Shown here: piece by piece, positions 1 to 64,000 of the stretch
How the letters are laid out: every line of letters starts with the position of its first letter
Position numbering within the stretch: the stretch's first letter is position 1
Source of the DNA: Quadrisphaera sp. RL12-1S
GTDB taxonomy: Bacteria > Actinomycetota > Actinomycetes > Actinomycetales > Quadrisphaeraceae
Assembly (NCBI RefSeq): GCF_014270065.1
Contig: NZ_JACNME010000004.1
Location: 248,001-312,000, forward strand
Direction of reading: 5' to 3'
Length of the DNA stretch: 64,000 nucleotides
Program-made: the position numbers and the translations under genes
The notes under the pieces: model-generated
Databases searched by the model: none
Seen by the model: only the letters and a program-made list of their open reading frames with translations
Told to the model about the DNA's origin: nothing

Positions 1-177
1 GCGGACGCGGACCACGCCAACCAGAAGCTCACGGTGGCGGTGTCGGCGGGGTCGGGTTCCGGCGCCTACGCGGGGAGGGCGTCCATGCAGACGTCGTTCG
101 TGGCGCGCAACAGCTCGATGTCGTCTGCCAGCAACACGCCGGGCACCTCCGTGTGCCCGCAGGCGACACGACCGTGA
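1..177 (+). CDS. C-terminal end of a type IV pilus minor pilin-like protein (partial)
   Basis: Frame 1 is open from the window edge to a TGA at 175-177, giving 58 residues rich in Ser, Ala and Gly with one late Cys. The stop overlaps the GTG of the next pilus gene in a GTGA junction, so the two are probably translated together. A segment reading MQTSFVARN resembles the last strand of PulJ/PilW-type pseudopilins. That resemblance and the pilus neighbours are the only basis for the call. The N-terminal prepilin helix lies outside the window, so the identity is tentative. Confidence 0.5.
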   Translation, partial: ADADHANQKLTVAVSAGSGSGAYAGRASMQTSFVARNSSMSSASNTPGTSVCPQATRP

Positions 178-1859
178 CCCGCCGACCGACTCGAGGGGTG
201 CGCATGTTCCGCTCCGCTGTGCGACACCTGCGAGCCCGCGCCGCGACGGGGGTGTCCGGTGGTCCCGACGGTCCCGACGCCGGCGCGGCCCTGCTCACGG
301 TCGTCCTGCTGATGTTCGTCGTCATGGCGCTCGCCACGCTGGTCCTCGGAGCCGTGGTCAGCCAGGTCGGCCCGACGCAGGCCACCCAGCAGAGCACCCA
401 GGTGGTCTTCGCCGCGGAGACCGGCCTGCAGACCACGCTCTCCCAGCTGCGCACGAGCACGGGCACCACCGGAGCGGGGCAGCTCAGCGCCCTGCCGTGC
501 TCGGTCTCGGACAGCGTGCCCAGCAGCACCGGTGCGCTGTCCTTCACCGCGCGGGTCACGTACTTCACCCAGGACCCGTCCGGCAAGGACGCCACCTGGC
601 TGAAGGCCAACCGCATCCCGCCGTGCACCGGGGAGGCGACCGGTCCCACCGCCGCCGGTGCCGCCATGACGACGCAGCCCGCCTTCGCCCTGCTGAGCGT
701 CACCGGGACCGACAGCGGCAGCGGGGCCCGGGTGCACTCCCGCTCGCTGCTGGCCCAGTACGCGTTCAGCGTCAGCAACCGCAACATCCCCGGCGGCGTG
801 CTCTTCACCGCGACCAACCAGGCGTGCCTGCAGGCCACCTCCGACACCGCCGGATCGACGATCACCTACGCACCGGGCACCGGCTGCTCCGCCGACACAC
901 CCACCCAGCGCTGGGTCTACGACACCGGCTACCATCTGGCGCTCGCGTCCACCATCACCACCACGACGACGACGGCGCAGAACGGCACGCAGACCACCAC
1001 CACGAGCGCCCTGTGCATCACCCAGCCGGACCTGAGCGCGACTGACCGCACGGTGACCCTGCAGGCCTGCACCCTGGACTCGCGCAACCCGATGCAGCTG
1101 TGGAGCTACGAGGGCGGGGGCCACTTCCGAGGGCAGAACGCGGACAACACCAACTACGGGAGCAACTGCCTCTACGCCGGCCACACCTACCTGGCGGGTG
1201 GCGACGTGCTCCAGGCCGGCGGCGACAGCACCTGCTCGTCGTCGACGCAGGACTGGGGCTCCTTCAGCCCCGAGGCGCGGGTGGGCGCCGGTGCGGCGTC
1301 GATGCAGACGTCGCAGATCGTCAACTACAAGCAGTTCGGGCGCTGCGCCGACGTCACCAACCAGAACTCCGGCTACAGCTACATGATCCTCTACCCGTGC
1401 AAGCAGGACCCCAGCGGCGGGACCAAGCTCAACTGGAACCACCGCTGGTACTACGGCGCCGAGAGCGGCACCGCCAACGAGCCGAGCGGTGCTGACGGCA
1501 TGTCCACGCGGATCCGCATCCGCGTGAACAACGACCCGAACCAGACGCTGTGCCTCACCACGCCCTCGGCGGCGGCGACCCCCGCGTACGTGGTCTTCCG
1601 CACCTGCGACAACACGGCCTCCCAGCAGTACACGCGCTTCTACACCACCGGCAGCTACGCCAGCAGCTACACGTTCGTCACCTCGGACGGCCGCTGCCTC
1701 GGCATCGGCCCCCAGCAGCAGCCCGGCGGTGGCGGCGTGTACTGGTCGACGATCATCGCCGACACCTGCTCCGGCGGCCCCGACCAGAAGTGGAACGCCC
1801 CGCCCACGGCGCTCGACTCCAGCGTGACCCGCCAGCTCGAGACCTCCACCGGGTCGTGA
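174..1859 (+). CDS. PilX-like minor pilin carrying a C-terminal ricin-type (QxW) lectin region
   Basis: A 561-residue surface protein. Residues about 37-62 form one hydrophobic helix after a short basic leader (motif DAGAALL), as in PilX_N-type atypical prepilins; no classical GFTLIE motif is present. From about residue 190 to the end there are repeated Cys-containing blocks, each closing with a QxW-like motif (TQRWVYD, MQLWSYE, TQDWGSF, NHRWYYG, DQKWNAP). This pattern is typical of ricin B beta-trefoil repeats, enough for about two trefoils. I infer a pilus-tip or pilus-associated carbohydrate-binding adhesin. The GTG at 174 is chosen because it overlaps the upstream stop; GTG 153 is an alternative. 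The prepilin peptidase gene follows 4 bases after the stop. Confidence 0.75.
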   Translation: MTRRPTRGVRMFRSAVRHLRARAATGVSGGPDGPDAGAALLTVVLLMFVVMALATLVLGAVVSQVGPTQATQQSTQVVFAAETGLQTTLSQLRTSTGTTGAGQLSALPCSVSDSVPSSTGALSFTARVTYFTQDPSGKDATWLKANRIPPCTGEATGPTAAGAAMTTQPAFALLSVTGTDSGSGARVHSRSLLAQYAFSVSNRNIPGGVLFTATNQACLQATSDTAGSTITYAPGTGCSADTPTQRWVYDTGYHLALASTITTTTTTAQNGTQTTTTSALCITQPDLSATDRTVTLQACTLDSRNPMQLWSYEGGGHFRGQNADNTNYGSNCLYAGHTYLAGGDVLQAGGDSTCSSSTQDWGSFSPEARVGAGAASMQTSQIVNYKQFGRCADVTNQNSGYSYMILYPCKQDPSGGTKLNWNHRWYYGAESGTANEPSGADGMSTRIRIRVNNDPNQTLCLTTPSAAATPAYVVFRTCDNTASQQYTRFYTTGSYASSYTFVTSDGRCLGIGPQQQPGGGGVYWSTIIADTCSGGPDQKWNAPPTALDSSVTRQLETSTGS

Positions 1860-1863
1860 CGGC

Positions 1864-2688
1864 GTGAGCGCGCTCCTGAGCGCCCCGGTGGACGTCTTCG
1901 CCGCGCTCGCGGCGGGGCTGGTCGGGCTGGCCGTCGGCTCCTTCCTCAACGTGGTGGTCTGGCGGGTGCCGCGCGGCCTGTCGGTGGTGCGGCCCGCCAG
2001 CGCCTGCCCCTCCTGCAGCACCCCCATCAGCGCCCGCGACAACGTGCCGGTGCTGTCGTGGCTGCTGCTGCGCGGCCGCTGCCGCAGCTGCGCCGCGCGC
2101 ATCAGCGCCCGGTACCCGCTGGTGGAGCTGGCCACCGCCGCCCTCTTCGCCCTCACCACTACCTGGGCGGTGCGCCAGGACCAGCTCGCCGTGCTGCCGG
2201 CGCTGCTCTACCTCGTCGCCATCGGCGTCGCCCTGGCGCTCATCGACCTCGACGTGCGCCGCCTCCCCGACGCCATCGTGCTGCCGTCCTACCCGGTGGT
2301 CGGAGCGCTGCTGGGGCTGGCCGCGCTGGTCGAGCACGACGGCGGGGCGTTCGTCCGCGCACTCGTCGGCGGCGCCGCGCTGTGGCTGCTCTACTTCGCG
2401 CTCTGCGTGGCCCGGCCGGGAGGCATGGGCTTCGGCGACGTCAAGCTGGCGGGCGTGCTGGGCGCCTACCTCGGCTACGCCGGCTGGTCGGCCCTGCTGG
2501 TCGGGGCCTTCGCGGCCTTCGTGCTCGGCGGGGTCGTGGGCGTGGCCCTGCTCGCCTCCCGCCGCGGTGGACGGCGCAGCGCCCTGCCCTTCGGGCCCTT
2601 CATGCTGACCGGGGCGGGCCTCGGCATCGCGGCCGGGGCGTCGCTCGCCCACTGGTACCTGCAGGTCAGCGGCATCGTCGCCGCCTGA
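1864..2688 (+). CDS. pilD: Prepilin peptidase / N-methyltransferase (A24 family)
   Basis: This integral membrane aspartic protease cleaves the leader of type IV prepilins and, in the bifunctional form, N-methylates the new N terminus. The 274 residues contain the N-terminal domain with two CxxC pairs (C48/C51 and C73/C76), which bind zinc in bifunctional enzymes. The two catalytic aspartates lie in ALIDLDVRRLPD (D128) and GMGFGDVK (D192). About seven to eight hydrophobic segments are present, and the length is normal for the family. It follows the lectin pilin by 4 bases and precedes the pilM group, so it serves this pilus. All catalytic positions are intact. Confidence 0.93.
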   Translation: MSALLSAPVDVFAALAAGLVGLAVGSFLNVVVWRVPRGLSVVRPASACPSCSTPISARDNVPVLSWLLLRGRCRSCAARISARYPLVELATAALFALTTTWAVRQDQLAVLPALLYLVAIGVALALIDLDVRRLPDAIVLPSYPVVGALLGLAALVEHDGGAFVRALVGGAALWLLYFALCVARPGGMGFGDVKLAGVLGAYLGYAGWSALLVGAFAAFVLGGVVGVALLASRRGGRRSALPFGPFMLTGAGLGIAAGASLAHWYLQVSGIVAA

Positions 2689-2703
2689 AGACCGCCCGAA
2701 GCG

Positions 2704-2731
2704 CTCAAGTGCCGCCACCAGAGGCCGATAG
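2704..2731 (+). promoter_or_regulatory. Candidate sigma-28 (FliA/WhiG) class promoter for pilMNO
   Basis: CTCAA (2704-2708) is followed after exactly 15 bases by GCCGATAG (2724-2731). The FliA/WhiG consensus in actinomycetes is approximately CTCAA/TAAA, 15-16 bases, GCCGATAA. The site sits in the 96-base gap before pilM, about 54 bases from its GTG. Its placement and near-consensus fit are direct observations. Use by a sigma-28 factor is inference, because no such sigma gene lies in the window. Confidence 0.55.
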
Positions 2732-2784
2732 CAGGGAAGAGCGCCGAAGGATCGGCGCCGCTGTGCTGACCAGGGAGGGCTGAC

Positions 2785-3813
2785 GTGGCACGACGCACGT
2801 CGATCGGGCTCGACATCGGCTCCGGAGCCGTGCGGGCCGCCGAGCTCTCCTTCGGGGCCGGGGGAGCGGTGCTGGAGCGCTGCGCCCACGCACCGCTGCC
2901 GGACGGCGCGGTCCGCGACGGTGAGGTGGTCGACGCCCCCGCGGTCTCGGCCGCCATCGCCGAGCTGTGGCGCCGCGGCCGCTTCAGCCACCGCCACGTG
3001 ACCGTCGGCATCGCCAACCAGCGCGTGGTCGTCCGCGAGATCGAAGTGCCCAAGATGCCGGCGGCCGACCTCAAGAAGGCGCTGCCGTTCCAGGTCCAGG
3101 ACGTGCTGCCGATGTCCGTCGACGACGCGATCATGGACTTCCACCCCCTCGAGGAGCGCACCACCGGCTCCAGCGCGGTGGTGCGCGGCCTGCTCGTGGC
3201 GGCCTGGCGCGACACCATCGCCACCCTCGTGGAGGCCGTGGAGGGCGCCAAGCTGGTCCCCGAGGTGGTGGACCTCACCGCCTTCGCCGTGCTCCGCGCC
3301 GTCGGCTCGGGCGTCGCCTCCGCCTCCACCGAGGCGCTCGTCGACGTCGGCTCCACCATCACCCAGGTCGTCGTCCACTCCGGCGGCGCCCCGCACTTCG
3401 TCCGCATCCTCATGGCCGGCGGTGACGACATCACCGCGGCGGTCGCCGAGCGCAGCGGCGTCTCGCTGCTGGAGGCCGAGGACCTCAAGCGCCAGGTGGA
3501 GGCCCTCGACGAGGCCGCGCTGGCCACGCCCGCCGGCCAGGCCGTGCACCAGGCGGTGCAGGGCTTCCTCGAGGAGGTGCGCAGCACCGTGGACTACGCA
3601 GCGGCCACCAGCGGCCACCGCGCAGAGCGCGTGGTGCTCACCGGCGGGGGAGCGCGCCAGGCGGGCCTGGACGCCCAGCTCGCCGCCATGACGGGGCTGC
3701 CGGTGGAGGTCGGCACCCTCGAGCACCGCCTGCGCCGCGGGCGGCACCTCGGCGCCGTCCACCCCGACAGCGCCACCATGGCCGTCGGCCTCGCCCTCGG
3801 AGCGACCGCGTGA
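2785..3813 (+). CDS. pilM: Type IV pilus inner-membrane assembly protein PilM
   Basis: PilM is an actin-fold cytoplasmic ATPase-like protein that binds the N-terminal tail of PilN and links the alignment subcomplex to the motors. The 342 residues begin with the phosphate-1 loop typical of the family (SIGLDIGSGAVRAAE) and later show VDVGSTITQVVV and VVLTGGGARQAG, the other nucleotide-binding loops. The GTG at 2785 is preceded by a strong AGGGAGGG Shine-Dalgarno. It heads a pilM-pilN-pilO-pilP-like operon; pilN overlaps its stop by 4 bases. Length and motifs are standard, and the candidate sigma-28 promoter lies upstream. Confidence 0.92.
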   Translation: MARRTSIGLDIGSGAVRAAELSFGAGGAVLERCAHAPLPDGAVRDGEVVDAPAVSAAIAELWRRGRFSHRHVTVGIANQRVVVREIEVPKMPAADLKKALPFQVQDVLPMSVDDAIMDFHPLEERTTGSSAVVRGLLVAAWRDTIATLVEAVEGAKLVPEVVDLTAFAVLRAVGSGVASASTEALVDVGSTITQVVVHSGGAPHFVRILMAGGDDITAAVAERSGVSLLEAEDLKRQVEALDEAALATPAGQAVHQAVQGFLEEVRSTVDYAAATSGHRAERVVLTGGGARQAGLDAQLAAMTGLPVEVGTLEHRLRRGRHLGAVHPDSATMAVGLALGATA

Positions 3814-4568
3814 GCACGCTCATCGGCGCCCGCCGCTCCAGCGACCGCACGCCCGCCGGTGCGCCCACCGCAACGACCACCGGCGCGCCCGCCGGCACGC
3901 CCCAGGCCGGCGGCGGCGTCCCGTGGGCCGCGCCGCGCGTCAACCTGCTGCCCCCCGAGGTCGCCGGCCGCCGCGCCGTCCGCGCGGTGCAGCGCCGCAC
4001 GGGCCTGGCCGCGGTCGGCGTCGTCGTCCTCATCGGTGCGGTGTGGGGCGTCGGCCACGCCCAGGCAGCGGCCCAGGCCGAGCGCCTGGACGCCGCGAAC
4101 GCGCAGGTCGCGGCGCTGCAGGCGCAGCAGCTGAAGTACGCCGAGGCGCCGCAGACCGAGAAGCGCGTGCAGGCGGCCGAGGTGGCCCGCGCCACCGCGA
4201 TGGCCCAGGACGTGCGCTGGTACGCCTTTGTCGACTCCCTCACCCGGGCCATGCCCGCCACCACGTGGCTGGTCTCGGTGGACACCACCCTCAGCGACGG
4301 CGCCTCGGCTGCCACCGCCACCACGGCCGCGGCCGCCGCCGCAGGTCCGGCCCCGGTGGGCCAGGTGACCATCTCGGCGCGCACCACCTCCTACGACGAC
4401 GTGGCGGCCTACCTCGACGCCCTCGCCGCGGTGCCCGGCGTCAGCGGCGCCTTCCTCACCACCTCCTCGCTGGACGTGGGCCAGAGCCCGGCGGTGGTGA
4501 CGTTCGCGGTCACCGCGACCGTCACCGACACGGCGCTGACGCACCGCTTCGACCAGAAGGCGAGCTGA
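3810..4568 (+). CDS. pilN: Type IV pilus inner-membrane protein PilN
   Basis: A bitopic membrane protein that pairs with PilO in the periplasmic-side alignment complex. The 252 residues have a Pro/Ala/Thr-rich cytoplasmic start, then RVNLLPPEV (about residues 44-52), the conserved PilN motif bound by PilM. One transmembrane helix follows (about 70-88), then an Ala/Gln-rich coiled coil and a ferredoxin-like C-terminal domain. The start GTG overlaps the pilM stop as GTGA. The cytoplasmic linker before the INLLP-like motif is longer than in proteobacterial PilN, as is common in actinobacteria. Confidence 0.88.
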   Translation: MSTLIGARRSSDRTPAGAPTATTTGAPAGTPQAGGGVPWAAPRVNLLPPEVAGRRAVRAVQRRTGLAAVGVVVLIGAVWGVGHAQAAAQAERLDAANAQVAALQAQQLKYAEAPQTEKRVQAAEVARATAMAQDVRWYAFVDSLTRAMPATTWLVSVDTTLSDGASAATATTAAAAAAGPAPVGQVTISARTTSYDDVAAYLDALAAVPGVSGAFLTTSSLDVGQSPAVVTFAVTATVTDTALTHRFDQKAS

Positions 4569-4569
4569 C

Positions 4570-5448
4570 ATGGCCCTCTCCACGTCCGCGCTGAGCGCTC
4601 CCCGCCCGCCGGCGGCCGTGCCCCGCACCGGCCCGTGGGCCGCCGGCGGCGCCGGAGCGCTCGCGCTGGTCCTCGTGGCCGGCTGGTTCCTGGTGGTCTC
4701 CCCGCAGCGGTCCTCCATGGCCGAGACCGAGGACTCCATCACCCAGGCCCAGAGCAGCGTCACCACGCTCAGCGCCCGCGTGGCGCAGCTCAAGCAGCAG
4801 TACGCCTCGCTGCCGGAGCTGCAGGCGCAGCTCGCGTCGCTGCAGGCGCAGCTGCCCGGGGACCCGGCCCTGCCCGACCTCGTCCGCGCGCTGCGCGCCG
4901 CCGCCGCGAGCGCCGGGGCCGAGCTGACGGGCCTCACCCCGTCCGCGCCGACGGTGCTGGGCGCCGACAGCGCCGCCGCGGCCGCCCCCGCTCCCGCCGC
5001 CGCCGCGACCGGCACGGCCACCGACAGCCCCACTGCCGCCGCGACCGCCGGCACCGCGACCACCACCACCACCACGACGACGACGACGACGACCGGCGCG
5101 GCGGGCGCCGCCAGCGCGCAGGGGCTGCTGCGGATCCCGGTGACCGTCACGGCCACCGGCAGCTACGCGGCCCTGCAGGGCTTCCTGGCCGCGGTGCAGC
5201 AGCAGCAGCGGCTGCTGCTCGTGTCCGGCACCGGCTTCGCACCCGGAGGTGGGGCGACGGGTTCCGACCTGACGCTGACCATCACCGGCGACGTGTTCGT
5301 GCTGCCGTCCGCCGGCGCGACGACGGCGACGGCTGCCACCGCCGCCACGGCGGCCGCCACGGCCGCGAGTCCCACCGGGTCGCCCACCGGGCTGGCCACC
5401 GCAGCGGCCACCGCCGCCGCGACCACCGCCCCCACCAGCGCCGGCTGA
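4570..5448 (+). CDS. pilO: Type IV pilus protein PilO
   Basis: PilN's partner in the alignment complex. The 292 residues comprise a short cytoplasmic segment, one transmembrane helix (about 25-45), a Gln/Leu-rich coiled coil (about 55-100) and a C-terminal globular domain. A low-complexity insert of Ala and Thr, encoded by an ACC/ACG run at about 5057-5094, splits the globular part. A second Ala/Thr-rich tail ends the protein. The ATG at 4570 lies one base after the pilN stop. Fold and position fit PilO; sequence identity to model PilO proteins is expected to be low. Confidence 0.82.
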   Translation: MALSTSALSAPRPPAAVPRTGPWAAGGAGALALVLVAGWFLVVSPQRSSMAETEDSITQAQSSVTTLSARVAQLKQQYASLPELQAQLASLQAQLPGDPALPDLVRALRAAAASAGAELTGLTPSAPTVLGADSAAAAAPAPAAAATGTATDSPTAAATAGTATTTTTTTTTTTTGAAGAASAQGLLRIPVTVTATGSYAALQGFLAAVQQQQRLLLVSGTGFAPGGGATGSDLTLTITGDVFVLPSAGATTATAATAATAAATAASPTGSPTGLATAAATAAATTAPTSAG

Positions 5449-5471
5449 CCGGACCGAGGAGAGGAGCAGCG

Positions 5472-6692
5472 ATGCACGACGACCACGACGCCGCGCCCCT
5501 GACGGGCGGCCCGCGGCCCGCGCCCAGCCCCTTCGGCGCCCTCCCCGAGCCGGCGCCCTCGCCCTTCGGCAGCCCGTTCGGCGGTGCCCCCTCGGGCAGC
5601 CCCTTCGGCGGCGGGACCCCGGCGCTCCTCGCCGACGACGCGAGCGAGGACGCCCTCGCCGACGACGACCTCGTGAGCGCCGTCTTCGCCACCACCGCCC
5701 CCTTCGCGGCTGCGGCTGCGGCTGCGGCGCCCGCGCCCGTGGCGCCGTTCGGCACCTCACCGGCCGCGCCCGTCCCGGGCGGCCCCGCGGGCACCTCGAC
5801 CGCGCCCGGCCTCAGCGCCGCCACCCTCTTCGGGGCCCCCTCCGCAGCGGCCTCGGCGGTGCCGGGCGTGCCCAGCCCGCGCGCCGCCGCCGACGGCGTG
5901 GTCGCCGCGCGGACCACCCCGGGTGCCGCCCGTGAGCGCCGACCCGTCAACCCGCTGCTGGCCGTGGCCGTCGGCGGCGCGGCGGTGCTGGCCGGGGGCC
6001 TGGTCGCCCTCACCCTGCTCGGCGGCAGCGGCGACGACGTCGCCACGGGCACCGTCGTGGTGCCCGGTCGCCCGAGCGCCACGGCGTCCGCCTCGCCGAC
6101 CGCCACCGCCGGGACCTCCGGTCCGGCTGCCGGCGTCTTCGCGCCCAACGCGCGGGACCCGTTCCTGCCCCTGGTCGGGGCGCCCGCGGGCGGCTCGCCG
6201 TCCAGCACCGCCTCCGCCGTCCCCACCGCTGCCGCGACGCTCCCCGCCACCGGCGGGACCACCGGCGGGACCACCGGCGGGACGACGACGGGCGGCGGCA
6301 CCACGACCGGCGGGACGACGACGGGCGGCGGGACCACCGGCGGCGCGGGCACCACGGCCGGCGGGTCGGGCGGCACCGCCACGCAGCTCACCAAGGCCCA
6401 GGTCTGCACCGCCGTCACGGACCCGATGAACCAGGTCGAGCAGCTGCTCACCGCCAGCTCGACCGGGGCCTCCGGCGCCGTGGACGCCGGCCTCGCGCTG
6501 CGCAACCCCGTCGCCGTGCTGCGCACCGCGGTGTCGCTGACCAGCGACTCCCGGCTCGCTGGGCGCCTGGACATCGCGGCCAGCACGGCCGAGGCGCTGC
6601 GCGCCCAGCTCATCGCCGGCACCGCCGCGACCGCCGGCCAGGTGGCCACCCAGGTCTCGCGGGACGCCGACGTGCGCAGCGCCTGCGCCTGA
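5472..6692 (+). CDS. PilP-like pilus accessory protein with a Pro/Gly-rich tail before one transmembrane helix
   Basis: 406 residues, ATG preceded by GAGGAG. Order: a disordered N terminus with repeated SPFG blocks (about 17-50); Ala/Pro-rich linker; one transmembrane helix (about 160-180, [18 protein letters not shown]); Thr/Ser linker; the motif ARDPFLPLV (about 233-241); Gly/Thr repeats (about 258-300, encoded at 6250-6370); and an Ala-rich helical end with two Cys. The RDPF motif is the signature of PilP/GspC-like proteins that bind PilN/PilO. With its place directly after pilO, this suggests a PilP functional counterpart. The topology differs from lipoprotein PilP, so the name is withheld. 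Confidence 0.6.
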
Positions 6693-6740
6693 CACCGGGC
6701 GCGGGCGTCGGCGGGTCGTCGTCGTCCTCGGGGTCCGTGG

Positions 6741-6746
6741 GAGGAT
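6741..6746 (+). promoter_or_regulatory. Candidate -10 hexamer for leaderless aroC
   Basis: GAGGAT ends 7 bases before the GTG of aroC, so transcription would start at or next to the start codon. No Shine-Dalgarno is visible in the short gap. The hexamer matches TANNNT only in part, so this is a supported guess. Confidence 0.35.
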
Positions 6747-6753
6747 CAGCCAC

Positions 6754-8010
6754 GTGCTGCGCTGGCTGACCGCGGGGGAGTCCCACGGCCCCGCCCTGGT
6801 CGGGGTGCTCGAGGGCCTGCCCTCGGGCGTCTCCGTCACCACCGACGTCCTCGTCGCCGCCCTCGCGCGGCGCCGCCTCGGCTACGGCCGCGGCGCGCGG
6901 ATGAGCTTCGAGCAGGACGAGGTCACCGTGCTCGGCGGCCTGCGCCACGGGGTGACCCAGGGCGGCCCGTTCGCCGTGACCATCGGCAACACCGAGTGGC
7001 CCAAGTGGTCCACGGTCATGTCCGCGGACCCCGTGGACCCGTCGCTGCTCAAGACCACGGGCCGCAACGCCGCGCTGACCCGGCCGCGGCCGGGCCACGC
7101 GGACCTCGTGGGCATGCAGAAGCACGGCTTCGACGAGGCCCGCCCGGTGCTCGAGCGGGCCAGCGCCCGCGAGACCGCCACCCGCGTGGCCCTCGGCGCC
7201 GTCGCCGCCGCCTTCCTCGAGCAGGCCGCCGGCATCCGGCTGGTCTCCCACACCGTCTCCCTGGGCCCGGTCGCCGTGCCCGAGGACGCGTGGCTCGAGG
7301 TGGGGCTGCCCCACCCCGACGACGTCGCCGCCCTCGACGCCGACCCGCTGCGCTGCCACCACCCGGCCACGAGCGCCCGCATGGTCGAGGAGGTCGACGC
7401 CTGCCACAAGGAGGGCGACACCCTCGGCGGCGTGGTGGAGGTGCTCGCCTACGGGCTGCCGCCGGGGCTGGGCAGCCACACCCACTGGGACCGTCGCATC
7501 GACGGCCGCCTCGCGCAGGCCCTCATGGGCATCCAGGCCATCAAGGGCGTGGAGGTGGGCGACGGCTTCGAGACCGCCCGCCGCCGCGGCTCGGCCGCCC
7601 ACGACGAGATCGAGAAGGGCCCCGACGGCGTGATCCGCCGCCGCACCGGGCGCGCTGGCGGCACCGAGGGCGGCATGACCACGGGCGAGGTGCTGCGCGT
7701 GCGCGCCGCCATGAAGCCCATCGCCACCGTCCCGCGGGCCCTGGCCACCGTGGACGTCGCCACCGGCGAGGCCACCCAGGCCCACCACCAGCGCTCCGAC
7801 GTCTGCGCCGTCCCCGCCTCGGGCGTGGTGGCGGAGGCGATGGTGGCGCTGGTCCTGGCCGACGCGCTGCTGGAGAAGTTCGGCGGTGACTCGGTGCCCG
7901 AGACCGCCCGCAACGTGCGCGCCTACCTCGACGCCATCCCCGAGCTGCTGCGCACCCGCGTCGACGGCGCTGACGGCGCCGACGGGGCGGACAGCGCGCC
8001 GGACGCCTGA
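6754..8010 (+). CDS. aroC: Chorismate synthase
   Basis: Last step of the shikimate pathway: converts EPSP to chorismate using reduced FMN, in the cytoplasm. 418 residues, normal for actinobacteria. The N terminus has the family signature around [10 protein letters not shown] (about 8-17) with its catalytic His. Further conserved elements are [16 protein letters not shown] (about 103-118) and the late RSDVCAVPA segment (about 349-357). The C terminus has a short repeated DGAD tail (about 403-414) beyond the conserved domain. It starts the aroC-aroK-aroB cluster; aroK begins 2 bases after its stop. Confidence 0.97.
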
Positions 8011-8012
8011 GC

Positions 8013-8525
8013 GTGGCCCCCCGGGTCGTGCTCGTCGGCCCCATGGGGTCCGGCAAGTCCGCGGTCGGAGCGCTGCTCGCGGCCGACCTCGGCGTGCTCC
8101 TGCGCGACACGGACGCGGATGTCGAGGCCGTCGCGGGGCGGCCCGTGGCGGCGGTGTTCGCCGAGGACGGCGAGCCGGCGTTCCGCGCCCTGGAGCGCGC
8201 GGCCGTGGTGGACGCCCTGCGCGAGCACACCGGCGTCGTGTCGCTGGGCGGTGGGTCCGTCCTGGACGACGACACCCGCGCCGACCTCGTGGCGCTGCGC
8301 TCGCCGGTGGTGCTGCTCACGGCCACCTGGGAGCACGTGCGCGACCGGCTCGGCGACACCAGCACCCGCCCGGTGCTCGCCGGCGGTGCCGAGACCCGCT
8401 GGCGCGAGGTGATGGCCGCCCGGGAGAGGCACTACGCCGAGGTGGCCGACCACGTGGTCCCCACCGACGGACGCTCGGCGCGCGCGGTGGCCGACGTCGT
8501 CCTGCGCCTGCTCGCCAGCACCTGA
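8013..8525 (+). CDS. aroK: Shikimate kinase
   Basis: Phosphorylates shikimate at O3 with ATP. 170 residues, the usual length. The P-loop is GPMGSGKS (about 9-16). The shikimate-binding aspartate is in RDTDADVE (about 32-39), the GGG shikimate loop is in SLGGGSV (about 79-85), and the lid arginine is in TRPVLAGG (about 116-123). It is separated from aroC by two bases and so co-transcribed. A 194-base gap with repeats and its own promoter separates it from aroB. Confidence 0.96.
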   Translation: MAPRVVLVGPMGSGKSAVGALLAADLGVLLRDTDADVEAVAGRPVAAVFAEDGEPAFRALERAAVVDALREHTGVVSLGGGSVLDDDTRADLVALRSPVVLLTATWEHVRDRLGDTSTRPVLAGGAETRWREVMAARERHYAEVADHVVPTDGRSARAVADVVLRLLAST

Positions 8526-8544
8526 GGCGGTGGACCGCGGCTGC

Positions 8545-9847
<1,303 letters not shown>

Positions 9848-9880
9848 TCGCCGGTGACCGGGGCACCGCCGCGGTCCCGG

Positions 9881-9886
9881 TAACAT
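9881..9886 (+). promoter_or_regulatory. -10 hexamer for leaderless efp
   Basis: TAACAT is a good TANNNT -10 and ends 8 bases before the GTG of efp. No Shine-Dalgarno lies between them, so a leaderless mRNA is likely. Confidence 0.55.
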
Positions 9887-9894
9887 GGCTCCAC

Positions 9895-10455
9895 GTGGCA
9901 TCGACGAACGACCTGAAGAACGGCCTCGTGCTCAACCTCGACGGACAGCTGTGGTCCGTCATCGAGTTCCAGCACGTCAAGCCCGGCAAGGGCGGCGCGT
10001 TCGTCCGCAGCAAGCTCAAGAACGTGCTGTCGGGCAAGGTCGTGGACCGCACCTTCAACGCCGGCACCAAGGTCGACACCGCCACGGTCGACAAGCGCGA
10101 CATGCAGTACCTCTACCGCGACGGCGCCGACTTCGTCTTCATGGACTCGGACACCTTCGACCAGATCACGGTCTCCGAGGCGACCGTGGGCGACGCCGCC
10201 AACTTCCTCCTCGAGAGCGCCGAGGTCATCGTCGCCGTCCACGAGGGCACGCCGCTGTACGTCGAGCTGCCCACGTCGGTGGTCCTCGAGGTCACCTACA
10301 CCGAGCCGGGCCTGCAGGGCGACCGCTCCACCGGCGGCACCAAGCCCGCCACCGTGGAGACCGGCTACCAGATCCAGGTGCCGCTGTTCCTCGAGACCGG
10401 CACCAAGGTCAAGGTCGACACCCGCACCGGGGACTACCTCGGCCGGGTGAACTGA
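9895..10455 (+). CDS. efp: Translation elongation factor P
   Basis: Binds stalled ribosomes between the P and E sites and helps form peptide bonds at polyproline stretches. 186 residues, the standard three-domain length. The tip loop of domain I reads [10 protein letters not shown], with K32 at the position modified in several bacteria; no modification gene (epmA/ymfI type) is seen nearby. The protein is codon-rich in AAG/GAC like a highly expressed gene. The Pro- and Ala-rich proteome coded in this window would be expected to need EF-P. nusB follows after 38 bases. Confidence 0.97.
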
Positions 10456-10493
10456 CCCGCTGACCTCGACGACGACGACGGACCGCCGCTGAC

Positions 10494-10907
10494 GTGGCTG
10501 CACGCACCAAGGCCCGCAAGCGCGCCCTCGACCTGCTCTTCGAGGCCGAGCAGCGCTCCCTCGACCCCGTGGCGCTGGCCGCCGACCGGCTGGCCAGCGG
10601 CCACGTCCCGGTGCCGCAGTACAGCCTGGACCTCGTGGAGGGCGTGCAGGCGCACCGCGAGCGGATCGACGAGCTGCTGGAGACGTACTCGCACGGGTGG
10701 TCGCTGGACCGGATGCCGGCGGTGGACCGCAACCTGCTGCGCGTGGGCGTCTTCGAGCTGCTGTGGTGCGACGACGTCCCGGACGCCGTCGCGGTGTCGG
10801 AGGCGGTGGGTCTGGCCTCGGAGCTGAGCACCGACGAGTCTCCGGCGTTCGTCAACGGGTTGCTGAGCCGCCTCATGGAGCTCAAGCCGGGGCTCGTCGA
10901 CAGCTGA
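10494..10907 (+). CDS. nusB: Transcription antitermination factor NusB
   Basis: An RNA-binding partner of NusE (S10) in rRNA antitermination complexes. 137 residues, all-helical, with the family start RTKARKRALDLLFEAEQR (about 4-21) and the C-terminal conserved block SEAVGLASELSTDESPAFVNG (about 102-122, split here by description only). GTG start. It is the last gene of the aro-efp-nusB run and ends 53 bases before a strong terminator. Confidence 0.95.
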   Translation: MAARTKARKRALDLLFEAEQRSLDPVALAADRLASGHVPVPQYSLDLVEGVQAHRERIDELLETYSHGWSLDRMPAVDRNLLRVGVFELLWCDDVPDAVAVSEAVGLASELSTDESPAFVNGLLSRLMELKPGLVDS

Positions 10908-10959
10908 CGCCCGCACGCCGCCGGCCGGCGGTCACAGCTGGTGAGCGCGGTGGACGCGA

Positions 10960-10993
10960 AAGACCCCCGCACCGGATCCGGTGCGGGGGTCTT
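10960..10993. terminator. Bidirectional intrinsic terminator between nusB and bldD
   Basis: A perfect 34-base self-complementary sequence, arms 10960-10976 and 10977-10993. It contains AGACCCCCGCACCG, a GATC loop and the complement. It starts with AA and ends with TT, giving short A/T flanks on both sides, and lies between two converging genes. Confidence 0.9.
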
Positions 10994-11020
10994 CTCCGTC
11001 GATCTGACGACGCTGCGTGA

Positions 11021-11527
11021 TCAGCTGCTCTGGGCGACGGCGCGCCGGGCGTCGGGGTCGAGCACGCCCCAGCTGATGAGCTCCTCGGCCAGCTGCTGCG
11101 GCGGGAGGTCGTAGATGACGGCGAGGGCGCGCAGGTCGTCCGAGCGGATCGACAGCACCTTGCCGTTGTAGTCGCCGCGCTGGCTCTGGATGGTGGCGGC
11201 GTACCGCGCGAGCGGGCCGGCCTTCTCCGAGGGGACCGACTGCAGGCGCTCCAGGTCGAGCACCAGCTTGGGCGGGGGCTCGCTGTGACCTGCGCTGCCG
11301 CCGTCCGGCAGCAGCGCCGAGACCGGCACGCCGTAGAAGTCGGCCAGCTCGGCGAGGCGCTGCACCGTCACGGCGCGGTCACCGCGCTCGTAGGAGCCGA
11401 CCACCACGGCCTTCCACTGCCCGCCGGAGCGCTGCTCCACGCCCTGCAGGGACAGGCCCTGCTGGGTGCGGATGGCGCGCAGCCGGCTGCCGAGCGCCTT
11501 GGCGTACCCCGATCCTTCCTCAGACAT
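11021..11527 (-). CDS. bldD: BldD, c-di-GMP-responsive developmental regulator
   Basis: A DNA-binding master regulator that represses developmental genes in Streptomyces when dimerised by tetrameric c-di-GMP. 168 residues from ATG 11527; an upstream in-frame start adding nine residues is less likely. The N-terminal HTH_3 domain covers about 13-74. The C-terminal domain carries the RGD-x8-RxxD c-di-GMP signature in full: RGD at 117-119 and RSDD at 128-131, matching the Streptomyces spacing. It ends opposite nusB, and two candidate BldD boxes lie in its upstream region, fitting autoregulation. A GGDEF-EAL protein is encoded at 35.9 kb. Confidence 0.94.
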   Translation of the reverse strand: MSEEGSGYAKALGSRLRAIRTQQGLSLQGVEQRSGGQWKAVVVGSYERGDRAVTVQRLAELADFYGVPVSALLPDGGSAGHSEPPPKLVLDLERLQSVPSEKAGPLARYAATIQSQRGDYNGKVLSIRSDDLRALAVIYDLPPQQLAEELISWGVLDPDARRAVAQSS

Positions 11528-11577
11528 GCCGTCCCCTCTCTCCGTCCTGAGCACACACGCATCTACTGACAGTGATC

Positions 11578-11592
11578 GTCACGGGGAGTGAC
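11578..11592. promoter_or_regulatory. Weaker candidate BldD box upstream of bldD
   Basis: GTCACGGGGAGTGAC keeps the TCAC-N5-GTGA geometry of the BldD box and matches 7 of the 9 fixed positions of nTnACnC(A/T)GnGTnAn. It lies 51 bases upstream of the bldD ATG. Confidence 0.4.
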
Positions 11593-11630
11593 CCCCAGGT
11601 CAACTCCAACGACGTCACAGGCAGTAACTG

Positions 11631-11645
11631 TTCACCCAGAGTGAC
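11631..11645. promoter_or_regulatory. Full-consensus BldD box between bldD and pyrR
   Basis: TTCACCCAGAGTGAC matches all nine fixed positions of the published BldD consensus nTnACnC(A/T)GnGTnAn. It is 104 bases upstream of bldD. The downstream pyr promoter is about 135 bases away, so bldD itself is the likelier target. Confidence 0.65.
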
Positions 11646-11780
11646 CATCGACGACCTGACGGCGACTGCCGTCGACGGACGCACCGTCCCCCGCGCACAG
11701 CGTCCCAGAGCTGCGCCGGGTGCGGTCGGCGGCCCACCGGACCGTCCCCCGCCCGTGCTGGCCGTGCCCCCCGGGTGCAG

Positions 11781-11786
11781 TACGGT
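11781..11786 (+). promoter_or_regulatory. Candidate -10 of the pyr operon
   Basis: TACGGT fits TANNNT. Transcription would start at about 11793 and give a leader of roughly 60 bases containing the PyrR-binding loop. No clear -35 is visible. Confidence 0.4.
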
Positions 11787-11810
11787 CACAGGAGCACCTG
11801 AGGTCCTTCA

Positions 11811-11832
11811 ACCTCCGTCCTGTGAGGCGGGG
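11811..11832 (+). promoter_or_regulatory. PyrR-binding RNA loop in the pyr leader
   Basis: TCCTGTGAGGC matches the PyrR anti-antiterminator loop consensus UCCNGNGAGGY. It is held by a 5-pair stem, CTCCG (11813-11817) with CGGGG (11828-11832, one G-U pair). It ends 22 bases before the pyrR ATG and just before a GGGAAGGAG stretch that may be the ribosome site. UMP-bound PyrR could therefore act on translation or on attenuation. Confidence 0.65.
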
Positions 11833-11854
11833 AAGGAGTCAGTGAGTCACGAGC

Positions 11855-12427
11855 ATGCCTGACGCACGCCCCACCACCGGTCACGCGGCGACCGTCCTCG
11901 ACGCCGCCGAGATCTCCCGCGCTCTGACGCGCGTGGCGCACGAGCTGCTCGAGCGCAACAAGGGCCCCGAGGGCCTCGTGCTCATGGGCGTCCCGCGCCG
12001 CGGCACCCACCTCGCCCGCCGCCTGGCGCAGCGCCTCGCCCAGGTCGAGCCCGGCTTCGACCCCGTCGCCTGCGTCGGGTCGCTCGACGTGACGATGCAC
12101 CGCGACGACCTGCGCCGGAACCCCACCCGCGCCCCCGAGCCGACCACGCTGCCGGCCGCCGGCATCGACGGCACCACGGTCGTCCTCGTCGACGACGTCC
12201 TCTACTCCGGCCGCACCGTGCGCGCCGCGCTGGACGCCCTGTCCGACCTGGGCCGCCCCCGCGCCGTGCGGCTGGCGGTGCTGGTGGACCGGGGCCACCG
12301 CGAGCTGCCGATCCGCGCCGACCACGTGGGCAAGAACCTGCCCACCTCCACGGCCGAGCGGGTGTTCGTGCGGCTGGAGGAGACCGACGGCGTGGACGAG
12401 GTGCGCATCGAGGGGGCGCCGTCGTGA
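11855..12427 (+). CDS. pyrR: PyrR, pyrimidine operon regulator / uracil phosphoribosyltransferase
   Basis: An RNA-binding regulator of the pyr operon with UPRTase fold. 190 residues. The PRPP motif is [17 protein letters not shown] (about 109-125), with the preceding GVPRRG loop (about 45-50) and the later [11 protein letters not shown] segment (about 144-154) that is typical of PyrR. It is the first gene of the operon and lies directly after the RNA loop it should bind. pyrB overlaps its stop as GTGA. Confidence 0.95.
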
Positions 12428-13380
12428 AGCACCTCCTGTCCGCCGCCGACCTGTCCCGCGACGAGGCGGTGCGCCTGCTCGACGTGGCCGAGCAGATGGC
12501 GGCCACCCAGCAGCGGGAGATCAAGAAGCTGCCCGCGCTGCGCGGCCGCACGGTGGTCAACCTCTTCTTCGAGGACTCCACCCGCACCCGCCTGTCCTTC
12601 GAGACCGCCGCCAAGCGCCTCTCGGCCGACGTCATCACCTTCTCGGCCAAGGGCTCCAGCGTCTCCAAGGGCGAGAGCCTCAAGGACACGGCGCTGACGC
12701 TGCAGGCGATGGGCGCCGACGCCGTGGTCATCCGTCACGCCTCCTCCGGCGCCCCGCACCGCCTCGCGGAGAAGGGGTGGACCTCCGGCGCGGTGCTCAA
12801 CGCCGGCGACGGCACCCACGAGCACCCCACGCAGGCGCTCCTGGACGCGTTCACGCTGCGGCGCCACCTCGTGGGCGGCGGTGAGCTGGGCGCTGCCACC
12901 GGGGCCGACCTGGCCGGGCGGCGCGTCGTCGTCGTCGGCGACGTCCTGCACAGCCGGGTGGCCCGCTCCAACGTGCGCCTCCTGCACACCCTCGGCGCCC
13001 GGGTCACGCTCGTGGCTCCGCCCACGCTGCTGCCGCTGGGGGTGCAGACCTGGCCCTGCGAGGTCTCCTACGACCTCGACGCCGCGCTGGGGGAGGCCCC
13101 CGACGCGGTGATGGCGCTGCGCGTGCAGCTGGAGCGCATGAACGCCGCCTACTTCCCCTCGGCGCGGGAGTACTCCCGCCGCTACGGCGTCACCGCCGAA
13201 CGCCTCGCGGGTCTCCCCCCGCACGCGCAGCTGCTGCACCCCGGGCCCATGAACCGCGGCCTGGAGATCACCGCCGAGGCCGCCGACGGACCGCGCAGCC
13301 GCGTGGTCGAGCAGGTGACCAACGGCGTGGCGGTGCGGATGGCCGCGCTCTACCTGCTGCTCGCCGGAGAAGAGGACTGA
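12424..13380 (+). CDS. pyrB: Aspartate carbamoyltransferase catalytic subunit
   Basis: Makes carbamoyl-aspartate from carbamoyl phosphate and aspartate. 318 residues, standard. The carbamoyl-phosphate loop FEDSTRTR is at about 49-56, the mobile loop [12 protein letters not shown] at about 78-89, the [10 protein letters not shown] motif at about 137-146, and the aspartate-side HPGPMNRG at about 269-276. No pyrI regulatory gene is present, as expected for actinobacteria. GTG start overlaps pyrR; pyrC starts on the last base of its stop (TGATG). Confidence 0.97.
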
Positions 13381-14714
13381 TGGAGACCACCCTCATCACG
13401 GGTGCCCGCCCGCTGGGCGGCGAGCCCGTGGACCTGCTGCTGCGTGACGGCACCATCGCCGAGACCGGTGCTGCCGGGTCCCTGACCGCGCCCGACGGCG
13501 CGCGGACCGTCCGGGCCGAGGGGCTCATCGCCCTGCCGGGCCTGGTCGACCTGCACACCCACCTGCGCGAGCCGGGCCGCGAGGACGCCGAGACCGTCGA
13601 GACCGGCACCCGGGCCGCCGCGCTCGGCGGGTACACCGCCGTGCACGCGATGGCCAACACCGCACCCGTCGCCGACACCGCCGGCGTCGTGGAGCAGGTG
13701 TGGCGCCTGGGCCGCCAGGCCGGCTGGTGCGACGTGCGCCCCGTCGGCGCCGTGACCGTCGGGCTGGCCGGCGAGCGCCTCGCCGAGCTGGGCGCCATGG
13801 CCGACTCCGCCGCCGGCGTGCGGGTCTTCTCCGACGACGGCAAGTGCGTCTTCGACGCCGTCCTCATGCGCCGCGCGCTGGAGTACGTCAAGGCGTTCGA
13901 CGGCGTCGTCGCCCAGCACGCCCAGGAGCCGCGCCTCACCGAGGGCGCCCAGATGAACGAGTCGGCGCTGTCCGGGGAGCTGGGCCTGCGCGGCTGGCCC
14001 GCGGTCGCCGAGGAGGCGGTCATCGCCCGCGACGTGCTGCTCGCCGGCCACGTCGGTTCCCGGCTGCACGTCTGCCACGTCTCCACGGCCGGGTCGGTCG
14101 AGATCGTGCGGTGGGCCAAGGAGCGCGGCGTCGACGTCACCGCGGAGGTCACCCCCCACCACCTGCTCCTCACCGACGAGCTGGTCCGCGGGTACGACCC
14201 CGTCTACAAGGTCAACCCCCCGCTGCGCTCCGACGACGACGTGCGCGCCCTGCGCGCCGGCGTGGCCGACGGGACGATCGACGTGGTCGCCACCGACCAC
14301 GCCCCCCACCCGGTGGAGGACAAGGACTGCGAGTGGTCCGCCGCCGCCATGGGCATGACCGGGCTGGAGACCGCCCTGTCCGTGGTGGTGGCCGCCCTCG
14401 TCGAGCCCGGCCACCTCGACTGGGCCGGCGTCGCCCGCGTCATGTCGCAGACCCCCGCCCGCATCGGCCGCGTGGCCGAGCAGGGCGGGACGCTGGCCGC
14501 CGGGGACCCGGCCCACGTCGTCCTGCTCGACCCGGCCGCGCGCTGGACCGTGGACCCCGCCGCCATGGCCACCAAGGGCCGCAACAGCCCCTTCGCCGGC
14601 CGCGAGCTGCCCGGCCGCGTGGTCGCCACCTTCTACGGCGGCCACCCCACCGTCCTCGACGGCGCCCTGGCCACCCCGCGCGACCTCCCGGAGGGGGCTC
14701 CGTGGACCAGGTGA
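13380..14714 (+). CDS. pyrC: Dihydroorotase
   Basis: A zinc amidohydrolase that cyclises carbamoyl-aspartate to dihydroorotate. 444 residues, class I type. Metal ligands: DLHTHLREPG (about 57-66), H at AQHAQEP (about 181), HVCHVST (about 225-231), and the catalytic Asp in VVATDHAPH (about 302-310). The position of the bridging residue is taken in many class I enzymes by a carboxylated Lys or an Asp; here DDGKCVFDA (about 152-160) is present. The following PH-like gene starts inside the last codons of pyrC. Confidence 0.96.
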   Translation: METTLITGARPLGGEPVDLLLRDGTIAETGAAGSLTAPDGARTVRAEGLIALPGLVDLHTHLREPGREDAETVETGTRAAALGGYTAVHAMANTAPVADTAGVVEQVWRLGRQAGWCDVRPVGAVTVGLAGERLAELGAMADSAAGVRVFSDDGKCVFDAVLMRRALEYVKAFDGVVAQHAQEPRLTEGAQMNESALSGELGLRGWPAVAEEAVIARDVLLAGHVGSRLHVCHVSTAGSVEIVRWAKERGVDVTAEVTPHHLLLTDELVRGYDPVYKVNPPLRSDDDVRALRAGVADGTIDVVATDHAPHPVEDKDCEWSAAAMGMTGLETALSVVVAALVEPGHLDWAGVARVMSQTPARIGRVAEQGGTLAAGDPAHVVLLDPAARWTVDPAAMATKGRNSPFAGRELPGRVVATFYGGHPTVLDGALATPRDLPEGAPWTR

Positions 14715-15307
14715 TCGCCGGGCTCGTGCTCCTGGCCCTGGTCCCCGTGGTCTGGTGGCTCATGCTCCGCTCGTGGCGGCGCCGGGCCGCGGAGCAGAGC
14801 GCGGGCACGGCGGGCACCCCCGCCCTGCCCGCCCCGGCCCCGCTGCCCGCCGGCGCCGGTGAGGCCTGGGTCGGCGGCACCTCCGGGGCGCCGACCGGCG
14901 CCTCCGGCCGCACCGTGACCGGCACCTACGTCTCCACCGTGCTGTCCGGCCGGCCCCTCGAGCGCGTCATCGCGCACGGCCTGGGCAGCCGCAGCCTCGT
15001 GGAGCTGGAGGCCGTCGCCGCTGGACGGCCCGCCCTGCTGCTGCGCCGACCCGGCGCGGCCTCGTTCTCGATCCCCGCCGCTGACCTCGTGCGCGTGACC
15101 CGCGCCCGGGGCCAGGCGGGCAAGGTGATGTTCGGCAAGGAGGACCTCGTCGTGGTGACCTGGCGGCTCGGTGGAGCAGGCGGAGCGGAGGTGGACAGCG
15201 CCGTGCGGACCAAGCCGCAGCAGGACGCACCCCGCCTCGTCGCCCTGGTGGAGGGCCTCCTGGCCCCCCGCGGAACTGGCTCGACCCACGGGAAGGACGC
15301 CGCATGA
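14702..15307 (+). CDS. Membrane-anchored PH-like domain protein of the pyr operon
   Basis: 201 residues. One N-terminal transmembrane helix (about 5-22), then basic RSWRRR, an Ala/Pro-rich linker (about 30-65) and a small beta-rich domain (about 68-190). This matches the actinobacterial PH-like family commonly found between pyrC and carA. Function is unknown. The GTG at 14702 overlaps the end of pyrC by 13 bases, and carA overlaps its stop as ATGA, so it is tightly embedded in the operon. It has no catalytic motif that I can see. Confidence 0.75.
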
Positions 15308-16511
15308 GCGAGACCCCAGCCCTGCTGCTGCTCGAGGACGGCCGCGCCTTCACCGGCCAGGCCTACGGAGCCCTCGGCGAGACCACCGGGGAGGCCGTCT
15401 TCTGCACCGCCATGACCGGCTACCAGGAGACGATCACCGACCCCAGCTACCACCGCCAGGTGGTGGTCATGACCGCACCGCACATCGGCAACACCGGCTG
15501 GAACGACGAGGACGACGAGTCGGCCCGCATCTGGGTGGCCGGCTTCGTGGTCCGCGACCCCGCCCGCCGCGCCTCCAGCTGGCGCTCGCGGCGCGAGCTC
15601 GCCCAGGAGCTCGCGGACCAGGGTGTCGTGGGCATCTCCGGCGTGGACACCCGCGCGCTGACCCGCCACCTGCGCGAGCGCGGCGCCATGCGCGTCGGGG
15701 TGTTCTCCGGCGCGTCCCTGGCAGGTGCCTCTCGCGAGGCCCTGCTCGAGCGCGTCCGCACCGGCGCCCAGATGTCCGGCGCCGACCTCGCCGGCCAGGT
15801 CAGCACCACCGACGCCTACGTGGTCCCCGCCGTCGGCGCCCGGCGCCTCACGGTGGCCGCGCTCGACCTGGGCATCAAGGCCAACACCCCGCGCGAGCTC
15901 GCCCAGCGCGGCGCCGAGGTGCACGTGCTCCCCGCGATGGCGACCATCGACGACGTCCTCGCCGTCAGCCCCGACGGCGTCTTCTTCTCCAACGGCCCCG
16001 GCGACCCCAGCGCCGCCACCCACGAGGTGGAGCTGCTGCAGCAGGTGCTCGAGCGCAAGATCCCCTTCTTCGGGATCTGCTACGGCAACCAGCTGCTGGG
16101 CCGCGCGCTCGGCCTGGGCACCTACAAGCTGCGCTACGGCCACCGCGGCGTGAACCAGCCGGTGCTCGACAGGTCCACCGGCCGCGTCGAGGTCACCGCC
16201 CACAACCACGGCTTCGCCGTGGACGCGCCGCTGGAGGGGGCCACCACCACGCCGTTCGGGCAGGTGGAGGTCAGCCACGTCGGCCTCAACGACGGCGTGG
16301 TGGAGGGCCTGCGGGTCACCGGCACCCCGGCGTTCTCGGTGCAGTACCACCCCGAGGCCGCCGCGGGCCCGCACGACGCCAACTACCTCTTCGACAGGTT
16401 CGTCGACCTGGTGGCCGACCCCGGCGCCCCGCTGCCGCCGCTGCTCAACGCGCCCAAGCCGACCAGCACCACCACCAGCTCGCACGACTCGCACGAGGAG
16501 GGGACGCGCTG

Positions 16512-16512
<1 letters not shown>
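15304..16512 (+). CDS. carA: Carbamoyl-phosphate synthase small (glutaminase) subunit
   Basis: Hydrolyses glutamine and passes ammonia to CarB. 402 residues. An N-terminal CPSase small domain (about 1-150) is followed by a class I glutamine amidotransferase domain (about 185-380). The nucleophile Cys lies in [12 protein letters not shown] (about 255-266); the Asn in place of the common His after the nucleophile is usual in actinobacteria. The His/Glu pair is in [10 protein letters not shown] (about 347-356). The tail is Thr/Ser-rich. carB starts within its stop. Confidence 0.97.
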
Positions 16513-19867
<3,355 letters not shown>

Positions 19868-19871
<4 letters not shown>

Positions 19872-19927
19872 GCGGCACGGCGAGCGGCACGGTGAGCGGC
19901 ACGGTGAGCGGCACGGTGAGCGGCACG
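19868..19927 (+). repeat. 12-base tandem repeat at the pyrK start
   Basis: Five units of GTGAGCGGCACG, the second with GCG for GTG, encode SGT(V/A) repeats. Four of the units begin with an in-frame GTG, so each is a possible start codon. Confidence 0.9.
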
Positions 19928-20839
19928 GTGGGCGTGCAGGAGCAGGCCGAGGTCGTCTCCGCGCGGCCCGTGGGGGCGTACACGCACCTCGTGCTGCGCG
20001 CCCCCGAGGCGGCCCGGCGCGCGCAGCCGGGGCAGTTCGTGGCCTGCGGGGTGGGCGACTCGGGCATGCTCCTGCGCCGCTCGCTGTCGCTGCACGCCGC
20101 CGACCCGGAGGCGGGGACGCTGGAGGTGGTGGTCGCCGCGGCGGGTCCGGGCACCCGCCTGCTGGCTGCGAAGCGGCCCGGTGACGTGGTGTCCACGACG
20201 GCGCCGCTGGGGCGTCCGTTCCCGGTCTCCGCCCCGGGAACCCCCGCGGTGGTCATCGGCGGTGGCTACGGGGCGGCGCCGCTGCCCTGGCTGGCGCGGG
20301 TGCTCACCGCCGGAGGGTCGCGCGTGGTGGGGATCGTCGGTGCCGCCAGCGCTGACCGGCTGCTCGGCACGAGCGCCGTCGACGAGGCCACCGCGCTGGA
20401 CGGCCCCGACGGTCCTGCGGACGCGGTGGTCGTCACCACCGACGACGGATCGCTCGGAGCCCCGGGTCGCGTCACCGACGCCCTGCCCGAGGTGCTCCTG
20501 GAGCTGAGCGAGCTCGGGGAGCCGGCCGTCTACGCGTGCGGCCCGATGCCCATGCTCCGCTCGGTGCAGACCACCACCCGCGAGGTGCTGGGGGAGCGGG
20601 CGCGGACGTGGCTGGCCGTGGAGGAGTCCATGGCCTGCGGCGTGGGCGTCTGCATGACGTGCGTGCTGCCCGTGCGGGAGGCGGACGGCGCCACGCGCAT
20701 GCTGCGGGCCTGCACCGCCGGGCCGGTCTTCGACGGTGACGCCCTGCGCTGGGACGCCATCGGCGCCGCACCGCACCTGCGCGGCGGAGCGCTGGTCCCT
20801 GACGACGCCGTCGGCGCCCCGCGCCCGGGAGGTCACTGA
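19868..20839 (+). CDS. pyrK: Dihydroorotate dehydrogenase electron-transfer subunit (PyrK type)
   Basis: An FAD/2Fe-2S protein that passes electrons from class 1B dihydroorotate dehydrogenase to NAD. Up to 323 residues. The N-terminal about 21 residues are SGTV repeats and probably not structured. The FAD region contains RRSLSLH (about 58-64) and the NAD region [12 protein letters not shown] (about 128-139). The 2Fe-2S cluster cysteines lie in CGVGVCMTC (about 257-265) plus a later Cys in RACTAGP (about 281). The start is ambiguous because several GTG codons lie in the repeat; the first overlaps the carB stop. Confidence 0.9.
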
Positions 20840-20840
20840 G

Positions 20841-21887
20841 ATGACCGCTGAGACGACCGCTGAGACGACCGCTCAGGCGACCACTGGGACGACCACGACG
20901 ACGAGCGTGGACCTCTCCACGTCCATCGGCTCCTTCCACCTGCCGGCGCCGACGATGACGGCCTCCGGGTGCGCCGCCGCCGGGGCGGAGCTGGCGCCCT
21001 ACCTGGACCTGTCGGCCCTCGGCGCCGTCGTCACCAAGTCGGTGCTGCGGGACGCCCGTTCCGGCCGCGCCACACCGCGCATGGCCGAGACGCCCTCGGG
21101 GATGCTCAACAGCATCGGCCTGCAGGGCCCGGGCATCGACGCCTTCCTCGAGCACGACCTGCCGGTGCTAGCCCGGGCCGGTGCGCGCGTGGTCGTCTCG
21201 ATCGCCGGGGGTGACGCCGACGAGTTCGGCGAGCTGGCCGGGCGCCTGGCCGCCCTGGGCCCCGAGAGCCCGGTGGGGGCGGTCGAGGTCAACATCTCCT
21301 GCCCCAACGTCGCCAACCGCGGCCTGGTGTTCGCGTGCGACCCCGGCGCCTCACGCGCCGTGCTGGAGGCCGTCAGCGGGGCTGTTAGCGCCTCACCGCG
21401 CCCGGACCTGCCGGTGCTCGCCAAGCTCAGCCCCGACGTCACCGACCTGGTGGCGGTGGCCCTGGCCTGCACGGAGGGTGGTGCGACGGGCCTGACGGCC
21501 ATCAACACCACCCTCGGCATGGTGGTCGACCCGGTGACGCTGCGTCCGCAGCTCGCGGGCGTCACCGGCGGCACGTCCGGCCCGGCCATCCGGCCCATCG
21601 CCGTCCGCTGCGTCTGGCAGCTCACCGCCGCCCAGCGCGCCGGGGTGCTGCCCGACGTGCCCGTGGTGGGCGCCGGCGGTGTCGCCAGCGGCGCCGACGC
21701 GCTGCAGCTCATCGCCGCCGGGGCCTGCGCCGTGCAGGTGGGGACGGCGACGTTCGCCGACCCCTCGGCGCCGGCCCGCGTGGCCCGCGAGCTGGAGGGC
21801 GAGCTGGCCCGCCGCGGGGTCGAGCGCCTGGCCGACGTGGTCGGCATCGCCCACGAGCCCGGCCGCGGCACCACGAGGAGCACCTGA
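20841..21887 (+). CDS. pyrD: Dihydroorotate dehydrogenase, class 1B
   Basis: Oxidises dihydroorotate to orotate with FMN; pairs with PyrK. 348 residues from ATG 20841, the first codon after the pyrK stop (one base between). A Thr/Ala-rich head (about 1-25, itself repetitive) precedes the TIM barrel. The catalytic Cys is in VEVNISCPNV (about 146-155), as in family 1 enzymes using Cys; class 2 membrane enzymes use Ser. Phosphate loop: VVGAGGVASGADAL (about 276-289). Co-occurrence with pyrK supports class 1B. pyrF overlaps its stop. Confidence 0.94.
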   Translation: MTAETTAETTAQATTGTTTTTSVDLSTSIGSFHLPAPTMTASGCAAAGAELAPYLDLSALGAVVTKSVLRDARSGRATPRMAETPSGMLNSIGLQGPGIDAFLEHDLPVLARAGARVVVSIAGGDADEFGELAGRLAALGPESPVGAVEVNISCPNVANRGLVFACDPGASRAVLEAVSGAVSASPRPDLPVLAKLSPDVTDLVAVALACTEGGATGLTAINTTLGMVVDPVTLRPQLAGVTGGTSGPAIRPIAVRCVWQLTAAQRAGVLPDVPVVGAGGVASGADALQLIAAGACAVQVGTATFADPSAPARVARELEGELARRGVERLADVVGIAHEPGRGTTRST

Positions 21888-22774
21888 TGAGCCAGCAGAC
21901 CCCCGCGCCGACCGCGCCGTTCGGGCAGCGGCTGGCGGCCGCGATGGACGCGCACGGGCCCCTGTGCGTGGGCATCGACCCCTCTCCGGCCCTCCTGGGC
22001 GCCTGGGGGCTGTCCGACGACGTCCTGGGCCTGGAGAGCTTCTCCCGGGCCGTCGTGGAGGCCGTGGCGGGCTCGTGCGCCGCGATCAAGCCGCAGGCGG
22101 CGTTCTTCGAGCGGCACGGCAGCCGCGGCGTCGCCGTCCTGGAGCAGGTGGTGGCCGACGCGCGCGCCGCCGGCGTGCTGTGCGTGGTGGACGCCAAGCG
22201 CGGCGACATCGGCTCGACCATGGCGGCCTACGCCGACGCGTTCGCCGGGGAGGGCTCCCCGCTGGCCGGAGACGCCGTGACGGCGTCGCCGTTCCTCGGC
22301 TTCGGCTCGCTCGACCCGCTCCTCGCCGTGGCCGAGGCCACCGGCCGCGGCGTCTTCGTGCTGGCGCTGACCTCCAACCCCGAGGGCGCCTCCGTGCAGC
22401 ACGCCCGCGACGCCGGTGGGACGGCCGTGGCGGCCGCCGTCGCGCGCGCCGCCGCGCAGCGCAACGCCGCAGCTCGCAGCGCCGGTGCGGCGCTCGGGTC
22501 CGTGGGCCTGGTGGTCGGCGCCACCACCGGTGACGCCGCCTCCCGCCTGGACGTGGACCTCGCGGCCGTGCACGGTCCGCTGCTCGCCCCCGGCATCGGG
22601 GCGCAGGGCGCGGGGCCGGCCGACCTGGCCCGGGTGTTCGGGTCCGCGCGCCGCGCCGTCCTGGCCTCCTCCAGCCGGGAGGTGCTCGGGGCGGGACCCT
22701 CGGTGCTGGCCCTCCAGGAGGCCGCTGTACGGTCTGCCGACGCCTGCCGGGCCGCTCTGCGTCACGAAGAGTGA
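21887..22774 (+). CDS. pyrF: Orotidine 5'-phosphate decarboxylase (type 2)
   Basis: Makes UMP from OMP, ending the pathway coded by this operon. 295 residues, the longer type 2 subfamily found in actinobacteria. The catalytic Lys/Asp pair lies in VVDAKRGDIGST (about 99-110). The N-terminal CVGIDPSP segment (about 27-34) is also characteristic. The ATG overlaps the pyrD stop by one base. Its stop codon lies inside a 15-base palindrome, treated separately as a candidate BldD box. Last gene of the pyr operon. Confidence 0.95.
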   Translation: MSQQTPAPTAPFGQRLAAAMDAHGPLCVGIDPSPALLGAWGLSDDVLGLESFSRAVVEAVAGSCAAIKPQAAFFERHGSRGVAVLEQVVADARAAGVLCVVDAKRGDIGSTMAAYADAFAGEGSPLAGDAVTASPFLGFGSLDPLLAVAEATGRGVFVLALTSNPEGASVQHARDAGGTAVAAAVARAAAQRNAAARSAGAALGSVGLVVGATTGDAASRLDVDLAAVHGPLLAPGIGAQGAGPADLARVFGSARRAVLASSSREVLGAGPSVLALQEAAVRSADACRAALRHEE

Positions 22775-22775
22775 C
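22761..22775. promoter_or_regulatory. Candidate BldD box upstream of mihF
   Basis: GTCACGAAGAGTGAC matches 8 of 9 fixed positions of the BldD consensus (A instead of C at position 7). It overlaps the pyrF stop and ends 9 bases before the putative mihF -35. The same palindrome could also be a weak hairpin. Confidence 0.4.
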
Positions 22776-22784
22776 CCCCCGGCG

Positions 22785-22813
22785 TTGCTCTGACCAGGTG
22801 ACGTGGCTAGGTT
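22785..22813 (+). promoter_or_regulatory. Candidate promoter of mihF
   Basis: TTGCTC (22785-22790) and TAGGTT (22808-22813) are separated by 17 bases. Transcription from about 22820 would give a leader of roughly 107 bases. Confidence 0.5.
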
Positions 22814-22926
22814 TCGCACCAGGGTCGGCGCCGAGCCCCCGGGGTGAGACCGCCGATCGCGACGTGAACGCCACGTGCATGACTGACCAGGCCCCTTTTC
22901 CCGACGACGTTCAGAGGTGACTGTCC

Positions 22927-23241
22927 GTGCCGCTCCCGAACCTGACCCCCGAGCAGCGTGCTGCAGCCCTGGAGAAGGCCGCCGCCGCCCGCCGTGAGCG
23001 TGCGGAGGTGAAGAACCGCCTCAAGCACTCCCAGGGTGACCTCGGCGACGTGATCCGCGAGGGCCAGGAGAACGACGTCGTGGGCAAGATGAAGGTCTCC
23101 GCCCTCCTGGAGGCCCTTCCGGGCGTCGGCAAGGTCCGCGCCCAGAAGGTCATGGAGGAGATCGGCATCTCCGAGACCCGTCGTGTGCGCGGTCTGGGCG
23201 CCAACCAGATCAGCGCCCTCATCGACCGCTTCGGCCGCTGA
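22927..23241 (+). CDS. mihF: Integration host factor, actinobacterial type (mIHF)
   Basis: A nucleoid-associated DNA-binding protein unique to actinobacteria and unrelated to proteobacterial IHF. 104 residues. A basic N-terminal helix ([15 protein letters not shown], about 17-31) is followed by an S13-like helix-two-turns-helix ([18 protein letters not shown], about 63-80) that binds DNA in the minor groove. GTG start after TTCAGAGGTGA. The gene order mihF-gmk-rpoZ-coaBC-metK is conserved in actinobacteria. The gmk reading frame begins inside its stop. Confidence 0.96.
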
Positions 23242-23843
23242 GCTCGCAGCAGACCACCGGCCCGGCCCGGACGACGCCCCAGCGGCTGGTCGTCCTGGCC
23301 GGGCCGACGGCTGTCGGCAAGGGCACCGTGGCCGCCGACGTCCGCGCGCGCTACCCGCAGGTGTGGCTGTCGGTCTCGGCGACCACCCGCGCACCCCGCC
23401 CGGGTGAGGTCGACGGCGTGCACTACCTGTTCACCTCCGAGGCGGACTTCGACGCGCTCGTGGACCGGGGGCAGATGCTGGAGTGGGCCGTGGTCCACGG
23501 CCGCCACCGCTACGGCACCCCCCGCGGGCCGGTGGAGCAGGCCCTCGCCGCCGGCACCCCGGTGCTGCTGGAGATCGACCTGCAGGGCGCCCGCCAGGTG
23601 AAGGCCGTCATGCCCGACGCGCACTTCGTGTTCCTGGCCCCTCCCAGCTGGGAGGAGCTCGAGCGCCGGCTCGTCGGGCGCGGCACCGAGGGACCCGAGG
23701 AGCGGGAGCGCCGGCTCTCGACCGCACGGGTGGAACTCGCCGCCGAGGGGGAGTTCGACACCACCATCGTCAACGACGACGTCAGCCGAGCTGCTGACGA
23801 GCTCGTATCATGGATGGGTCTGGGTCCGCTCACCCGTCGGTGA
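23238..23843 (+). CDS. gmk: Guanylate kinase with an apparent CTG start
   Basis: Phosphorylates GMP to GDP with ATP. From CTG 23238 the protein has 201 residues. The P-loop GPTAVGKGT is at residues 22-30, then the GMP-binding [13 protein letters not shown] (about 43-55) and DGVHYLF (about 57-63). In this frame there is no ATG, GTG or TTG between 23163 and 23328. A GTG start at 23328 would cut off the P-loop and leave a dead enzyme. The CTG overlaps the mihF stop as CTGA, the same geometry as the many GTGA/ATGA junctions here. The start is inference; the gene identity is firm. Confidence 0.9.
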
Positions 23844-23896
23844 CCGTCTGACCCGCACCGCGCTCGACCAGCCTCCACCGATCTGGAAGGACACCC

Positions 23897-24241
23897 GTGT
23901 CCGGCACCGCCGCTGCCCCCGAGGGCATCACCAACCCGCCCATCGACGACCTCCTCGAGGCCGCTGACGGCTCCAAGTACGGGCTGGTCATCTACGCCGC
24001 CAAGCGCGCGCGCCAGATCAACGCCTACTACTCCCAGCTCGGCGAGGGCCTGCTGGAGTACGTCGGCCCGCTCGTGGAGACCCACGTGCAGGAGAAGCCG
24101 CTGAGCGTGGCGCTGCGCGAGATCGACGCCGGCCTGCTCACCATCCGCCCCGTCAGCCCGGAGGAGGCGGCCGCCGAGGCCGCCGCCGTCGCGCCGTCCG
24201 ACCCGTTCGCGGCCCCCGCGGACGACGCGCGCGGCTTCTGA
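23897..24241 (+). CDS. rpoZ: RNA polymerase omega subunit
   Basis: A small subunit that helps assemble beta-prime. 114 residues, GTG start after GGAAGGA. The conserved core is [20 protein letters not shown] (about 13-32), the AKRARQIN motif (about 35-42) and [11 protein letters not shown] (about 72-82). The Ala-rich C-terminal extension is usual in actinobacteria. A TATCAT hexamer at 23806-23811 near the end of gmk could be an extra promoter, but no -35 is evident. Confidence 0.96.
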
Positions 24242-24278
24242 GCCGACCTCCCGGCCCACGTCCCTCCAGCTCCTCGCG

Positions 24279-25601
24279 ATGACCGCGCCGCGCGTCGTCC
24301 TCGGTGTCGGCGGTGGCATCGCCGCCTACAAGGCGGCGCTGCTGCTGCGCCTGTTCACCGAGGGCGGCGCGTCCGTGCGCGTGGTCCCCACCGAGGCCGC
24401 CCTGCGGTTCGTCGGGGAGCCGACGTGGGCGGCGCTGTCGGGCCAGCCGGTGGCCACCGGCGTCTGGGACGACGTCCACGAGGTGCCGCACGTGCGGCTG
24501 GGTCGCGAGGCCGACCTCGTGGTGGTGGCCCCGGCCACCGCGGACCTGCTCGGCCGCGCCGCGCACGGCCTCGCCGACGACCTGCTCACCAACGTCCTGC
24601 TCACCGCGCGCTGCCCGGTGCTGCTGGCCCCGGCCATGCACACCGAGATGTGGCAGCACCCGGCGGTGGTGGCGAACACCGCGCTGCTGCGCGAGCGCGG
24701 CATCCACGTGCTCGACCCTGACAGCGGGCGCCTCACGGGCGCCGACACCGGGCCGGGCCGCCTGCCCGAGCCCGAGCGCATCCACGCGGCCGCGATGGCG
24801 CTGCTGCAGGGCCCGGCTGCCGGCGCGGGCCCCGCGTCGTCGTCGTCCTCCTCCGCGGCCGACCAGGACGACGACGGCGCCGAGCGCGCCGGCGCCGACC
24901 TCGCCGGACGGCACGTGGTGGTCTCGGCGGGGGGGACGCGCGAGCCGCTCGACCCGGTGCGCTTCCTCGGCAACGCCTCCTCGGGGCGGCAGGGCGCGGC
25001 GCTCGCCGCGCGGGCGCTGGCCCGGGGCGCGCGCGTGACGTACGTGCGAGCGCACACCGAGGTGCCCGACCCCGCGGGGGCGCACGTGGTGCCGGTGAGC
25101 ACGGCGCTGCAGCTGCGCGACGCGGTGCTCACCGCTGCCCGAGCCGGCGCCGACGCGGTGGTCATGGCGGCGGCGGTGGCCGACTTCCGTCCCGCTGCGC
25201 CGTCCGAGTCGAAGATCAAGAAGGACGACGACGGCGAGTCCGTCCCGGTCGTCGAGCTGGTCCGCAACCCCGACGTGCTGGCCGGACTGGTGGCCGCGCG
25301 CCGCGAGGGGCGGGTCGCGGCCGCCACCGTGCTGGTCGGCTTCGCCGCCGAGACCGGAGACGCCGCGGGGTCGGTGCTCGAGCACGGCCGCGCGAAGGCC
25401 CGGCGCAAGGGCGCCGACCTGCTCGTGGTCAACGAGGTCGGCGGGGGACGCGCGTTCGGCACCGCCGACAACACCGTCGTCATCATCGGTGCCGACGGCA
25501 CCGAGCGGGCCGTGGGGCCCGCGCCCAAGGAGCGCATCGCCGACGCCGTCTGGGACGCTGTCGCGCAGCTCGTGCACGTCGAGAACCCGGGAGACTCCTG
25601 A
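24279..25601 (+). CDS. coaBC: Bifunctional phosphopantothenoylcysteine synthetase / decarboxylase (Dfp)
   Basis: Catalyses two steps of coenzyme A synthesis. 440 residues. The flavin-dependent CoaC half (about 1-185) begins [11 protein letters not shown], has the catalytic His in VPHVRLG and the PAMHTEMW motif, where actinobacteria have His for the usual Asn. The CoaB half (about 210-440) begins [17 protein letters not shown] and includes the dimer segment KIKKDDD (about 311-317) and the CTP-site lysine region KERIADAVW. An Ser/Asp-rich linker joins them (about 186-205). The stop overlaps the metK ATG by one base. Confidence 0.95.
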
Positions 25602-26809
25602 TGGCCGCTGCTGCGGACCTGCGCCTGTTCACCTCCGAGTCGGTGACCGAGGGGCACCCGGACAAGATCTGCGACCAGATCAGCGACCGGATCCTCGACG
25701 CGATGCTCGACCAGGACCCGACCAGCCGCGTCGCGGTGGAGACCATGGTCACCACCGGGCAGGTGCACATCGCCGGTGAGGTGCGCACCAAGGGGTACGT
25801 CGAGATCCCGCAGATCGTGCGCGAGACGATCCTGGGCATCGGGTACGACTCCTCTGAGAAGGGCTTCGACGGCCGCTCCTGCGGCGTCTCGGTCTCCATC
25901 GGGGCGCAGTCCACGGACATCGCGCAGGGCGTCGACTCCTCCTGGGAGCAGCGCTCCGGGACGCTCGTCTCGGACGACCCGCTCGACGCGCAGGGCGCCG
26001 GCGACCAGGGCCTGATGTTCGGGTACGCCTGCGACGACACCCCCGAGCTCATGCCGCTGCCGATCTACCTGGCGCACCGCCTGTCCGAGCAGCTCACCGC
26101 CGTGCGCAAGGACGGGGTGCTGCCGCACCTGCGTCCCGACGGCAAGACCCAGGTGACCATCGGGTACGACGGCGACCGCGCGGTCTCCCTCGACACCGTG
26201 GTCCTGTCCACGCAGCACGCCCCGCAGGTGGACCTCGCCGAGCTGGCCGAGCAGATCCGCTCCGAGGTGGTGGCGCCGGTGCTGGAGGGGGTCGACCTCG
26301 ACACCTCCGGGCACCGCCTGCTGGTCAACCCCACGGGCCGCTTCGAGATCGGCGGGCCCATGGGTGACGCCGGCCTCACCGGCCGCAAGATCATCGTGGA
26401 CACCTACGGCGGCATGGCCCGCCACGGCGGTGGTGCGTTCTCTGGGAAGGACCCGTCCAAGGTCGACCGGTCCGCGGCGTACGCCATGCGCTGGGTGGCC
26501 AAGAACGTGGTCGCGGCGGGTCTGGCGCGGCGCTGCGAGGTGCAGGTGGCGTACGCCATCGGCGCGTCGCACCCGGTGGGCCTGTACGTGGAGTGCTTCG
26601 GCACCGAGACCGTGGACCTGGGCCGGCTGACCGCGGCCATCAAGGAGGTCTTCGACCTGCGCCCCGCCGCGATCGTGCGCGACCTCGACCTGCTGCGCCC
26701 CGTCTACGCGAAGACCGCCGCCTACGGGCACTTCGGTCGTGAGCTGCCGGGCTTCACGTGGGAGACCACCGACCGCGCCGCGGCGCTCAAGGCCGCGGCC
26801 GGCGCCTGA
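25601..26809 (+). CDS. metK: S-adenosylmethionine synthetase
   Basis: Forms SAM from methionine and ATP. 402 residues, standard. Hallmarks: [18 protein letters not shown] at about 11-28 (metal and ATP site), the P-loop-like [16 protein letters not shown] (about 276-291) and [12 protein letters not shown] (about 102-113). The ATG overlaps the coaBC stop (TGATG), placing metK in the mihF-gmk-rpoZ-coaBC operon. The convergent secreted-protein gene ends 37 bases downstream; a weak CGGGC/GCCCG hairpin lies in the gap. Confidence 0.98.
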
Positions 26810-26846
26810 CGCGCGGTGCCGCCGGTCGGGCTCTGCATGCCCGGCG

Positions 26847-27245
26847 TCACACCCCGGCGAGTTCGAGGGCCAGCTGCTGGACGGACCGGCGTGCCATCTC
26901 GACGTCGTCGGCGGCGAAGCACCTCGGGGAGCCGAGGGCGTGTGCGTCGAGCAGGAAGATGCGTTCCTCCGCGACCTGTCGCAGGCGGACGATCTCCGCG
27001 GTCTGCTCCGGTGTCGCGCGCTGTCCGGTCAGCTCCGACGACCGCATGACGGACTGGGCGTAGGTGGACGCCTGCGAGGAGGCCAGCTCGTAGCGGTCAG
27101 CGAGAGCGCGCGCCTGCTGGCGCACCAGCTCGCACGACGGCTCGGGCGACGACGTCCCGGCAGCGGCACCGGCGCTGTGCGCGGCGACCACGAGGACCAC
27201 TCCGGTGGCAGCCGTCGCGGCGGCCCAGCGCAGGGTGCGGTGCAT
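26847..27245 (-). CDS. Secreted small hypothetical protein
   Basis: 132 residues from ATG 27245, preceded by AGGAGCCCC. A classical Sec signal peptide is visible: MHRTLRW, hydrophobic core VVLVVAA, and AxA cleavage near residue 30. The mature part (about 100 residues) is helical, Arg/Glu/Ala-rich, and contains two cysteines (in EPSCEL and PRCFAA) that could form one disulfide. I recognise no family. It stands alone: convergent with metK and separated from the next gene by a 385-base gap. Confidence 0.65.
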   Translation of the reverse strand: MHRTLRWAAATAATGVVLVVAAHSAGAAAGTSSPEPSCELVRQQARALADRYELASSQASTYAQSVMRSSELTGQRATPEQTAEIVRLRQVAEERIFLLDAHALGSPRCFAADDVEMARRSVQQLALELAGV

Positions 27246-27630
<385 letters not shown>

Positions 27631-28206
27631 GTGCTGCTCGTCGGAAGGGACGGGACGTCGGTCCAGCTGAGCGTCGCGGGGTACCAGTTCCCCGAGCGCG
27701 ACGCCGACCCGGGTGGCGATGACTGGGACGCCAACTGGCTCGTCATCGCTGGGCGGGTCCGGACCAGCGCCGGCCGGACGTGGTCGTTCCGCGACCCCGG
27801 GCTGACCACGTGGGAGGTCGCCGAGGCGGCCGACTGGCTGGACGGCGCAGCGCGGGGTGAGGTGCCGTTCGTCCCCCCGTGGACCTTCGCGGACGACGGC
27901 GCGCCCGACGAGCCCGACGAGCCCGACGAGCCCGACGAGCCCGACGAGGACGTCCCGTTCTGGTGGGACGAGCTGGACGAGCACGGCTGGAAGGTCTTCG
28001 TCGAACCGTGCCTGTCGCTCGGGGTGGCCGAGGGCGAGGGCCCCGCGGTGCGGCTGCTCGTGGGGCTCGGAGCGGAGTGGGCACCACCTCCGTTCCCCGA
28101 ACGCGCTCACGACTGGCGGTGCGTGGAGCTGCACCTCTCGCCCAGCGAGCTCGCCCGTGCTGCTGCCGAGCTCCGCCGGGAGCTGGCGCGGTACCCCCAG
28201 CGCTGA
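27631..28206 (+). CDS. WapI-family immunity-like protein
   Basis: 191 residues, cytoplasmic and acidic. The sequence has the layout of the WapI-type immunity family: YQFPERD (about 18-24), DWDANWLVIAGRV (about 31-43), then FRDPGLTTWEVAEAADWL (about 53-70) and a late amphipathic CVELHLSPSEL (about 168-178). A DEP tripeptide repeat (four units, encoded at about 27906-27944) is inserted before VPFWWDELDEHG. Such proteins neutralise polymorphic toxins in characterised cases. No toxin gene of the RHS/WapA type is in the window; the nearest gene is the convergent HNH protein 25 bases away. Orphan immunity is an alternative. Confidence 0.6.
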   Translation: MLLVGRDGTSVQLSVAGYQFPERDADPGGDDWDANWLVIAGRVRTSAGRTWSFRDPGLTTWEVAEAADWLDGAARGEVPFVPPWTFADDGAPDEPDEPDEPDEPDEDVPFWWDELDEHGWKVFVEPCLSLGVAEGEGPAVRLLVGLGAEWAPPPFPERAHDWRCVELHLSPSELARAAAELRRELARYPQR

Positions 28207-28231
28207 CCCTGGGGAGCAGGGGCGGCCAGCA

Positions 28232-30745
28232 TCAGGCGGCGGGGAGGTCGTCGAACAGGCACGGCTCCTCCCCGTCGCCGGGGTCACCGTCAGCACCTGG
28301 GCGCGGCTGCGGTGGTGCGTCGGTGAAGGCCGCACGGGTCCAGTCCGTCGACCACGCCACCCCCGCCGGCCCACCGGGAGGATCTGGGCGACCATCCGGT
28401 GGCCAGCCCACCCACGCGGGCAGGACATCAGCCAGCAACCGGTGCACCCACCCCGGCAGCTCACCCCCACCCTCAGGACCATCGCTGGGCCCGTCACCAG
28501 GACCGTCGTCGGGGCCGTCGTCGGGGTCCAGCAGCACCTGGGGGCTGACGCGGTAGGTGTGCCCGGTCGGCGCGGTCCACACCACCGCGTCCCCCGGCCC
28601 TGGCTGCGCAGCGGTCCGCGCCACCGCCACGCTCCAGCCGTGCCCGGGACGGGCGTGCTCCCCGGCCTGCTTGAGCAGGTGCTCCACCTGCGCCAGCAGC
28701 TGCAGGTTCGTCGCCTCCGTCGCCCCGCCACTGTCATAGGCCTGGACGTGGTCGATCTGCCCACCCCCAGCACCACCACCACCGCCCCCACCACCGGCGG
28801 GACCGTGGTCCAACCCCACCGGACGGGTCGAGGACGGCATCGTCGAAGACCACCACCGCAGCCCCACCAACCGCGCCAACGCCGTCGAGGGGCGCCACGC
28901 GCCCTCCTCCACTGCCACCGCCGCCCCGCACACCGGGTCAGCCAGCACCCGCCGCCACAACCCGTCCGCGGCGATCCGCAACGCCGCCACCGCACCGATG
29001 GGCCCGTACCCGGCCAGCTGCGCCCCGATCGTGGAGACCCCGGCGGCCACCGTCCACGGCAGCACCAGGTGCACCACCGGCCTGGAGGCGGCGGTGCGGG
29101 CGATCGGGTACCACGTCCCGCACACCCCGGAGGTGCCGGCGACCTCGAGTGCTGCGCTCGCCCACTCCACCAGCGCCGCGATGCGGTGAGCGTCCAGGGA
29201 GCCCACCGCGCCCCGGTCGAAGGGACGGCCCTGCTCGCGGGCGGCGGCACGTTCAGCGGCGCGGGCCTCCTGCTGGCGGCGTCGGGCGCGGGCGTCCATC
29301 GCCGCGGTGATCACCGCGATGTCCTCGGCGGGTCCGCGCAGCTGCAGCGCCGCCTGCCCGTCCGGTTCGGACCAGCGGGAGGTGGAGCACGCCGCGCGGG
29401 CCTTGACCGCGCGCCGCTGGGCGGCGGGGCCGTCAGCGCGGGACACCGCGGTGGTCAGGCGCTTGGTCCACGCCCGCCGGTTCGGGCCCAGCCCCGCCCC
29501 GGCGGTGGGACGCGACGTCGGACCCGTCTGCGCGGACCCCTCAGATCCGGACCCCTCAGATCCAGACCCCTCAGATCCAGACCCCTCAGATCCAGACCCC
29601 TCAGAGGGAGAGCCGTCCGAACAGGAGCCGTCCGAACAGGAGCCGTCCGAACAGGAGCCGTCCGAGACCGAGCTGCCGCTACCGGTGCCGTCAGTGGTCC
29701 AGGCCGCGGTGCCGGTGGCCTTGCCCAGCAGCTCCCGGCGCACCGCCGCAGCGACCTGCTCGGCGTGGGCGGCCGCCGCTGCCTCCGCCTCGGCGTCGAC
29801 CTGCGCCCGATCGGCAGCGGCCCGAGCCCGCACCTCCTCCCGCGTCGGCGGCACCAGCCCGGCCTGGGCGCGGGCGGCGTCCTCGGTGGCACGCTGCGCC
29901 TCCAGCGCCCGCTCGCGGGTAGCGCTCTCACGCTCCAGCGCGCTCAGGTAGGAGGTGGTGCGCACCGCTGACAGCTGCTCCAACAGCCAGCTCCCGGCCC
30001 CTGCGGGTAGGGCCCCGGCAGCCATCGCCGAAGCCACGTCCCGGTGAGCCCCCACCGCTGCCAGACCCCGCTCGACCAACACCTCAGACGCCGTCGACCC
30101 GATGCCGAGCCGGGCGCACAGCTCCGAGGCAGCAGTCGAGCGCACCCGGGTGGCCCACGGGCGGCCCGTGCCATCGGCGGCGGTGGCAGCGCGAGCATCA
30201 GCGACGTCGGCCTCGGCCTCGGCCTGGCGTCGGGAGGCGAACACCCCCGCTATCTGGTCACGGCGCGCGGCCAGTGCCGCGATCTGGCGTTCGCACGCCG
30301 CGACAGCCTCGACCAGCTCAGCGTCCGAGACCCCGACGCAGACGGTGGTGTCGGTGCTGTCGGTGGTGTCGGTGCTGTCGGTGGAGCGGCACGCCGCCTC
30401 GAGGTCGACCGTCAGGTCGGCCCAGAGCTCCTCCACCGCCGCCACCAGCCCGACCCCGGGAGCGCGCGCCGCCCACAGCAGCGCCACCTCGTCGCGCACC
30501 CCGACCAGGCACGCCTCTGGCAGCAGCACCCGCGAATGCTCCCCGGCCTGCGAGGCGCCAGCCTCCGGCTCTGCTGCGGCCTCGGGCGGGGCTGGCTCGT
30601 CGTCGCCCCCGTCCTCCTCTTCCAGGTGCAGCACCTGGGTGTCAGGGGCGAGCTCGTAGCCGTCGGGGTGGGCCACCGCGCGCCACCACAGGTGCGCAGC
30701 GATGCGCTCCTCCAGCAGCGAGACCGGCCCCTGACCCATGCCCAC
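28232..30745 (-). CDS. DUF222 / 13E12-repeat family protein with C-terminal HNH nuclease motif
   Basis: 837 residues, acidic N terminus, then a long helical DUF222-like region (about 50-340) rich in Ala/Arg. A low-complexity linker of 5-residue repeats (DGSCS, EGSGS; about 357-404) is followed by the second DUF222 part (about 415-640) and an HNH motif near residues 668-705 (IDHVQAYDSGG, then NLQLLAQVEHLLKQ). These proteins are multi-copy in actinobacterial genomes and sometimes linked to mobile elements; their substrate is unknown. The HNH has DH, an Asn and a His in the expected order. GTG/ATG choice at 30745 or 30739 is open. Confidence 0.82.
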   Translation of the reverse strand: MGMGQGPVSLLEERIAAHLWWRAVAHPDGYELAPDTQVLHLEEEDGGDDEPAPPEAAAEPEAGASQAGEHSRVLLPEACLVGVRDEVALLWAARAPGVGLVAAVEELWADLTVDLEAACRSTDSTDTTDSTDTTVCVGVSDAELVEAVAACERQIAALAARRDQIAGVFASRRQAEAEADVADARAATAADGTGRPWATRVRSTAASELCARLGIGSTASEVLVERGLAAVGAHRDVASAMAAGALPAGAGSWLLEQLSAVRTTSYLSALERESATRERALEAQRATEDAARAQAGLVPPTREEVRARAAADRAQVDAEAEAAAAAHAEQVAAAVRRELLGKATGTAAWTTDGTGSGSSVSDGSCSDGSCSDGSCSDGSPSEGSGSEGSGSEGSGSEGSGSEGSAQTGPTSRPTAGAGLGPNRRAWTKRLTTAVSRADGPAAQRRAVKARAACSTSRWSEPDGQAALQLRGPAEDIAVITAAMDARARRRQQEARAAERAAAREQGRPFDRGAVGSLDAHRIAALVEWASAALEVAGTSGVCGTWYPIARTAASRPVVHLVLPWTVAAGVSTIGAQLAGYGPIGAVAALRIAADGLWRRVLADPVCGAAVAVEEGAWRPSTALARLVGLRWWSSTMPSSTRPVGLDHGPAGGGGGGGGAGGGQIDHVQAYDSGGATEATNLQLLAQVEHLLKQAGEHARPGHGWSVAVARTAAQPGPGDAVVWTAPTGHTYRVSPQVLLDPDDGPDDGPGDGPSDGPEGGGELPGWVHRLLADVLPAWVGWPPDGRPDPPGGPAGVAWSTDWTRAAFTDAPPQPRPGADGDPGDGEEPCLFDDLPAA
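29534..29675. repeat. 15-base tandem repeats inside the HNH gene
   Basis: About five units of CCCCTCAGATCCAGA are followed by about four units of GCCGTCCGAACAGGA. Both have a 15-base period, so copy number can change without shifting the frame. They encode the Ser/Gly/Glu and Ser/Cys/Asp linker. Confidence 0.88.
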
Positions 30746-30790
30746 ACCTGATCACCCACCACCGACAACCCGTGCTGACCTGCACGTTCG

Positions 30791-31567
30791 TCACGACACC
30801 GGCCGGTGCTGCCTGACCTTCCAGACAAGGCGGCCGACGGCGGCGGACAGGGACGTCCCCGCGGCGAGCCCGACCGCCAGCAGCAGGGCACCGACGAGGT
30901 AGAGCCCCGAGTCGTCGACAGCGGCGGCCAGCACCGTCCAGCAGACGAGGAACCCGGCTGACACCCCCGCGGCGACCGCGACCGGCGACCAGCGAGTCGC
31001 GAGCACGCCGGTCAGCACCCCGACGGAAAGGGCGCACCCCACGACCTGGAGCGTCACGTAGGGCGACTGCACGGCGCCGGTCACGACGTCGTAGGAGGCG
31101 GTCCGGTCCCATCCCAGCCACACCGCCCACACGAGCCCTCCCGCCAGTGCGGCCAGCCCGGTCTGGGTCGACCGGCTGGCTGGACGCACCGCAGTGGCGG
31201 GGGACCCGGCGCCTGGCCGCATCCGCTCGACCCGGCTCTCGTGACGGCGCACGGCCCGCAGCAGCACGGCGTGCAGGAGCAGGTTGACCAGCACGGGGGC
31301 TCCGGTCGCCAGTCCCTGCGCAGCCACCTCGGGGAGCGGGAGCGCCAGCGCCACGGGCACGACCAGCGCCCACCACGGGGCCCCGAGCAGCAGCAGCACT
31401 GCGTCCAGCCCGCTCCACACCGGGCTGGGCAGGTCGGGAGCCGGGATGCCGGCCGCCACCAGGAGGGCCCTGACCACCACGACGACGACGAGGGCCGCGT
31501 GCACGACCAGCAGCGGCGACCACCAGCGGGTCTGACGTGGTCGTGGACCATCGGTCGTCGGGCTCAC
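30791..31567 (-). CDS. Multi-pass membrane protein of unknown function
   Basis: 258 residues from GTG 31567; a longer start at 31669 would overlap the upstream gene and is less likely. About seven to eight hydrophobic segments are visible, beginning with WWSPLLVVHAALVVVVVV (about 14-31), with a basic loop RRHESRVERMR near residue 107. I recognise no family or catalytic motif. The start is preceded by CACGATGGACCG, the same pattern seen before the kinase gene at 37822. It is downstream of, and in line with, the 2-hydroxyacid dehydrogenase gene. Confidence 0.65.
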   Translation of the reverse strand: MSPTTDGPRPRQTRWWSPLLVVHAALVVVVVVRALLVAAGIPAPDLPSPVWSGLDAVLLLLGAPWWALVVPVALALPLPEVAAQGLATGAPVLVNLLLHAVLLRAVRRHESRVERMRPGAGSPATAVRPASRSTQTGLAALAGGLVWAVWLGWDRTASYDVVTGAVQSPYVTLQVVGCALSVGVLTGVLATRWSPVAVAAGVSAGFLVCWTVLAAAVDDSGLYLVGALLLAVGLAAGTSLSAAVGRLVWKVRQHRPVS

Positions 31568-31632
31568 CGGTCCATCGTGGACCGTCCGGTACCGCAGCGG
31601 ATCCTCCTGCGGGCGGACGGGTCCTGTTCGCG

Positions 31633-32595
31633 TCAGGTGAGCACGCGCACCGGTGACCCGGCCAGCCACGCCGCGACGTCCTCCACCGCGTCCTCGTAGA
31701 ACGCCGCGTACGTGTCCTCCGTGACGTACCCGACGTGCGGCGTCAGCACGGTGCGCGGTGCGGTGCGCAGCGGGTGGTCCTCCGGCAGCGGCTCGACGTC
31801 GTAGACGTCCAGCCCGGCGCCGCCGAGGTGCCCGGACCGCAGCGCTGCCAGCAGCGCGGCCTCGTCGACCAGGGGCCCGCGCGAGGTGTTCACCAGCAGC
31901 GCCCCGGGCTTCATCAGCGCCAGCTCCCGCTCACCGACCACGCCGCGGGAGCGCCGCGACAGCACCAGGTGCAGCGTCACGGCGTCGGCGCGCGCCAGCA
32001 GGTCGTCCTTGGTGGTCGGCTCCACGCCCAGCTGCCGGGCGAGGTCGTGGTCGAGGTGCTGCGACCACGCGAGCACCTCCATGTCGAAGGCCTGAGCCAC
32101 CCGCGCCACCCGCTGCCCGAGCTTGCCCAGCCCGATGACGCCCAGCACCTTCCCGGCCAGGTCGCCCCCGATCCCCGACGGCCGCTCCAGCCTCTGCTGC
32201 CACGCCCCGGCGCGCACGCCCGCGTCGAGCCGGGGAACCTGCTTGACCAGCGCCAGCAGCAGCGCCCACGTCATCTCCGCGGTCCCCGGCACCACCATGC
32301 GGGTGCCGCAGACGACGACGCCGCGGGCGCGGGCGGCGTCCAGGTCGATGGCGGCGTTCGCCATCGCCGTCGTCACGAGCAGGCGCAGGTCGGGCAGGCC
32401 GGCGAGCAGCTCGGCGTCGAACGCGGTGCGCTCCCGCATCGCCACCACCACCTCCGACCCGGCCAGCGCCCCGCGCAGCGCCGCACCGGTGAGGTGCTGG
32501 TGCACGAACTCCACCTCGACGCCGTCCGGCAGCGCCGTCCAGTCGGCGCGTGCGCGCGCCGCCCGCTGGTAGTCGTCGAGCACGGTGATCCTCAC
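31633..32595 (-). CDS. D-2-hydroxyacid dehydrogenase family protein
   Basis: An NAD(P)-dependent oxidoreductase related to phosphoglycerate and glyoxylate/hydroxypyruvate reductases; substrate unknown. 320 residues. The nucleotide loop is GVIGLGKLGQRVA (about 152-164). Catalytic residues are present: Arg in NTSRGPLVDE (about 236-245), Glu in DVYDVEPLPE (about 265-274), and His in LTPHVGYVT (about 287-295). No ACT domain, so not a typical SerA. Divergent from the tautomerase gene with a 69-base gap. Confidence 0.88.
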   Translation of the reverse strand: MRITVLDDYQRAARARADWTALPDGVEVEFVHQHLTGAALRGALAGSEVVVAMRERTAFDAELLAGLPDLRLLVTTAMANAAIDLDAARARGVVVCGTRMVVPGTAEMTWALLLALVKQVPRLDAGVRAGAWQQRLERPSGIGGDLAGKVLGVIGLGKLGQRVARVAQAFDMEVLAWSQHLDHDLARQLGVEPTTKDDLLARADAVTLHLVLSRRSRGVVGERELALMKPGALLVNTSRGPLVDEAALLAALRSGHLGGAGLDVYDVEPLPEDHPLRTAPRTVLTPHVGYVTEDTYAAFYEDAVEDVAAWLAGSPVRVLT

Positions 32596-32664
32596 GGTGC
32601 GACGCTACGTGGGGCGGCCCCACCCGGCGCGCCCACCGCCCGCTCCACCGGAGGTCGCACCACC

Positions 32665-33054
32665 ATGCCCCTGCTCGCCGTCGACGTCGTCCGTGGTCGT
32701 TCCGAGCAGCAGCTCAGAGAGCTGCTCGACGTGGTGCAGTCCGCCGTCGTCGACGCCTTCGAGGTCCCCGAGACCGACAGGTACCAGGTGCTCACCCAGC
32801 ACGAGCCGTTCGAGCTGGTGGCGCTCGACACCGGCCTGGGCATCTCCCGCACCGCCGGCCTCGTCGTGGTGCGGGTGACCAGCCGCGAGCGCACCGAGGA
32901 GAAGAAGGTGGAGCTCTACCAGCTGCTCGCGCAGCGGCTGGAGGAGCGGTGCGGCGTGCGGGCGGATGACCTCGTCGTCACCATCACCGAGAACGGGGCC
33001 GCCGACTGGTCGTTCGGCGGCGGCCAGGCCCAGTTCCTCACCGGCGCCCTCTGA
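32665..33054 (+). CDS. Tautomerase-family protein
   Basis: 129 residues starting MPLLAVDVVRG: the second residue becomes the catalytic N-terminal proline after Met removal. The length corresponds to the longer tautomerase group with two beta-alpha-beta units rather than the 60-residue 4-OT. Conserved later parts include DRYQVLTQHEPFE (about 42-54) and the final NGAADWSFGGGQAQF (about 111-125). The physiological substrate is unknown. Shares a 69-base divergent gap with the 2-hydroxyacid dehydrogenase gene, which may act on related keto acids (inference). Confidence 0.8.
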   Translation: MPLLAVDVVRGRSEQQLRELLDVVQSAVVDAFEVPETDRYQVLTQHEPFELVALDTGLGISRTAGLVVVRVTSRERTEEKKVELYQLLAQRLEERCGVRADDLVVTITENGAADWSFGGGQAQFLTGAL

Positions 33055-33073
33055 CGGGACGCCGGCACCGGGG

Positions 33074-33262
33074 TCAGCGCTGAGCGGTGGCCGTGACCCG
33101 GGTGGTCTGGGTGATGGTGGCCCAGGACGAGCCGCCCTCGTCGAAGCAGCCCGCGCACTCGCAGGCCGGCCAGATCAGGCCGTCCTTGTGGCTGCGCGGC
33201 TGCGGAATGAGGCCGGGCTCGACGGCGTGCAGGTCCAGGGAGAAGGCGTCGTGTCTGTCCAC
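33074..33262 (-). CDS. Small Cys-containing protein, unknown function
   Basis: 62 residues from GTG 33262. The composition is not Arg/Pro-dominated like spurious antisense frames here: it has DAFSLDLHAVEPGLIPQPRS, then WPACECAGCF with three cysteines, then Thr-rich TITQTTRVTAT. TAGACC stands shortly before the GTG and could be a -10 of a leaderless gene. No family is recognised. It sits between the tautomerase and histidine phosphatase genes. Confidence 0.5.
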   Translation of the reverse strand: MDRHDAFSLDLHAVEPGLIPQPRSHKDGLIWPACECAGCFDEGGSSWATITQTTRVTATAQR

Positions 33263-33350
33263 GGGTCTAGCATCACGCTCCGCAGCCGGTTCTGCTGGCG
33301 TTCCGGACGCTCTCCAGACGACTGGCAGCCACCTGTCGGCCTCCTGTCAT

Positions 33351-33932
33351 CTACCGCTGGGGCGGCCCCGCTGGCTCGATGCGGTGCCAGCCGTGGTGGA
33401 CTGCGCCGCTGACCTGCTCGAACGCGTACCAGCTGCCCTGCCCGGGCTGGTCGAGCTCCCGCGAGACGGGCACGCCGAGCAGGTGGCAGAGCATCAGGGT
33501 CCCCACACCCCCGTGGGCGACGACGGCGACGTCCCCGTCCACGCCGTCCAGCTGCCGCCGCACCGCGGTGACGAAGCGTGACTGGGCGTGCTCTGCGGTC
33601 TCCCACCCGCGCACGCTGGCGGTCGGGTGCGCGAAGAACGCGTCGGCCAGCTGCTCGAACTCCTGCGGCGGCACGTACCCGGTGGCCGACCTGTCGTTCT
33701 CCCCGAGCGCCTCGTCGGTGACGACGTCCAGGCCCAGCGGCTCGGCGAGCGCCCGGGCCGTCTGCACGGCCTTCGTCTCCGCGGAGCTCACCACGCGCGT
33801 CAGCGCGCCGGCCCACGGCAGCGCCAGCAGGTGCACCAGGCGCTCACGGCCGGCGGCCGACAGGCCCCACCGCGGCACCGGGACGCTCGGGTCCACCTGC
33901 ACCTCGGGGTGGCTCACCACGTAGACGGTCAC
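33351..33932 (-). CDS. Histidine phosphatase superfamily protein with altered RHG motif
   Basis: 193 residues with the phosphoglycerate-mutase-like fold: SAETKAVQTARAL (about 50-62), ALGENDRS (about 74-81, the acid region) and VAVVAHGGVGTLM (about 134-146, second His). The first motif, normally RHG with the phospho-accepting His, reads VVSHPEV (about 5-11). The His is retained, but the Arg is Ser and the Gly is Pro. Activity on small phosphoesters is possible but the pocket would differ. Substrate unknown. Divergent from the PPOX gene (68-base gap). Confidence 0.78.
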   Translation of the reverse strand: MTVYVVSHPEVQVDPSVPVPRWGLSAAGRERLVHLLALPWAGALTRVVSSAETKAVQTARALAEPLGLDVVTDEALGENDRSATGYVPPQEFEQLADAFFAHPTASVRGWETAEHAQSRFVTAVRRQLDGVDGDVAVVAHGGVGTLMLCHLLGVPVSRELDQPGQGSWYAFEQVSGAVHHGWHRIEPAGPPQR

Positions 33933-34000
33933 GCGCCCAGCCCACCACGGCGCCGGGAACCTGCTGGACCCCGTGCCCCGCGGCGGACGAGACTGCGCGG

Positions 34001-34651
34001 GTGGGACTGAGGGACTGGGGCGAGGTCATCACCGGCGAGGCGGAGCTGCGGGAGCTGGTCGGCGAGCCCGCGCCCGCCGCCGTCGCCAAGCAGCGCGACC
34101 ACCTCCACGACCTCGACAGGGCCTGGCTCTCCGCGTCCCCCTTCTGCCTGCTGGCCACCGCGGGCGCCGACGGGCGCTGCGACGTCTCGCCCAAGGGGGA
34201 CCCGCCCGGCTTCGTGCACGTCCTGGACGACCGGACCGTCGTCGTCCCCGAGCGGCCTGGCAACCGCCGCGTGGACGGGTTCCTCAACGTGCTGGCCAAC
34301 CCCCACGCCGGGCTCATCTCGCTGCTGCCCGGGCGCAGCGACACCCTGCGGGTCAACGGCCGCGCCACCCTGGTGCGCGACGCGCCGTTCTTCGACGCGA
34401 TGGTGGTCAAGGGGCACCGGCCGCTGCTGGCGGTGGTCATCGAGGTGGAGGAGGTGTTCCACCACTGCTCCAAGGCGTTCCTGCGGTCGTCGCTGTGGGA
34501 CACCGCCACCTGGGACGGCGGCACGTCGTCCGTCGCCGGCGGCGTGCCGAGCCGGGCCCACATCGCCCGGGCCCTCGAGCGCAAGGACACCCCGCTGGAG
34601 GACCTCCAGGCCCACTACGGCCCCAGCTACGCCGAGGGGCTCTACCGGTGA
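34001..34651 (+). CDS. Pyridoxamine 5'-phosphate oxidase-fold flavoprotein
   Basis: 216 residues, GTG start. The split-barrel FMN-binding domain shows FCLLATAGADGRCDVSPKGD (about 48-67), the flavin and substrate-side motif of the MSMEG_1061-type PPOX subfamily, then PGNRRVDGFLNVLANPHAGL (about 85-104). The C-terminal CSKAFLRSSLWD (about 156-167) is also typical. The reaction is unknown; relatives bind FMN or F420. The following MOSC gene overlaps its stop as GTGA, so the two are translationally coupled. Confidence 0.82.
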   Translation: MGLRDWGEVITGEAELRELVGEPAPAAVAKQRDHLHDLDRAWLSASPFCLLATAGADGRCDVSPKGDPPGFVHVLDDRTVVVPERPGNRRVDGFLNVLANPHAGLISLLPGRSDTLRVNGRATLVRDAPFFDAMVVKGHRPLLAVVIEVEEVFHHCSKAFLRSSLWDTATWDGGTSSVAGGVPSRAHIARALERKDTPLEDLQAHYGPSYAEGLYR

Positions 34652-35325
34652 GCGGCCAGGACGACGACGGCGGCCGGGTGCTCTCGGTCAACGTCGGGCA
34701 GGAGCGGCCCATCGCCGCCAAGGGCGGGACCACCGGCATCGACAAGCGCCCCGTGGAGGGGCCGGTGGCCGTGCGCGCGCCCGGCCCGAAGCTGGCCGGG
34801 CGCACCGGCGCCAGCGGCCTGGCCGGGGACCACATCAGCGACACCGCCCACCACGGCGGTGACGACCAGGCCGTCTACGCCTACGCCCGCGAGGACCTCG
34901 ACGCCTGGGGCCGCGAGCTGGGGCGGGACCTGCCCGGCGGGACGTTCGGGGAGAACCTCACCACGGTGGGTGTGGACGTCAACGGCGCGGTGGTCGGCGA
35001 GGTGTGGGAGGTGGGGACGGCGCTGCTGCAGGTCAGCGCCCCGCGCATCCCGTGCGTGACGTTCGCGGTGTGGCTGGGGCAGCAGCGGTGGGTGCCGCGC
35101 TTCACCGAGGCGCGCACGCCGGGCGCCTACCTGCGCGTGCTGCGCGACGGGCACGTCTGCGCCGGGGACGCGGTGCGCGTGCTCTCCCGGCCCGCCCACG
35201 GCGTGGACGTGCGGACCGCGTTCGCCGCGACGACGACGAGCCCCGAGCTGCTGCCCCTGCTGCGCGACGTGACCGAGCTGCCCGCCGCGGAACGGGCCAG
35301 GCTGCTGCAGCGCCTGGACGGCTGA
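34648..35325 (+). CDS. MOSC domain protein
   Basis: 225 residues, similar to YiiM-type MOSC proteins. The conserved elements are GDHISDTAHHGGDDQAVYAY (about 61-80), then GTFGENLTTVG (about 98-108) and the Cys in APRIPCVTF (about 131-139), the presumed molybdenum or sulfur ligand. It may handle sulfur or Mo cofactor chemistry; YiiM reduces N-hydroxylated compounds. Start GTG at 34648 overlaps the PPOX stop. Confidence 0.85.
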   Translation: MSGQDDDGGRVLSVNVGQERPIAAKGGTTGIDKRPVEGPVAVRAPGPKLAGRTGASGLAGDHISDTAHHGGDDQAVYAYAREDLDAWGRELGRDLPGGTFGENLTTVGVDVNGAVVGEVWEVGTALLQVSAPRIPCVTFAVWLGQQRWVPRFTEARTPGAYLRVLRDGHVCAGDAVRVLSRPAHGVDVRTAFAATTTSPELLPLLRDVTELPAAERARLLQRLDG

Positions 35326-35343
35326 CGCCTGGGGAGCGCTCGG

Positions 35344-35349
35344 TACGGT
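35344..35349 (+). promoter_or_regulatory. -10 hexamer for leaderless DinB-like gene
   Basis: TACGGT ends 7 bases before the GTG at 35357 and no ribosome site lies between. Confidence 0.5.
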
Positions 35350-35356
35350 CCCGTGC

Positions 35357-35869
35357 GTGGACGACCCCCGCACCGACCCGCCCGTGGCCGCCGACGAGGC
35401 GACCACCCTGGTCGGCTTCCTCGACTTCCTGCGCGACACCGTCGCGCTGAAGACCGACGGCCTCAGCGCCGAGCAGCTCGCGGCGGTGCACCCGCCGTCG
35501 TCGATGACGCTGGGAGGGATGCTCAAGCACCTGGCCTACGTGGAGGACCAGTGGGTCGGCCACGTGCTGCTCGGCAGCCCGCCGGCCCCACCGTGGGACG
35601 AGGCCCCGTGGGACGACGACCCCGACTGGGACTGGCACTCGGCCGCCACCGACGACCCCGCCGCGCTGCGCGGTCTCTGGCGCTCCGCCGTGCAGCGGTC
35701 TCGCACCGACCTGCCGCTGGACGACCTCGGGCGGCTCAGCGCGCTCGAGCGCCGCGGTGAGCGGGTGTCGGTGCGCTACGTGCTGGTGCACCTGGTGGAG
35801 GAGTACGCCCGGCACGCGGGCCACGCCGACCTGCTGCGCGAGGCGGTCGACGGCTCCACCGGCGAGTGA
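35357..35869 (+). CDS. DinB-like (DUF664) metal-binding protein
   Basis: 170 residues, four-helix bundle type. A His ligand lies in GMLKHLAYVEDQW (about 54-66) and two more in YVLVHLVEEYARHAGHAD (about 137-154): the three-His pattern of the DinB/YfiT superfamily. Many relatives are thiol-dependent transferases (mycothiol in actinobacteria), which is a reasonable but unproven guess. GTG start, apparently leaderless. Confidence 0.85.
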   Translation: MDDPRTDPPVAADEATTLVGFLDFLRDTVALKTDGLSAEQLAAVHPPSSMTLGGMLKHLAYVEDQWVGHVLLGSPPAPPWDEAPWDDDPDWDWHSAATDDPAALRGLWRSAVQRSRTDLPLDDLGRLSALERRGERVSVRYVLVHLVEEYARHAGHADLLREAVDGSTGE

Positions 35870-35898
35870 GCGCCGGCGCCGCGAGGCGTCCTCCTGCG

Positions 35899-37716
35899 TC
35901 AGGCGGTGCCCGTCCCGGCGTCGGCCCGGGCGGTGTCGGGGGCGGCGGCGGGGGCGAGGGTGGGCGCCTGGAAGCGGCGCACCAGGTCGGCGGCCGGTGC
36001 CGGGCGGTGGAAGTGGAAGCCCTGGGCGAGAGGGCAGCCCACCTCGCTGACCAGCAGCGCCTGGTCCGAGGTCTCGATGCCTTCGGCGATCACCACGAGC
36101 CCGATCTCCCGGCTCATGGCCACCAGACCGCGCAGCAGGGCCCGGCGCCGTGGGCTCTCGGAGATCTCGGCGATGAACCCCGAGTCGAGCTTGAGGTAGT
36201 CGGCGGGCAGCTCGTCCATGCGGCTCAGGGAGGAGTAGCCGGTGCCGAAGTCGTCGATGGCCACGCCGATGCCGCACCAGCGCAGGTCCTCCAGGGCCTC
36301 GCGCGCCTCGGGGGAGTCCGCTTCCACGAGGCTCTCGGTCACCTCGACCACGAGGTGGCGCGGTGACCAGTGGGTGGCGGCGAGCACCTCCACCACCTGG
36401 GGCACGAAGTCGGGGTGGACCAGCTCGAGTCCGGAGGCGTTGACGGTGAGCAGCAGGTCCCGTCCCACGGCGTCCCGCAGGGAGGTGGCCTCCGCGATGG
36501 CGCGCCGCAGGAGAGCGCGGCCCATCTCCACCACCAGCCCGTGGGTCTCGGCCAGGTGCACGAACACGTCCGGCGGGACGGCGCCGCGTCGGGGGTGGTG
36601 CCACCGGGCCAGCGCCTCGACACCCATGAGCTGCCCGTCGGCGGGGTCCACCACGGGCTGGAGCACCACCTGCAGGCGGTCGGAGGCGATGGCGTCGACC
36701 AGGTCGCGCACCAGCTCCCGGTCCGTGGCCGGGGAGTGCTCCACGAGGCCCCTGCCCATCGACTTGGCGCGGCTGAGAGCGGCTGCGGCGCGCCGCTGGA
36801 GGGGGGCGGCCTCCTCACCGGGCTCTCGCAGGGCCGTGCCCGCGCAGATGCTGAGCGGTGCGGCCGCCGCCACCAGCCGCCGTGCCAGCTCCTGCGCCGC
36901 GGCCCCGTCGCAGTCCGGCACGACGACGGCGAAGTCATCACCGCCCAGCCGCGCCAGCAGCGCACCTCGGCCGTGCCGCGGCTCCGCCCGCAGTGCCGCG
37001 TCGAGGTCGGCGGCGAGGCGCACCAGCACCCGGTCCCCGTTCTCGTGGCCGTCGGCCTCGTTGAGGGCGCCGAAGCCGTCGACGTCGAGGAGCACCACCG
37101 ACAGCGGTGTCTGGTGGCGCACGGCCCGAAGCACCGCGACCTCCAGGGCCGCGTCGAAGGCGCGCCGGTCCGGCATCCCCGTCAGCAGGTCGACCGCGCG
37201 CTGCGGAGCCTGGCGGACCATGTGGCTGACCAGCAGGACGACGCCGAGCTGCAAGCACACCAGCGCCGCCGCAGCGGTGACCGCCACGCCCTGCCAGGTG
37301 AGGGCGGCGACGACCGGCACCAGCAGCACCGCCGCCCGGCTCACGCCGACGCGGCGGCCCGAGGTGAAGGCGCAGTCGATGGAGGTCAGGGTGCAGGCGC
37401 CGGCCAGCACGAGGGCGGTCTCCCGGTCCGGTGCGAGCAGCACGGCGACCGCCACCACGACCGCGGCGAGGACCACCATCGCGTCCAGCACCCGCGGGCG
37501 CAGCCGTCGGCGGCCCAGCGCCACGAGCCCGGTCACGAGGCCGGCCACGGAGAGCACCCAGGTGCCGATCGCCAGCTCCGGCTCGCTGGTCCACCCGGTG
37601 AGGGCGGGGACGGTGGACAGACCGGTGACGAGGCTCCCCAGCACGTAGCACCACGCGACCACCGCGGTGTGGCGCCGGGGCCGCTCGGCGAGGGCCCGCA
37701 GGGAGGTTCTGGACAC
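35899..37716 (-). CDS. Membrane GGDEF-EAL protein (c-di-GMP synthesis/degradation)
   Basis: 605 residues from GTG 37716; longer starts would run into the divergent kinase gene. About five to six N-terminal transmembrane segments (about 18-165) replace a sensor domain. The GGDEF domain (about 172-325) has GGDDF at 258-262, a conservative variant. The EAL domain (about 335-590) keeps EALARWHHP (367-), the Asn in TVNASG, Glu in VEVTES, IDDFGTGYSS, LKLDSGF, IAEGIET and the Gln in PLAQGF, so phosphodiesterase activity is expected. Candidate regulator of the c-di-GMP level sensed by BldD. Confidence 0.92.
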   Translation of the reverse strand: MSRTSLRALAERPRRHTAVVAWCYVLGSLVTGLSTVPALTGWTSEPELAIGTWVLSVAGLVTGLVALGRRRLRPRVLDAMVVLAAVVVAVAVLLAPDRETALVLAGACTLTSIDCAFTSGRRVGVSRAAVLLVPVVAALTWQGVAVTAAAALVCLQLGVVLLVSHMVRQAPQRAVDLLTGMPDRRAFDAALEVAVLRAVRHQTPLSVVLLDVDGFGALNEADGHENGDRVLVRLAADLDAALRAEPRHGRGALLARLGGDDFAVVVPDCDGAAAQELARRLVAAAAPLSICAGTALREPGEEAAPLQRRAAAALSRAKSMGRGLVEHSPATDRELVRDLVDAIASDRLQVVLQPVVDPADGQLMGVEALARWHHPRRGAVPPDVFVHLAETHGLVVEMGRALLRRAIAEATSLRDAVGRDLLLTVNASGLELVHPDFVPQVVEVLAATHWSPRHLVVEVTESLVEADSPEAREALEDLRWCGIGVAIDDFGTGYSSLSRMDELPADYLKLDSGFIAEISESPRRRALLRGLVAMSREIGLVVIAEGIETSDQALLVSEVGCPLAQGFHFHRPAPAADLVRRFQAPTLAPAAAPDTARADAGTGTA

Positions 37717-37724
37717 GCCCTCGC

Positions 37725-37750
37725 TTCGGCGTCGGACGACCCTGCCTTGA
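37725..37750 (-). promoter_or_regulatory. Candidate sigma-28 class promoter for the GGDEF-EAL gene
   Basis: On the minus strand TCAA (37750-37747) is followed after 16 bases by GCCGAA (37730-37725). The GTG lies 8 bases further, which would make a nearly leaderless mRNA. The match is shorter than that at pilM. Confidence 0.35.
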
Positions 37751-37821
37751 TCACCAGGCCGCAGGCGTCCCCCGAAAAGGGTAGACGCCGGCGGCCGTGC
37801 GCCCTGGTCCACGATGGTCCC

Positions 37822-38877
37822 GTGGACCACGGCGCGGACACCGTCCAGCGCGAGGAGCTCCGGCACAACCCCCTCAACGAGGTGACCGCCTCGGTGGAGC
37901 GCGTCGTCCTGGCCGACGGGCGCACGCTCGTGCGCAAGCAGCTGCGTGCTCCGGCGACCTCGTCGTCGTCGCGGTCACCGGGGCTGTGGGCCGCCTCGGA
38001 CGACCCCCGGCACTGGAACTCCTGGCGGCGCGAGGCCGACGTCCACCGGGACCCCGCGCTGCGCGCCAGCCTGCGCGGCACCGGGCTCGACCTGCCCTCG
38101 TGCTCCGTGGAGGAGCTCGACGGGGGCGCGGTGCTGTGGATGGAGGACGTCGAGGGCACCCCCGGGGAGCGCTTCGACCTGGCCGACCACGCCGCGCTCG
38201 CCGCAGGGCTCGGCCGCTGGCAGGCGCAGGGCCCGCTGGAGGCGCCCTGGGCGTCGCGGGGCTTCCTGCGGGAGTACTCCGAGAGCAAGCGCGTGCCCTG
38301 GGACCTGGTCGACGACGACGACGCCTGGCGCCAGCCGCTGGTCCGCGACACCTGGCCGCCGTCCCTGCGGGCGGGGTGGCGCCGGCTGCTGGCCGCGCGC
38401 GAGCAGCTGCTCCGCGTGGCGGAGCAGCTGCCCCGCACGCGGTGCCACCTGGACGTGTGGGTGGCCAACGAGATCCGCAGGCCCAGCGGCGAGGTGGTGC
38501 TGCTCGACTGGGCGTTCGCCGGTGACGGGGCGGTGGGGGAGGACGTCGGCAACCACGTGCCCGACGCCGTCTTCGACCTCTTCTGGCCGGCCGAGGGGTT
38601 CGAGGAGCTGGAGCAGGCGTGCGTGGCCGCGTACCTGGCGGGGCTGCGGGAGGCCGGGTGGCGCGGGAGCGCCGACGAGGTGCGGCTGGGGGTGCTCGCC
38701 TCGTGCGTGAAGTACGCGTGGCTGCTGCCCCTGCTGCTCGGCAGCGCCGGGGCGGCGGAGCACGCCGCCTACCACCGGCCCGCGGACGCCCACCACCTCT
38801 ACCAGCAGCGCGGTCTGGCCCTGGCGCACCTGGTGCGCTGGTGCGACGAGGCCCTGGCGCTCGCGGGGCGGCCGTGA
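37822..38877 (+). CDS. APH-fold phosphotransferase
   Basis: 351 residues. Protein-kinase-like small-molecule kinase fold: N-lobe with VVLADGRTLVRKQLR (about 29-43), Brenner motif HLDVWVAN (about 212-219, H-x-D-x4-N) and the metal aspartate in LLDWAFAG (about 230-237). Substrate cannot be told; the family includes aminoglycoside, choline and homoserine kinases. Start GTG follows CACGATGGTCCC with no ribosome site. Divergent from the GGDEF-EAL gene. No resistance role is implied by the sequence. Confidence 0.82.
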   Translation: MDHGADTVQREELRHNPLNEVTASVERVVLADGRTLVRKQLRAPATSSSSRSPGLWAASDDPRHWNSWRREADVHRDPALRASLRGTGLDLPSCSVEELDGGAVLWMEDVEGTPGERFDLADHAALAAGLGRWQAQGPLEAPWASRGFLREYSESKRVPWDLVDDDDAWRQPLVRDTWPPSLRAGWRRLLAAREQLLRVAEQLPRTRCHLDVWVANEIRRPSGEVVLLDWAFAGDGAVGEDVGNHVPDAVFDLFWPAEGFEELEQACVAAYLAGLREAGWRGSADEVRLGVLASCVKYAWLLPLLLGSAGAAEHAAYHRPADAHHLYQQRGLALAHLVRWCDEALALAGRP

Positions 38878-38927
38878 CCCTCCACCCCCGGCCGCCCCGG
38901 CCCCGCGACGATCAAGCCCGTGCGCGA

Positions 38928-38968
38928 CACATCACCGGCCGCGGACGGCAGGACGGTCCGGTGATGTG
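38928..38968. terminator. Inverted repeat between convergent genes
   Basis: CACATCACCGG (38928-38938) and CCGGTGATGTG (38958-38968) are perfect 11-base complements around a 19-base loop. Position between two converging genes suggests a bidirectional terminator, though there is no T run. A protein-binding site is the alternative. Confidence 0.5.
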
Positions 38969-39021
38969 GCAGGAGGAGCTCGCTGACCGAGGCTGAGCCC
39001 CGCAGCTGTGACGCTGCCCGG

Positions 39022-39819
39022 TCAGCGCGGTACCGGGAACAGCGGAGCTGCGGCCTCGACGGGCACCGCGTGCGTCACGCACAGGCCGCCGGTGCGTTCG
39101 TCGAGCTGGTGCAGCAGCAGCCCCGACGGCTCGTCGAGGTACCCCATGCGCCCCGGGACCGTGAGGTCGAGGGCGCTCTGGCGCCACGTGCTGGGCGCGG
39201 TCACCGCGACCGTACCGGCGAAGGCGGCGGTGGTCGACCGGTGCACGTGGCCGGCCAGGACGCGCACCACCTGCCGGTGCTCGGCGACCACGACGGCGAG
39301 CGCGCCGGCGTCCTCCAGCCCCATCCCGTCGAGGAACGGGACGCCCACCGGGGTGGGCGGGTGGTGCAGCGCGAGCAGCGCCGGGGTGTCCGGGTGGGCG
39401 GCGAGCTCGGCCCGCAGCCAGGTCAGCTGCTCCGCTCCCAGCCGGCCCGCGCCCTGCCCGCGCACGGCGGAGTCGAGCACCAGCAGCCGCGCACCGGGCA
39501 GGTCCACGGCGTAGCGCGTCGACGCACCTCCGCCGAGGTGCGGTGTACCCCCGAACGCCGCCACGAGCGCGTCGGCGTCGTCGTGGTTGCCCGCCGCCAG
39601 CAGCACGGGGGCGCGCATCGAGCGGGCGGCGTCGTCGAGGACCTCCCGCAGCACCGCGTACTCCTGCGGCGTGCCGCGATCGACGAGGTCCCCGGTGACG
39701 ACCACCGCGTCGACGTCGAGCGCCGCCGTCCTCCCCAGCGCCGTGTGCAGCGCGCGGGCGGGGCCGGCGGCCAGCGCACCGGAGGGCAGGTGGGGGTCGC
39801 TGAGGTGGGCCAGCAGCAC
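39022..39819 (-). CDS. Metallophosphoesterase (3',5'-cAMP phosphodiesterase-like)
   Basis: 265 residues, GTG start. All calcineurin-type metal motifs are present: HLSDPHL (about 5-11), VVVTGDLVDRG (about 39-49), AAGNHDD (about 75-81), LALHHPP (about 148-154) and LAGHVH (about 187-192). The set matches class III cyclic-nucleotide phosphodiesterases such as CpdA/Rv0805; the real substrate is unknown. Convergent with the APH-fold kinase gene. Confidence 0.87.
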   Translation of the reverse strand: MLLAHLSDPHLPSGALAAGPARALHTALGRTAALDVDAVVVTGDLVDRGTPQEYAVLREVLDDAARSMRAPVLLAAGNHDDADALVAAFGGTPHLGGGASTRYAVDLPGARLLVLDSAVRGQGAGRLGAEQLTWLRAELAAHPDTPALLALHHPPTPVGVPFLDGMGLEDAGALAVVVAEHRQVVRVLAGHVHRSTTAAFAGTVAVTAPSTWRQSALDLTVPGRMGYLDEPSGLLLHQLDERTGGLCVTHAVPVEAAAPLFPVPR

Positions 39820-39825
39820 GAGCCG

Positions 39826-39831
39826 ACCGTA
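39826..39831 (-). promoter_or_regulatory. -10 hexamer for leaderless metallophosphoesterase gene
   Basis: On the minus strand TACGGT ends 6 bases before the GTG at 39819, with no ribosome site between. Confidence 0.45.
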
Positions 39832-39971
39832 GGGGACCGGGCCCGTCGACGGACAGGGCGCAGAAAAGGGGTGGAGGGACGTGATCTCCAGGCTGCAGGC
39901 TGGTGCGGGGCGGATGCCGGCGCGACCGGGTGGTCCGCCTGCCGGACCGAGCGCACGGAAGGAGCGGTCAC

Positions 39972-40235
39972 ATGCCTGAGCACGGTCGTCTGGAGGCCTC
40001 GGTGCTACCCGCGGTGGGCCCGTGCGCCGTGCCGGCGTGCCCGGTGTGCGCCCTCGCCGGGGGACGGCCGCGCGCCACGACGGTGGCCGAGTGGCTGGCC
40101 GAGCGCCTGCTCCCGGTGCTGGTGCGCGCGCGTGAGCGCCGGCGCGACCGCCTGGCAGACCTGCGCCCGGGGAGTCCCGCGGTGACGCCCCGGCCGTGGC
40201 CGTACTCGGCGTGGTGGGACGAGTCCCTCGGCTGA
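39972..40235 (+). CDS. Small Cys- and Arg-rich hypothetical protein
   Basis: 87 residues from ATG 39972, preceded by AAGGAGCGGTCAC, a good ribosome site. An N-terminal cluster PCAVPACPVCA (about 17-27) has three cysteines; a helix EWLAERLLPVLVRARERRRDRLADL follows (described, about 43-67), and the end is Trp/Pro-rich. I recognise no family. Isolated between the metallophosphoesterase and the converging regulator gene. Confidence 0.55.
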   Translation: MPEHGRLEASVLPAVGPCAVPACPVCALAGGRPRATTVAEWLAERLLPVLVRARERRRDRLADLRPGSPAVTPRPWPYSAWWDESLG

Positions 40236-40325
40236 CGCCGAGCGCTCCGCCGGCCGCTCAGGCGCTCTCGTCATCGAGGTCGACGTCCCCCTCGTCCGGC
40301 CGGTCCTCGTCGTGCGGGCTGCTGG

Positions 40326-41159
40326 TCACGGGACCACTGTGCTCACCGCCCGCGGGCCGCGGTCGGCCCGGGCCACCCCGACGGCCCCCGGTGCGTTGGT
40401 CGGGACGTCGAACTGGCCCAGGACCGTGGTCCCGTCGGAGGCGTAGACGGGGATCTCCACGACGACGACGGGGCGCGCGTACCAAGCGGCGGCGTCCTCG
40501 GGCGAGGTGGGGCCCGTCCCGTGCGCCGCATCGAACTCGCTCGTGCGGAAGTAGCCCTGGACGCCGTTGGTGGCGACCGCGGCCAGCAGGTCGGGTCGAG
40601 CGCCGTCCTCCTTCTGCGTGCCGTACGTCTCCCCGCGGGCGTTGACCGCCCAGTCGGTCTGCTCGCGGTGGACGTAGGTCATGGACAGCCCCCACCGCAT
40701 GCCGGCGGGGGCGGTGAACACCAGCGGTGCCCCGTCCGGCGGGAGGTCCAGGACGCCGATCGGGCTGGGACCGCCGAGGGCTCCGTCGCAGGTGCTCGAC
40801 GACCCGTCGGGCCACTGGAGGGTGCCCGCGTCGAGGCAGGAGACGGTCACCTCGACGCTGGTCGCACCGGTGGGCGCGTCGTCGGTGGGGATGCTGGCGG
40901 AGCCGGTGCGCGTGCTCTGGAGCACCGGGCCGAGGGCGGCGTCGCGAGGAGCCCCCGGCAGCCAGGACGACTGCAGGGGTGACCACCCGCTCGCACCGGC
41001 CACCCCGGCACCGGCCGCTGCCACCACCAGCACGCCGAGCCCCGTCACCGCCGGTCGGCGCCAGCGGTGGCGGCCAGGTCGGGCGCCAGCGCGCACGCGC
41101 TCGACGAGAGCACCGCGCAGGGCGCGGGCGAACCGCGGGTCGAGGGTGGGTCCGCTCAA
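40326..41159 (-). CDS. Membrane protein paired with ECF sigma factor (probable anti-sigma or sensor)
   Basis: 277 residues from TTG 41159, whose last bases overlap the sigma stop (TTGA). Short cytoplasmic part with RHRWRRP, one transmembrane helix (about 37-56), and an extracytoplasmic domain of about 215 residues with two cysteines (about 110 and 126) and many Asp/Gly/Thr. The coupling to a sigma gene and the topology fit a membrane partner of the sigma factor. No zinc-finger anti-sigma motif is present, so the role is inferred from position. Confidence 0.65.
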   Translation of the reverse strand: MSGPTLDPRFARALRGALVERVRAGARPGRHRWRRPAVTGLGVLVVAAAGAGVAGASGWSPLQSSWLPGAPRDAALGPVLQSTRTGSASIPTDDAPTGATSVEVTVSCLDAGTLQWPDGSSSTCDGALGGPSPIGVLDLPPDGAPLVFTAPAGMRWGLSMTYVHREQTDWAVNARGETYGTQKEDGARPDLLAAVATNGVQGYFRTSEFDAAHGTGPTSPEDAAAWYARPVVVVEIPVYASDGTTVLGQFDVPTNAPGAVGVARADRGPRAVSTVVP

Positions 41160-41776
41160 CGTCGTCCTCCTGTCGTCCGGGACGGGTCGCTCTCCCGCGC
41201 GGCAGGGCCGGCGCCGGGTGGTCCCTCGTCCGGCTCGCTCATCGCTGCGCGCAGCCGCAGCCGCGCCCGGTGCATCCGGGACTTCGCGGCCTGGGGCGTC
41301 AGGCCCAGCACCGACGCCGCGTCGGCCAGCGGCTGGTCCTCCAGCACCACCAGCGCCACCAACCGCAGGTCTGCGGCGGACAGGCGCGCCAGGGCGTTCG
41401 ACCACCGCTCGTCCACGCGGGAGCTGGCGTGGTCGTCCACCACGGCCTCGGTGCGCGGCAGGCGTGCCAGGAAGGCGCGGTGGCGTCGCAGCCCGCGGGC
41501 GTGGTTGCGCGCCAGGTTGGTGGTGGTGACGAGCAGCCACGGCAGCAGCGACCCCGAGACGACGCGGGCGTCCCGGCGGCGGCGCCACAGCTCCAGGAAC
41601 GCCCCCGCCGTGAGGTCCTCCGCGTCGTGGGCGTCCGCGGTCAGCCGGTGGGCGTGGCGGTGGACCCGTGCTTGGTGGCGGTCGAAGAGCAGCGCGAAGG
41701 CCTCACCGTCTCCGGTGAGGCTGCGCTCCCACAGGGGGGTGTCGTCGAGGCCCTCCACACGCAGGAGTGTCCGCAC
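41156..41776 (-). CDS. ECF-type RNA polymerase sigma factor
   Basis: 206 residues. Region 2 spans about 24-90 (AFALLFDRHQARVHRHAHRL, split here by position) with the -10 recognition part DAEDLTAGAFLELWRRR (about 51-67). Region 4 spans about 125-180 with LRLVALVVLEDQPLADAASVL and an HTH ending QAAKSRMHRARLRLR (about 163-177). A Pro/Ala/Arg tail follows. Target promoters unknown. A hairpin CCGCACC/GGTGCGG (41771-41788) covers its start codon and might tune translation. Coupled to the membrane protein gene. Confidence 0.88.
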   Translation of the reverse strand: MRTLLRVEGLDDTPLWERSLTGDGEAFALLFDRHQARVHRHAHRLTADAHDAEDLTAGAFLELWRRRRDARVVSGSLLPWLLVTTTNLARNHARGLRRHRAFLARLPRTEAVVDDHASSRVDERWSNALARLSAADLRLVALVVLEDQPLADAASVLGLTPQAAKSRMHRARLRLRAAMSEPDEGPPGAGPAARESDPSRTTGGRR

Positions 41777-42002
41777 CCGCCGGTGCGGTTCCGCGCGTTC
41801 CGCGGATCTTGCGCGGCGGTCGGGCCGTCGAAGGGCACTGTCCGGCAGCCGTCACTCCCTGGTGCGGCACGACCGTGGTGACGATCGGCTCGACGCGCGA
41901 GATCGGCAGCCGTGGGGGAGGCTCTGCGGGAGCGCCGGCGCCCGCCGGCCGCGGCCGGGCCCGTGCCCGGCCGTTCCTGCGACCTCCAGAGAACGAGGCC
42001 CC

Positions 42003-42386
42003 GTGCGCCGCCCGCTCGACGCCGAACTGACCCGTGACCGGGACGTGGAGGTCCTCCACCTCGACGGTGACCTCGACCTCCAGGCGGCACCGGAGCTGCG
42101 GGCGTGGTCCGCGCGGCTGCTGGCCGAGCCGGAGGACGGATCGGCTCGGGCCACGGCCGTGGTCGTCGACCTCACCGCGGTGCCGTTCGTCGACTCCACC
42201 GGTGTGGGCGCCCTGCTGTCGGTGCTGCGCGACGTGCGCGGCCGCGGGGGAGACCTCGTGCTCGCCGGGCCCAACCACGAGCTGCGCCACCTGCTCGCCT
42301 CGCTGGGGCTGCCGGCCGTGCTCGAGGTCTTCGAGACGCGCGAGCAGGCCCTGGAGCAGGTCCGCCAGCAGGGCGCCTCGGAGTGA
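42003..42386 (+). CDS. STAS-domain anti-sigma factor antagonist
   Basis: 127 residues. SpoIIAA/RsbV-type STAS fold: VLHLDGDLDLQAAPELR (about 18-34) and the phosphorylatable serine in VPFVDSTGVGALL (S65). In partner-switching, the dephosphorylated form frees a sigma factor from its HATPase anti-sigma. It is translationally coupled (GTGA) to the LOV-SpoIIE phosphatase gene, the enzyme expected to dephosphorylate S65. GTG start at 42003 with weak GAACGAGG upstream. Confidence 0.88.
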   Translation: MRRPLDAELTRDRDVEVLHLDGDLDLQAAPELRAWSARLLAEPEDGSARATAVVVDLTAVPFVDSTGVGALLSVLRDVRGRGGDLVLAGPNHELRHLLASLGLPAVLEVFETREQALEQVRQQGASE

Positions 42387-44737
42387 GCGCCGACGGCCCT
42401 GTGCCGGAGGCCACCTCGACCGGTGACCCCTTCGACGAGGCCGTCCTGGCCCTCGACCTGACCGGCGGCGACCGCCTGGTCCTGCCGCGGGGCGTGGCGC
42501 AGGTGCGCCCCGACGCCCCGGCCGCGGTGTTGGTGGTGGACCTCGCCGGCCGGCGGGTGCTCTACGCCAACGAGGTGGCCGGCCAGCTGGCCCCCGGGCT
42601 GCACCTGCCCGTCCCCGTGGAGGAGTGGGCGGCCGCCGCCGACCTGCGCGACCTCGACGGCGACCAGCTGGACGAGACCGCGCACCCGCTGTCGCGCATC
42701 GCCCGCTTCGAGCCGGTCGCCGGGCAGGGCGTCTCCGCCGCCCGCCGGTCGGACCTCGGGCGCAGCCGCGAGCCGCTGTGGGTGGTGGCCCTTCCCCTCG
42801 ACGACGCCCCTGACCTGCAGGGACGCGCACTGGTGGTGTTCCTGCCCGTGCGCGACCGGGAGGAGATGCAGCAGCGAGCCGCCGAGGCGCACGGGCGTGC
42901 GTCGTCGTCGACCTCCACCGGCCGCACGTCCGCGGTCTCCGTGAGGGAGGCCGCCGTGCTGGCCACCGGCCTGTCCTTCACGGTGGCGGACGCGCGGGAG
43001 CCGGACCTGCCGCTGGTGTGGGTGAACCCCGCCTTCACGGCGGTCACCGGGTACACCTTCGAGCAGGCCGTCGGGCGCAACTGCCGCTTCCTCCAGGGGC
43101 CCGGCACGGACCGCACCGCCACGCTGCGGATGAGGGAGGCTCTGGAGACCGGGCGCTCCATCACCCAGGTGCTGCTCAACTACCGCGCCGACGGCACCGC
43201 CTTCTGGAACCAGGTGGCGATGAGCCCCGTCGTCGACGCCGACGGCCAGGTCACGCACTACGTGGGCATCCAGACCGACGTGTCCGGGCGGATCGCCGCC
43301 GACGCCGAGCGCGACCGCGCCCTGGCCGCTGAGCAGGCCGCCCGCGCCGACGCCGAGCTGGCCAACTCCCGCCTGCAGCTGCTCGCGGAGGTGACGCGGC
43401 AGCTGTCGGAGGTGACCGACGCGCAGGCCGCGGTGGACCGGCTCGCGCACCTCGTGGTGCCGGGGCTCGGGGACTTCGCGATGGTCGCCGTGGTGGGGGA
43501 CGACACCTCCGTGGCCGCCCAGCCCCCGGACGACGACGGCGGAGCGGGCGCGACCCCGGCCTCACGGCGCCGCCACGGCCTGCGCGACGTCGCCTGGTGG
43601 CACCACGACGGCACCCGCCTCGACCTCGTGCGCGTGGTGGCGCAGCGCCGGCTGGACGAGCTCAGCGGCGAGGGGCAGCGCGTGCTGCAGTCGCTGCTGG
43701 GACCGGGGGCGTTGACCGTGGCGGCGCCCGGCACCACCGAGGACGGTCGCCCGGTGCTGGATCGTCTGGCGGGGCTGCTGCGGCCCGGCCCCTCGCGCGA
43801 CGCGCTGCTGGAGCTGGCGCCCTCGTCCATGGCGACCTGGTCGCTGCGCAGCGCCGGGCGCACGCTGGGCCTGCTCACGGTGGGCACGGACGCCGAGCGC
43901 GCACCCCTGACGGCGCGCGACGTCGACCTGGGGGCCGACATCGCCGCCCGCGCCGGCCTGGCGCTGGACCGGTCCCGGCTCTTCCGCCAGCAGCGCGACC
44001 TCGCGGAGGGCCTGCAGCGCTCGCTGCTGACGCTGTCGCCGGGGGCCGTGCCCGGCCACGTGAACGTGGCCGTCCGCTACGTGGCGGCCGCCGAGGCCGC
44101 GCGCGTGGGCGGCGACTTCTACGACGTCTTCACCCAGCCGTCGGGGGCGGCCGTCGCGGTCATCGGCGACGTCATGGGCCACGACACCGACGCCGCCGCC
44201 TCGATGGCGCAGCTGCGCTCCACCGTGCGCACGCTGGGGATGCTCACCGACGACGGCCCCGCCGAGGTGCTGCGCCGCGCTGACGCGCTGATGCGCGCCT
44301 CCGGGATGGACACCACCGCCACCGCCGCCGTGGTGCGGCTGCCCGAGCCGGACGCTCCCGGCGCCGAGCAGGCGCCCGTGCTCGTGGAGTGGTCGAACGC
44401 CGGCCACCCGCCGCCGCTGGTCCTCGACGACGACGGCGGCGTGCGCCTGCTCACGGCGCCCGCCACGGACCTCCTGCTGGGCGTCGACCCGGGCACCGCG
44501 AGGCGGCAGACGCAGCACCCGCTGCGGGTGGGCGCGACGCTGCTGCTCTACACCGACGGGCTGGTGGAGCGCCGCGACATGCCGCTGCAGCAGGGCATCG
44601 CACGGCTGCAGGAGGTCGTGGCGCGGGTGGCCCCGCAGGCCGTCGACCACCACCAGCTGCTCGACCTCGTGCTCGCCGAGATGCTGCCGGAGGTCGCCAC
44701 CGACGACGTGGCCGTGGTGGCGCTCTGCCTCACCTGA
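42383..44737 (+). CDS. Blue-light LOV-GAF-SpoIIE phosphatase
   Basis: 784 residues. Order: an N-terminal PAS-like domain (about 25-170); a LOV domain (about 195-300); a short coiled coil; a GAF-like domain (about 335-530); and a SpoIIE/PP2C phosphatase (about 545-784). The LOV signature GRNCRFLQG is complete, with the photoactive Cys at 234, followed by the flavin-contact Arg, the two Asn of NYRADGTAFWN and the Gln of VGIQTD. The phosphatase has GGDFYDV, GDVMGHD, SNAGHPPPL, YTDGLVE and DDVAVV metal motifs. Expected role: light-controlled dephosphorylation of the coupled STAS protein. Confidence 0.93.
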   Translation: MSADGPVPEATSTGDPFDEAVLALDLTGGDRLVLPRGVAQVRPDAPAAVLVVDLAGRRVLYANEVAGQLAPGLHLPVPVEEWAAAADLRDLDGDQLDETAHPLSRIARFEPVAGQGVSAARRSDLGRSREPLWVVALPLDDAPDLQGRALVVFLPVRDREEMQQRAAEAHGRASSSTSTGRTSAVSVREAAVLATGLSFTVADAREPDLPLVWVNPAFTAVTGYTFEQAVGRNCRFLQGPGTDRTATLRMREALETGRSITQVLLNYRADGTAFWNQVAMSPVVDADGQVTHYVGIQTDVSGRIAADAERDRALAAEQAARADAELANSRLQLLAEVTRQLSEVTDAQAAVDRLAHLVVPGLGDFAMVAVVGDDTSVAAQPPDDDGGAGATPASRRRHGLRDVAWWHHDGTRLDLVRVVAQRRLDELSGEGQRVLQSLLGPGALTVAAPGTTEDGRPVLDRLAGLLRPGPSRDALLELAPSSMATWSLRSAGRTLGLLTVGTDAERAPLTARDVDLGADIAARAGLALDRSRLFRQQRDLAEGLQRSLLTLSPGAVPGHVNVAVRYVAAAEAARVGGDFYDVFTQPSGAAVAVIGDVMGHDTDAAASMAQLRSTVRTLGMLTDDGPAEVLRRADALMRASGMDTTATAAVVRLPEPDAPGAEQAPVLVEWSNAGHPPPLVLDDDGGVRLLTAPATDLLLGVDPGTARRQTQHPLRVGATLLLYTDGLVERRDMPLQQGIARLQEVVARVAPQAVDHHQLLDLVLAEMLPEVATDDVAVVALCLT

Positions 44738-44754
44738 GCGCACCCGCCACGCCG

Positions 44755-44779
44755 TCCGTGATCATGGGCGTTGTGCGCA
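44755..44779. repeat. Dispersed intergenic repeat element, copy 2
   Basis: A 25-base stretch identical, in inverted orientation, to 8662-8686. It lies between the convergent LOV-SpoIIE and PP2C genes and contains GTGATCATG and TTGTGCGCA. Confidence 0.85.
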
Positions 44780-44819
44780 CTGCCCGCCGGCGGTGACCGG
44801 GGGACGGTCGGGGGAGCGC

Positions 44820-45641
44820 TCAGAGGTGCTGGCCGTACCCGTCGGCGTCGGCACCGTCCGCGGCGGCCCCCACGAGGCGGGGCGGGAACGGGAGCACCTG
44901 GTCGTCCTGGACGACGGCGACCACCACGCACGTGACGTTGTCGGTGGCCCCTGCCCGCAGCGCCAGCTCCACCAGGCGCAGGGAGCACACCCACGCCGAC
45001 GGCTCCTCGTCCATGACCTGCTGCATCGTCTCCACCGACAGCACCCCGGACAGCCCGTCGGAGCACAGCAGCCACCGGTCCCCGGCGTGGGCGGCGTGGC
45101 GGCTCAGCACCGGAGTGCTGTGGGAGCCGGCGGTGCCCAGGCAGGCGGTGATGATGTTGCCCATCGGGTGGGAGTCGGCCTGCTCGGGCGTCAGCACCCC
45201 CTGGTCGACGAGCTGCTGGACGTAGGTGTCGTCGCGGGTGACCTGCTGCAGCGCCCCGCCGAGCGGGCGGCGGTAGGCGCGCGAGTCGCCGATGTGCGCG
45301 AGCACCACGTCGTCGTCGGTGGCCATGAGAGCCGTCAGCGTGGTGCCCATGCCCGCGGTCTCGGGGTGGTGGACCACGTGCTCCAGCAGCGCGTCCTGGG
45401 CGCGGGTGATGGCAGCGCCGAGGGCGGAGGCGGGGTCCTCGCCGGGGTGCAGCTCGTCGTCGCGGTCGTCGAGGGGCAGCAGCTCACCGATGACGATCGC
45501 CGAGGCCACGTCACCCGCCGCGCTGCCGCCGACGCCGTCGGCCACCAGCGCGAGCCGCCTGCCGGCGTAGCCGGAGTCCTCGTTGTGGGGCCTGACGGTC
45601 CCGCGGTCCGAGCGCGCTCCGGTGACGACGGCGAGGGGCAT
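44820..45641 (-). CDS. PP2C-type serine/threonine phosphatase
   Basis: 273 residues, soluble, single domain. All PP2C metal motifs are visible: RGTVRPHNEDSG (about 13-24), LVADGVGG (about 32-39), LAHIGDSRAY (about 114-123), CSDGLSG (about 193-199) and TDNVTCVV (about 233-240). Similar to PstP/PrpC without a membrane tail. No serine/threonine kinase gene is nearby. It converges on the LOV-SpoIIE gene across the repeat element. Could act on STAS or kinase substrates. Confidence 0.9.
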   Translation of the reverse strand: MPLAVVTGARSDRGTVRPHNEDSGYAGRRLALVADGVGGSAAGDVASAIVIGELLPLDDRDDELHPGEDPASALGAAITRAQDALLEHVVHHPETAGMGTTLTALMATDDDVVLAHIGDSRAYRRPLGGALQQVTRDDTYVQQLVDQGVLTPEQADSHPMGNIITACLGTAGSHSTPVLSRHAAHAGDRWLLCSDGLSGVLSVETMQQVMDEEPSAWVCSLRLVELALRAGATDNVTCVVVAVVQDDQVLPFPPRLVGAAADGADADGYGQHL

Positions 45642-45756
45642 GTGCGGCTCCAGGTCACTCGGCGGTGCGCTCGGGGGAAGCGAGATCGTCAGCCTCCCAC
45701 GGTTCGGCGCGCGCGGCGCGGGCCGGAGACGTCCCCGTCCGGATGGCGGCTCGGGC

Positions 45757-46596
45757 TCAGGTCCGCTTCCAGGCCCGCGCCGCGGCGACGAGGCGCTCGC
45801 GGTGCTCGGCGAGCCAGGCGCGCTCGGCGTCGACCACCTCCACGTCGCCGCGCGCGAGGAAGGTGGCGTACGGCTCGACGCCCCGCGCCCCGCGCTCGGC
45901 GATGCGGTCCCGCTCGTACCGCTGCACCTCCTCGACGAGGTCGAGCAGCCGCTCCGGCGCCACGTCCACCTCCGCGCACCACAGCGCGAACCGGTGCTCC
46001 ACCTGTCGCGGCGGCACCGGGTGCTCCGCGCGGTAGCGGGTCATCGGCCCGAGCGGCACGAACGTCGCCGCTGCCTGCGCCGCGTCCCAGCCCTGCGGTG
46101 CCGGCTCGGCGGTGTCCCAGTCGATGAGCGCCACGAGCCGCCCACCGCGCCAGACCGTGTTCCACGGGGCCAGGTCGCCGTGGCGCACCACGAGGCCGCG
46201 CTGGTGCGTCGAGCCCTGTGCGGGGCCGCTGTGCCAGACGGCGTCGGGTGGCTCCACGAAGGTCGCCAGCGCCTCGCCGAGCTCGTGCACCAGCTGCGCC
46301 ACGGCCACCAGCCCGGCGTCCGAGCGCAGCGGCTCCGGCCAGGGCCACCACGCGGTGCTGCCCTCGACGTGCTCGAGCACCTCGCGGCCCTGCTCGTCGA
46401 AGCCCAGCGGGCGCGGCACGCGCGTCACCCCGGAGGCGCGCAGGTGCCGCAGCAGCGCGTGGACCGTCGGCGTCCACGGCGACGCGGTGCGGCGCACCGT
46501 CGAGCCCTTGCGCACCACGCGGGTGGAGAAGCCCCCGTGGAGGACCTCCTCGGCGGCGTCGCCGTCGTCGTCCGCGCCGTCGAGATCGCTGGTCAC
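45757..46596 (-). CDS. APH-fold phosphotransferase
   Basis: 279 residues from GTG 46596, which overlaps the stop of the methyltransferase gene (GTGA). Kinase-like motifs: VVRKGSTVRR (about 29-38), HGDLAPWN (about 142-149) and ALIDWDTAEP (about 158-167). Substrate unknown. It is the second of three such kinases in the window. The MarR-methyltransferase-kinase order forms one transcription unit. Confidence 0.82.
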   Translation of the reverse strand: MTSDLDGADDDGDAAEEVLHGGFSTRVVRKGSTVRRTASPWTPTVHALLRHLRASGVTRVPRPLGFDEQGREVLEHVEGSTAWWPWPEPLRSDAGLVAVAQLVHELGEALATFVEPPDAVWHSGPAQGSTHQRGLVVRHGDLAPWNTVWRGGRLVALIDWDTAEPAPQGWDAAQAAATFVPLGPMTRYRAEHPVPPRQVEHRFALWCAEVDVAPERLLDLVEEVQRYERDRIAERGARGVEPYATFLARGDVEVVDAERAWLAEHRERLVAAARAWKRT

Positions 46597-47393
46597 GGCG
46601 TGGCCGGGCGACGGGCGGTGACGAGGAAGCGGTGGGTCCGCACCTCCAGCGGCCCTCGCGCCCCGAGGCGGCGGAGCGTGTCGAGGTGGTCGGTCACCGA
46701 CGTCCCCGGCAGCTGCCACGGGACGGACCGCAGGTGCAGGACCACGGCGCCGACGTCGTCGAACACCATCGCGGGGCGCTCCTCGCGCACGTCCTCGACC
46801 ACCAGCCCGGCGCGGGTCAGTGAGTCGGCGGCCACACGCGCCGTCCACGAGCCCGGCGCTCGGGGCGCAGCGGCCCCGAGCGCCTCGTTGAGGTCCGTGC
46901 AGTCCTCGCTGCCCACCTGCTGCGTGATGAGCGAGCCCCCGGGGGCGAGGACGCGGGCCACCTCACCGGCGACCAGCCGGCCGTGGCGGTCGAGCACGAG
47001 GTCCACCGAGGCGTCCGCCAGGGGCAGGTGGTCGGCGGGCGCCTCGACGACGACGACGCCCAGCGGGCCCAGCCGAGACACCGCGACGGGGATGTTGGGC
47101 GGCCAGCCCTCGGTGGCCGTCACCCTGCGACCGTCCGCGGCTGGGAGGACGGCTCGGCACAGGAGTGATGAGAGGAGCTCGCCGCCGCCGGTGTCGACGT
47201 CGAGCACCCGACCGGCGGTGGTGAGCCGGGCGACGGCCAGGTCCTCGTAGGACCAGCTCAGCGGCGCGGTGTGCACGCGGCCGGCTGCCCACGAGAAGTC
47301 CCAGCCGGACAGAGGCGCCGCGAGGGCGTCGGCGAGGAGCACGTCGACGTCGTCGTCCTCGACGGCGCCAGGCGGTCCGGGCTGGTGCGCCAT
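46593..47393 (-). CDS. SAM-dependent methyltransferase (class I)
   Basis: 266 residues from ATG 47393. Motif I is GRVLDVDTGGGELLSS (about 64-79), where the usual second glycine position is replaced by Thr. Acidic motif II follows TATEGWPPN (about 95-103). ADASVDLVLDRHGRL (about 128-142) and the post-motif VLAPGGSLITQQVG (about 151-164) are also seen. Substrate unknown; relatives are annotated only as methyltransferases. Starts 5 bases after the MarR stop. Confidence 0.75.
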   Translation of the reverse strand: MAHQPGPPGAVEDDDVDVLLADALAAPLSGWDFSWAAGRVHTAPLSWSYEDLAVARLTTAGRVLDVDTGGGELLSSLLCRAVLPAADGRRVTATEGWPPNIPVAVSRLGPLGVVVVEAPADHLPLADASVDLVLDRHGRLVAGEVARVLAPGGSLITQQVGSEDCTDLNEALGAAAPRAPGSWTARVAADSLTRAGLVVEDVREERPAMVFDDVGAVVLHLRSVPWQLPGTSVTDHLDTLRRLGARGPLEVRTHRFLVTARRPATP

Positions 47394-47397
47394 GCGG

Positions 47398-47874
47398 TCA
47401 CCCTGGGGGAGCGGCTGGCGGCGCGTCGAGGGGTTTTCCGGCCTGCAGCGCAGCGGTGCAGGCCAGGAGGTCGGCGTGGAAGCGCTGCGCGCCGCCGTCA
47501 CCCAGCGGGGCCAGCATCGCGGACTCCACGCGCGCCACGACACCGCTCGCGCGAGCGAGCAGCTCCTCGCCGGCCGCCGTCAGGCGGGTGGGCAGGGCCC
47601 GCCCGGAGGGCGCCTGCTCCGGACGGGTGAGCAGCCCGCGCTGCTCGAGCCCCTGCAGCGTGGTGTGCGCCGACTGCCGGGTGACGAAGGTGACGCGGGC
47701 CAGGTCGGACGCCGACATGCCCGGCCGGTGCTGGAGCTGCTCCAGGCAGGCGTACTGGGTGACGGAGACGTCGAGCGGGCGGAGGGCCTCGTCCATGGCG
47801 GAGCGCAGCGCTGCTGCGGCGCGCTTGAGCGCCAGCCCGGCAGAACTGTCGACATCGACCCTCACTTGCCCCAT
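47398..47874 (-). CDS. MarR-family transcriptional regulator
   Basis: 158 residues from ATG 47874. The winged helix region covers about 35-110 (SVTQYACLEQLQHRPGMS, then ASDLARVTFVTRQSAHTTLQ, each a separate helix pair) with the wing at LLTRPEQAPSGRALPTRLT (about 88-106). No sensing cysteine is apparent. It divides a 62-base divergent region with a VOC gene, and that region holds two palindromes. Autorepression and control of the VOC gene are likely. A methyltransferase and a kinase gene lie downstream. Confidence 0.88.
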   Translation of the reverse strand: MGQVRVDVDSSAGLALKRAAAALRSAMDEALRPLDVSVTQYACLEQLQHRPGMSASDLARVTFVTRQSAHTTLQGLEQRGLLTRPEQAPSGRALPTRLTAAGEELLARASGVVARVESAMLAPLGDGGAQRFHADLLACTAALQAGKPLDAPPAAPPG

Positions 47875-47919
47875 GTCAGGAGTCTGACATAGAGTCGCCC
47901 GTGTCAGTCTAATTGACAC
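47874..47919. promoter_or_regulatory. Two palindromic operators with a promoter between MarR and VOC genes
   Basis: TGTCAG-GAGT-CTGACA (47874-47889) and GTGTCA-N7-TGACAC (47901-47919). The plus-strand promoter would be CTGACA (47884-47889), 18 bases, TCTAAT (47908-47913). Both palindromes overlap it, as expected for a repressor. Confidence 0.65.
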
Positions 47920-47935
47920 AGTGAGGAGCGTTCCC

Positions 47936-48319
47936 GTGGCTGTCGTCTCCGGTCCCGACTTCATCGCCCTGCAGGTGCGCGACGTCGCCGCCTCGGCGTC
48001 CTTCTACGAGACGCGACTCGGGCTCCGTCGCGCACCCGCCAGCCCGCCCGGCGCCGTGGTGTTCGCCACCTCGCCGACCCCCTTCGCCGTGAGAGAGCCG
48101 CTGCCCGGCCTCGACCTCGGCGCCATCAGCCCGCGGCCCGGCGCCGGCGTGGCGCTGTGGCTCGCCGCGGACGACGCGCAGGCCCTCCACGACGACCTCG
48201 TCGCCGCCGGCGTGCCGGTGCTGCAGGCCCCGTTCGACAGCCCCTTCGGGCGCACCTTCGTGCTCGCCGATCCGGACGGCTACGCCATCACGGTCCACGG
48301 ACCGGCGCCCACGGCGTAG
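47936..48319 (+). CDS. VOC-family protein (glyoxalase/bleomycin-resistance fold)
   Basis: 127 residues from GTG 47936, 7 bases after GAGGAG. Vicinal-oxygen-chelate fold: FIALQVRDVAASASFYE (about 9-25), then GLRRAPASPPGAVVFA, and the second half ending FGRTFVLADPDGYAITVHG (about 105-123). The usual metal His of the first beta strand is replaced by Gln-Val here, so the metal site is uncertain. Regulated by the divergent MarR gene, so it probably answers an organic or electrophilic compound (inference). Confidence 0.82.
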   Translation: MAVVSGPDFIALQVRDVAASASFYETRLGLRRAPASPPGAVVFATSPTPFAVREPLPGLDLGAISPRPGAGVALWLAADDAQALHDDLVAAGVPVLQAPFDSPFGRTFVLADPDGYAITVHGPAPTA

Positions 48320-48345
48320 GTCGTGCCGCAGCCCTCGGCGGATGC

Positions 48346-49383
48346 TCAGAGGAGCGCGAGCGTCGACCCGTGCGGCGCGGCCAGGGCGAGCGGCACGTCG
48401 TCGAGCGAGACGACGAAGCGGCCGTCACCCGGGACCTGCTCCGGCAGGGCGTCGACGAGGTCGGGGAGGACGGCTCGGCCCTCCATCCCCAGGCGGTGCG
48501 CCCCGGCCTCGGCGATGACCGTCCGCACGGCGCCGCGCTCGCCCGGGCTGAGGTAGGCCAGCGCGGCGCTGTGAGTCACCACGACGGCCCCGCGTCCGAG
48601 ACCGGCCACGTCGTCGAGGTGGCGGCGAGCCTGCGCCAGCAGCGGCGCGAGGTCCGTGGTCATGTCACCGGCCACCACGGACGGACGGAGCTCGGCCGCG
48701 ACGTCCAGGGCTCGGCGCAGCCGCTCCTCCCGGTCGACGTGCTCGGGCCAGACGAGGCACTGCAGCCAGCGGCGGGTGTCGACGTCGGACGGGTCGAGGG
48801 GGGAGAGGTCCAGCCCCACGCGCCACGCGACGGCGGGGACGGCGTCCGGCAGCCGCCGCTCCGCCCGCGGCCCGTCCACCGCGCACGGCAGCCCGACCGC
48901 GCTGCCCGCCGACCCGTCGACGACGTGCTCGCGCCCGTCCGGCAGCGCGTACCGGTACCGCCAGGCGTCGTAGAGGAGGCAGAGGCCGGCGCTCGCGCCC
49001 ACCTCGACCACGGCGAGCGGACCGTCGGTGCGCGCCGCCAGCTCGGCGAGGCCCGGCAGCAGCACCGCGCACCGGGCGGCCTCGTTGGTCTGCGTCGAGC
49101 GCTCCAGCAGCGTGTCGCGCACGGCGTCCTCGTGGTCGAGCAGCCACGCGAGCGCTGCACCCGGGGCGTCGACGGGCACGCCGTGCCAGCGCAGCGCGCC
49201 GAACAGCAGGTTCGGCTGGGCCTTCCCAGCAGGCAGCGCGCAGAGGAGCGCGACCGCTGCGTCGTCGGCCTGCACGGCCAGCGCGAGTCGCTCGTAGACG
49301 CGGGAGGATCCAGCGGCCTCGAGCCGGGCGAAGCTCAGGTACCGCCCCCTCACCGCGTGGTGGGGAGTGCCGGTCTGCTCCAC
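48346..49383 (-). CDS. DUF2332-family protein
   Basis: 345 residues. The family pattern is clear: AGKAQPNLLFGALRWHG (about 52-68), then LVEVGASAGL-like VVEVGASAGLCLLYDAW (about 124-140), ending VTHSAALAYLSPGERG (about 269-284). The glycine-rich GASAGL resembles a Rossmann methyltransferase loop, but activity is not known. Divergent from the 49444 gene, 60-base gap. GTG start at 49383; a GTG ten codons in is an alternative. Confidence 0.85.
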   Translation of the reverse strand: MEQTGTPHHAVRGRYLSFARLEAAGSSRVYERLALAVQADDAAVALLCALPAGKAQPNLLFGALRWHGVPVDAPGAALAWLLDHEDAVRDTLLERSTQTNEAARCAVLLPGLAELAARTDGPLAVVEVGASAGLCLLYDAWRYRYALPDGREHVVDGSAGSAVGLPCAVDGPRAERRLPDAVPAVAWRVGLDLSPLDPSDVDTRRWLQCLVWPEHVDREERLRRALDVAAELRPSVVAGDMTTDLAPLLAQARRHLDDVAGLGRGAVVVTHSAALAYLSPGERGAVRTVIAEAGAHRLGMEGRAVLPDLVDALPEQVPGDGRFVVSLDDVPLALAAPHGSTLALL

Positions 49384-49443
49384 AGCGGCAGTGGACCAGG
49401 CGACCGCCGCGGGGCGACACTCCCCGCTGTGCAGGGGAACCGC

Positions 49444-50109
49444 GTGACCTCAGCAGCGTCCGCCGTCGTCCTGGACCTGGTGCGGGCGGCCGCCGATGAC
49501 GGGCTGCTCGACGACGTCGGCTCGCTCGCCGACGGGCTGACCGTCCGCGGCTGGCGGCGCCACCGGCGCGGCGGCGTGTGGGTGCTCGACCACCCTTCCG
49601 ACCTGACCACCTGGACGTCGCTGACCCCGCCGACCCTTTCGGTGCACCTCGGCTCAGCGGACGACGACGCCGCCCGCGCGGCGCTGGCCGACATGCTCGT
49701 CCGACTCGAGGAGGTCCTCGGTGTCCCGCCGCAGCGGGACGCCAGCCACGAGCCTGACCAGTTCTCGGCGTTCTGGGCCCCGGAGGAGGTCCCGGGCCTG
49801 CACGTGTCCGCGACGCTCCACCCCGCGGCGTCGGCCTTGGTGCGCAACGGCGACGACACCGCGCCGGAGGCGTGGCTGCAGGTGCAGGTGCTGCGCGAGG
49901 GGGGCGCCGGCGAGGCGGACGAGCACGACCCGGAGCGCGCTCGCCGCCTCGCGCGGGAGGGGACGGCGGTCGAGCGCTGGTACCTGGCCGGTCAGCGCGC
50001 GTTGCCGCCCGACGCGGTCGCGGCATTGGAGGAGGACGACGACCCGCTCGTCGTCAGCGCCGTCCACGGCCACGCTCACATCCGTGCCTTCGTCGCCGGC
50101 AGCGCCTGA
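49444..50109 (+). CDS. Hypothetical acidic protein
   Basis: 221 residues from GTG 49444, with GCAGGGGAA upstream. Soluble, acidic, no membrane segment. Noticeable parts: TVRGWRRHRRGGVWVLDHPSD (about 37-57, described by position), TPPTLSVHLGSADDDAARAA, and a C-terminal GHAHIRAFVAG. No family recognised. Its last 34 bases overlap, tail to tail, a small gene on the other strand. Confidence 0.65.
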   Translation: MTSAASAVVLDLVRAAADDGLLDDVGSLADGLTVRGWRRHRRGGVWVLDHPSDLTTWTSLTPPTLSVHLGSADDDAARAALADMLVRLEEVLGVPPQRDASHEPDQFSAFWAPEEVPGLHVSATLHPAASALVRNGDDTAPEAWLQVQVLREGGAGEADEHDPERARRLAREGTAVERWYLAGQRALPPDAVAALEEDDDPLVVSAVHGHAHIRAFVAGSA

Positions 50110-50300
50110 GCCCGCTTCCTGACGGCCGCCGACAGCGGCCAGCGGTTCCGCAGGGGGAGCGCCGCCAGGGCGAGCAGCCCCAGCAGCAGGCGGACCAGGA
50201 CGACGACGACCTCGCCCACGGCGCGCCACGCGCGGCGCGGGCGTGCGGGCTGGGCGCGCGGCACGGGAGGGGCGGTCAGGGCGGCGGCGTTCATGCTCAC
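50076..50300 (-). CDS. Small single-pass membrane protein
   Basis: 74 residues from GTG 50300 (or ATG 50294). Pro/Ala-rich head, basic RPRRAWRA (about 20-27), then one hydrophobic helix VVVVLVRLLLGLLALAALP (about 31-49), and a basic tail. A GAGGAC site precedes the start. The 34-base antiparallel overlap with the previous gene lowers confidence, but the helix and ribosome site favour a real gene. Confidence 0.45.
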   Translation of the reverse strand: MSMNAAALTAPPVPRAQPARPRRAWRAVGEVVVVLVRLLLGLLALAALPLRNRWPLSAAVRKRAQALPATKARM

Positions 50301-50519
50301 GTCCTCGACGCCAGGAAGGCGACCCGGTGGCCCGGTAGCGCCGAAGGTCGATCATCCCTCGTCCGCGGGTTCGACCTCCGGACCGGCCGTCAGGGCGAGC
50401 ACCTGCTCGCGGGTCACCTGGCCCTCGGCGGTCCCGCGTGATGCTCACACCGCGGCGCAGAGATCATCGCGACCGTGAACCACCGAGGCGCGGCGTGCGT
50501 CAGAGGAGGTGTGAGGAGC

Positions 50520-51098
50520 GTGGACCCGGCGACCGCCGACGACGCGGCGCTGCTGCGCGCCAGCGCTCGCGGCGACGCGGCGGCGTTCGCTGAGCTCTAC
50601 GACCGGCTGGCCCCGATGGTGCTCGTGCGCTTGCGGCGGCGGTGCGCTGACGAGGACGTCGTCGTCGACGTTCTGCAGGAGGCCTTCAGCGCCACCTGGC
50701 GCGCAGCGGGGACGTGGGACGGGCGGGGTGAGGTGGCCGCGTGGGTGTGGACCATCGCCGCCCGCCGGCTCGTCGACGCGTTCCGGCGGCGCGCCGTGCG
50801 GGAGCGTGCGGCGTCGGTGGCCCACCACGGCCACGACGAGCTGGAGCACCTGCACGCGACATCGGGGGCCCGGGCGTGGGTCTCCTCGGCGGAGGAGGAC
50901 GTGGTGGACACCACCTTGACCGGCCCGCTGGCCGCAGCGGTGGAGGGCCTGTCACCGGAGCTGCGGGCGGTCCTGCAGGCGACGGTGCTGGACGGGCTGA
51001 GCACCCGCGAGGCGGCGGTGCTCCTGGGTGTGCCGGAGGGCACGGTGAAGACGCGGGCCATGCGTGCCCGCACGCAGCTGAGGGCGGCGATGGCATGA
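50520..51098 (+). CDS. ECF-type RNA polymerase sigma factor
   Basis: 192 residues from GTG 50520, ten bases after AGGAGG; GTG 50475 would add 15 residues. Region 2: AAFAELYDRLAPMVLVRLRR (about 20-39) and VVDVLQEAFSATWRAA (about 47-62). Region 4: LSPELRAVLQATVLDGLSTR, then EAAVLLGVPEGTVKTRAMRA (about 165-184). It heads a five-gene operon (anti-sigma, ABC ATPase, permease, membrane protein), each junction a 4-base overlap. Expected to control the exporter. Confidence 0.9.
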   Translation: MDPATADDAALLRASARGDAAAFAELYDRLAPMVLVRLRRRCADEDVVVDVLQEAFSATWRAAGTWDGRGEVAAWVWTIAARRLVDAFRRRAVRERAASVAHHGHDELEHLHATSGARAWVSSAEEDVVDTTLTGPLAAAVEGLSPELRAVLQATVLDGLSTREAAVLLGVPEGTVKTRAMRARTQLRAAMA

Positions 51099-52147
51099 GC
51101 AGCAGCGGTGCAGAGCAGCAGCCGTGGCACGCGAGCCCCGCGCTGCTGGTCGCCTTCTCGCTGGGTCGTGCCCGTCTCGCCGACGCCTGGAGCGTTGAGG
51201 CCCACCTCGCCTCGTGCGGCCCGTGCCGGGCCGAGCTCGCGCGGGTGGTCGCTCAGGACGACGACGACCGCCGCGTGCTGGCGCTGGCGCGCGAGCGGGT
51301 GCTCGTGACCCCTCCGCAGCCCGCGGACGTGGGGGTCACAGCGGTGCCCGGGCGCCTGCGCGCCGGCGCCCGCCAGGTGCTCGCCCGCTCGGGTGCACCC
51401 TGGCACCTGCGCTGGGCGCTGCGCCCGACGTCACTGGGTGCTGTCGCCCTCGCGGTGGCGGCGGCTGTCGCCTTCGCGGGTGTGACGCACCGGGTGGTGA
51501 GCCCGGAGAGCGGCACCGCGTGGCTGCTGTGGGCCCTGGCCCCCGCGGTGCCGGTGGCGGGCGTGGCGCTGAGCTCGGTCGCCGCGGGGGCGGAGCACGA
51601 GGTGGAGCTGTCGACGCCGTCGGCGGGGTGGCGTCTGGTGCTGTGGCGGACCCTGGCCGTGCTGGCCGCTGCGGTGCCGATGGCGCTGGTCGGGGGGCTG
51701 CTGATCACGGCGGTCACCGGGCCGGGGCCCGCGGAGGTCCTCGCCGGCACCCCTGGGGTGTCCGGGGCGTGGCTGCCTGTGCTGTGGCTGCTGCCCGCGC
51801 TGGCGCTCACCGCCACGGCGCTGGCGGTGGGCACGTGGCTGCCGCTGGCGCGGTCGGCGGTGCTGGTCGGCCTCGCGTGGGTCTTCGCGGTGGTCGGGGT
51901 GCCGGTGCTGCAGCCCGGCGAGCCAGCGGGCGGGGCGCTGCGCGTGGCCGACGGGGTGGTGCCCGGTCAGCTCGGTGCACCTGGACCCGTTGACGCGGCG
52001 TGGTCCGTGCACCTGCTCAGCGGGTGGGCGCAGCCGCTGTGGCTGCTGGTCCTCGCCGCGGCGCTGGCCGTGGTGCTGGTCCGGCGAGACGCGCTCGGGA
52101 CCCCGTCGGGGAGGTCGCGGTGGCGAGAGGGAGGTGGAGCGGCGTGA
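51095..52147 (+). CDS. Zinc-finger (zf-HC2) membrane anti-sigma factor
   Basis: 350 residues. The N-terminal anti-sigma zinc motif is VEAHLASCGPCRAEL (about 34-48, H-x3-C-x2-C). After a cytoplasmic linker there are about six transmembrane segments (about 115-335), more than the single helix of classical RsiW-type anti-sigmas. Start ATG overlaps the sigma stop (ATGA). Presumed to hold the adjacent sigma factor; the multi-pass part may sense envelope or exporter state (inference). Confidence 0.85.
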   Translation: MSSSGAEQQPWHASPALLVAFSLGRARLADAWSVEAHLASCGPCRAELARVVAQDDDDRRVLALARERVLVTPPQPADVGVTAVPGRLRAGARQVLARSGAPWHLRWALRPTSLGAVALAVAAAVAFAGVTHRVVSPESGTAWLLWALAPAVPVAGVALSSVAAGAEHEVELSTPSAGWRLVLWRTLAVLAAAVPMALVGGLLITAVTGPGPAEVLAGTPGVSGAWLPVLWLLPALALTATALAVGTWLPLARSAVLVGLAWVFAVVGVPVLQPGEPAGGALRVADGVVPGQLGAPGPVDAAWSVHLLSGWAQPLWLLVLAAALAVVLVRRDALGTPSGRSRWREGGGAA

Positions 52148-53037
52148 CCGGACATGGGGACGACGTGCTGGTGGAGGTGTCCGACCTGGTGGTGGTGCTG
52201 GGCCGGGGGAAGAAGCAGCGGCGGGCCGTGGACGGGCTCGACCTGCGCCTCAGCGCGGGCGTGCACGGCCTGCTCGGCCCCAACGGGGCGGGCAAGACCT
52301 CGCTGGTCCGCGTGCTGGCCACCGTGTTGCCGCCGTCCGGCGGTGGGGTCAGCACGCTGGGCGTGGACGTCCGCGATGTCCACCGCCGTCGTCAGCTGCG
52401 CCGGCAGATCGGCTACCTGCCGCAGGCCTTCGGCTACTACCCGCGGTTCACCGTGCGCGAGTTCGTCGAGTACTTCGCCTGGCTCAAGGAGGTGCCCGCC
52501 GCGCGCGCCGGCGTCGCCGTCGACACCGCTCTCGAGCGCGTCGGTCTGGCCGACCGCGCCGGTGACCGCATGAAGTCGCTGTCCGGCGGCATGCTGCGCC
52601 GCGCCGGCGTGGCGCAGGCGCTCGTCAACGACCCGCGGGTGCTCCTGCTCGACGAGCCGACCGCCGGCCTCGACCCCGAGCAGCGCGTCGCGTTCCGGGC
52701 GCTGCTGCGCGAGCTGGCGCTCGACGCCGCCGTCGTCGTCTCCACGCACCTCGTGGAGGACGTCGCCGGCGCCTGCACGCACGTCGTCCTCATGGAGGCC
52801 GGGAAGGTGGTCGCCACCGGCACGCCGGCGGGCCTCGCCGACGCCGGCCGCCGCGGTGGCGCTGAGAACGACGACGAGAGGGGTGCGGTCGCCGACGACG
52901 GCCTGGCCTCCGCCATCGAGCGCGGCTACACCGGCGTGCTGCGCGCGGCCCGCGTGCGCGGCGACGGAGCACCGGTCGTGCTGCCCGAGCCCGCCACGCC
53001 GATCACGAGCGGGCCTGCGCCGGGAGCGGACTCGTGA
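52144..53037 (+). CDS. ABC transporter ATP-binding protein
   Basis: 297 residues. Walker A GPNGAGKTS (about 45-53), Q-loop LPQAFGYYPRF (about 94-104), signature LSGGMLRR (about 147-154), Walker B VLLLDEPTAGLD (about 168-179) and switch His in STHLVED (about 199-205). Closest to the exporter class seen with two-gene ABC permeases. C-terminal tail of about 60 residues is acidic and disordered. GTG start overlaps the anti-sigma stop; the permease gene overlaps its own stop. Confidence 0.92.
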   Translation: MTGHGDDVLVEVSDLVVVLGRGKKQRRAVDGLDLRLSAGVHGLLGPNGAGKTSLVRVLATVLPPSGGGVSTLGVDVRDVHRRRQLRRQIGYLPQAFGYYPRFTVREFVEYFAWLKEVPAARAGVAVDTALERVGLADRAGDRMKSLSGGMLRRAGVAQALVNDPRVLLLDEPTAGLDPEQRVAFRALLRELALDAAVVVSTHLVEDVAGACTHVVLMEAGKVVATGTPAGLADAGRRGGAENDDERGAVADDGLASAIERGYTGVLRAARVRGDGAPVVLPEPATPITSGPAPGADS

Positions 53038-54374
53038 CCTGGCAGCGGGTGACCGCCCTGGAGTGGCGGCGCACCGGCGGCCCCCTGCTCCTGGTCGCCC
53101 TGGCACTCACCGGCACGGTGCTCTTCGCCAGCAGGCAGCGACCCTTCAGCACCTGGTCGAGCTGGTCCTCGACGGTCGCCAGCGCCCTCGAGGTCGTCTC
53201 GAGCCACGGCATCGTGCTCGGGCCTGTCGTCGCGACGGCCGCCGCCTGGGTGGCCGGGCGCGAGCGGCGCCGCCGGATGGGCGACCTCCTGGCCAGCACC
53301 GCCCGGCCGTCCTGGCAGCGCAGGCTGGCCACCTCGGGCGCGGTGACCGCGGCGCTTCTGGCAGGCTGGCTGGCGCAGACCGCGGCCGTCGTGGGAGGCG
53401 TCTACCCGTCGGTCTCGTACTGGGGCGGACGGTGGTGGGCGACGCTGCTGCTCCTGGCGCTCGGCACGGTGCTCTGCGCCGCCATCGGCTCCGCCGTCGG
53501 GCGCTGGGTGCCCGGCCGCCTCGCACCGCCGGCCCTCGGCATCGCGCTCTACGTCGCCAGCGCCTTCCCGCTCTACTCCGGCTCGCGCTGGGCGCAGATG
53601 GTCCCGTTCGCGCCGCTCGGCGTCTTCGACGGCCAGCAGCTGGCGGCCGCAGTGGTCCCGCTGGCTGCTGCCTGGGCCGTGTGCCTCGTCGTGCTGGTGG
53701 GTGTCGTCGCGATCGGCGGCCGGCGTCACTGGAGGGTGGCCGCCGCGGTCACGGCGGTGGCGCTGGCGTGCGGGGTGGCGTTGCAGGTGCTGCCCCACCA
53801 CACCGCGGACCTGCGCTCGCAGGCGGGGAGCGTCCAGTACTCGTGGGTCGTGCCAGACCCCGGTGCCACGGCCCTCGTGTGCACCGACGACGCGCCCGTG
53901 GTCTGCGTGCAGCGCGTCCACGCCAGCCTCCTTCCCGAGGTGACGACCGTCGCGAGGCAGCAGCTGCAGGTGGTCGGGCGCTACCTGCCGGTCGACCGCG
54001 CCGAGGAGCTCGACTGGGGTGTGACCCCGGCGAGCGGTGTGCTGCCGCTGATCAACCTGTCGGGACTGGGCCGTCCGTACCGCGCCGGCTGGGACGAGCA
54101 GAACGCCCAGCAGTGGGCCGACACCAACCTCAGCTCGTTGACCAACTTCTTCTGCCCTGGGATGGAGCAGCGCTTCCCGGCCTGGGCCATCACCGTGAGC
54201 GACACCGCCCAGAGGTTGCTGGGGCAGCCGGCGTTCGCCGAGGACGAGCGCGGCGCAGCCCTCGCCACCCGGCTCGAAGCGGACCCGGAACAGGCCCGCG
54301 CGTGGATGACCGCCTTCGTGCCGGCGTCGCGCAGCTGCGACGAGGCCGAGCTCGAGCGGCTGGCCGCCTGGTGA
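53034..54374 (+). CDS. ABC transporter permease with large extracytoplasmic domain
   Basis: 446 residues. Six transmembrane segments (about 15-250) are followed by an extracytoplasmic domain of about 180 residues with four cysteines: two in the CTDDAPVVC loop (near 284-292), one in NFFCPG (near 373) and one in RSCDEAE (near 433). That domain is unlike ordinary permease loops. It suggests a sensing or substrate-binding head; I do not recognise it. GTG start overlaps the ATPase stop. Confidence 0.8.
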   Translation: MTWQRVTALEWRRTGGPLLLVALALTGTVLFASRQRPFSTWSSWSSTVASALEVVSSHGIVLGPVVATAAAWVAGRERRRRMGDLLASTARPSWQRRLATSGAVTAALLAGWLAQTAAVVGGVYPSVSYWGGRWWATLLLLALGTVLCAAIGSAVGRWVPGRLAPPALGIALYVASAFPLYSGSRWAQMVPFAPLGVFDGQQLAAAVVPLAAAWAVCLVVLVGVVAIGGRRHWRVAAAVTAVALACGVALQVLPHHTADLRSQAGSVQYSWVVPDPGATALVCTDDAPVVCVQRVHASLLPEVTTVARQQLQVVGRYLPVDRAEELDWGVTPASGVLPLINLSGLGRPYRAGWDEQNAQQWADTNLSSLTNFFCPGMEQRFPAWAITVSDTAQRLLGQPAFAEDERGAALATRLEADPEQARAWMTAFVPASRSCDEAELERLAAW

Positions 54375-55012
54375 GGGGGCTGGGCGGTCTGAGGGGCGCC
54401 TGGCTGCACGCCCGCGCGCGGCACGTGCCCGAGGCGCTGGTGGCGCTCGTCGTCGTCGTCCTCGTGGCGGCGTGGTGCGCGGACGCGCTGAGCCACAGCC
54501 CGCGCTTCGACGGACCCCGCGCCCGACCGCCGGTGGTGGTCGGGGCGGCGCTCGCGGGGGCGCTGCTGGTGCTGGCGACCCTCGCGGGCTCGGACACCGC
54601 CCTGGAGCGCAGCGCGGCGCGGACCACGGCGTGGTGGCGCGGCGCGCACGCGGTGCTCGCCGTGGGGCTGGCCGCGGGGGTGCTGGTGCTCGCCGTGCTG
54701 CCCGACCCGTGGCAGTTCGGCGCGGTGGCCATGGCGCGCAACGCCTCGGGCTTCGCGGGCATCGCGCTGGCGTCGGCGGCGCTGCTGCCGGCACGGGCGG
54801 CGTGGGCGCCGGTGTTCGGGTACGGGACGGTCGTCTACCTCGCCGCACCCAAGCCGACCGTCGACGCCGCGGGGTGGTGGGCGTGGCCGACGGTGTCCGG
54901 TGTCCCTGCCGACTCCGGCCCGGCGCTGGCCTCCGCGCTCGCGGTGCTGGCCGTGGGTGTGCTGCTCTACGCGGCGCGGGGCCCGCGGCCGGTGGCGCCC
55001 GAGGTCGTCTGA
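54371..55012 (+). CDS. Multi-pass membrane protein of the ABC operon
   Basis: 213 residues from GTG 54371, overlapping the permease stop (GTGA). About six hydrophobic segments, with HSPRFDGPRARP between the first two. No family recognised. Coupled translation makes it the likely second membrane subunit of the exporter or an accessory part. Confidence 0.7.
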   Translation: MRGLGGLRGAWLHARARHVPEALVALVVVVLVAAWCADALSHSPRFDGPRARPPVVVGAALAGALLVLATLAGSDTALERSAARTTAWWRGAHAVLAVGLAAGVLVLAVLPDPWQFGAVAMARNASGFAGIALASAALLPARAAWAPVFGYGTVVYLAAPKPTVDAAGWWAWPTVSGVPADSGPALASALAVLAVGVLLYAARGPRPVAPEVV

Positions 55013-55105
55013 AGAAGATCGCGTCTCGGTGGACGTTCCGCGCTGCGCCGGACATGTAGAGGTGCGCGCACGTCCCGACCACCCAGCCACCCCAGGAGCC
55101 GTCCG

Positions 55106-55804
55106 ATGGCGACCCACCTCCTTCCCCCGCCCCGAGACCATGATGACGACGGCCTCGACGAGCTGCTCGCGCAGACTGCCCCGTCCGCGGCCAGCGGGGA
55201 CGACGTCGACGCCCACGTCCAGGCGCTGCTGCAGGCGACCCGGCCCGGCGCTGTCACGCCGATCTCGGGCGGACGCCGCCGCAGTCTCCGGCGACGCCTC
55301 GCGCTCGGTGCCGGTGCTGTGGTGCTCGCCGCGTCCGGAGCGTCGATGGCCGCTGCGGACGATGACAGCCCGCAGAGCTTCAAGGACGAGACGGCCGGCT
55401 GGACCCTGTCGTCGACCACCGACCACATGACGCCGGGACGGTGCGCGGCAGTGGGCTTCGACCTCGACGCCGACCGCGGCTCCGCCGAGGACCCCGCCTT
55501 CCAGTCGGCCCTCGCCTACGTGGCGTCCCTGTCCGTCGAGGACATCGACCCCACAGCGGAGTTCTCGGAGGGACGCCAGGAGATGGTGACCGAGGTTGGA
55601 GCGGACGGGAAGGAGATCCGCACCGTCACACGCGCGGAGATGTTCGGCGACGAGGACGTCCTGGGCGACGCCTACGGCGACACGATCTGGAACATGATCG
55701 GCGCCCACCTCGCCGCTCAGGGGATGGAGACGGGCCAGTGGGCCTCAGGCAGCGTGGCGCGACTCTGCCAGGCACCGGTGAGCGACGGCGGGGGCTCGCG
55801 ATGA
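55106..55804 (+). CDS. Hypothetical membrane-anchored protein coupled to a sigma gene
   Basis: 232 residues. Acidic cytoplasmic N terminus (DDDGLDELL, about 13-21), basic GRRRSLRRR, one transmembrane helix (about 65-83) and an extracytoplasmic part of about 150 residues with two cysteines (about 112 and 225). The stop overlaps the ATG of the frameshifted sigma gene. The topology resembles a membrane anti-sigma or sensor without known motif. Start ATG 55106; ribosome site GGAGCCGTCCG upstream is moderate. Confidence 0.65.
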   Translation: MATHLLPPPRDHDDDGLDELLAQTAPSAASGDDVDAHVQALLQATRPGAVTPISGGRRRSLRRRLALGAGAVVLAASGASMAAADDDSPQSFKDETAGWTLSSTTDHMTPGRCAAVGFDLDADRGSAEDPAFQSALAYVASLSVEDIDPTAEFSEGRQEMVTEVGADGKEIRTVTRAEMFGDEDVLGDAYGDTIWNMIGAHLAAQGMETGQWASGSVARLCQAPVSDGGGSR

Positions 55805-56345
55805 GCCGCCCGGACACCGGTCCCGCTATCCGGCTCACCGCCGCGGTGCAGGCGCACGGCTCGGACGTGCTGGCCTACCTGCAGCGCCGCGTCCGCCCCA
55901 CCGAGGACGCCGCCGACCTGCTCTCGGAGGTCTTCGTCATCGCCTGGCGCAGGGTCGACCACCTCCCGGCCGCCGACGAGCCGCTGCGCATGTGGCTCTT
56001 CGTCACCGCCCGCAACGTGCTGGCCAACCACGTGCGCGGCGCGCGACGCGCGGATGACCTCGCCGCCGCCCTGCGCACCCAGCTGGCGGAGCAGCTCCGG
56101 ACGCGACCGCCGTCGTCGTCCTCCCTGTCATCGGTCAGCGTCGAGGAGGCGCTCGACGCCTTGCCGCCGCCCAACGCGAGCTCGTGCGCCTGGTGCACTG
56201 GGAGGGCTTCTCGATCGCCGAGGCGGCGCAGATGACCGACGTCACGCCCTCCACCGCCCGCAGCCGCTACGCCGCAGCGCGCGCGACGCTCGCCGCGAGG
56301 CTCAAGCCGGCCCGGCCGCCGGTCGCGGTGGTGAGCAGCTCGTGA
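55801..56345 (+). pseudogene. ECF-type sigma factor interrupted by a frameshift
   Basis: The first frame encodes region 2 (VLAYLQRRVRPTEDAADLLS, then EVFVIAWRRVDHLP, about residues 22-55) and region 2/4 linker, up to EEALDALPP. It then loses similarity and stops at 56235. One base back, from about 56172, the other frame continues with region 4 (QRELVRLVHWEGFSIAEAAQ, then TPSTARSRYAAARATL) to TGA 56343-56345. A single missing base in the GCCGCCGCCC run 56162-56172 explains it. Either a real inactivating mutation or a sequencing error in a GC run. Confidence 0.85.
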
Positions 56346-56368
56346 GCCCTCCAGCCCACACCAGGTCG

Positions 56369-57217
56369 TCAGGTAGCCATCCACGCGAGCGTCCACTGCC
56401 GGCGCAAGAGCGGCTCGGGACCGGACGGCTCCCCGCGCACCAGTGCCGACAGGCGCAGGCTCGTGCGGCACCGCGCGAGCAGCAGGCCCCGGTCGATCTC
56501 CGCGTCGGGCGTCCCAGCCGCAGACGCGACGGTCATCGCGCGCGGGCCTCCCAGGGAGACCGCCAGGCCCTCGACGTCAAGGCTGGCTGGGCCGCGGCCA
56601 GCGTCGGCCCAGTCCAGGACCCCACTGAGGCGCCCACCGGCCACGAGCAGGTGCTCGCCCTTGAGGTCGCCGTGGACGAGCACCTGTCGGTCGATGCGCG
56701 GGCCTTCCGTGGACGCCCTCGCGCCGGGACCCACCAGCCAGCTCGCCGCACTGTCGAGACCCAGGGCTCGGCATGCCCGCTCGGCGTTCCCCACCAGCGT
56801 GGGAAGGTCGGGAAGCGCCAGCGACGGGAGTCCCCGGACGATCCCTTCCTCCTCAGCCGCGCCGCGCAGCGCCGCCATGACTCCGACCAGGTCGCTGTCG
56901 ACGGCGCCCGCCGGACCGGGAGCTGCTTCGTCCACAGGTTCCCCGGCCAGCCGCTCGTCCAGGGTCCAGGCCAGCCCGCGCCAGGTGCCCGAACCGGCGC
57001 TGCGCGGGGCGAGAACCGCCGTGCGGTCCCGCAGGAACTGGCGCAGCTGGACCTCCCTGTGCAGACGATCGCTGCCCTCTGCGTTCGATGCACAGCGCAG
57101 CACGTGCGTCCGCTCGACCCACCAGGACCGGTGGTCGCCGCCGCTGCTGGTGGGCGCCACTCGCACCGGCCGACCGATCGCCGTCGATGCCAGCTCGACC
57201 GCGTCCTGCAGGTCCAC
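56369..57217 (-). CDS. APH-fold phosphotransferase
   Basis: 282 residues. HGDLKGEHLL (about 180-189) is the catalytic loop, with the usual Asn replaced by His (H-x-D-x4-H), and LDWADAGRG (about 198-206) the metal-binding aspartate loop. N-lobe: TSSGGDHRSWWVE (about 23-35). The changed Asn might alter catalysis. Substrate unknown; third APH-like gene here. Divergent (40 bases) from a nucleotidyltransferase gene. Confidence 0.8.
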   Translation of the reverse strand: MDLQDAVELASTAIGRPVRVAPTSSGGDHRSWWVERTHVLRCASNAEGSDRLHREVQLRQFLRDRTAVLAPRSAGSGTWRGLAWTLDERLAGEPVDEAAPGPAGAVDSDLVGVMAALRGAAEEEGIVRGLPSLALPDLPTLVGNAERACRALGLDSAASWLVGPGARASTEGPRIDRQVLVHGDLKGEHLLVAGGRLSGVLDWADAGRGPASLDVEGLAVSLGGPRAMTVASAAGTPDAEIDRGLLLARCRTSLRLSALVRGEPSGPEPLLRRQWTLAWMAT

Positions 57218-57257
57218 AGGGCTGACTCCTCACCTCGGGCTGGGCCACGCTAGTCCC

Positions 57258-58061
57258 GTGAGAGATCCGCTCGAAGGCGTCGACGACGGCGGCTGCATCC
57301 GCACCGGGGCTGCAAGGACCCGGGTCCCGGCGACCTACGAGCCGGTCGTCAAGGAGCTGGTCGCCGCCTTCGAGGGGGTGCGACCGCCGACAGCGCCGGC
57401 ATCCCTGCTGCTCTACGGATCGGTGGCCACCGGGCAGGCGCGACCGCCTGGCTCAGACGTCGACGTCGTGGTGGTCGGCGTTCCGCGAGCTGCTGCCACC
57501 TCGGTGGGCGAGGACCTGTCGGAGCGCTTCAGGGGCGTGGCCCGCGAGGTCGCCCTCGGGGCCGCTCAGCTCGCGGACCTCGAGGGCGACGACGACGAGG
57601 CGCACGGCAACAGGGTCTTCCTGCGCCACTACTGCGTGCTGGTGGCAGGTGATGACGTCACCGCGGGCTGGTCGCCGTTCCCCGCCGACGCCCGCGGCTT
57701 CAACGGCGACATCGCCACCTGCCTGGTCCGCTGGCGCCGCGAGGGCGGTGGCGAGTCGCGCCTCGACCGGCCGCAAGCGGCGGCCCTGGGGAGGAGGGTG
57801 GCGCGCAAGACCCTCCTGGCCGCGGCCGGACTCGTGAGCGTCCACGACGCCACCTGGACCACGGACCGCACGACGGGCGCGCACCGCTGGGCTGAGGTCG
57901 ACCCTGCTGTCGGGGACGACCTGCGCGAGCTCCTCGCGTGGGCGGAAGGCGCCTCGTCAGCGACCGGTGCAGAGGTCCGCAGGGTGCTCGGTGTCCACGG
58001 CGCCGTGCAGCGCGTCGCCGACGCCTTCCGAGACCGGATCGGCCTGTGGGACCTGCGCTGA
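57258..58061 (+). CDS. Nucleotidyltransferase-domain protein
   Basis: 267 residues, GTG start after TAGTCC. The catalytic pattern LLYGSVATGQ...SDVDVVVVG (about 54-78) is the G-S-x-D-x-D core of polymerase-beta-like minimal nucleotidyltransferases. The third carboxylate could lie in REVALGAAQLADLEGDDDE (about 97-115). The C-terminal half is helical (about 150-267). Substrate unknown. Some relatives are the MNT antitoxins of HEPN-MNT pairs, but no HEPN gene is adjacent. Confidence 0.78.
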   Translation: MRDPLEGVDDGGCIRTGAARTRVPATYEPVVKELVAAFEGVRPPTAPASLLLYGSVATGQARPPGSDVDVVVVGVPRAAATSVGEDLSERFRGVAREVALGAAQLADLEGDDDEAHGNRVFLRHYCVLVAGDDVTAGWSPFPADARGFNGDIATCLVRWRREGGGESRLDRPQAAALGRRVARKTLLAAAGLVSVHDATWTTDRTTGAHRWAEVDPAVGDDLRELLAWAEGASSATGAEVRRVLGVHGAVQRVADAFRDRIGLWDLR

Positions 58062-58074
58062 CGCACCCTGGGGA

Positions 58075-58644
58075 CTAGCCCGCGGCGGCCCTGGGCACCG
58101 CGTGGACGGCGGCGAAGCTCGGAGCACCGGTCTGCCGCTGGCCCGTCGGGCCGCTCGGCTGCGCACGCGTGCGGCGCTCGCGGCCGGCGGCCCGCGTCAG
58201 CGGCTGGGCGCTGTGGGCGAGGGTGAACCAGACGACGTGGCGCTCGCCGGGAGCCGCGTTGCCGCGGTCGTCGTCGTCGACCTGCTCCAGCTGGCTGCCC
58301 CACCGGTCGGACAGGAGCCCGAACAGCGGCAGGCCGCGCCCTCCGAGGTGACGTGTGGCCGGCATGGGAGAGCTCTCGCAGCGCGACGGCGGCAGGGGCG
58401 AGGTGCCGGCGTCGACCACCTCGATGCCGAGCAGCTCGTCGTCGTCGGCGATGCGCACCAGGACCGGGGCGCTGGGTGCGTGGCGCACCGCGTTGGTCAC
58501 GGCCTCGGTGGCGAGCAGGAGCGCTGCGTGCAGCACCTGCGGGCTCCACGAGGTGCCGACGGCGGAGAGGTGGGCGCGCACGGTGCGGGCGGCGCCGTCG
58601 TCGTGGGGGAGGTTGAGGAACGACCTCACGCACTGTGAACCCAT
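58075..58644 (-). CDS. HATPase anti-sigma factor-like protein (RsbW/SpoIIAB type)
   Basis: 189 residues from ATG 58644. GHKL ATPase fold: N-box EAVTNAVRHA (about 51-60), the G1 aspartate in VVDAGTSPLP (about 80-89) and a G2 loop GGRGLPLFG (about 104-112). C-terminal about 45 residues are Arg/Ala/Pro-rich. Such proteins phosphorylate STAS antagonists or bind sigma factors. There is no sigma gene beside it; two STAS genes (42.0 and 61.1 kb) and the LOV-SpoIIE phosphatase are candidates for the same circuit. Confidence 0.82.
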   Translation of the reverse strand: MGSQCVRSFLNLPHDDGAARTVRAHLSAVGTSWSPQVLHAALLLATEAVTNAVRHAPSAPVLVRIADDDELLGIEVVDAGTSPLPPSRCESSPMPATRHLGGRGLPLFGLLSDRWGSQLEQVDDDDRGNAAPGERHVVWFTLAHSAQPLTRAAGRERRTRAQPSGPTGQRQTGAPSFAAVHAVPRAAAG

Positions 58645-58995
58645 CGCTGACCGCCCCCGCTGCTGCAGCTGTCCCACGTCGAGGATGCTCGCTGTGCGTG
58701 ACGCAGACCACTCGAAACGCCCCCTTCATCCGTAAGGCGACGGTGGGTGACGCTCCGGTGGTGTCGCCCTCCGGCGGCGCGGGGCGCCTGAGGTGACGTG
58801 ATCATGCCCCGACCTGTCGGAACCCTGCCCCGACGTGTCGGAACCCTGCCCCGACGTGTCGGAACCCTGCCCCGACGTGTCGGAACCCTGCCCCGACGTG
58901 TCGGAACCCCGTCCCCGTTCCGACAGCTCCAGCCGGGGTTCCGGCACCTCGGGACGGCTGCGGGCACGCACGTGCCCCTCGCGGGCCCGCAGGAC
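58645..58995. other. 351-base gap holding repeats upstream of the HATPase gene
   Basis: No real gene is seen. It contains GTGATCATG (58798-58806, the dispersed repeat core), a 21-base tandem array (58810-58915) and an inverted pair CGGAACCCC (58902-58910) / GGGGTTCCG (58935-58943). Confidence 0.6.
58810..58915. repeat. Five-unit 21-base tandem repeat with an internal palindrome
   Basis: Units begin at 58810, 58831, 58852, 58873 and 58894. Each is CGACGTGTCGG plus AACCCTGCCC; unit 1 has CCTG for CGTG and unit 5 diverges at its end. Each carries CCGAC-GT-GTCGG, a perfect 5-base inverted repeat around two bases. Confidence 0.9.
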
Positions 58996-59862
58996 TCAGT
59001 CCCCGTCGCGAGCGCGGGTCGGCGGCCCCGCCAGCGCCCAGCGGAGGGCGTCGGGCAGGAGCACGCCCTCGTGGTTGGGGTTGTGGCCACCGTCCCCGAC
59101 CACCAGCCGCAGGTCGTACCCGGCCTCGGCGAGCGCGGCCGCGGTCCGGAGGTTCTCCGCCAGCCAGTTCATCGACGGGCGGTCCCACCCGAGGTCCCGG
59201 GCCGCCGCCTGGAGGAAGAAGCGCACCGGCCTGCGCGGGCTGCTGGCGACCAGCTCCGGGTAGGGGTTGCCGCCCGGCACCTGCGCGAAGCTGGACAGGA
59301 AGCACAGCGCTGACCCGAACCGGTCGGGTCGCAGCCACGCCGAGGTGAACGCGGCGACCCCGCCGCTGCTCCCTCCGACCACCACCCAGCGGGCCGGGTC
59401 GTCGGTGAGCGCGCGGCGCTCCCGCACCAGCGGGACCACCTCGGTGAGCAGGAAGGTGGCGTACCGGTCGTCGAACGCGTCGTACTCGGCGTTGCGGTTC
59501 TTCGGCTGCACCGCCCCCGGGAACACCCCGGGGTCCACGAAGACACCGACCGTCGGCGGGACCTCGCTGCGGTGGACGAGGTCGTCCAGCACCACGGCGC
59601 CGCGGACCTCCGCGTCGGGGTCGAGCGTCCACCAGCCGTCGTTGAAGACCACCAGCCCGGCGGGCTCGTCGGGCGGCATGGCCGCGGGGACGTGCACCCA
59701 GATGCGGCGCGTCGTGCCGGGGTAGACGCGGCTGCTGTCCCAGACCAGCTGCTCCGTCCGCCCGACCGGCACACCCGGCTGCCGGACCGAGGCGGGACCG
59801 TGCTCGTAGCGGACGTCGCTCAGGTCGAGGGGCAGCGGGCGGTACGGGACCGGCGCCGTCAC
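58996..59862 (-). CDS. Esterase-like alpha/beta hydrolase (enterochelin esterase type)
   Basis: 288 residues. The nucleophile elbow is VVVGGSSGGVAAF (about 160-172), acid/His side near VVGDGGHNPNHEG (about 257-269). The N-terminal part (about 30-75) has the LVWDSSRVYPGTTRRIWVHV pattern of Fes/IroE-like hydrolases that act on linked esters. GTG start overlaps the NUDIX stop (GTGA). Siderophore genes are not in the window, so the substrate is open. Confidence 0.8.
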   Translation of the reverse strand: MTAPVPYRPLPLDLSDVRYEHGPASVRQPGVPVGRTEQLVWDSSRVYPGTTRRIWVHVPAAMPPDEPAGLVVFNDGWWTLDPDAEVRGAVVLDDLVHRSEVPPTVGVFVDPGVFPGAVQPKNRNAEYDAFDDRYATFLLTEVVPLVRERRALTDDPARWVVVGGSSGGVAAFTSAWLRPDRFGSALCFLSSFAQVPGGNPYPELVASSPRRPVRFFLQAAARDLGWDRPSMNWLAENLRTAAALAEAGYDLRLVVGDGGHNPNHEGVLLPDALRWALAGPPTRARDGD

Positions 59863-60365
59863 GCTGCGGGCCAGTCGCCGTCGTCGTCGCCGTCGTCGAT
59901 CTCGGCGAGGTCACCCGAGGCGAGTGCGGCGACAGCCGCGCGGATCCGGCGCGCCAGCCTCTCCCCGCACAGCCGTTCCACCTCCTCCGGTGAGGCGAGT
60001 CGGGCAGACGCCAGCTCCGCGGGAGGGAGCCGCACCGCCCCGAGGTCGTCGAGGACGCCGCCGTCGTACAGCAGCCGCAGCGCAGGCGCCCCGTGGGAGC
60101 GGTCGGTCCAGTCGAAGCACAGCAGCCGGCCCACGCTCACGCCGTGCTCCCCGGGGCCCAGCCCCAGCTCCTCGGAGATCTCGCGCTGGCACGCCGCCCG
60201 CGGTGGCTCGCCGGCCTCCACGACACCGCCCGGGACCTCCCACGTCGGCTTGTAGGTCGGCTCCACGAGGAGCACCGCACCGTCCGGTCCGCGCACGAGC
60301 GCTCCTGCGGCGGTCACCGGTCGGGCTGCGGAGGCGAGCCAGGGCGGGAGGTCCACGCGGGTCAT
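59859..60365 (-). CDS. NUDIX hydrolase
   Basis: 168 residues from ATG 60365 (GTG 60377 would add four). The complete Nudix box is GVVEAGEPPRAACQREISEE (about 47-66, then LGL): G-x5-E-x7-RE-x2-EE-x-G. Hydrolyses a nucleoside diphosphate linked to another moiety; substrate unknown. Acidic C-terminal tail of Asp repeats. Translationally coupled to the downstream esterase. Confidence 0.9.
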   Translation of the reverse strand: MTRVDLPPWLASAARPVTAAGALVRGPDGAVLLVEPTYKPTWEVPGGVVEAGEPPRAACQREISEELGLGPGEHGVSVGRLLCFDWTDRSHGAPALRLLYDGGVLDDLGAVRLPPAELASARLASPEEVERLCGERLARRIRAAVAALASGDLAEIDDGDDDGDWPAA

Positions 60366-60415
60366 CCTGGCCCGCACCGGCGTCCCGGCGCCGCCGCACC
60401 TGTGATCATCGACCG

Positions 60416-61009
60416 GTGGCCGCCGTGACCAGCACCGACAGCGCCCGGTCCTACGCCGCGGGTCTCCTGCGAGGAGACCTGGTGCACCTGAGGCCGCTCG
60501 CCGAGGAGGACCTGCCGCTCCTGGACGCGTGGTGGCACGACGTGGCGAGCGCCCCGCTGCAGCGCGGCGTCGTCGTCCCCCGCTCCACCGGCTCCGCCGT
60601 CGAGCAGTTCCGCTCCTGGAGCATCAACGACGCCAAGACCGCCGACGTCGGACTCAGCGTGGTCGAGCGGGCCACGGGCCAGCTGGCGGGTCACGTCACG
60701 CTGTGGGGGGCCACCTGGTGGGACCGCAGCGCCGAGGCGGCGGTCATCCTCGGTCCGGACCACCAGGGACGGGGCCTCGGGCCGGACGCGCTGGCGGTGC
60801 TGCTGCGCTACGCCTTCGACGAGCTGGGGCTGCACCGCGTCTCGATCAAGGCGTGGGCGTTCAACGACCGGGCGCTGGCCGCCTACCGCCGCGCGGGGTT
60901 CACCGAGGAGGGGCGCCTGCGCGAGGTCGGCTTCCACGCCGGCGCCTGGCACGACCACGTGCTGCTGGCGGTGCTGGAGCACGAGTGGCGTGCTCGCGGC
61001 TGCCCATGA
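60416..61009 (+). CDS. GNAT-family N-acetyltransferase (RimJ/RimL type)
   Basis: 197 residues. RimJ-like core: LVHLRPLAEEDLPLLDAWWH (about 22-41), acetyl-CoA loop LGPDHQGRGLGPDALAV (about 111-127) and the late AFNDRALAAYRRAGFTEEGR (about 150-169). Acceptor unknown; could be a protein N terminus or an antibiotic-like amine. GTG at 60416; ATCATC shortly upstream is a weak -10 candidate. Divergent from the NUDIX gene (50 bases). Confidence 0.88.
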   Translation: MAAVTSTDSARSYAAGLLRGDLVHLRPLAEEDLPLLDAWWHDVASAPLQRGVVVPRSTGSAVEQFRSWSINDAKTADVGLSVVERATGQLAGHVTLWGATWWDRSAEAAVILGPDHQGRGLGPDALAVLLRYAFDELGLHRVSIKAWAFNDRALAAYRRAGFTEEGRLREVGFHAGAWHDHVLLAVLEHEWRARGCP

Positions 61010-61090
61010 CATGACGCGGGTCGCCAGGTGTGGTGAGGTGCCCACCACGCGCGCCGCGACGTTGCGGCGCGCGGGGGAGAGGGGAGCGGC

Positions 61091-61438
61091 ATGACCCTGC
61101 GCATCGACCACGACGTCCGCGACGGCGTGGACGTGCTCACCGTCCACGGCGACGTCGACCTGTACTCGGCCCCCGCCCTGCGCCAGCGCCTGCTCGACGT
61201 CATCGGTGAGGACCGCCACGACGTGGTCGTGGACCTCGCGCACGTCCCCTTCATCGACTCCCTCGGGCTGGGCGTGCTCGTGGGAGGGCTCCGACGTGCC
61301 CGCTCGGGCGGCGGTGACCTCCGGCTCGCCGGCCCGAACGAGCTCACCACCCGGGTGCTGCGGGCCACGGGCCTGACGACGGCGTTCCACATCCACCCCG
61401 ACGTCGACACCGCGCTCGAGCACCGCTCGGCCAGCTGA
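61091..61438 (+). CDS. STAS-domain anti-sigma factor antagonist
   Basis: 115 residues, GGAGAGGGGAGCGGC ribosome site. SpoIIAA-type fold with VLTVHGDVDLYSAPALRQRL (about 15-34) and the phospho-acceptor Ser57 in VPFIDSLGLGVL. Second STAS protein of the window. It stands alone, without phosphatase or anti-sigma partner beside it, so it must work with distant partners such as the HATPase protein at 58.1 kb. Confidence 0.9.
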   Translation: MTLRIDHDVRDGVDVLTVHGDVDLYSAPALRQRLLDVIGEDRHDVVVDLAHVPFIDSLGLGVLVGGLRRARSGGGDLRLAGPNELTTRVLRATGLTTAFHIHPDVDTALEHRSAS

Positions 61439-61480
61439 CCGCGGGCTGGTCCCGGGGGACTCGGGCCGACCGCGCCGGGG

Positions 61481-61852
61481 TCAGCCGGCCGGGGCCGACA
61501 GCAGCCGCAGGCGGGCCTCGGCGCGCTCGGCCTCGGTGATCACGCCACGGGCGGCGAGGTCGTCGAGCTCTGCCAGGCGCTGCTCGAGGGACGGCGGTGC
61601 CAGCAGGCCGGTCGAGACCCCCGTCCTCAGCCGCTGGTGGAGGTCCACCGCGAGCTGGGAGCGCGCCGTCAGGGGCGCGAGGCCACCGCGGCGCAGGACG
61701 GCGGCGTTGCGCACCCCCCACACCACCGCGAGGACGACGACGGCGAGGACCAGCACCACCCACAGCACCACGGACGCCGCGGCCCACCCGTCCGGCTGCG
61801 CATCCGGGTAGGCGCTGCCCCAGAAGTCGTCACCGCTCACCAACACGTGCAC
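61481..61852 (-). CDS. SHOCT-domain membrane protein
   Basis: 123 residues from GTG 61852, with GAGGAGG 6 bases upstream. One transmembrane helix (about 26-49, VVLWVVLVLAVVVLAVVWGV), then RNAAVLRRGGLAPLTARSQL and a C-terminal SHOCT motif (LEQRLAELDDLAARGVIT, then EAERAEARLRLLS). SHOCT domains are short oligomerisation modules. A close tandem paralog lies directly upstream on the same strand. Confidence 0.75.
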   Translation of the reverse strand: MHVLVSGDDFWGSAYPDAQPDGWAAASVVLWVVLVLAVVVLAVVWGVRNAAVLRRGGLAPLTARSQLAVDLHQRLRTGVSTGLLAPPSLEQRLAELDDLAARGVITEAERAEARLRLLSAPAG

Positions 61853-61908
61853 AGCAGCCCTCCTCGACCCGTCGACACCAGCCGGCACGCGGACCGGCCC
61901 CAGACCCG

Positions 61909-62304
61909 TCAGCTCGGCGGAGCGGACAGCAGCTTCGCGCGGGCCTCGGCGCGCTCGACGCCGCTGATGACACCGCGGGCGGCGAGGTCGTCGAGCTCCG
62001 CCAGCCGCTCCTCGAGCGTCGCTGACGGGGCCGGCGCTGACGCCGCGCGGTCGTTGGCCACGCGGTGCAGGTCCACGGCGAGCTGCGACTGCGCGGTCAT
62101 CGGGTCGAGCCCGCCGCGCTTCATGGTGCTGTAGTTCCGCACCGCGCTGACGACCGCGAAGACCGCACCACCGATGGCGACGAGCGCGACCAGTGCGAAG
62201 ACCGCGCCCGTCCCGCCGCCTGCCGGATCGGGGAAGCCCGGGCCCGCCACGCCGTCGACGACGGTGGAGGGGTCGTTCCCGAAGCTCGTCAGCAGTGCGT
62301 GCAC
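61909..62304 (-). CDS. SHOCT-domain membrane protein (tandem paralog)
   Basis: 131 residues, GTG 62304 after GAGGAGCT. Same plan as the downstream gene: an N-terminal segment, one transmembrane helix (about 34-54), R(N)Y-MKRGGLDPMTAQSQLAVDLH and a SHOCT end (LEERLAELDDLAARGVI, then ERAEARAKLLSAPPS). The two proteins share long identical stretches in the SHOCT part, so they arose by duplication. Confidence 0.75.
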   Translation of the reverse strand: MHALLTSFGNDPSTVVDGVAGPGFPDPAGGGTGAVFALVALVAIGGAVFAVVSAVRNYSTMKRGGLDPMTAQSQLAVDLHRVANDRAASAPAPSATLEERLAELDDLAARGVISGVERAEARAKLLSAPPS

Positions 62305-62363
62305 AGCTCCTCCTCGGACGGCGGCGGCCAGCGCCGGTGGGCGCTCACGCTAGACGCCGACGA

Positions 62364-62548
62364 TCACCGTTGTCTCGCACGCAGCGCCGTCCAGTCGCAG
62401 ACGGAGCAGAAGACGTGGCCCTCGGGGTCGCTGCTGTGCGGAGGGCGTCGTCGTCGTCGACCTGGTCCAGGCGGTAGCGCACCGGCGGAAGCCTCGGGGC
62501 CCTGTGACCTGCGGACATGACCTGCGCTTGAAGGTCCTTGACCTCCAC
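62364..62548 (-). pseudogene. Degraded remnant of a VOC (glyoxalase-like) gene
   Basis: One frame reads MEVKDLQAQVMSAGHRAPRL then VRYRLDQVDDDD; after a GAC/CGA run the next frame reads SSDPEGHVFCSVCDWTALR. Joined, they resemble the last half of Glyoxalase_6-type VOC domains, which end with a DPEGHxFCL motif. The N-terminal half is missing and the two parts are in different frames, so it looks like a decayed gene. The call rests on short motifs. Confidence 0.45.
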
Positions 62549-62620
62549 CAGACCTGATGTTCACGGTGCGTGCACCGGGTGGCAGGGCTGAGGACCCCCA
62601 GCGGGAGCACCGTCCGGCGC

Positions 62621-64000
62621 ATGGGAGCACTCACGGGGGACCGCCACCAGCACACCGGTCCGCGCACCGTCGACGAGTACGTCGAGTGGAACGCCCGACA
62701 GCTGGCGAAGGCCCCGGTCTCGCGCCGCGGCGCCATCAAGGCGTTCCTGGGCGTGTCCGGCGGCCTCGTCGCCGCGCAGTACGCACTGGCCGACGCCGCC
62801 ATGGCCGCGGGCGGGGGCACCAAGGGCAAGCTCGGGGTGGCCGTCGCGGGCCGGCACCTGTCCTTCGTCATGGACGACGGCGGGACGCCCGCCACCGCCA
62901 TGGCGCTGACCGCGCAGCTGGTCACGCAGGACGGGAACCTGCCGAACGGCCTGCGGGCCTGGGTGGACCTCGGCAGCCGGCACGGCGGGTACGGCACCCG
63001 CGTGAACGCCGACGTCGTCCACCTGCTCGGCCAGTACGCCATCGCCGGGGGACCGGTGGCCAGCCAGTACTACGTCAAGGCGCGCATCACCGGGCTCAAG
63101 CCCGACACCGTCTACCACTACCGCGTGCAGCTGTCCGACGGGACGACGACGGGCGACGCCTACTTCACCACCGCCCCCGCCACCGCGCTGGACGGCGGGC
63201 ACGGGAAGGGCCACGGGCACCACGGCGAGGGGCCCGTGCCGCAGCCGTTCACCTTCACGGCCTTCGCCGACGTCGGCACCGACACCGCCCCGACCGACCC
63301 GAAGTGGGCCTGGGGGCAGGACCCGGCGTCCGTGAAGGCCGCCGGCGGCACCTGGCCGAAGGGCGTCTTCGACAACCAGTACTACAAGGACGACGACCCG
63401 GTGGCCGGCCCCACCGGCACCGACCGCCAGCCGGCCACGTCGATGACCAACCTCATGAGCACGCAGAAGCCGCGCTTCACGCTCCTCGCCGGGGACATCT
63501 GCTACGCTGACCCGAGCGGGTCGGGGCTGCCCGCCGACAACACCACGGCGCTGAGCAACAAGGCGCCGGTGGGCAAGAACGAGTTCAACCCGTACGTGTG
63601 GGACGTCTTCCTCACGCAGATCGAGGCGCAGGCGGCCTTCACCCCGTGGATGTTCGCCACCGGCAACCACGACATGGAGCCGCTGTACGGCAACACCTCC
63701 TACCTCGGAGGCAGCCCCAGCCACGGCTACGCCAGCCACGCCGCGCGGCTGGACCTGCCGCGCAGCGGCCCGTCGTCCTGCCCGTCGGTGTACCGGTTCG
63801 TGTACGGCAACGTCGGCGTCATCTCCGTGGACGCCAACGACCTCAGCCACGAGATCCAGACCAACCTCGGCTACTCCAGCGGCGCCCAGCAGCGGTGGCT
63901 CGAGGAGACGCTGCGGACCTGGCGGACCGACCCGCAGGTCTCCCCGCACGTGGACTTCGTGGTGGTGTTCCTCCACCACTGCGCGTTCTCCACCGCCAAC
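62621..64000 (+). CDS. Tat-exported purple-acid-phosphatase-like metallophosphoesterase (5' part)
   Basis: 460 residues visible; runs off the window. ATG 62621 (or GTG 62579). The N terminus contains the twin-arginine signal VSRRGAIKAFLGVSGGLVAA (about 36-55). A fibronectin-like N-terminal domain (about 65-190) ends with KPDTVYHYRVQLSDG. The metallophosphoesterase domain shows TAFADVGTD (about 217-225), LLAGDICYADP (about 288-298), ATGNHDME (about 346-353) and VVFLHHCAFS (about 448-457). Length and architecture fit bacterial purple acid phosphatases; iron/zinc site cannot be completed at the edge. Confidence 0.88.
   Translation, partial: MGALTGDRHQHTGPRTVDEYVEWNARQLAKAPVSRRGAIKAFLGVSGGLVAAQYALADAAMAAGGGTKGKLGVAVAGRHLSFVMDDGGTPATAMALTAQLVTQDGNLPNGLRAWVDLGSRHGGYGTRVNADVVHLLGQYAIAGGPVASQYYVKARITGLKPDTVYHYRVQLSDGTTTGDAYFTTAPATALDGGHGKGHGHHGEGPVPQPFTFTAFADVGTDTAPTDPKWAWGQDPASVKAAGGTWPKGVFDNQYYKDDDPVAGPTGTDRQPATSMTNLMSTQKPRFTLLAGDICYADPSGSGLPADNTTALSNKAPVGKNEFNPYVWDVFLTQIEAQAAFTPWMFATGNHDMEPLYGNTSYLGGSPSHGYASHAARLDLPRSGPSSCPSVYRFVYGNVGVISVDANDLSHEIQTNLGYSSGAQQRWLEETLRTWRTDPQVSPHVDFVVVFLHHCAFSTAN

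Follow-up and report, generated by a model that had tools for sequence, protein, structure and literature searches.

A LOV-SpoIIE phosphatase gene overlapping a STAS gene in Quadrisphaera: a candidate light-gated input to a partner switch

The window, a stretch of 64,000 bases, belongs to a genome of 4,619,041 bases. The nearest named relatives of this genome are Quadrisphaera granulorum, Quadrisphaera sp. INWT6 and a record labelled Streptomyces sp. NP160. On the forward strand, a gene for a STAS-domain protein of the anti-sigma factor antagonist family (42003–42386, 127 residues) is followed by a gene for a PAS-LOV-GAF-SpoIIE phosphatase (42383–44737, 784 residues), and both begin with GTG. 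The phosphatase start lies inside the end of the STAS gene, in the tetranucleotide GTGA at 42383–42386. This overlap is kept in all four direct orthologues, the window's own included, and so, at the identical place, is the GTG start of the STAS gene. The overlap agrees with the translational coupling proposed in a preliminary description of the locus. A possible, uncertain promoter lies upstream of the STAS gene at 41889–41930 on the same strand and is conserved in four orthologous loci; a scan of the locus for sigma-70 promoters and terminators gave no match and no sigma-70 consensus. The predicted RNA fold at the junction of the two genes is ordinary (z 0.18).

The STAS protein matches PF01740 (E 2.2e-21) and scores 65.9 bits against the anti-sigma factor antagonist family TIGR00377, above the cut-off of 53.45. 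The predicted phosphorylation site is Ser65 in the motif FVDSTGVG (codon 42195–42197, forward strand), which is invariant in the nine STAS neighbours that were aligned. By residue numbering, this serine would correspond in position to Ser56 of RsbV and Ser58 of SpoIIAA. Phosphorylation of these two proteins on those residues has been described (PMC11418112).

The domains of the phosphatase, all encoded on the forward strand, were placed with Pfam, PDB matches, family alignments and an AlphaFold2 model. The model was built from 41 family sequences and has a mean pLDDT of 83.8 and a pTM of 0.55, so that the single domains are credible and their mutual placement is not. Its order is a PAS-like stretch (48–156), LOV (197–299), a helix (301–342), a GAF-like stretch (347–505), a second helix (511–548) and the phosphatase. 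The LOV domain (about residues 197–300, 42971–43282) is supported by a strong PAS/LOV match in Pfam at residues 207–301, by the alignment, by the best PDB sequence matches, which are LOV domains, and by the model, whose LOV fold superimposes on LOV structures with an rmsd of 0.6 Å over about 105 columns. It carries the motif GRNCRFLQG with the predicted flavin-adduct cysteine at residue 234 (codon TGC, 43082–43084). A complete LOV domain with Cys234 had been reported earlier for this protein; the motif is at exactly that position, and residues of the photoactive type are present.

The N-terminal PAS domain (about residues 45–156, 42515–42850) gives a weak Pfam match in the window protein (PAS_8, residues 45–69, 22.2 bits), but PAS_8 is matched by 38 of the 41 family members, and the model is PAS-like at 48–156. 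The GAF domain (about residues 347–505, 43421–43897) is divergent. Pfam returns no GAF match for the window protein, but 29 of the 41 members match PF01590, and the order of helices and strands in the model is GAF-like when judged by eye. Both domains had also been named in the preliminary description. A single predicted helix (residues 301–342, 43283–43408), whose length steps in sevens across relatives, leads from LOV to GAF. A further helix (residues 511–548, 43913–44026) leads from GAF to the SpoIIE/PPM phosphatase domain (about residues 555–784, 44045–44737, stop included). The latter matches PF07228 at residues 587–782 with E 3.6e-35 and 122.1 bits (cut-off 25). In a Foldseek search with the model, the best match by E-value was the RsbU-RsbW part of Rv1364c (3ke6).

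Conservation of key residues and of the STAS pairing

Relatives were collected with the patterns LVWVNPAF and R[AK]DGTAFW, which pick LOV-like sequences and do not select for the cysteine. The LOV cysteine is kept in all proteins of a 20-protein alignment made up of the window protein, those of 12 same-genus loci and seven from other genera of the family; locus L115 was excluded because its match is without the LOV part. In an alignment-based check on the best 80 of 338 relatives, all 80 have N233, C234, Q238, N266, N276 and Q297, and 78 have R235. The Asn/Asn/Gln set N266, N276 and Q297 presumably makes the flavin contacts. The spacing between C234 and D299 is identical in 41 of 41 aligned rows. 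On these residues, the LOV domain is very probably photoactive. It could instead act in the cell as a redox or constitutive module, with the PAS and GAF domains as the physiological sensors, but this is improbable given the cysteine and the five other LOV residues kept throughout those best 80 relatives and the constant C234–D299 spacing.

In the phosphatase domain, D578, D596 and D725 are found in 41 of 41 rows, and D774 in all 30 rows that reach that position, the other 11 being gapped there. We take these four residues to be the metal-binding aspartates of PPM phosphatases. Together with the PF07228 match, they uphold the earlier statement that the SpoIIE domain is fully conserved. Relatives with as little as about 39% identity still have the whole domain arrangement, which is more than chance would give. 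Outside Quadrisphaera, the family occurs in Kineococcus, Pseudokineococcus, Cellulomonas, Actinotalea, Geodermatophilaceae and Actinomycetospora; a search for plasmid-borne relatives at E 1e-60 found none.

The STAS partner has a narrower distribution. A close homologue of the STAS protein (E 1e-20) is present in four of the 119 genomes of the order sample, its own included, all of the same genus. The same-genus LOV-SpoIIE loci number 13, namely the window and L102–L113, with three direct orthologues among the latter 12. Nine of them (the window, L102–L108 and L113) have a STAS gene immediately upstream, and no STAS match is found near the LOV-SpoIIE gene in the other four (L109–L112). Among 71 loci outside the genus (L141–L211), a STAS match within about 3 kb was seen in two. 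In L151 the match is weak and on the opposite strand; in L197, from a Pseudonocardiales MAG, the LOV-SpoIIE gene comes third in a row that starts with a HATPase-domain gene and continues with a STAS gene. The remaining 69 have no STAS match near the LOV-SpoIIE gene, an absence that is less sure for five of the 71 loci, which hold less than 2 kb before the LOV motif. A neighbouring STAS gene is thus unnecessary for the family, and its upstream position is chiefly a genus-level feature that is rare outside the genus. Locus L121, from the same family, has two STAS matches, of which one is weak, on the opposite strand, and HATPase matches also occur in L143, L146, L185, L194 and L206.

The same genome encodes a second LOV-SpoIIE protein (G000:C2) that is 65% identical to the window phosphatase and has its own STAS gene, the product of which is 34% identical to the window STAS protein. 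Over the paralogues as a set, identity to the window proteins is 31–34% for STAS and 64–66% for the phosphatase. Survival of the adjacency through a duplication with divergence of the STAS protein would also fit a relaxed STAS.

The number of possible partners in the genome is large. Profile searches gave 17 SpoIIE matches (16 over the cut-off), 14 STAS matches (13 over) and 34 HATPase_c_2 matches (23 over), many of the last of which will be histidine kinases. The best HATPase_c_2 matches, as candidate kinases, lie at C2:292868 and C1:453116. With 17 SpoIIE and 14 STAS matches, cross-talk is possible. The light-gated phosphatase might accordingly serve as a hub that acts on several STAS proteins, the adjacent one being one of many and the pair merely co-expressed. 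The lack of an adjacent STAS gene in four of the 13 same-genus and 69 of the 71 outside loci is in line with such a hub, as is the number of STAS and HATPase_c_2 matches. The pairing, however, has outlived gene duplication while the STAS proteins diverged further than the phosphatases, which fits paired partners, and we consider the hub doubtful. The neighbouring STAS protein is probably the main substrate of the phosphatase.

Spacing of the LOV-to-GAF helix

In the 41 aligned relatives, the distance from D299 to L331, which spans the helix between LOV and GAF, is 26, 33, 40, 47, 54, 61 or 68 residues and so changes in steps of seven only. When the linker is read by sequence anchors instead, its length is 25, 32, 39, 46, 53, 60 or 67 residues, and all of the 100 proteins read fall in class 4 modulo 7. 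These include genes met twice and represent 87 distinct proteins; L115, which has no LOV motif, is the only one of 101 proteins that gave no reading by anchors. With the first, stricter patterns, 71 proteins were read and the second anchor could be located in 28 of them; the patterns were loosened afterwards. A fixed pattern found both anchors in 77 proteins (67 unique), all of class 4, and a looser pattern, combined with a check further downstream, gave class 4 in 90 of 90. By method, the 100 readings consist of 77 by the fixed pattern, 13 by the looser pattern with the check and nine by the looser pattern alone, and for L143 the length of 25 was a script default with which a count by eye agrees. 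The rule of sevens is confined to the helix, since over the longer interval from D299 to P360 a single row of the 41 deviates by one residue (63).

A quickly built tree of these 87 proteins, from which the linker was excluded, requires at least 18 changes of linker length by parsimony; 22 of the 84 inner branches of this tree have less than 80% support, and long-branch warnings were given. If the steps were free, the naive chance of all being multiples of seven would be about (1/7)^18. The PAS-to-LOV interval of the same proteins varies freely, occupying six of the seven classes in the 41 aligned relatives and all seven classes among the 48 of 100 proteins in which this control interval was measurable by pattern. 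The interval from GAF to SpoIIE (D529–L549), by comparison, is constant in 41 of 41 rows.

Composition of the linkers has the same period. At the seven heptad positions, the share of hydrophobic residues in 79 distinct linkers is 0.56, 0.28, 0.48, 0.20, 0.96, 0.41 and 0.21, an amplitude that none of 1000 shuffles reached, and at the most hydrophobic position the fraction of alanine is 0.85. This pattern fits a weak parallel coiled coil, and the steps of seven are as would be expected for coiled-coil signalling. Lengths in sevens would be favoured by any coiled coil or by slippage of 21-base units; they show phase-locked coupling and not light as such, and are compatible with any signal and not light alone.

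As a control, 20 stretches with non-LOV PAS-GAF-SpoIIE proteins were searched. A candidate frame was obtained by pattern in 11 of the 20, at least one of which (L219) is plainly a wrong frame. In L222, both kinds of anchor were found 129 residues apart, in class 3 and not 4 modulo 7. This distance was rejected as an equivalent linker interval, since the anchors are too far apart.

Candidate partners and proposed mechanism

Partner-switching modules may be split, with their components encoded at separate loci. Next to the STAS-phosphatase pair, neither a kinase/anti-sigma gene nor a SigB/F gene is present, so that the HATPase kinase and SigB/F sigma factor of a complete module are not in the operon and candidates for them lie elsewhere in the genome. 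Since split modules are known, this lowers the claim of a complete module only. The window itself holds a HATPase gene (58075–58677, reverse strand) and a second STAS gene (61091–61438, forward strand), both 16–19 kb from the pair. In the genome, two SigB/F/G-type genes score over the cut-off. One SigF-like gene (G000:C7) lies 12 bases after an RsbW-like gene, the product of which matches RsbW models over residues 27–74 of 165 only.

These observations bear on whether the output is a sigma factor at all. STAS outputs other than sigma release are possible, and the pair might control another HATPase-linked regulator or an enzyme; the lack of an adjoining SigB/F gene is consistent with this, as is the short RsbW match of the protein encoded beside the SigF-like gene. 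The STAS protein nevertheless passes the cut-off of TIGR00377, and SigB/F/G-type genes do exist in the genome, and we regard a non-sigma output as rather unlikely. That a sigma factor is the final client we would put at about even odds.

An ECF sigma gene (41156–41776) is transcribed divergently from the pair, 226 bp from the STAS gene, and its product might be the client. Beside the paralogue pair there is likewise a divergent ECF-type gene (9333–9902 of L102, with Pfam sigma regions 2 and 4), which is a different one and is conserved in the sister loci L107 and L108 at 89% identity. This conservation slightly raises the odds of an ECF client, from very slim to slim. Against it, the two ECF proteins have little in common (35% identity over 40 residues, E 0.041), and tblastn at E 0.05 found no match to the window gene in L102–L113, the three direct orthologues included; for this last reason, the window's own ECF factor is an unlikely client. 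STAS/RsbW systems are known to act on SigB/F-type sigma factors and are not known to act on ECF ones.

Taken together, the operon overlap, the retained photoactive LOV residues, the retained STAS serine and the phase-locked linker favour, as the best reading, a phosphatase that is gated by blue light and whose substrate is the STAS protein encoded beside it. In the proposed sequence of events, blue light would generate a flavin adduct at Cys234 of a flavin-binding LOV domain. In a dimer, the signal would then travel through the parallel coiled-coil helix, the GAF domain and the second helix, and on reaching the SpoIIE domains it would alter their activity, which might be raised or lowered. The phosphatase would dephosphorylate the STAS protein at Ser65, and the unphosphorylated STAS protein would bind a HATPase_c_2 kinase/anti-sigma factor encoded elsewhere, changing the activity of the client of the latter, most likely a SigB/F-type sigma factor. 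Regulation of the phosphatase by light is likely, and we moderately favour the explanation as a whole, in which the gene pair is a light-gated input to a partner switch. The preliminary description had gone further in proposing that light directly frees a sigma factor. Its phosphatase and STAS steps stand as the best reading, but its sigma step is supported only in part, as no kinase/anti-sigma or SigB/F gene adjoins the pair and the window ECF gene is absent from the orthologous loci.

If this explanation is true, transcription in Quadrisphaera would be under blue-light control through one soluble phosphatase as opposed to a large stressosome, and the pair would be a two-protein system for testing how signals reach PPM phosphatases. 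A narrower version, to which we give an even chance, is a dedicated light-phosphatase-STAS switch that works without a stressosome and signals through a phase-locked, alanine-rich coiled coil, with linkers of 25–67 residues in a single heptad phase. Such a dedicated switch would represent a PPM phosphatase under light control in nature, and it would provide evolutionary evidence that the rule governing linkers in histidine kinases and cyclases extends to PPM phosphatases. Linker changes of one residue should then eliminate or reverse the light response, as has been reported for YF1, and even an ECF client would be conceivable, as ECF genes lie divergently beside both pairs of the genome.

Relation to known systems

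YtvA acts in the stressosome route to SigB. Like the window pair, it joins a LOV light input to STAS, as far as the available text describes it (PMC10949197). In YtvA, however, LOV and STAS are in one chain, whereas in the window pair the phosphatase carries the LOV domain and the STAS protein is encoded by its own gene as a separate chain.

RsbP of Bacillus subtilis is described in the accessible parts of two sources as a PAS-coiled coil-PPM phosphatase acting on RsbV (PMC3183031, PMC12143880), and it thus shares with the window phosphatase a sensor domain, a helical linker, a PPM phosphatase and a STAS substrate. It responds to energy stress with RsbQ, whereas the window protein has a photoactive-type LOV together with PAS and GAF domains and has the STAS gene in its operon. 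In the same available text, coiled-coil linkers are proposed as a general means of sensor control of PPM phosphatases (PMC12143880). The natural series of linkers in steps of seven would make this model, formulated for RsbU and RsbP, testable with light as a clean on/off signal, and might offer a starting point for light-controlled dephosphorylation tools. Rv1364c, the best fold match of the model (3ke6), likewise has a phosphatase in a partner switch, but in that protein PAS, phosphatase, kinase and STAS domains are all fused in one chain, and the portion of the source at hand does not describe its PAS as LOV (PMC12143880).

LOV-SpoIIE proteins and heptad linkers as such have been described before. 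SpoIIE-type phosphatases are named in a review among the functions linked to prokaryotic LOV and BLUF domains, and unlike the present analysis the available part of that review does not discuss operon, linker or substrate (PMC4844311). An experimental study of, or biochemical data on, a LOV-SpoIIE phosphatase did not appear among the literature matches listed, in a search that subscription papers mostly fall outside. What is added here is the pairing of a STAS gene with a LOV phosphatase, the retention of this pairing after duplication and, for a phosphatase family, a linker that changes strictly in steps of seven.

Linkers that step in sevens are shared with YF1 and other LOV receptors, in which the light response depends on such lengths (PMC6798134, PMC4469895). 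For YF1, heptad-periodic linkers are reported, and one added linker residue inverts the light response (PMC6798134). The output of YF1 is a histidine kinase, whereas here it is a PPM phosphatase reached via a GAF domain. Similar conservation of length in LOV-regulated effectors is also noted in the available portion of PMC9587094, which includes phytochromes joined to SpoIIE/PPM domains. In the phytochrome cyclases treated there, linkers differing by multiples of seven account for 54% only (PMC9587094), a value beside which the strictness in the LOV-SpoIIE family is notable.

ECF sigma genes beside the two pairs

A SigE-family-like ECF sigma gene (41156-41776, reverse strand) and the frame downstream of it, to about 40326, occupy the interval from a metallophosphoesterase gene to the STAS gene of the window's STAS/LOV-SpoIIE pair. 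No match to the ECF gene was found in the 12 same-genus LOV-SpoIIE stretches searched. The downstream frame was judged by eye and probably encodes a membrane protein, for which no family match was found.

The same genome contains a second STAS and LOV-SpoIIE pair on contig C2 (locus L102: 5729-8772), where the LOV-SpoIIE linker, the helix joining LOV to GAF, is 14 residues (two heptads) longer than that of the window's protein. An ECF-type sigma gene is divergent from this paralogue pair in L102 (9333-9902) and in the sister loci L107 (5437-5973) and L108 (5037-5579). This divergent neighbor is kept in three genomes, and it differs from the window's ECF gene.

Other HATPase, STAS and sigma genes in the genome

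Two more genes of the window are situated 16-19 kb away from the STAS/LOV-SpoIIE pair. One (58075-58677, reverse strand) encodes a HATPase protein with weak likeness to anti-sigma regulators of the RsbA kind; the other (61091-61438, forward strand) is the window's second STAS gene, which stands alone. A 21-base repeat, TGCCCCGACGTGTCGGAACCC, present in 5.3 copies (58805-58917), adjoins a HATPase gene, and every unit contains a near-palindrome. On contig C7 of the same genome, an RsbW-like gene is directly followed by a SigF-like gene (L122: 4314-5642). The second half of the RsbW-like protein has no match to RsbW models, and the protein is possibly an anti-sigma factor that has lost its kinase function.

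Further related loci

In a Pseudonocardiales MAG, three genes stand in succession (L197: 1-3598): one with a HATPase domain, one for a STAS protein and one for a LOV-SpoIIE protein. This is a more complete form of the switch outside the genus. For two further loci, L133 and L204, the record titles (Streptomyces sp. NP160 and Bacillus sp. AZ43) look erroneous; their proteins cluster with those of Quadrisphaera and Geodermatophilaceae.
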